Source of the DNA: a bacterium | GTDB lineage: Bacteria; CSSED10-310; JAJRTK01 | Direction: 5' to 3' | NCBI GenBank assembly: GCA_024278345.1 | Contig: JAJRTK010000532.1 | Coordinates: 1-11,042 of the forward strand | Length of the DNA: 11,042 nt | Shown here: piece by piece, positions 1-11,042 of the stretch | How the letters are laid out: every line of letters begins with the position of its first letter | How positions within the stretch are numbered: the first letter of the stretch is position 1 | Position numbers and translations under genes: made by a program | The notes under the pieces: model-generated | Told to the model about the DNA's origin: nothing | Database searches by the model: none | The model's input: only the letters and a program-made list of their open reading frames with translations

Positions 1-157
1 CATCGTCGGGCGGGGCCTGTGTGAAAGATGTCTCTTCGCTCTCTTGTTCTGGCTCCCGGGAGCTTTCCGTCTTGTTGGCCCAACTCTCCACAACCTGGCC
101 GACCTTTTCCTCGATGGCTCCGCCGAGAGCGCGAAGCATCAGCCCAAAAATTTTCAT
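1..157 (-). CDS. Unknown small protein, N-terminal 52 codons (partial at left edge)
   Basis: An open minus-strand frame starts at ATG 157-155 and reaches the window edge without a stop. AAGGA (complement of 165-169) lies 7 nt upstream of the ATG, a well-placed ribosome binding site. The peptide begins MKIFGLMLRALGGAIEEKV, then becomes acidic and rich in Glu, Ser and Thr (residues about 30-45). That suggests a short amphipathic or hydrophobic N-terminus followed by a disordered acidic linker. No domain is recognisable in what is visible. It sits 94 bp downstream of the J-domain gene on the same strand, so co-transcription with thrB and that gene is possible. Its function is unknown, and its reality rests on the start signal and the open frame. 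Confidence 0.5.
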   Translation of the reverse strand, partial: MKIFGLMLRALGGAIEEKVGQVVESWANKTESSREPEQESEETSFTQAPPDD

Positions 158-251
158 TCCTCTTTCCTTTTCCTCGCCGAAACCGGCCCGAGGCGATTTC
201 CGGCGGAAGCGCACTGGCCGCAAGTCGCACGGGAAGCGGAGGATCGGCCTG

Positions 252-1850
252 TCAACGACGATATTTCCCGAAAAACCCGCCTTTTTCTTTCTTCGACTTG
301 GCCTCGATCTTATCTAGGAGCGTTTGAGCCCCCTGATTGCTGGGGTCGAGTGTCAGCGCCTCTCGGAGTGCGTGAGTCGCTGCTCGATCGTCTCCTCGCT
401 GGTGCTGGATCGTGCCGAGCAAACAATGGAAGTTGGGGTTCTTTGGCTGGAGATCGATGGCCCTTCGAATATGCTCCAGCGCCGCGTTCCGCCAGCGGGC
501 GAAGCGCATTTCGAGCTCGGCCAGGCGCCCCCAGTAGCGTGCGGGCCTGGGATCGAGTTCCACGGCCTTGAGCAAGGCATCGACGGCGGCGGGCGAATCC
601 CGTTCCGCCAGGGAGCGTTCGGCGTGGCTGTACCAGCGTTTTGCCTCTTCCACCGGATCGATTTTCACCTCCTTTTTCGAGGCGGCGGTTCCTCCACCTT
701 GCTGGAGCAGGAGGTCGTACTCGTCCCGGTTCCGAGGCGTTCGAAGTACCCGATAGGCACGGTTCTGGGCTTCGAAAATCTTGGAAGCTCTCTTCTGGGC
801 CTCGGCCCCCTGTTGGAAAAACCGGTCGGGGTGGAACCGTTTCGCCAAGAAAAGAAAGCTCTGCCTGATGGCGTCGCCGCTGGCGATCCGCTTCAGCCCA
901 AGAACCTCGTAGTGGTTCATCTCTGAAAGCTCCTTGTACGAATCCAGGGTCAGGGCCGCGACTTCGGCGGGAACTCCGGGTTCCTCGGTATCAGGCTTCT
1001 TTTCTTCCTTTTTTACAGATTTTGCCGCAGACTTCTCTTTCGCCCCGGCCACCGCCGCGCGGCGTTTGTCCCGAACCCGGCCCTGAAGGCGTGCTTTCCG
1101 CCATTTCGATCCCGTAGCCGCTTTCCCGCCTGCTCCGGGACCGAGATATCCTATCACTTCCAGCCCATAGAGCAGTGCTGCCAACAAAGGGGCATCGGCG
1201 CCCGCGGCATCCAAGGCCGCGGAGTAGGGAGAACGCTTCTTGAGCTGCCCGATAAGGGCCATCTCTTTCTCACCCAATCCCCACTCCGGGTCGGGCTTGG
1301 CTCCGGGCCGAATGGAGATTCTCTTCCTCTTGATTTCTCCCAGCCACTCCATGATCTTCTCCGGCTCCATAAGGCGCACCCCCGCCAGGATGAGCCGAGA
1401 AACCGGGACCTTTGCTTTCACGGGCCTTTTGGAGGTCTCCCCCAGGAGTAGCTTAAACTTTCCGTCGGATTCGCGAAACAGATTGCCGGCCACCATTCGG
1501 ATCTGCTCATTCACAAGCCTTTCCAGCTCCGACGCCGCAACAATTCCCAGACTGGCAAGGAGCGTCGCTTGTCCCCTCTTCGCACCTTTCTCCCGGGTCT
1601 CCCGGCGTTGATCCGGAGTAAGCCGTCGGCGAAGCGCGGGAGCCTCTACCAGTTGCTCCGCCTCCACGGAGGTCTCCACATCCACAGCGAGACCGCCATC
1701 AAAGAAGAGCGCCCGCTTTCTTGCCCAGTGAATGCTGACCAAGGTCGCTGTCTCCCCATCGGAATCAATGACTTGCAGCACCTGTGGAAGGGGCGTCTTG
1801 GCAAAACTCCCCGTAAGAACCTTGACCTCTTTTGCTTGCTTTTTTTTCAT
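252..1850 (-). CDS. DUF4388-like / J-domain / TPR multidomain protein
   Basis: A 532-residue soluble protein with three visible parts. Residues about 10-140 resemble DUF4388 (PATAN-like): a TGSFAKTPLPQVLQVI start, an ALFFDGGLAVDV strand, and a later helix pair ending in a DGKFKLLLG strand. A Lys/Ala/Glu-rich linker follows (about 240-295). Residues 311-380 form a J domain (NHYEVLGL start, HPD at 340-342, closing NRDEYDLL). Residues about 400-515 contain TPR-like helical repeats (AVDALLKAVELDP, ALEHIRRAIDLQP, ATHALREALTLDP). In known J proteins the HPD stimulates Hsp70 ATPase activity, so this is probably a DnaK co-chaperone or an adaptor delivering a specific client; the client is unknown. 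The start is set at ATG 1850 because GAGGG (complement of 1857-1861) lies 6 nt upstream, whereas the in-frame TTG at 1856 directly abuts it. It lies 60 bp downstream of thrB, probably in one transcript. Confidence 0.85.
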   Translation of the reverse strand: MKKKQAKEVKVLTGSFAKTPLPQVLQVIDSDGETATLVSIHWARKRALFFDGGLAVDVETSVEAEQLVEAPALRRRLTPDQRRETREKGAKRGQATLLASLGIVAASELERLVNEQIRMVAGNLFRESDGKFKLLLGETSKRPVKAKVPVSRLILAGVRLMEPEKIMEWLGEIKRKRISIRPGAKPDPEWGLGEKEMALIGQLKKRSPYSAALDAAGADAPLLAALLYGLEVIGYLGPGAGGKAATGSKWRKARLQGRVRDKRRAAVAGAKEKSAAKSVKKEEKKPDTEEPGVPAEVAALTLDSYKELSEMNHYEVLGLKRIASGDAIRQSFLFLAKRFHPDRFFQQGAEAQKRASKIFEAQNRAYRVLRTPRNRDEYDLLLQQGGGTAASKKEVKIDPVEEAKRWYSHAERSLAERDSPAAVDALLKAVELDPRPARYWGRLAELEMRFARWRNAALEHIRRAIDLQPKNPNFHCLLGTIQHQRGDDRAATHALREALTLDPSNQGAQTLLDKIEAKSKKEKGGFFGKYRR

Positions 1851-1910
1851 TGCCAACCCTCGGCCACAGCCGGAAGACCCTTTAATGTAGGCATGATACT
1901 CTATTGTTCT

Positions 1911-2825
1911 TCATCCCACGAACTCCCGCCAATCCAAAACGCCGCGACCGCGGGGACGCAGAACGCGGCACTCTACCGGCGCGAGGACAGTGGCCATCGC
2001 CCTGCTGATCTCCCTGAGATCGCTCTCTTCCGAGCAAAGGGCCAAGACCGCCGGCCCGGATCCACTGATACAAACCCCTAGCGCTCCGGCCTTGAGGCCA
2101 ACGTCAACGGCCCGGTGGAAGTGCGGGATGCCCTTGGACCGAACCTCCTGGTGAAGCCTGTCCCGAACAAGATCCAGATCCCTAAGCCACTGGAGTTTTC
2201 CGGTAATAAAAGAGGCTGCCAAAGCCGCTGACCTCGACAAATTGAAGACGGCCGCCGGGAGAGCAATCTCTCCCGGGAGCGCCCTCCGGGCCTCGGCGGT
2301 GGAGACCTCTTGCTCGGGAAACAGGGCGATCAATACGAGGTTCGCCGGCGGATCGAAGCGAAGAAACTGGCCATCCGCACCCACACAAAGACAAAAGCCC
2401 CCGAACAGCGCGGGAACAACGTTATCGGGGTGCCCTTCGATCTCCGCGCCAAGACGAGCGAGCTGCCTCGCGGAAACTTCGAACCCTCCCAATATCTTCC
2501 CCAAGGCAAGACCTGCGGCGACGGCCGTTGCGCTCGAACCGAAACCCCGGCCTGGCGGAACCTCGATTTCCATCTCCACCTCAAGGCATGGACCCACCCC
2601 TCCAAAATCCGCGAGAGATCGCTCGTAACTCCGGCGAAGCAGATTATCCGGACCCTTGGAGATCCCGGCGCCCCACGGCCCCAGACAGGAAAAGCTCCAT
2701 GCCGGAGCTGCCCGGGCCCTGATCTTGTTGGCCATTCCGACGCTCATTCCCATGCAGTCAAAACCCGGCCCCAGGTTCGATACCGTGGCTGGAACCTCGA
2801 TCTCAACCTGCCACAACTTAGACAT
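1911..2825 (-). CDS. thrB: Homoserine kinase
   Basis: Phosphorylates L-homoserine with ATP to O-phosphohomoserine, the step before threonine synthase, in the cytoplasm. The 304-residue length is typical. GHMP-kinase signatures are clear: an N-terminal PATVSNLGPGFDCMG (residues 12-26) characteristic of ThrB, the ATP-binding PPGRGFGSSATA loop (90-101), an EGHPDNV substrate-side motif, and the C-terminal glycine-rich SGSGPAVLAL (254-263). The start is ATG at 2825-2823, with a GGAGAG-like purine run about 8 nt upstream. No thrA or thrC lies next to it in the window; the next co-directional gene is the J-domain protein, 60 bp on. Other GHMP kinases (mevalonate kinase, shikimate kinase) are less likely given the N-terminal motif. 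Confidence 0.93.
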   Translation of the reverse strand: MSKLWQVEIEVPATVSNLGPGFDCMGMSVGMANKIRARAAPAWSFSCLGPWGAGISKGPDNLLRRSYERSLADFGGVGPCLEVEMEIEVPPGRGFGSSATAVAAGLALGKILGGFEVSARQLARLGAEIEGHPDNVVPALFGGFCLCVGADGQFLRFDPPANLVLIALFPEQEVSTAEARRALPGEIALPAAVFNLSRSAALAASFITGKLQWLRDLDLVRDRLHQEVRSKGIPHFHRAVDVGLKAGALGVCISGSGPAVLALCSEESDLREISRAMATVLAPVECRVLRPRGRGVLDWREFVG

Positions 2826-2912
2826 TTTGGTTTCTCTCCCCTGCTACCCGACAACGATTGGAGAAGCTTTTCCGAAGGTCAGGCTGGAAACTTGGCCAAG
2901 AATTGTGTAAAA

Positions 2913-2941
2913 AGCATCACAGAGTGGAGGACGCCTGTCAA
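2913..2941 (-). promoter_or_regulatory. Candidate sigma-70 promoter for thrB
   Basis: On the minus strand a perfect -35 hexamer TTGACA (complement of 2936-2941) is followed after exactly 17 nt by GATGCT (complement of 2913-2918), a 3/6 match to TATAAT that keeps the conserved A2 and T6. Transcription would begin near 2906 and leave a leader of about 80 nt before the thrB ATG. This is read from sequence only; the -10 is mediocre. Confidence 0.35.
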
Positions 2942-2985
2942 CCCACAATCAAGGCTTGGAGAAGCCATGGATACAAAGTCGCGTC

Positions 2986-3004
2986 GATGGCGGCACCAAT
3001 GCTT
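2986..3004 (+). promoter_or_regulatory. Weak candidate sigma-54 (-24/-12) promoter before the response regulator
   Basis: The stretch around 2988-3003 contains the invariant GG-N10-GC spacing of sigma-54 promoters (GG at 2989-2990, GC at 3001-3002), reading TGGCGG then, after 5 nt, ATGCT against consensus TGGCAC-N5-TTGCW. It lies about 65 bp upstream of the NtrC-family start, so autoregulation would make sense. The match is partial and such matches arise by chance. Confidence 0.18.
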
Positions 3005-3066
3005 CACGGAAGCCTTGCAGCTTTCCTGAATGTCCCAACAACCTTTCAGCTCGGTTTTTGCGAATT

Positions 3067-4479
3067 ATGGGTAAAATCCTCGTCGTCGATGATGATCGCG
3101 GCCTGCGAAAAGGAATCGCCCTTGCGCTCAAGCGCAAGAAACATGATGTGGTGGAAGCAAGCAACGGGCTGGAAGGCAAGCGCGCCTTGGAAAAGGACGC
3201 CTTCGATCTGATGATCACCGACCTTGAAATGCCTGGACTCCGTGGAATCGAGCTCTTGAAAGTGCTACGAGAGCTGAGCCCAGAGACCATTCCAATGGTC
3301 ATTTCCGGCTTCGGCACCATCGAAAAAGCCGTCGAGGCGATGAAAGAAGGTGCCCAGGACTTCATCACAAAGGGCGATTCCTTCTCCATCGACGAGCTGG
3401 AAGTCAAGGTGGAGCGCCTTCTCAAGCAGAAACACCTCAAGGATGAAAACCGGCGCCTCACGGAGGAAAACCGGGTCCTTCGGGAGGCCGTGAGCCGCCG
3501 CTACCAGTTCAAGAATATTATCGGCAAGTCGCCGGCTCTCAGGGCGGTTTTCGCTCGTCTGGAGAAGCTTATTGAAGATGGGCAGGTGACGGTGCTCATC
3601 CGCGGTGACAGCGGAACTGGCAAGGAACTTGTCGCCCGGGCGATCCACTTCAACGGTCCGCGCAAGGACAAGCCATTTATCACCGTCAACTGCGCCGCCA
3701 TCCCAGACACGCTTTTGGAAAGCGAGCTTTTTGGCCACGAAAAAGGCTCTTTCACCGACGCCATCCGCACCAAGATCGGCAAGTTCGAGGCGGCCAATGG
3801 TGGGAGCATCTTCCTGGACGAAATCGGGGACATTTCCCTGGGCCTCCAAGTCAAGCTTCTTCGGGTCCTGCAAGAGAAGTCCTTCCAGCGGGTGGGCGGA
3901 AACAAGACGATCCAGGTAGACGTCAGGGTCATCGCGGCGACAAACAAAGACCTGGAAAAAGCGATGGTGGACGAGACTTTCCGTCCCGACCTATACTACC
4001 GCCTCAACGTGGTTCCCGTGACGCTTCCGCCACTCCGGGACCGCCGTGAGGACATCGGCCTCCTGGCAGAACATTTCCTGGCCCAGCACCGGAGGGAAAG
4101 ACATCGTAGAATCCAGCTCGCGCCGGACACCCTCGATGTCCTGCTGAAATACGACTGGCCCGGCAACATCCGGGAGCTGGAAAACCTCATCGAGCAGATG
4201 GTCGTCCTCTCCTCAGGCGAAATCATTGAGCCGCAGCATCTTCCGGCCTATCTGGTAGAAAAGGTGAGCACGCCCTATTCCCTGCCGGCTTTCGATGGGC
4301 ATCTCACGCTTAAAGGGGCGAAAAAGCGTCTTGTGGAGGACTTCGAAAAACGCTTCATTCGGTCCGCCCTGGATCGGTCGGGCTGGAATGTGACCCGCGC
4401 ATCCAAGGAAATCGGCGAATCTCGGGAAGGTCTCCACCGCAAGATGAAGCGGTACGGTATTCACCGCTCGAACCGCTGA
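3067..4479 (+). CDS. NtrC-family sigma-54-dependent response regulator
   Basis: A 470-residue two-component regulator with three domains. The receiver (1-120) has acidic D8-D10, phospho-acceptor D52 (MITDLEMPG), S80 and K102. After a charged helical linker (about 110-147), the AAA+ domain (148-380) shows Walker A GDSGTGKE (180-187), loop-1 GSFTDA (227-232), Walker B IFLDEIGD (248-255), a Glu-rich ESELFGHEKG approach, and the PGNIRELEN sensor-II region (365-373). A Fis-type helix-turn-helix ends the protein (about 425-470). Phosphorylation should drive oligomerisation and ATP-dependent remodelling of sigma-54 polymerase at distant sites. The canonical G-A-F-T-G-A loop here has Ser at position 2 and Asp at position 5. 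ATG 3067 is chosen because the receiver begins exactly there; the frame is open 37 codons further upstream, from TTG 2956. The ribosome site before 3067 is weak. No histidine kinase lies in the window, so its signal and targets are unknown. Confidence 0.92.
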   Translation: MGKILVVDDDRGLRKGIALALKRKKHDVVEASNGLEGKRALEKDAFDLMITDLEMPGLRGIELLKVLRELSPETIPMVISGFGTIEKAVEAMKEGAQDFITKGDSFSIDELEVKVERLLKQKHLKDENRRLTEENRVLREAVSRRYQFKNIIGKSPALRAVFARLEKLIEDGQVTVLIRGDSGTGKELVARAIHFNGPRKDKPFITVNCAAIPDTLLESELFGHEKGSFTDAIRTKIGKFEAANGGSIFLDEIGDISLGLQVKLLRVLQEKSFQRVGGNKTIQVDVRVIAATNKDLEKAMVDETFRPDLYYRLNVVPVTLPPLRDRREDIGLLAEHFLAQHRRERHRRIQLAPDTLDVLLKYDWPGNIRELENLIEQMVVLSSGEIIEPQHLPAYLVEKVSTPYSLPAFDGHLTLKGAKKRLVEDFEKRFIRSALDRSGWNVTRASKEIGESREGLHRKMKRYGIHRSNR

Positions 4480-4484
4480 CAGAC

Positions 4485-4504
4485 GGGCAGTCAGAGCCCT
4501 TTTT
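4485..4504 (+). terminator. Weak candidate terminator of the response regulator gene
   Basis: Six nucleotides past the TGA, GGGC (4485-4488) pairs with GCCC (4496-4499) across a 7-nt loop and is followed by TTTTT at 4500-4504. The position and T-run fit an intrinsic terminator, but a 4-bp stem is short, so this is uncertain. Confidence 0.25.
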
Positions 4505-4532
4505 GCCTCCAGCACGAAGAGGAACGCACCCT

Positions 4533-4540
4533 GATTCTTC
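4533..4540. repeat. Left 8-bp direct repeat (target-site duplication)
   Basis: GATTCTTC abuts the left terminal inverted repeat of the MITE-like element and recurs identically at 4695-4702, directly abutting its right end. Confidence 0.7.
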
Positions 4541-4694
4541 GGGACCTATCAAATTGTCGTGTTTTTGCTTTACAATTTTCTTCGCCGAAACGGTGGCACC
4601 GGCATCTTGCCGGTGGCGGGCTGGATGGGATTCACGAAATTGAACGGTGGGTTCCTTTCGTGCGTGGACTTGTCAACCGGATCTGATAGGTCCC
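4541..4694. mobile_element. MITE-like non-autonomous element (154 bp) with 8-bp target duplication
   Basis: GGGACCTATCA at 4541-4551 is perfectly inverted as TGATAGGTCCC at 4684-4694; similarity continues for 2 more of the next 3 bases. Immediately outside both ends stands the same 8-mer, GATTCTTC (4533-4540 and 4695-4702). This is the arrangement left by a cut-and-paste DNA transposon that duplicates 8 bp. The interior is too short to code for a transposase. It contains a near-perfect palindrome (4597-4615), and a CAATTT/AAATTG pair (4573-4578, 4637-4642) sits almost symmetrically about it, so the whole could fold as a nested hairpin. IS families known to make 8-bp duplications with GG-starting ends (for example ISL3 or IS1595) could supply the transposase, but I cannot assign a family. 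No second copy or transposase is in the window. Confidence 0.72.
4597..4615. repeat. Palindrome CACCGGCA-TCT-TGCCGGTG (dispersed-repeat type)
   Basis: An 8-bp perfect stem (4597-4604 with 4608-4615) around a TCT loop; one mismatch further out, a G-C pair extends it to 4595/4617. Read through, it gives the peptides TGILPV (+) and TGKMPV (-). From memory, these recur as spurious translations of GGCATCTTGCC-centred palindromes scattered between genes in planctomycetes, cyanobacteria and related genomes. It lies near the centre of the 154-bp element and may be its core or a second nested repeat. Confidence 0.6.
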
Positions 4695-4702
4695 GATTCT
4701 TC
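4695..4702. repeat. Right 8-bp direct repeat (target-site duplication)
   Basis: GATTCTTC, identical to 4533-4540 and in the same orientation, immediately follows the right terminal inverted repeat that ends at 4694. Confidence 0.7.
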
Positions 4703-4822
4703 TTTGGGTTGCCTTCCGCTCCCGTCGCCGTCCATCCGGTCGACGCCACTCGCCTCTGGAAGCAATCAGTCGTCCGGAGCCTTTTCACGGATGGATTTCG
4801 CTTGCGACCTCTCTCTCCAGAT

Positions 4823-5560
4823 CTAGCGAACGGCGGCGAGCTCACTGGCTTGCGGGGAATTTTCCACCAGTAGCAACGTTCTTGGATCAAGTTTGACATG
4901 GAGATCCCCGGTTCCGGGATGCTCGTGGTCCTTGGCAATCCTCAGAAGCGGCCCAGACTCGCCAGCATCGACGCGCAAGACCACGGCTAGCGCCGAAGCC
5001 AGCGGCCGAAATGGCTCCGGAAGCCCGGCATCATAGTATCCCGGGTCCGTCCGGTGAGTCACCGCGGCCATCCACACCTCGGCCCCCAAATCCTCGGCCA
5101 GCTCAGCAAAATCGCTCAGTTCGTCCCGCGAGGCGCCGGCAAGGTCGAATCCGTCAAGGAGGATCACCTTCGGCTCGAATTGAGCATGGGCCACTAGAAA
5201 TCGGGCGGTTTCGGCAAGCTTCTCCGCCGTAAGAGAGTGGCCGACATAGCTGTGGATATGCCGAAGCCGTTCGATGTCGAGGTAGCACTGCATGGAGTCC
5301 TCGATCTTGTATGCCGCGGCAAAGTCTCGAAAAATCTCATCATACCATTCTCTTACGCGGCTCACCGTCTTGGTCAGCGACACGTGCAGCACCCGGCGCC
5401 CCCGGAGTGTAGCATCAAGGCCGATTTGTACGAGGATAGCGGTCTTTCCCACTCCTGGCCGAGCCAGGACGACCCCGATATCCCCAGCGCCCAGGCCTCC
5501 ATGGCAAGCCCTTTCCACCGCCCTCATGGGACTCTTGGCAATGAGATCTTTGCGAATCAT
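4823..5560 (-). CDS. RecA/DnaB-like P-loop ATPase of unknown role, downstream of EF-G
   Basis: A 245-residue cytoplasmic protein with a RecA-superfamily NTPase core. It shows Walker A ARPGVGKT (33-40) preceded by a GLGAGDIGVVL strand, like the linker-to-P-loop start of DnaB/KaiC-type ATPases. Walker B VILLDGFD (132-139) follows, then a WMAAVTHR segment that could hold sensor residues, and a late strand VVLRVDAGESGPLLRIAKDHEH resembling the last strands of DnaB C-terminal domains. It lacks the N-terminal domain of replicative helicases and is about half their length, so it is not DnaB. ATG 5560 is supported by AGGGAG (complement of 5567-5572) 6 nt upstream. It begins 15 bp after the EF-G stop, so the two are very probably co-transcribed. 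The function is unknown; ATP binding is well supported, anything beyond is inference. Confidence 0.8.
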   Translation of the reverse strand: MIRKDLIAKSPMRAVERACHGGLGAGDIGVVLARPGVGKTAILVQIGLDATLRGRRVLHVSLTKTVSRVREWYDEIFRDFAAAYKIEDSMQCYLDIERLRHIHSYVGHSLTAEKLAETARFLVAHAQFEPKVILLDGFDLAGASRDELSDFAELAEDLGAEVWMAAVTHRTDPGYYDAGLPEPFRPLASALAVVLRVDAGESGPLLRIAKDHEHPGTGDLHVKLDPRTLLLVENSPQASELAAVR

Positions 5561-5575
5561 GATGCGCTCCCTTTG

Positions 5576-7657
5576 TCAGCTCCGAATCTTGTCTTCGAAC
5601 TTTTTCTTCAGCGCCTCGCTCACCTCCGTGGGCGTGGGGCCGTACTTCTCGAACTCCATGGTAAATTCGGCCTTGCCCTGGCTCGCCGAACGAAGGTTCG
5701 TGGAGTATCCAAACATTTCCGCCAAAGGCACTTGGGCCTCGACTTGGCTGAAACCTTCATCATCCGTCGTCCCGATAATGATTCCACGCCGCTGCATGAG
5801 CGTCCGGATCACGTTACCTTGAAACTCTTTGGGCGCTTCGATGGCCACGTTCATGATGGGCTCCAAGATCATCGGCTGCGCCTTCGTATAGGCCTGCCAG
5901 AAGGCACGGCGTGCCGCCATCTGGAAAGCCAGATCCGACGAATCCACCGCGTGAGAATTCCCATCTTCCAGCACGACACGCAAGCCAACCACGGGAAAAC
6001 CAATGAGGCGGCCCTTCCCCAAACAGGAACGAAACCCCTTTTCACAGGCGGCGATGTACTCCGTGGGGACATTGCCGCCCTTAACCCGGTTGACCATCTC
6101 GAACTCCCCCTCGGGGAACGGCTCGACGTAGCCAATGACCCGGCCGTATTGGCCGGCACCACCCGTTTGTTTCCTGTGAGTGTAATCAAAGCTCGCACGC
6201 CGGGTCACTGCCTCTCGATAGGCCACCTGGGGCTGCCCCGTCGTAACCTCTGCCTTGTATTCCCGCTTCATCCGCTCGACGTAGACTTCCAGATGGAGTT
6301 CGCCCATCCCGGAGATGATCGTCTCTTGGCTCTCGCTGTCCGAGCGCACGCGAAAAGTCGGATCTTCCTTTGAAAACCGCTGGAGCGCCTTGGACATATT
6401 CTGCTCCGCCTTGCGGTCGATGGGATGAATACTCAAGTGGATCACCGGCTCTGGCACGTGCATCGAGGTCATGGACCAGTGGACATCTGGCGAGGTGAAG
6501 GTATCACCGGATGCGCAATCGACGCCGAACAGCGCCACGATATCCCCGGCGCCTGCATCGACGATCTCTTCCATTTCGTCTGCGTGCATCCGCACCAGCC
6601 TCCCAACTTTGACCCGCTTTTCCGTCCGCGCATTGCAAATTGCGTCCCCACGGCGAAGCGTTCCCTGGTAAATCCGGATGTAGGTGAGCTGACCATACCT
6701 TCCGTCCTCCAACTTGAAGGCAAACGCCACCAACGGACCTTCCAGGGAATTGGACAAGGACACGGCCTCGCCGCCACCGTTGGAAAGCTCGATGGCATCA
6801 TTTTGGATCTGCGTGGGATCGGGCAGATAGAGATTCACGGCATCAAGAAGCGGCTGCACGCCCCGGTTTTTGTAGGCTGACCCCATCAAGACAGGCGTAA
6901 GTTTCAGCGAAAGCGTTCCCTGGCGAATCGCTTCTCGGACGAGACCCGCGGTGACACGCTCCTCCAAGATCGCTTCGGTGAGCTCGTCGGAAAATAACGA
7001 AACTGCATCCAACATCGCTTCCTGGGCTGCCTCGGCCTCGGCCTTGAGGTCGGGCGGAATTTCCTCCGCGTGGACGATTTCACCAGCACCCCCGCGGAAC
7101 ATCAGCGCCCTCATCTCCACGAGATCAACGACGCCCTCGAAACCGGCTTCGCGGCCGACGGGAATCTGGAGCATCACCGCGTTATGGCCCAGTTTCTCTC
7201 GAAGCTGTTGCACCACTTTCACGGGGCTGGCTCCCGTGCGGTCGAGCTTGTTCACAAAGGCGATCCTTGGAACCTGGTAACGGCGCATTTGCCGATCGAC
7301 GGTGATGGACTGAGACTGGACCCCGGCGACCCCGCAAAGAACCAAAACAGCCCCATCAAGAACACGGAGTGACCGCTCCACTTCGATGGTAAAATCAACG
7401 TGGCCGGGCGTGTCAATGATATTGACGGTGTGCCCCTTCCACTGGCAGTGAGTGGCTGCCGAGGCGATGGTGATTCCCCGCTCCCGCTCGAGCTCCATGG
7501 AGTCCATCTTCGCTCCCACTCCATCCTTGCCTTTGACGTCGTGAATCGCATGAATCCGATTCGTGTAGAAGAGTATCCGCTCAGTCAACGTGGTCTTGCC
7601 CGCATCAATATGCGCACTGACCCCTATGTTTCTTATTCTGCCAAGGTCCGTGATCAT
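5576..7657 (-). CDS. fusA: Elongation factor G, mitochondrial/spdEFG1-like
   Basis: A 693-residue translational GTPase that moves tRNA-mRNA through the ribosome. G motifs are all present: AHIDAGKTT (15-23), RGITI (60-64), DTPGH (82-86), NKLD (136-139) and a G5-like GSAYKNRG. Domains II-V follow, including [14 protein letters not shown] in domain IV and [20 protein letters not shown] near the end. The segments [24 protein letters not shown] and [28 protein letters not shown] match my memory of mitochondrial EFG1 and the related spdEFG1 group rather than the usual bacterial EF-G. That group exists in spirochaetes, planctomycetes and delta-proteobacteria, usually alongside a second EF-G specialised for ribosome recycling. 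The frame is open upstream to 8179, but ATG 7657 gives the normal EF-G N-terminus and length. There is no strong ribosome site. The ATPase gene follows 15 bp later. Confidence 0.93.
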
Positions 7658-7955
7658 GATCGTCTCATCTCGCTTACGATAACCGGCCGGCCCATCGAGA
7701 AACCGGCGGTGGAACGGATCGAGCATCGACCATTCCACCGCCAGTACGCTTCCAGCAGCGATGCCCCAAGTACCAGGGCGACGCCGCTCCGGCCACAAAA
7801 AAGGATTTTCTCCTGTTAATACTTGTCCGCAAAAAAAGCAAGCACACTGCAAAAAAAACAGGCGAAACAATTTGTCGGATCGAATCACTCCTGGTAACGA
7901 TAGAGCCTCGATCTGGCGACGAATGAACCGACCTACATATGTCACGAGGTTTCCC
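7658..7955. other. Divergent intergenic region between fusA and the SGNH hydrolase gene
   Basis: About 300 bp serving two divergent units. It holds two A-tracts, A7 at 7831-7837 and A8 at 7851-7858, starting 20 bp apart, nearly two helical turns. On the minus strand these are T-tracts just upstream of TATTAA (complement of 7816-7821), a 4/6 match to a -10 box that could serve fusA, although no good -35 is seen 15-19 bp away. On the plus strand a candidate promoter lies at 7872-7900. Both flanking frames remain open through much of this gap, but with composition that looks unselected. Confidence 0.4.
7872..7900 (+). promoter_or_regulatory. Candidate promoter of the SGNH/GT-C operon
   Basis: TTGTCG (7872-7877, 4/6 to TTGACA) is followed after 17 nt by TAACGA (7895-7900), a poor -10. 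The start would fall near 7907, giving a leader of roughly 50 nt. Weak, sequence-only evidence. Confidence 0.22.
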
Positions 7956-9233
7956 GTGAAACGACCCCGAACCAGCGTTAAGATCGCCATTGCCGCACTG
8001 CTCATGGCCGTCTTCTGGCTTCTGGCTGAGCTCTTGGCCTGGGGTATCCTTGGGTTTCTCAAACCGCCCAAGCTGCTTCCTGACGGGCGGCGAAAGGTGG
8101 CTCCAGAGTCGGTCTGGAAACCGCGTGACGCCCACAAGCCCAAAGAAAAACCCTGGCACCGATACCGCATCGTCTCCATCGGCGATTCATGTACTTACGG
8201 GCTTGGCGTGAAAAAGGAGGCTCCCTATCCAAGGGTACTGGAACAGCTCCTGAACCAGAAGGCGGGCTTCCACCGCTACGAAGTCCTCAACCTGGGTGTG
8301 GCCGGCTACACCAGCTATCTGGGGTTAACGCAGCTCCGAAAACTAGCCCTGCGATTCCGGCCCGATCTGGTTATCGCCAGTTTCGGGCTCAATGACAAGT
8401 GGAGGTCCGAGCTCTCGGACCGGAACAAGGGCGCCCTGGAACACTCGAGCCTGATGCGGCTCCGGTTCGATATCATCGGTGTCTTGCAATACAGCCCGCT
8501 TTTCAGGCTTCTGCGCTACTCCCTTGGGCCCCTTGTGAAAACCCAGAAGATGCGGTTTGCCAATCTTGAGGCGGTTTACCGGGTCTCCCTGAAGGAGTAT
8601 GAGAAAAACCTCGCGGCCATCGCTCGGGAGTGCCGCGCCAACGGAGCCGAGGTCATCTTTATGTTCCAACTGGAAACCCCGGCCATCAAGCGTTTGACGC
8701 GGGAAGGCATTGCGGCACACGAAGCGGGAGACGACCGCATGGCCATCCAAAAGCTGAAAGAAGTGACGGAAATCCGGTTCATTTACTATCCCAGGCCCTT
8801 CTGGTATCTGGCCCAGGCGTACAAGGCTGTCGGCGAAAAGACCAAGGCCAAGGCCGCTCGGCAAAAGGCCGAACAGTTCGCCACTCTTTATCCATTTCCC
8901 CACCCACTGGCGATTCCGCCGGACCGGATTCACGTGGCGGAGAATCTGGACGGCATCGTCCTCAAACCCTGGGACCACTTTGATATCTTCGGGCGATACC
9001 GGGAAACGATGGAAAAAGTGGCCACCGCCGAAAAAGTGAACATGCTCGCCCTGGACCCCAGGGATTTCGGGCCATCCCTCTTCTTCGATTATTGCCACAT
9101 GACAGCCGCTGGCTACCGGCGAGTCGCGGCCAAGCTCCTGCCACTTGTGTGGAAACTGAGCCGCGGGCAAACGGTCGCCAAACCTGCCGCTTCCCTGGAG
9201 GACCGAGACGCCGCCAATGGAGGCAACCCATGA
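7956..9233 (+). CDS. Membrane-anchored SGNH/GDSL hydrolase or acyltransferase-like protein
   Basis: A 425-residue protein with an N-terminal basic stretch and one hydrophobic segment (about 10-35), so probably inner-membrane anchored with the catalytic domain outside. SGNH blocks are complete: block [10 protein letters not shown] with nucleophile S78, block II Gly114 (NLGVAGYTS), block III Asn146 (FGLND), and block V D378-x-x-H381 ([10 protein letters not shown]). Such enzymes cleave or transfer ester-linked acyl groups, often on polysaccharides or lipids; the substrate is unknown here. Residues about 246-310 form an inserted helical hairpin with TPR character ([42 protein letters not shown]). 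GTG 7956 is preferred because ACGAGG (7944-7949) stands 6 nt upstream; ATG 7923 is an in-frame alternative with no ribosome site that adds 11 residues. Its stop overlaps the next gene's start (ATGA), indicating translational coupling. Confidence 0.87.
9219..9223 (+). promoter_or_regulatory. Ribosome binding site fixing the start of the GT-C gene
   Basis: GGAGG stands 6 nt before ATG 9230, inside the last codons of the SGNH gene. It selects this start over the open frame that extends back to 9092. Confidence 0.75.
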
Positions 9234-10864
9234 CCACCGCTCCTGATGCCGCCAGTTTGGGAAGGGAAGACTCAAAATCCACCATCGCAAGAATGGGGAC
9301 TCCAAGGCCCTTGGAAGCGAAGGTTGATCCGTTGGGACAACAGATGCTGAGAGAAGATGAGCCTCTTTCCGGCACGGCAGCCATGGCCATGGCGGGATGT
9401 GTGGCGGGGCTCCTCGCCCTGCCCACTCTGCTTTCCTTTTTCGTCGCCGATGACTTCGTCTCCCTTTACAGCGTCACGACGACGCCGCCATGGCGCTACC
9501 TCTACTCCAACTGGCTGGGCGCCGTGGGCGAAGGAGGATTCTATCGGCCGGTCTTCAATTGGGTCCTTGGAATCTGCTATCTGCCCATGGGCCTCAACCC
9601 GGTACCCTTCCGCCTGATGCTCATCGCTCTCTTTTCGGTGAACGCCGCGCTTGTGGCCAAGGTGGCCTGGAGGGCGACGAATTCCACCGTGGCGGCTTTG
9701 GTGGCGGGCCTCTTTTTCGCCGCGCACCCCGTCCATGTAGAGGCCATCGGCTGGATCTCCGCTCTCTTGGAACAGCTTTGCGCTCTCTTTTTTTTGCTCA
9801 CTGTTTTGAGCTTCGATGGCGCGGCCAGGCGCTTTGGCAGGCTGCCCACTCGGGGTTGGCTCGCCCTGGCGACGGGGCTGATGGCCCTTTCCCTAGGCTC
9901 GAAGGAAATGGGTATTACACTTCCGGCCGTCGTCATCGTCTGGGACCTCTGCCTCTACGCCTCCTGGGACGCCAATCCGTGGAAGGCGCCAACAGTCCTG
10001 TGGCGCGCCATCCGGAGCAGAATCGGGCTATGGCTCCCCATGGCGGCCTTGGGAATCGCTTACCTGGCGTTTCGATGGGCCATCCTGGGAGGAATCGGCG
10101 GATATGGGGCAGAAAAGCACTTCCGGTTTGGAGTCATGGACAACTACCTGGTCCATTATATTTATTTTCTGTTGCAGCCGTTGCCGGCTGCCTGGTTGGA
10201 CCGGGCCGCTGGAGGCAAGGCACTGACCGTTGTTTTGGGGGCGCTGGCTGGAACTGCCGCTCTCTGGCGGGCATCGGGCCTTCCGCGAACGAAGGGAATC
10301 CCGCTGGGTATTGCCTGGATGGCCATCACCTGGCTCCCGGTCTCGACCCTTCTAAGAACGCAGTATATGTTCCTTCCCTCGGTGGGCCTCGCCATCATCG
10401 TCGGTTCCTTGATGGGCGCACTGCTGGGCCGGGCAAGGAAAACCGGGGCCACCGCTCTTTCAAGCCTTCTAGCGCTGGCCATGCTCTGCTGGATGCTTCA
10501 GGCTGGAAACAGCCTGTTGGGCGGCCTGAAAAAATGGGAAGAGGGCGGTCAGATCACGCACTCCGTCCTCACGCAGACCAAGGAGATCCTGGGCGCCGCG
10601 CCGGCAGCGAAGACTCTTCTCTTCGAGGGGCTTCCGGTCAATATCGGAGTTCCCGTTTTCCAGCACGGCATCGCCGAGAGCCTGAGACTTTACCTTGGCC
10701 GGGACGAGATCAGCGCCGCCCGCCTTCCCAGCTTCCAGCAGCTCCCACCCAGCATCGATCCCATGAAGAGCCGGTTTTTTCGTTATCGCCGTGGCCAACT
10801 CACGGAAGTCACGGCGGAGATCCGTGGCCGCCGGGCCAGCAGCACCAATCAACCCAAGGAATAG
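9230..10864 (+). CDS. Polytopic GT-C-type glycosyltransferase-like membrane protein
   Basis: A 544-residue integral membrane protein with about 11-13 hydrophobic segments from residue 48 to about 450, after a polar N-terminal tail and before a soluble tail of about 90 residues. GT-C features of the PMT/TMTC-like kind are visible: an Asp pair just after the first membrane helix (FFVADDF, D74-D75), the usual site of the catalytic Asp in the first external loop; FYRPVF (104-109); and HPVHVEAIGW (166-175). The tail segment LLFEGLPVNIGVPVFQHGI resembles the soluble end of related GT-C proteins. By family, it would transfer a sugar from a polyprenyl-phosphate donor to a lipid, glycan or protein acceptor outside the membrane. 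The start overlaps the SGNH stop by 4 bp, so the pair probably acts together on an envelope glycan. Donor and acceptor are unknown. Confidence 0.75.
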   Translation: MTTAPDAASLGREDSKSTIARMGTPRPLEAKVDPLGQQMLREDEPLSGTAAMAMAGCVAGLLALPTLLSFFVADDFVSLYSVTTTPPWRYLYSNWLGAVGEGGFYRPVFNWVLGICYLPMGLNPVPFRLMLIALFSVNAALVAKVAWRATNSTVAALVAGLFFAAHPVHVEAIGWISALLEQLCALFFLLTVLSFDGAARRFGRLPTRGWLALATGLMALSLGSKEMGITLPAVVIVWDLCLYASWDANPWKAPTVLWRAIRSRIGLWLPMAALGIAYLAFRWAILGGIGGYGAEKHFRFGVMDNYLVHYIYFLLQPLPAAWLDRAAGGKALTVVLGALAGTAALWRASGLPRTKGIPLGIAWMAITWLPVSTLLRTQYMFLPSVGLAIIVGSLMGALLGRARKTGATALSSLLALAMLCWMLQAGNSLLGGLKKWEEGGQITHSVLTQTKEILGAAPAAKTLLFEGLPVNIGVPVFQHGIAESLRLYLGRDEISAARLPSFQQLPPSIDPMKSRFFRYRRGQLTEVTAEIRGRRASSTNQPKE

Positions 10865-11042
10865 ATGGACCTTCTTCTGGATCACCCCGCGGCGGAGCAC
10901 GACAGGTATCAACGTAAGCCGGGACACAAGCCAAAACCAAGACGCAACGCGTCGTACATGAATGTGGGTCCAGGGAGCGAGCTCCCTGGTGGGTGCAGGG
11001 CAAAGCCCTGCCGGGGACCGGGGCCGGAGGCCCCGGACGACC
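10865..11042 (+). CDS. Possible small open frame after the GT-C gene (partial, doubtful)
   Basis: ATG 10865 directly follows the GT-C stop codon, with AAGGA 4 nt upstream (10857-10861), and the frame stays open to the window edge (59 codons). The first half, MDLLLDHPAAEHDRYQRKPG, is Lys/Arg/His-rich afterwards; from about codon 33 the frame runs into the GC-rich hairpin module and yields a Gly/Pro-rich string typical of non-coding palindromes. It may be a third operon gene interrupted by the inserted element, or chance. No family is recognised. Confidence 0.2.
   Translation, partial: MDLLLDHPAAEHDRYQRKPGHKPKPRRNASYMNVGPGSELPGGCRAKPCRGPGPEAPDD
10941..10953 (+). repeat. Small hairpin GACGC-AAC-GCGTC before the HEARO-like module
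   Basis: A perfect 5-bp stem with a 3-nt loop, ending 4 nt before the ATGA. It lies in the stretch that would serve as guide or target flank if the downstream module is an omega RNA. It may be chance. Confidence 0.3.
10958..11042 (+). ncRNA. HEARO/omega-RNA-like stem-loop module (5' part, cut by window edge)
   Basis: After ATGA at 10958-10961, three GC-rich hairpins follow closely: 10970-10978 with 10981-10989 (9 bp, CCAGGGAGC), 10995-11001 with 11005-11011 (7 bp, GCAGGGC around AAA), and 11018-11025 with 11029-11036 (8 bp, CCGGGGCC around GGA). All three stems are perfect. Serial CCAGGG-type and GCAGGG-type hairpins just after an ATGA or GTGA resemble, from memory, the HEARO RNA. HEARO lies at the left end of IS200/IS605-like elements and acts as the omega RNA of IsrB HNH nickases, with the guide taken from flanking DNA upstream. 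There is no T-run, so terminators are unlikely. A downstream HNH gene would lie outside the window. Alternatives are another repeat family or a degraded element. Confidence 0.5.

Follow-up and report, generated by a model that had tools for sequence, protein, structure and literature searches.

The window considered here, which is the whole analysed stretch of 11,042 nucleotides, carries a 170-bp segment with exact repeats at both ends in the gap between two convergent genes, and the question is whether this segment is a mobile element, which enzyme would have moved it, and whether it serves the neighbouring genes. To its left lies the + strand gene of a sigma-54-dependent response regulator with its 3' end at 4479, and to its right the - strand gene of an AAA-domain protein ending at 4823. 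The footprint opens with an unstranded 8-bp repeat, GATTCTTC (4533-4540), which is found again at 4695-4702, and the two repeats enclose a + strand element of 154 bp (4541-4694). The left terminal inverted repeat (TIR; A end, 4541-4551, + strand) is GGGACCTATCA followed by AATTGTCGTGTTTTTGCTTTACAA, and the right one (B end, 4684-4694, - strand) is GGGACCTATCA followed on the - strand by GATCCGGTTGACAA, the repeat being TGATAGGTCCC as read on the + strand. The TIR pairing extends imperfectly past the 11 perfect bp (16 nt at 94%), and beyond this the ends diverge. A central hairpin, CACCGGCATCTTGCCGGTG, is located at 4597-4615 on the + strand, and a transposase ORF is absent from the 154 bp. The coordinates and letters of the TIRs and of the target site duplication (TSD) given in a preliminary description of this locus were found to be exact, and its statements on an internal palindrome, a convergent gap and a lack of coding capacity were also borne out.

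The window copy belongs to a MITE family with the working name M1. In the host genome (6.06 Mb, 550 contigs, 87.9% complete; an incomplete and fragmented draft), the 11-bp end with up to one mismatch gave 222+185 matches against 32+34 for the reversed control, and the extended end GGGACCTATCARATYC, again with up to one mismatch, gave 176+137 = 313 matches against 0+0. The genome has roughly 150 copies, a figure taken from the pattern counts at two ends per copy, with many copies cut by contig ends. Alignment of 74 full elements from the first 1.24 Mb of host contigs has shown 154 bp to be the commonest length; the TIRs are common to all M1 copies, and homology between copies ends exactly at them. 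The family TSD is exactly 8 bp. Among the full copies with both flanks in about 1.4 Mb of host contigs, which were partly picked for carrying M1 ends so that densities there are not genome averages, 52 of 79 had a perfect TSD of this length, whereas flanks paired at random gave a mean of 0.0 perfect 8-bp matches. Exact flank matches of 5, 6, 7, 9, 10, 11 or 12 bp were present in none of the 79, and the flanks in the same contigs showed no strong target consensus.

The preliminary description had proposed to look for further copies and for empty sites with a single target, and both were found, the latter as paralogues. In C533 one M1 copy is nested in another, and removal of the nested copy with one TSD leaves a 154-bp element which is 99% identical to the copy in C419 and about 98-99% identical to others. 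In C205 an M1 copy lies inside another repeat, of which a gap-free empty paralogue is present. As far as sequence can tell, these empty paralogues demonstrate that the M1 family inserts with target duplication.

The window copy is a member of a chimeric subfamily. The main subfamilies, S1 and S2, differ at 14 sites to the left and 31 sites to the right of the central hairpin, and S3, which includes the window copy and five others, joins a left half of S1 type (consensus 14/14) to a right half of S2 type (31/31). In the window copy the half of S1 origin covers 4541-4595 (14/14 diagnostic sites) and the half of S2 origin covers 4616-4694 (31/31 diagnostic sites and two S3-private substitutions), both on the + strand, with the chimera breakpoint in or next to the hairpin. 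Since the two private substitutions are common to five of the six S3 copies, it is the chimera itself that has moved. Judging from these diagnostic sites, S1 and S2 recombined at the hairpin that they share, or next to it, and the resulting S3 then spread again. With an intact TSD and no difference from the S3 consensus, the window copy fits the recent insertion claimed earlier.

The 154-bp segment is therefore identified with high confidence as a MITE, being short and free of a transposase gene, with common TIRs, a fixed 8-bp TSD, dispersed copies and empty sites. It has very probably been moved in trans by a transposase making 8-bp staggered cuts, presumably of the DDE type. The window copy is very probably neutral and was inserted fairly recently in the gap where the two convergent genes have their 3' ends. 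In the proposed mechanism, a DDE-type transposase, presumably supplied from elsewhere, would bind the GGGACCTATCA ends and would probably also use the subterminal TTKACA box; the element would then be inserted into 8-bp staggered cuts, and gap repair would produce the 8-bp direct repeats.

An autonomous element or full-length IS with GGGACCTATCA ends was not found in the ~1.4 Mb scanned, and whole-genome transposase searches (IS1595, IS256, DDE_Tnp_1, ISL3, IS6 and ISKra4) gave no GGGACCTATCA ends. IS256 and IS6 had no match in the whole host genome. IS1595 was rejected as the parent, as its two decayed copies in the genome have the end GGCTCTATATGC, and M1 was rejected as an IS1595 derivative, the local IS1595 end GGCTCTATATGCGATCC being without GGGACCTATCA within one mismatch. 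The DDE_Tnp_1 candidate was a single ISAs1-like fragment on the edge of a contig and the ISL3 candidates were fragments only, both without M1 ends; an IS1-like fragment in the host genome is likewise without them (the IS1 and ISAs1 labels come from reading of translated fragments). ISKra4 is represented by three truncated and decayed relics with no M1 ends alongside.

M1 may be compared with derivatives of prokaryotic Mutator-like elements (p-MULT: IS256, ISH6, ISLre2, ISKra4) or of IS1595 insertion sequences. With p-MULT it has in common the direct repeats of 8 or 9 bp and the terminal C, and ISKra4 and IS1595 transposase relics are present in its host genome. The p-MULT elements have 8- or 9-bp direct repeats, a conserved terminal C and inverted repeats of 18-39 bp (PMC3942029). 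M1 agrees with ISKra4/p-MULT 4 in the first two features but differs in the third, having 11 perfect bp, and no parent IS with M1 ends was found. By this analogy, ISKra4/p-MULT is taken as a lead only to the transposase source, and as a doubtful one; our guess would place ISKra4/Mutator-like (p-MULT 4) first and IS1595 second, neither being linked to M1 by sequence. As the genome is an incomplete draft, the parent IS may be unassembled, unbinned or lost. A longer element named M2 (L208, L209:1501 and L210:625, in C395, C390 and C385) looked like an IS end and leads to no transposase. Its three copies begin with about 31 bp as in the M1 B end and continue with ~70 bp of unrelated sequence; M2 may be what is left of the parent IS end.

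The central hairpin is conserved with compensatory changes. CACCGGCATCTTGCCGGTG is retained in nearly all M1 copies, the variants being CACAGGCATCTTGCCTGTG in older copies and TGCCGGC/GCCGGCG in one copy. Over seven pairs in 20 diverse copies, 99.3% of cells were paired and the covariation score was 0.145 vs 0.057; cells with both sides changed numbered 5 vs 1.0 in shuffles (0/500), where four A-T replacements may represent one inherited event and independent covariation events are few (two pairs). Sliding the pairing frame left 0 or 1 double changes. It is the structure that is maintained here, probably in the form of a nucleic-acid hairpin module. In the C36 copy the left arm is complementary to the right one, the two forming a long perfect palindrome which resembles a template-switch correction.

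This covarying hairpin also bears on readings in which the element is retained for a function or spread by another enzyme. It had been suggested that the segment may fold into a single long hairpin and act as a two-sided terminator, and on each strand the predicted folding of the 170-nt segment does surpass that of shuffles (z -4.7 and -6.0), which together with the covariation would favour retention of the element for a function between convergent genes, either as a two-sided transcription terminator or as an RNA processing hairpin. However, the predicted RNA fold has the TIR pairing around several short stem-loops in place of one long hairpin, and much of the folding comes from the TIR pairing alone. 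After the central hairpin there is no T run of the kind that, behind a GC-rich stem, marks a Rho-independent terminator, and only 1 terminator-like site was found vs 0.7 expected. The placement of the copies points in the same direction. A simple gene caller based on hexamers assigned 77% of the sequence to genes, yet left 72 of the 74 copies outside them, and the numbers of copies in gaps (7 in convergent, 25 in codirectional and 10 in divergent ones) track the shares of intergenic bases (34, 98 and 36 kb respectively; 34 of 169 kb convergent), so that no enrichment in convergent gaps is seen. The terminator or processing function is considered very unlikely. As to the two copies flagged as genic, that in C400 lies ahead of what is probably the real start of a response regulator, and that in C49 (L170:16193-16346) has entered an ABC ATPase gene in frame, with DEPTGDLD before it and VTHD after it, where 154+8 = 162 bp, or 54 codons, keep the frame open and add 54 residues; this gene also appears frameshifted upstream of M1 and may therefore be a pseudogene.

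M1 resembles REP/BIME repeats with RAYT transposases in its short covarying hairpin core, its tandem core arrays and, once, an adjacent Y1 ORF, and it might be read as a palindrome of the REP type that owes its spread to a REP-associated tyrosine (Y1) transposase, the TIRs being incidental. Exact copies of the 24-nt hairpin are present at three places in unrelated phage contigs (IMG/VR) that lack M1 ends, and two of the three places seem to be one homologous site, so that the palindrome may occur more widely than M1; the core also forms tandem arrays at the ends of two contigs (35-bp and 43-bp units, 4.8 copies). In C390 a Y1 ORF (L209:473-1198) starts 21 bp after a diverged M1-like element (L209:288-452); this element is without a TSD and, alone among the M1-ended elements found, has a different core. 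The ORF matches REP-associated tyrosine transposases (Pfam Y1_Tnp above cut-off; NCBIfam NF047646 at 67 bits, below the cut-off of 80), and its position in this one case may be due to chance. REPs, however, are not known to have TIRs or to make a TSD, whereas the movement of M1 tracks its TIRs and a strict 8-bp TSD, and 119 of the 133 core motifs in the scanned 1.24 Mb are near M1 ends, the remainder being mostly arrays of the same core; spread by a Y1 enzyme is thus extremely improbable. A composite, with a DDE-type MITE frame and a REP-type hairpin under its own selection, served by two unrelated transposases, is based on the same C390 ORF and appears unlikely. If it were true, the ends would be the substrate of a DDE enzyme and the core that of a REP-associated Y1 enzyme, and the shared core would allow both the exchange of halves and the growth of tandem core arrays. 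A repeat produced by segmental duplication or by assembly, with no transposition, might be suspected in a fragmented assembly where an M1 end lies within 170 bp of 56 of the 228 contig ends examined (contigs partly selected for M1), but the flanks differ from copy to copy, each with a private 8-bp duplication, and the sharp end of homology at the TIRs also speaks against it. Refuted by these independent TSDs, this origin has a vanishingly small probability, and the DDE-type MITE is the reading that we retain.

Outside the host, M1 was absent from 7 other genomes of the phylum, all of other families, and neither phage and plasmid records nor IMG/VR contained a match to it. One outside copy is present in JAJRTE010000302.1, a contig of a 'Myxococcota' MAG. 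As it is the only real M1 copy in that 7.0-Mb genome, the contig is most likely misbinned; transfer is possible. A second match in the same MAG was rejected, as it looks coding and is without the M1 interior. An Rfam search gave nothing convincing and a search of a literature library found no relevant paper with M1 ends. The family, as suspected from the letters, is unassigned. While such elements are familiar as a kind, novelty with respect to the collections searched lies in the family itself, in the mix-and-match combination of its halves and in the conserved hairpin at its centre.

Other repeats were also observed. A second MITE family in the host genome (G000), M3, is ~200 bp long with ends GGCCTCGGTCATGGTACCGGCCAC and an 8-9-bp TSD in several copies (C481:2873-3072, C364:6478-6676 and C5:335-535; L144, L174 and L085), and an ISL3 transposase ORF is interrupted by its copy at C5. 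Also present is a third repeat family, M4 (180-350 bp, ends GGGTATCCACGCAAAGCGGGACA), which has 163 ends in ~1.4 Mb, with 8-9-bp direct repeats recognized by eye (C77:2812-3158, C494 and others; L128 and L177). On JAJRTE010000302.1, an M1 half is flanked by M4-like repeats (L205:4931-5043). In C239 (L154:7982-8014), GGGACCTATTATTTTT is repeated three times in tandem just upstream of an ORF; the sequence is similar to the M1 end without being a copy of M1.

Correia elements (CREE) of Neisseria are, like M1, TIR-bounded MITEs, and their subfamilies are defined by combinations of ends. Their ends are longer (~26-bp) and their target is TA, whereas M1 has an 11-bp TIR and an 8-bp TSD. Correia elements occur in more than a hundred copies, and Rickettsia palindromic elements (RPEs), of about 150 bp, enter genes in frame (PMC10969869), as M1 does in the ABC ATPase gene; unlike the RPEs, M1 has one such case among 74 copies, in a host gene which also appears frameshifted upstream.

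Our study presents M1 as a clear example of a bacterial MITE that has spread with great success, in a phylum of which few genomes have been sampled, and one which is frequent at assembly breaks. It shows stepwise how subfamilies of MITEs can arise, two lineages recombining at a hairpin common to both and the chimera then spreading. The conserved hairpin also raises a testable question, namely why a transposon without genes keeps an internal structure.
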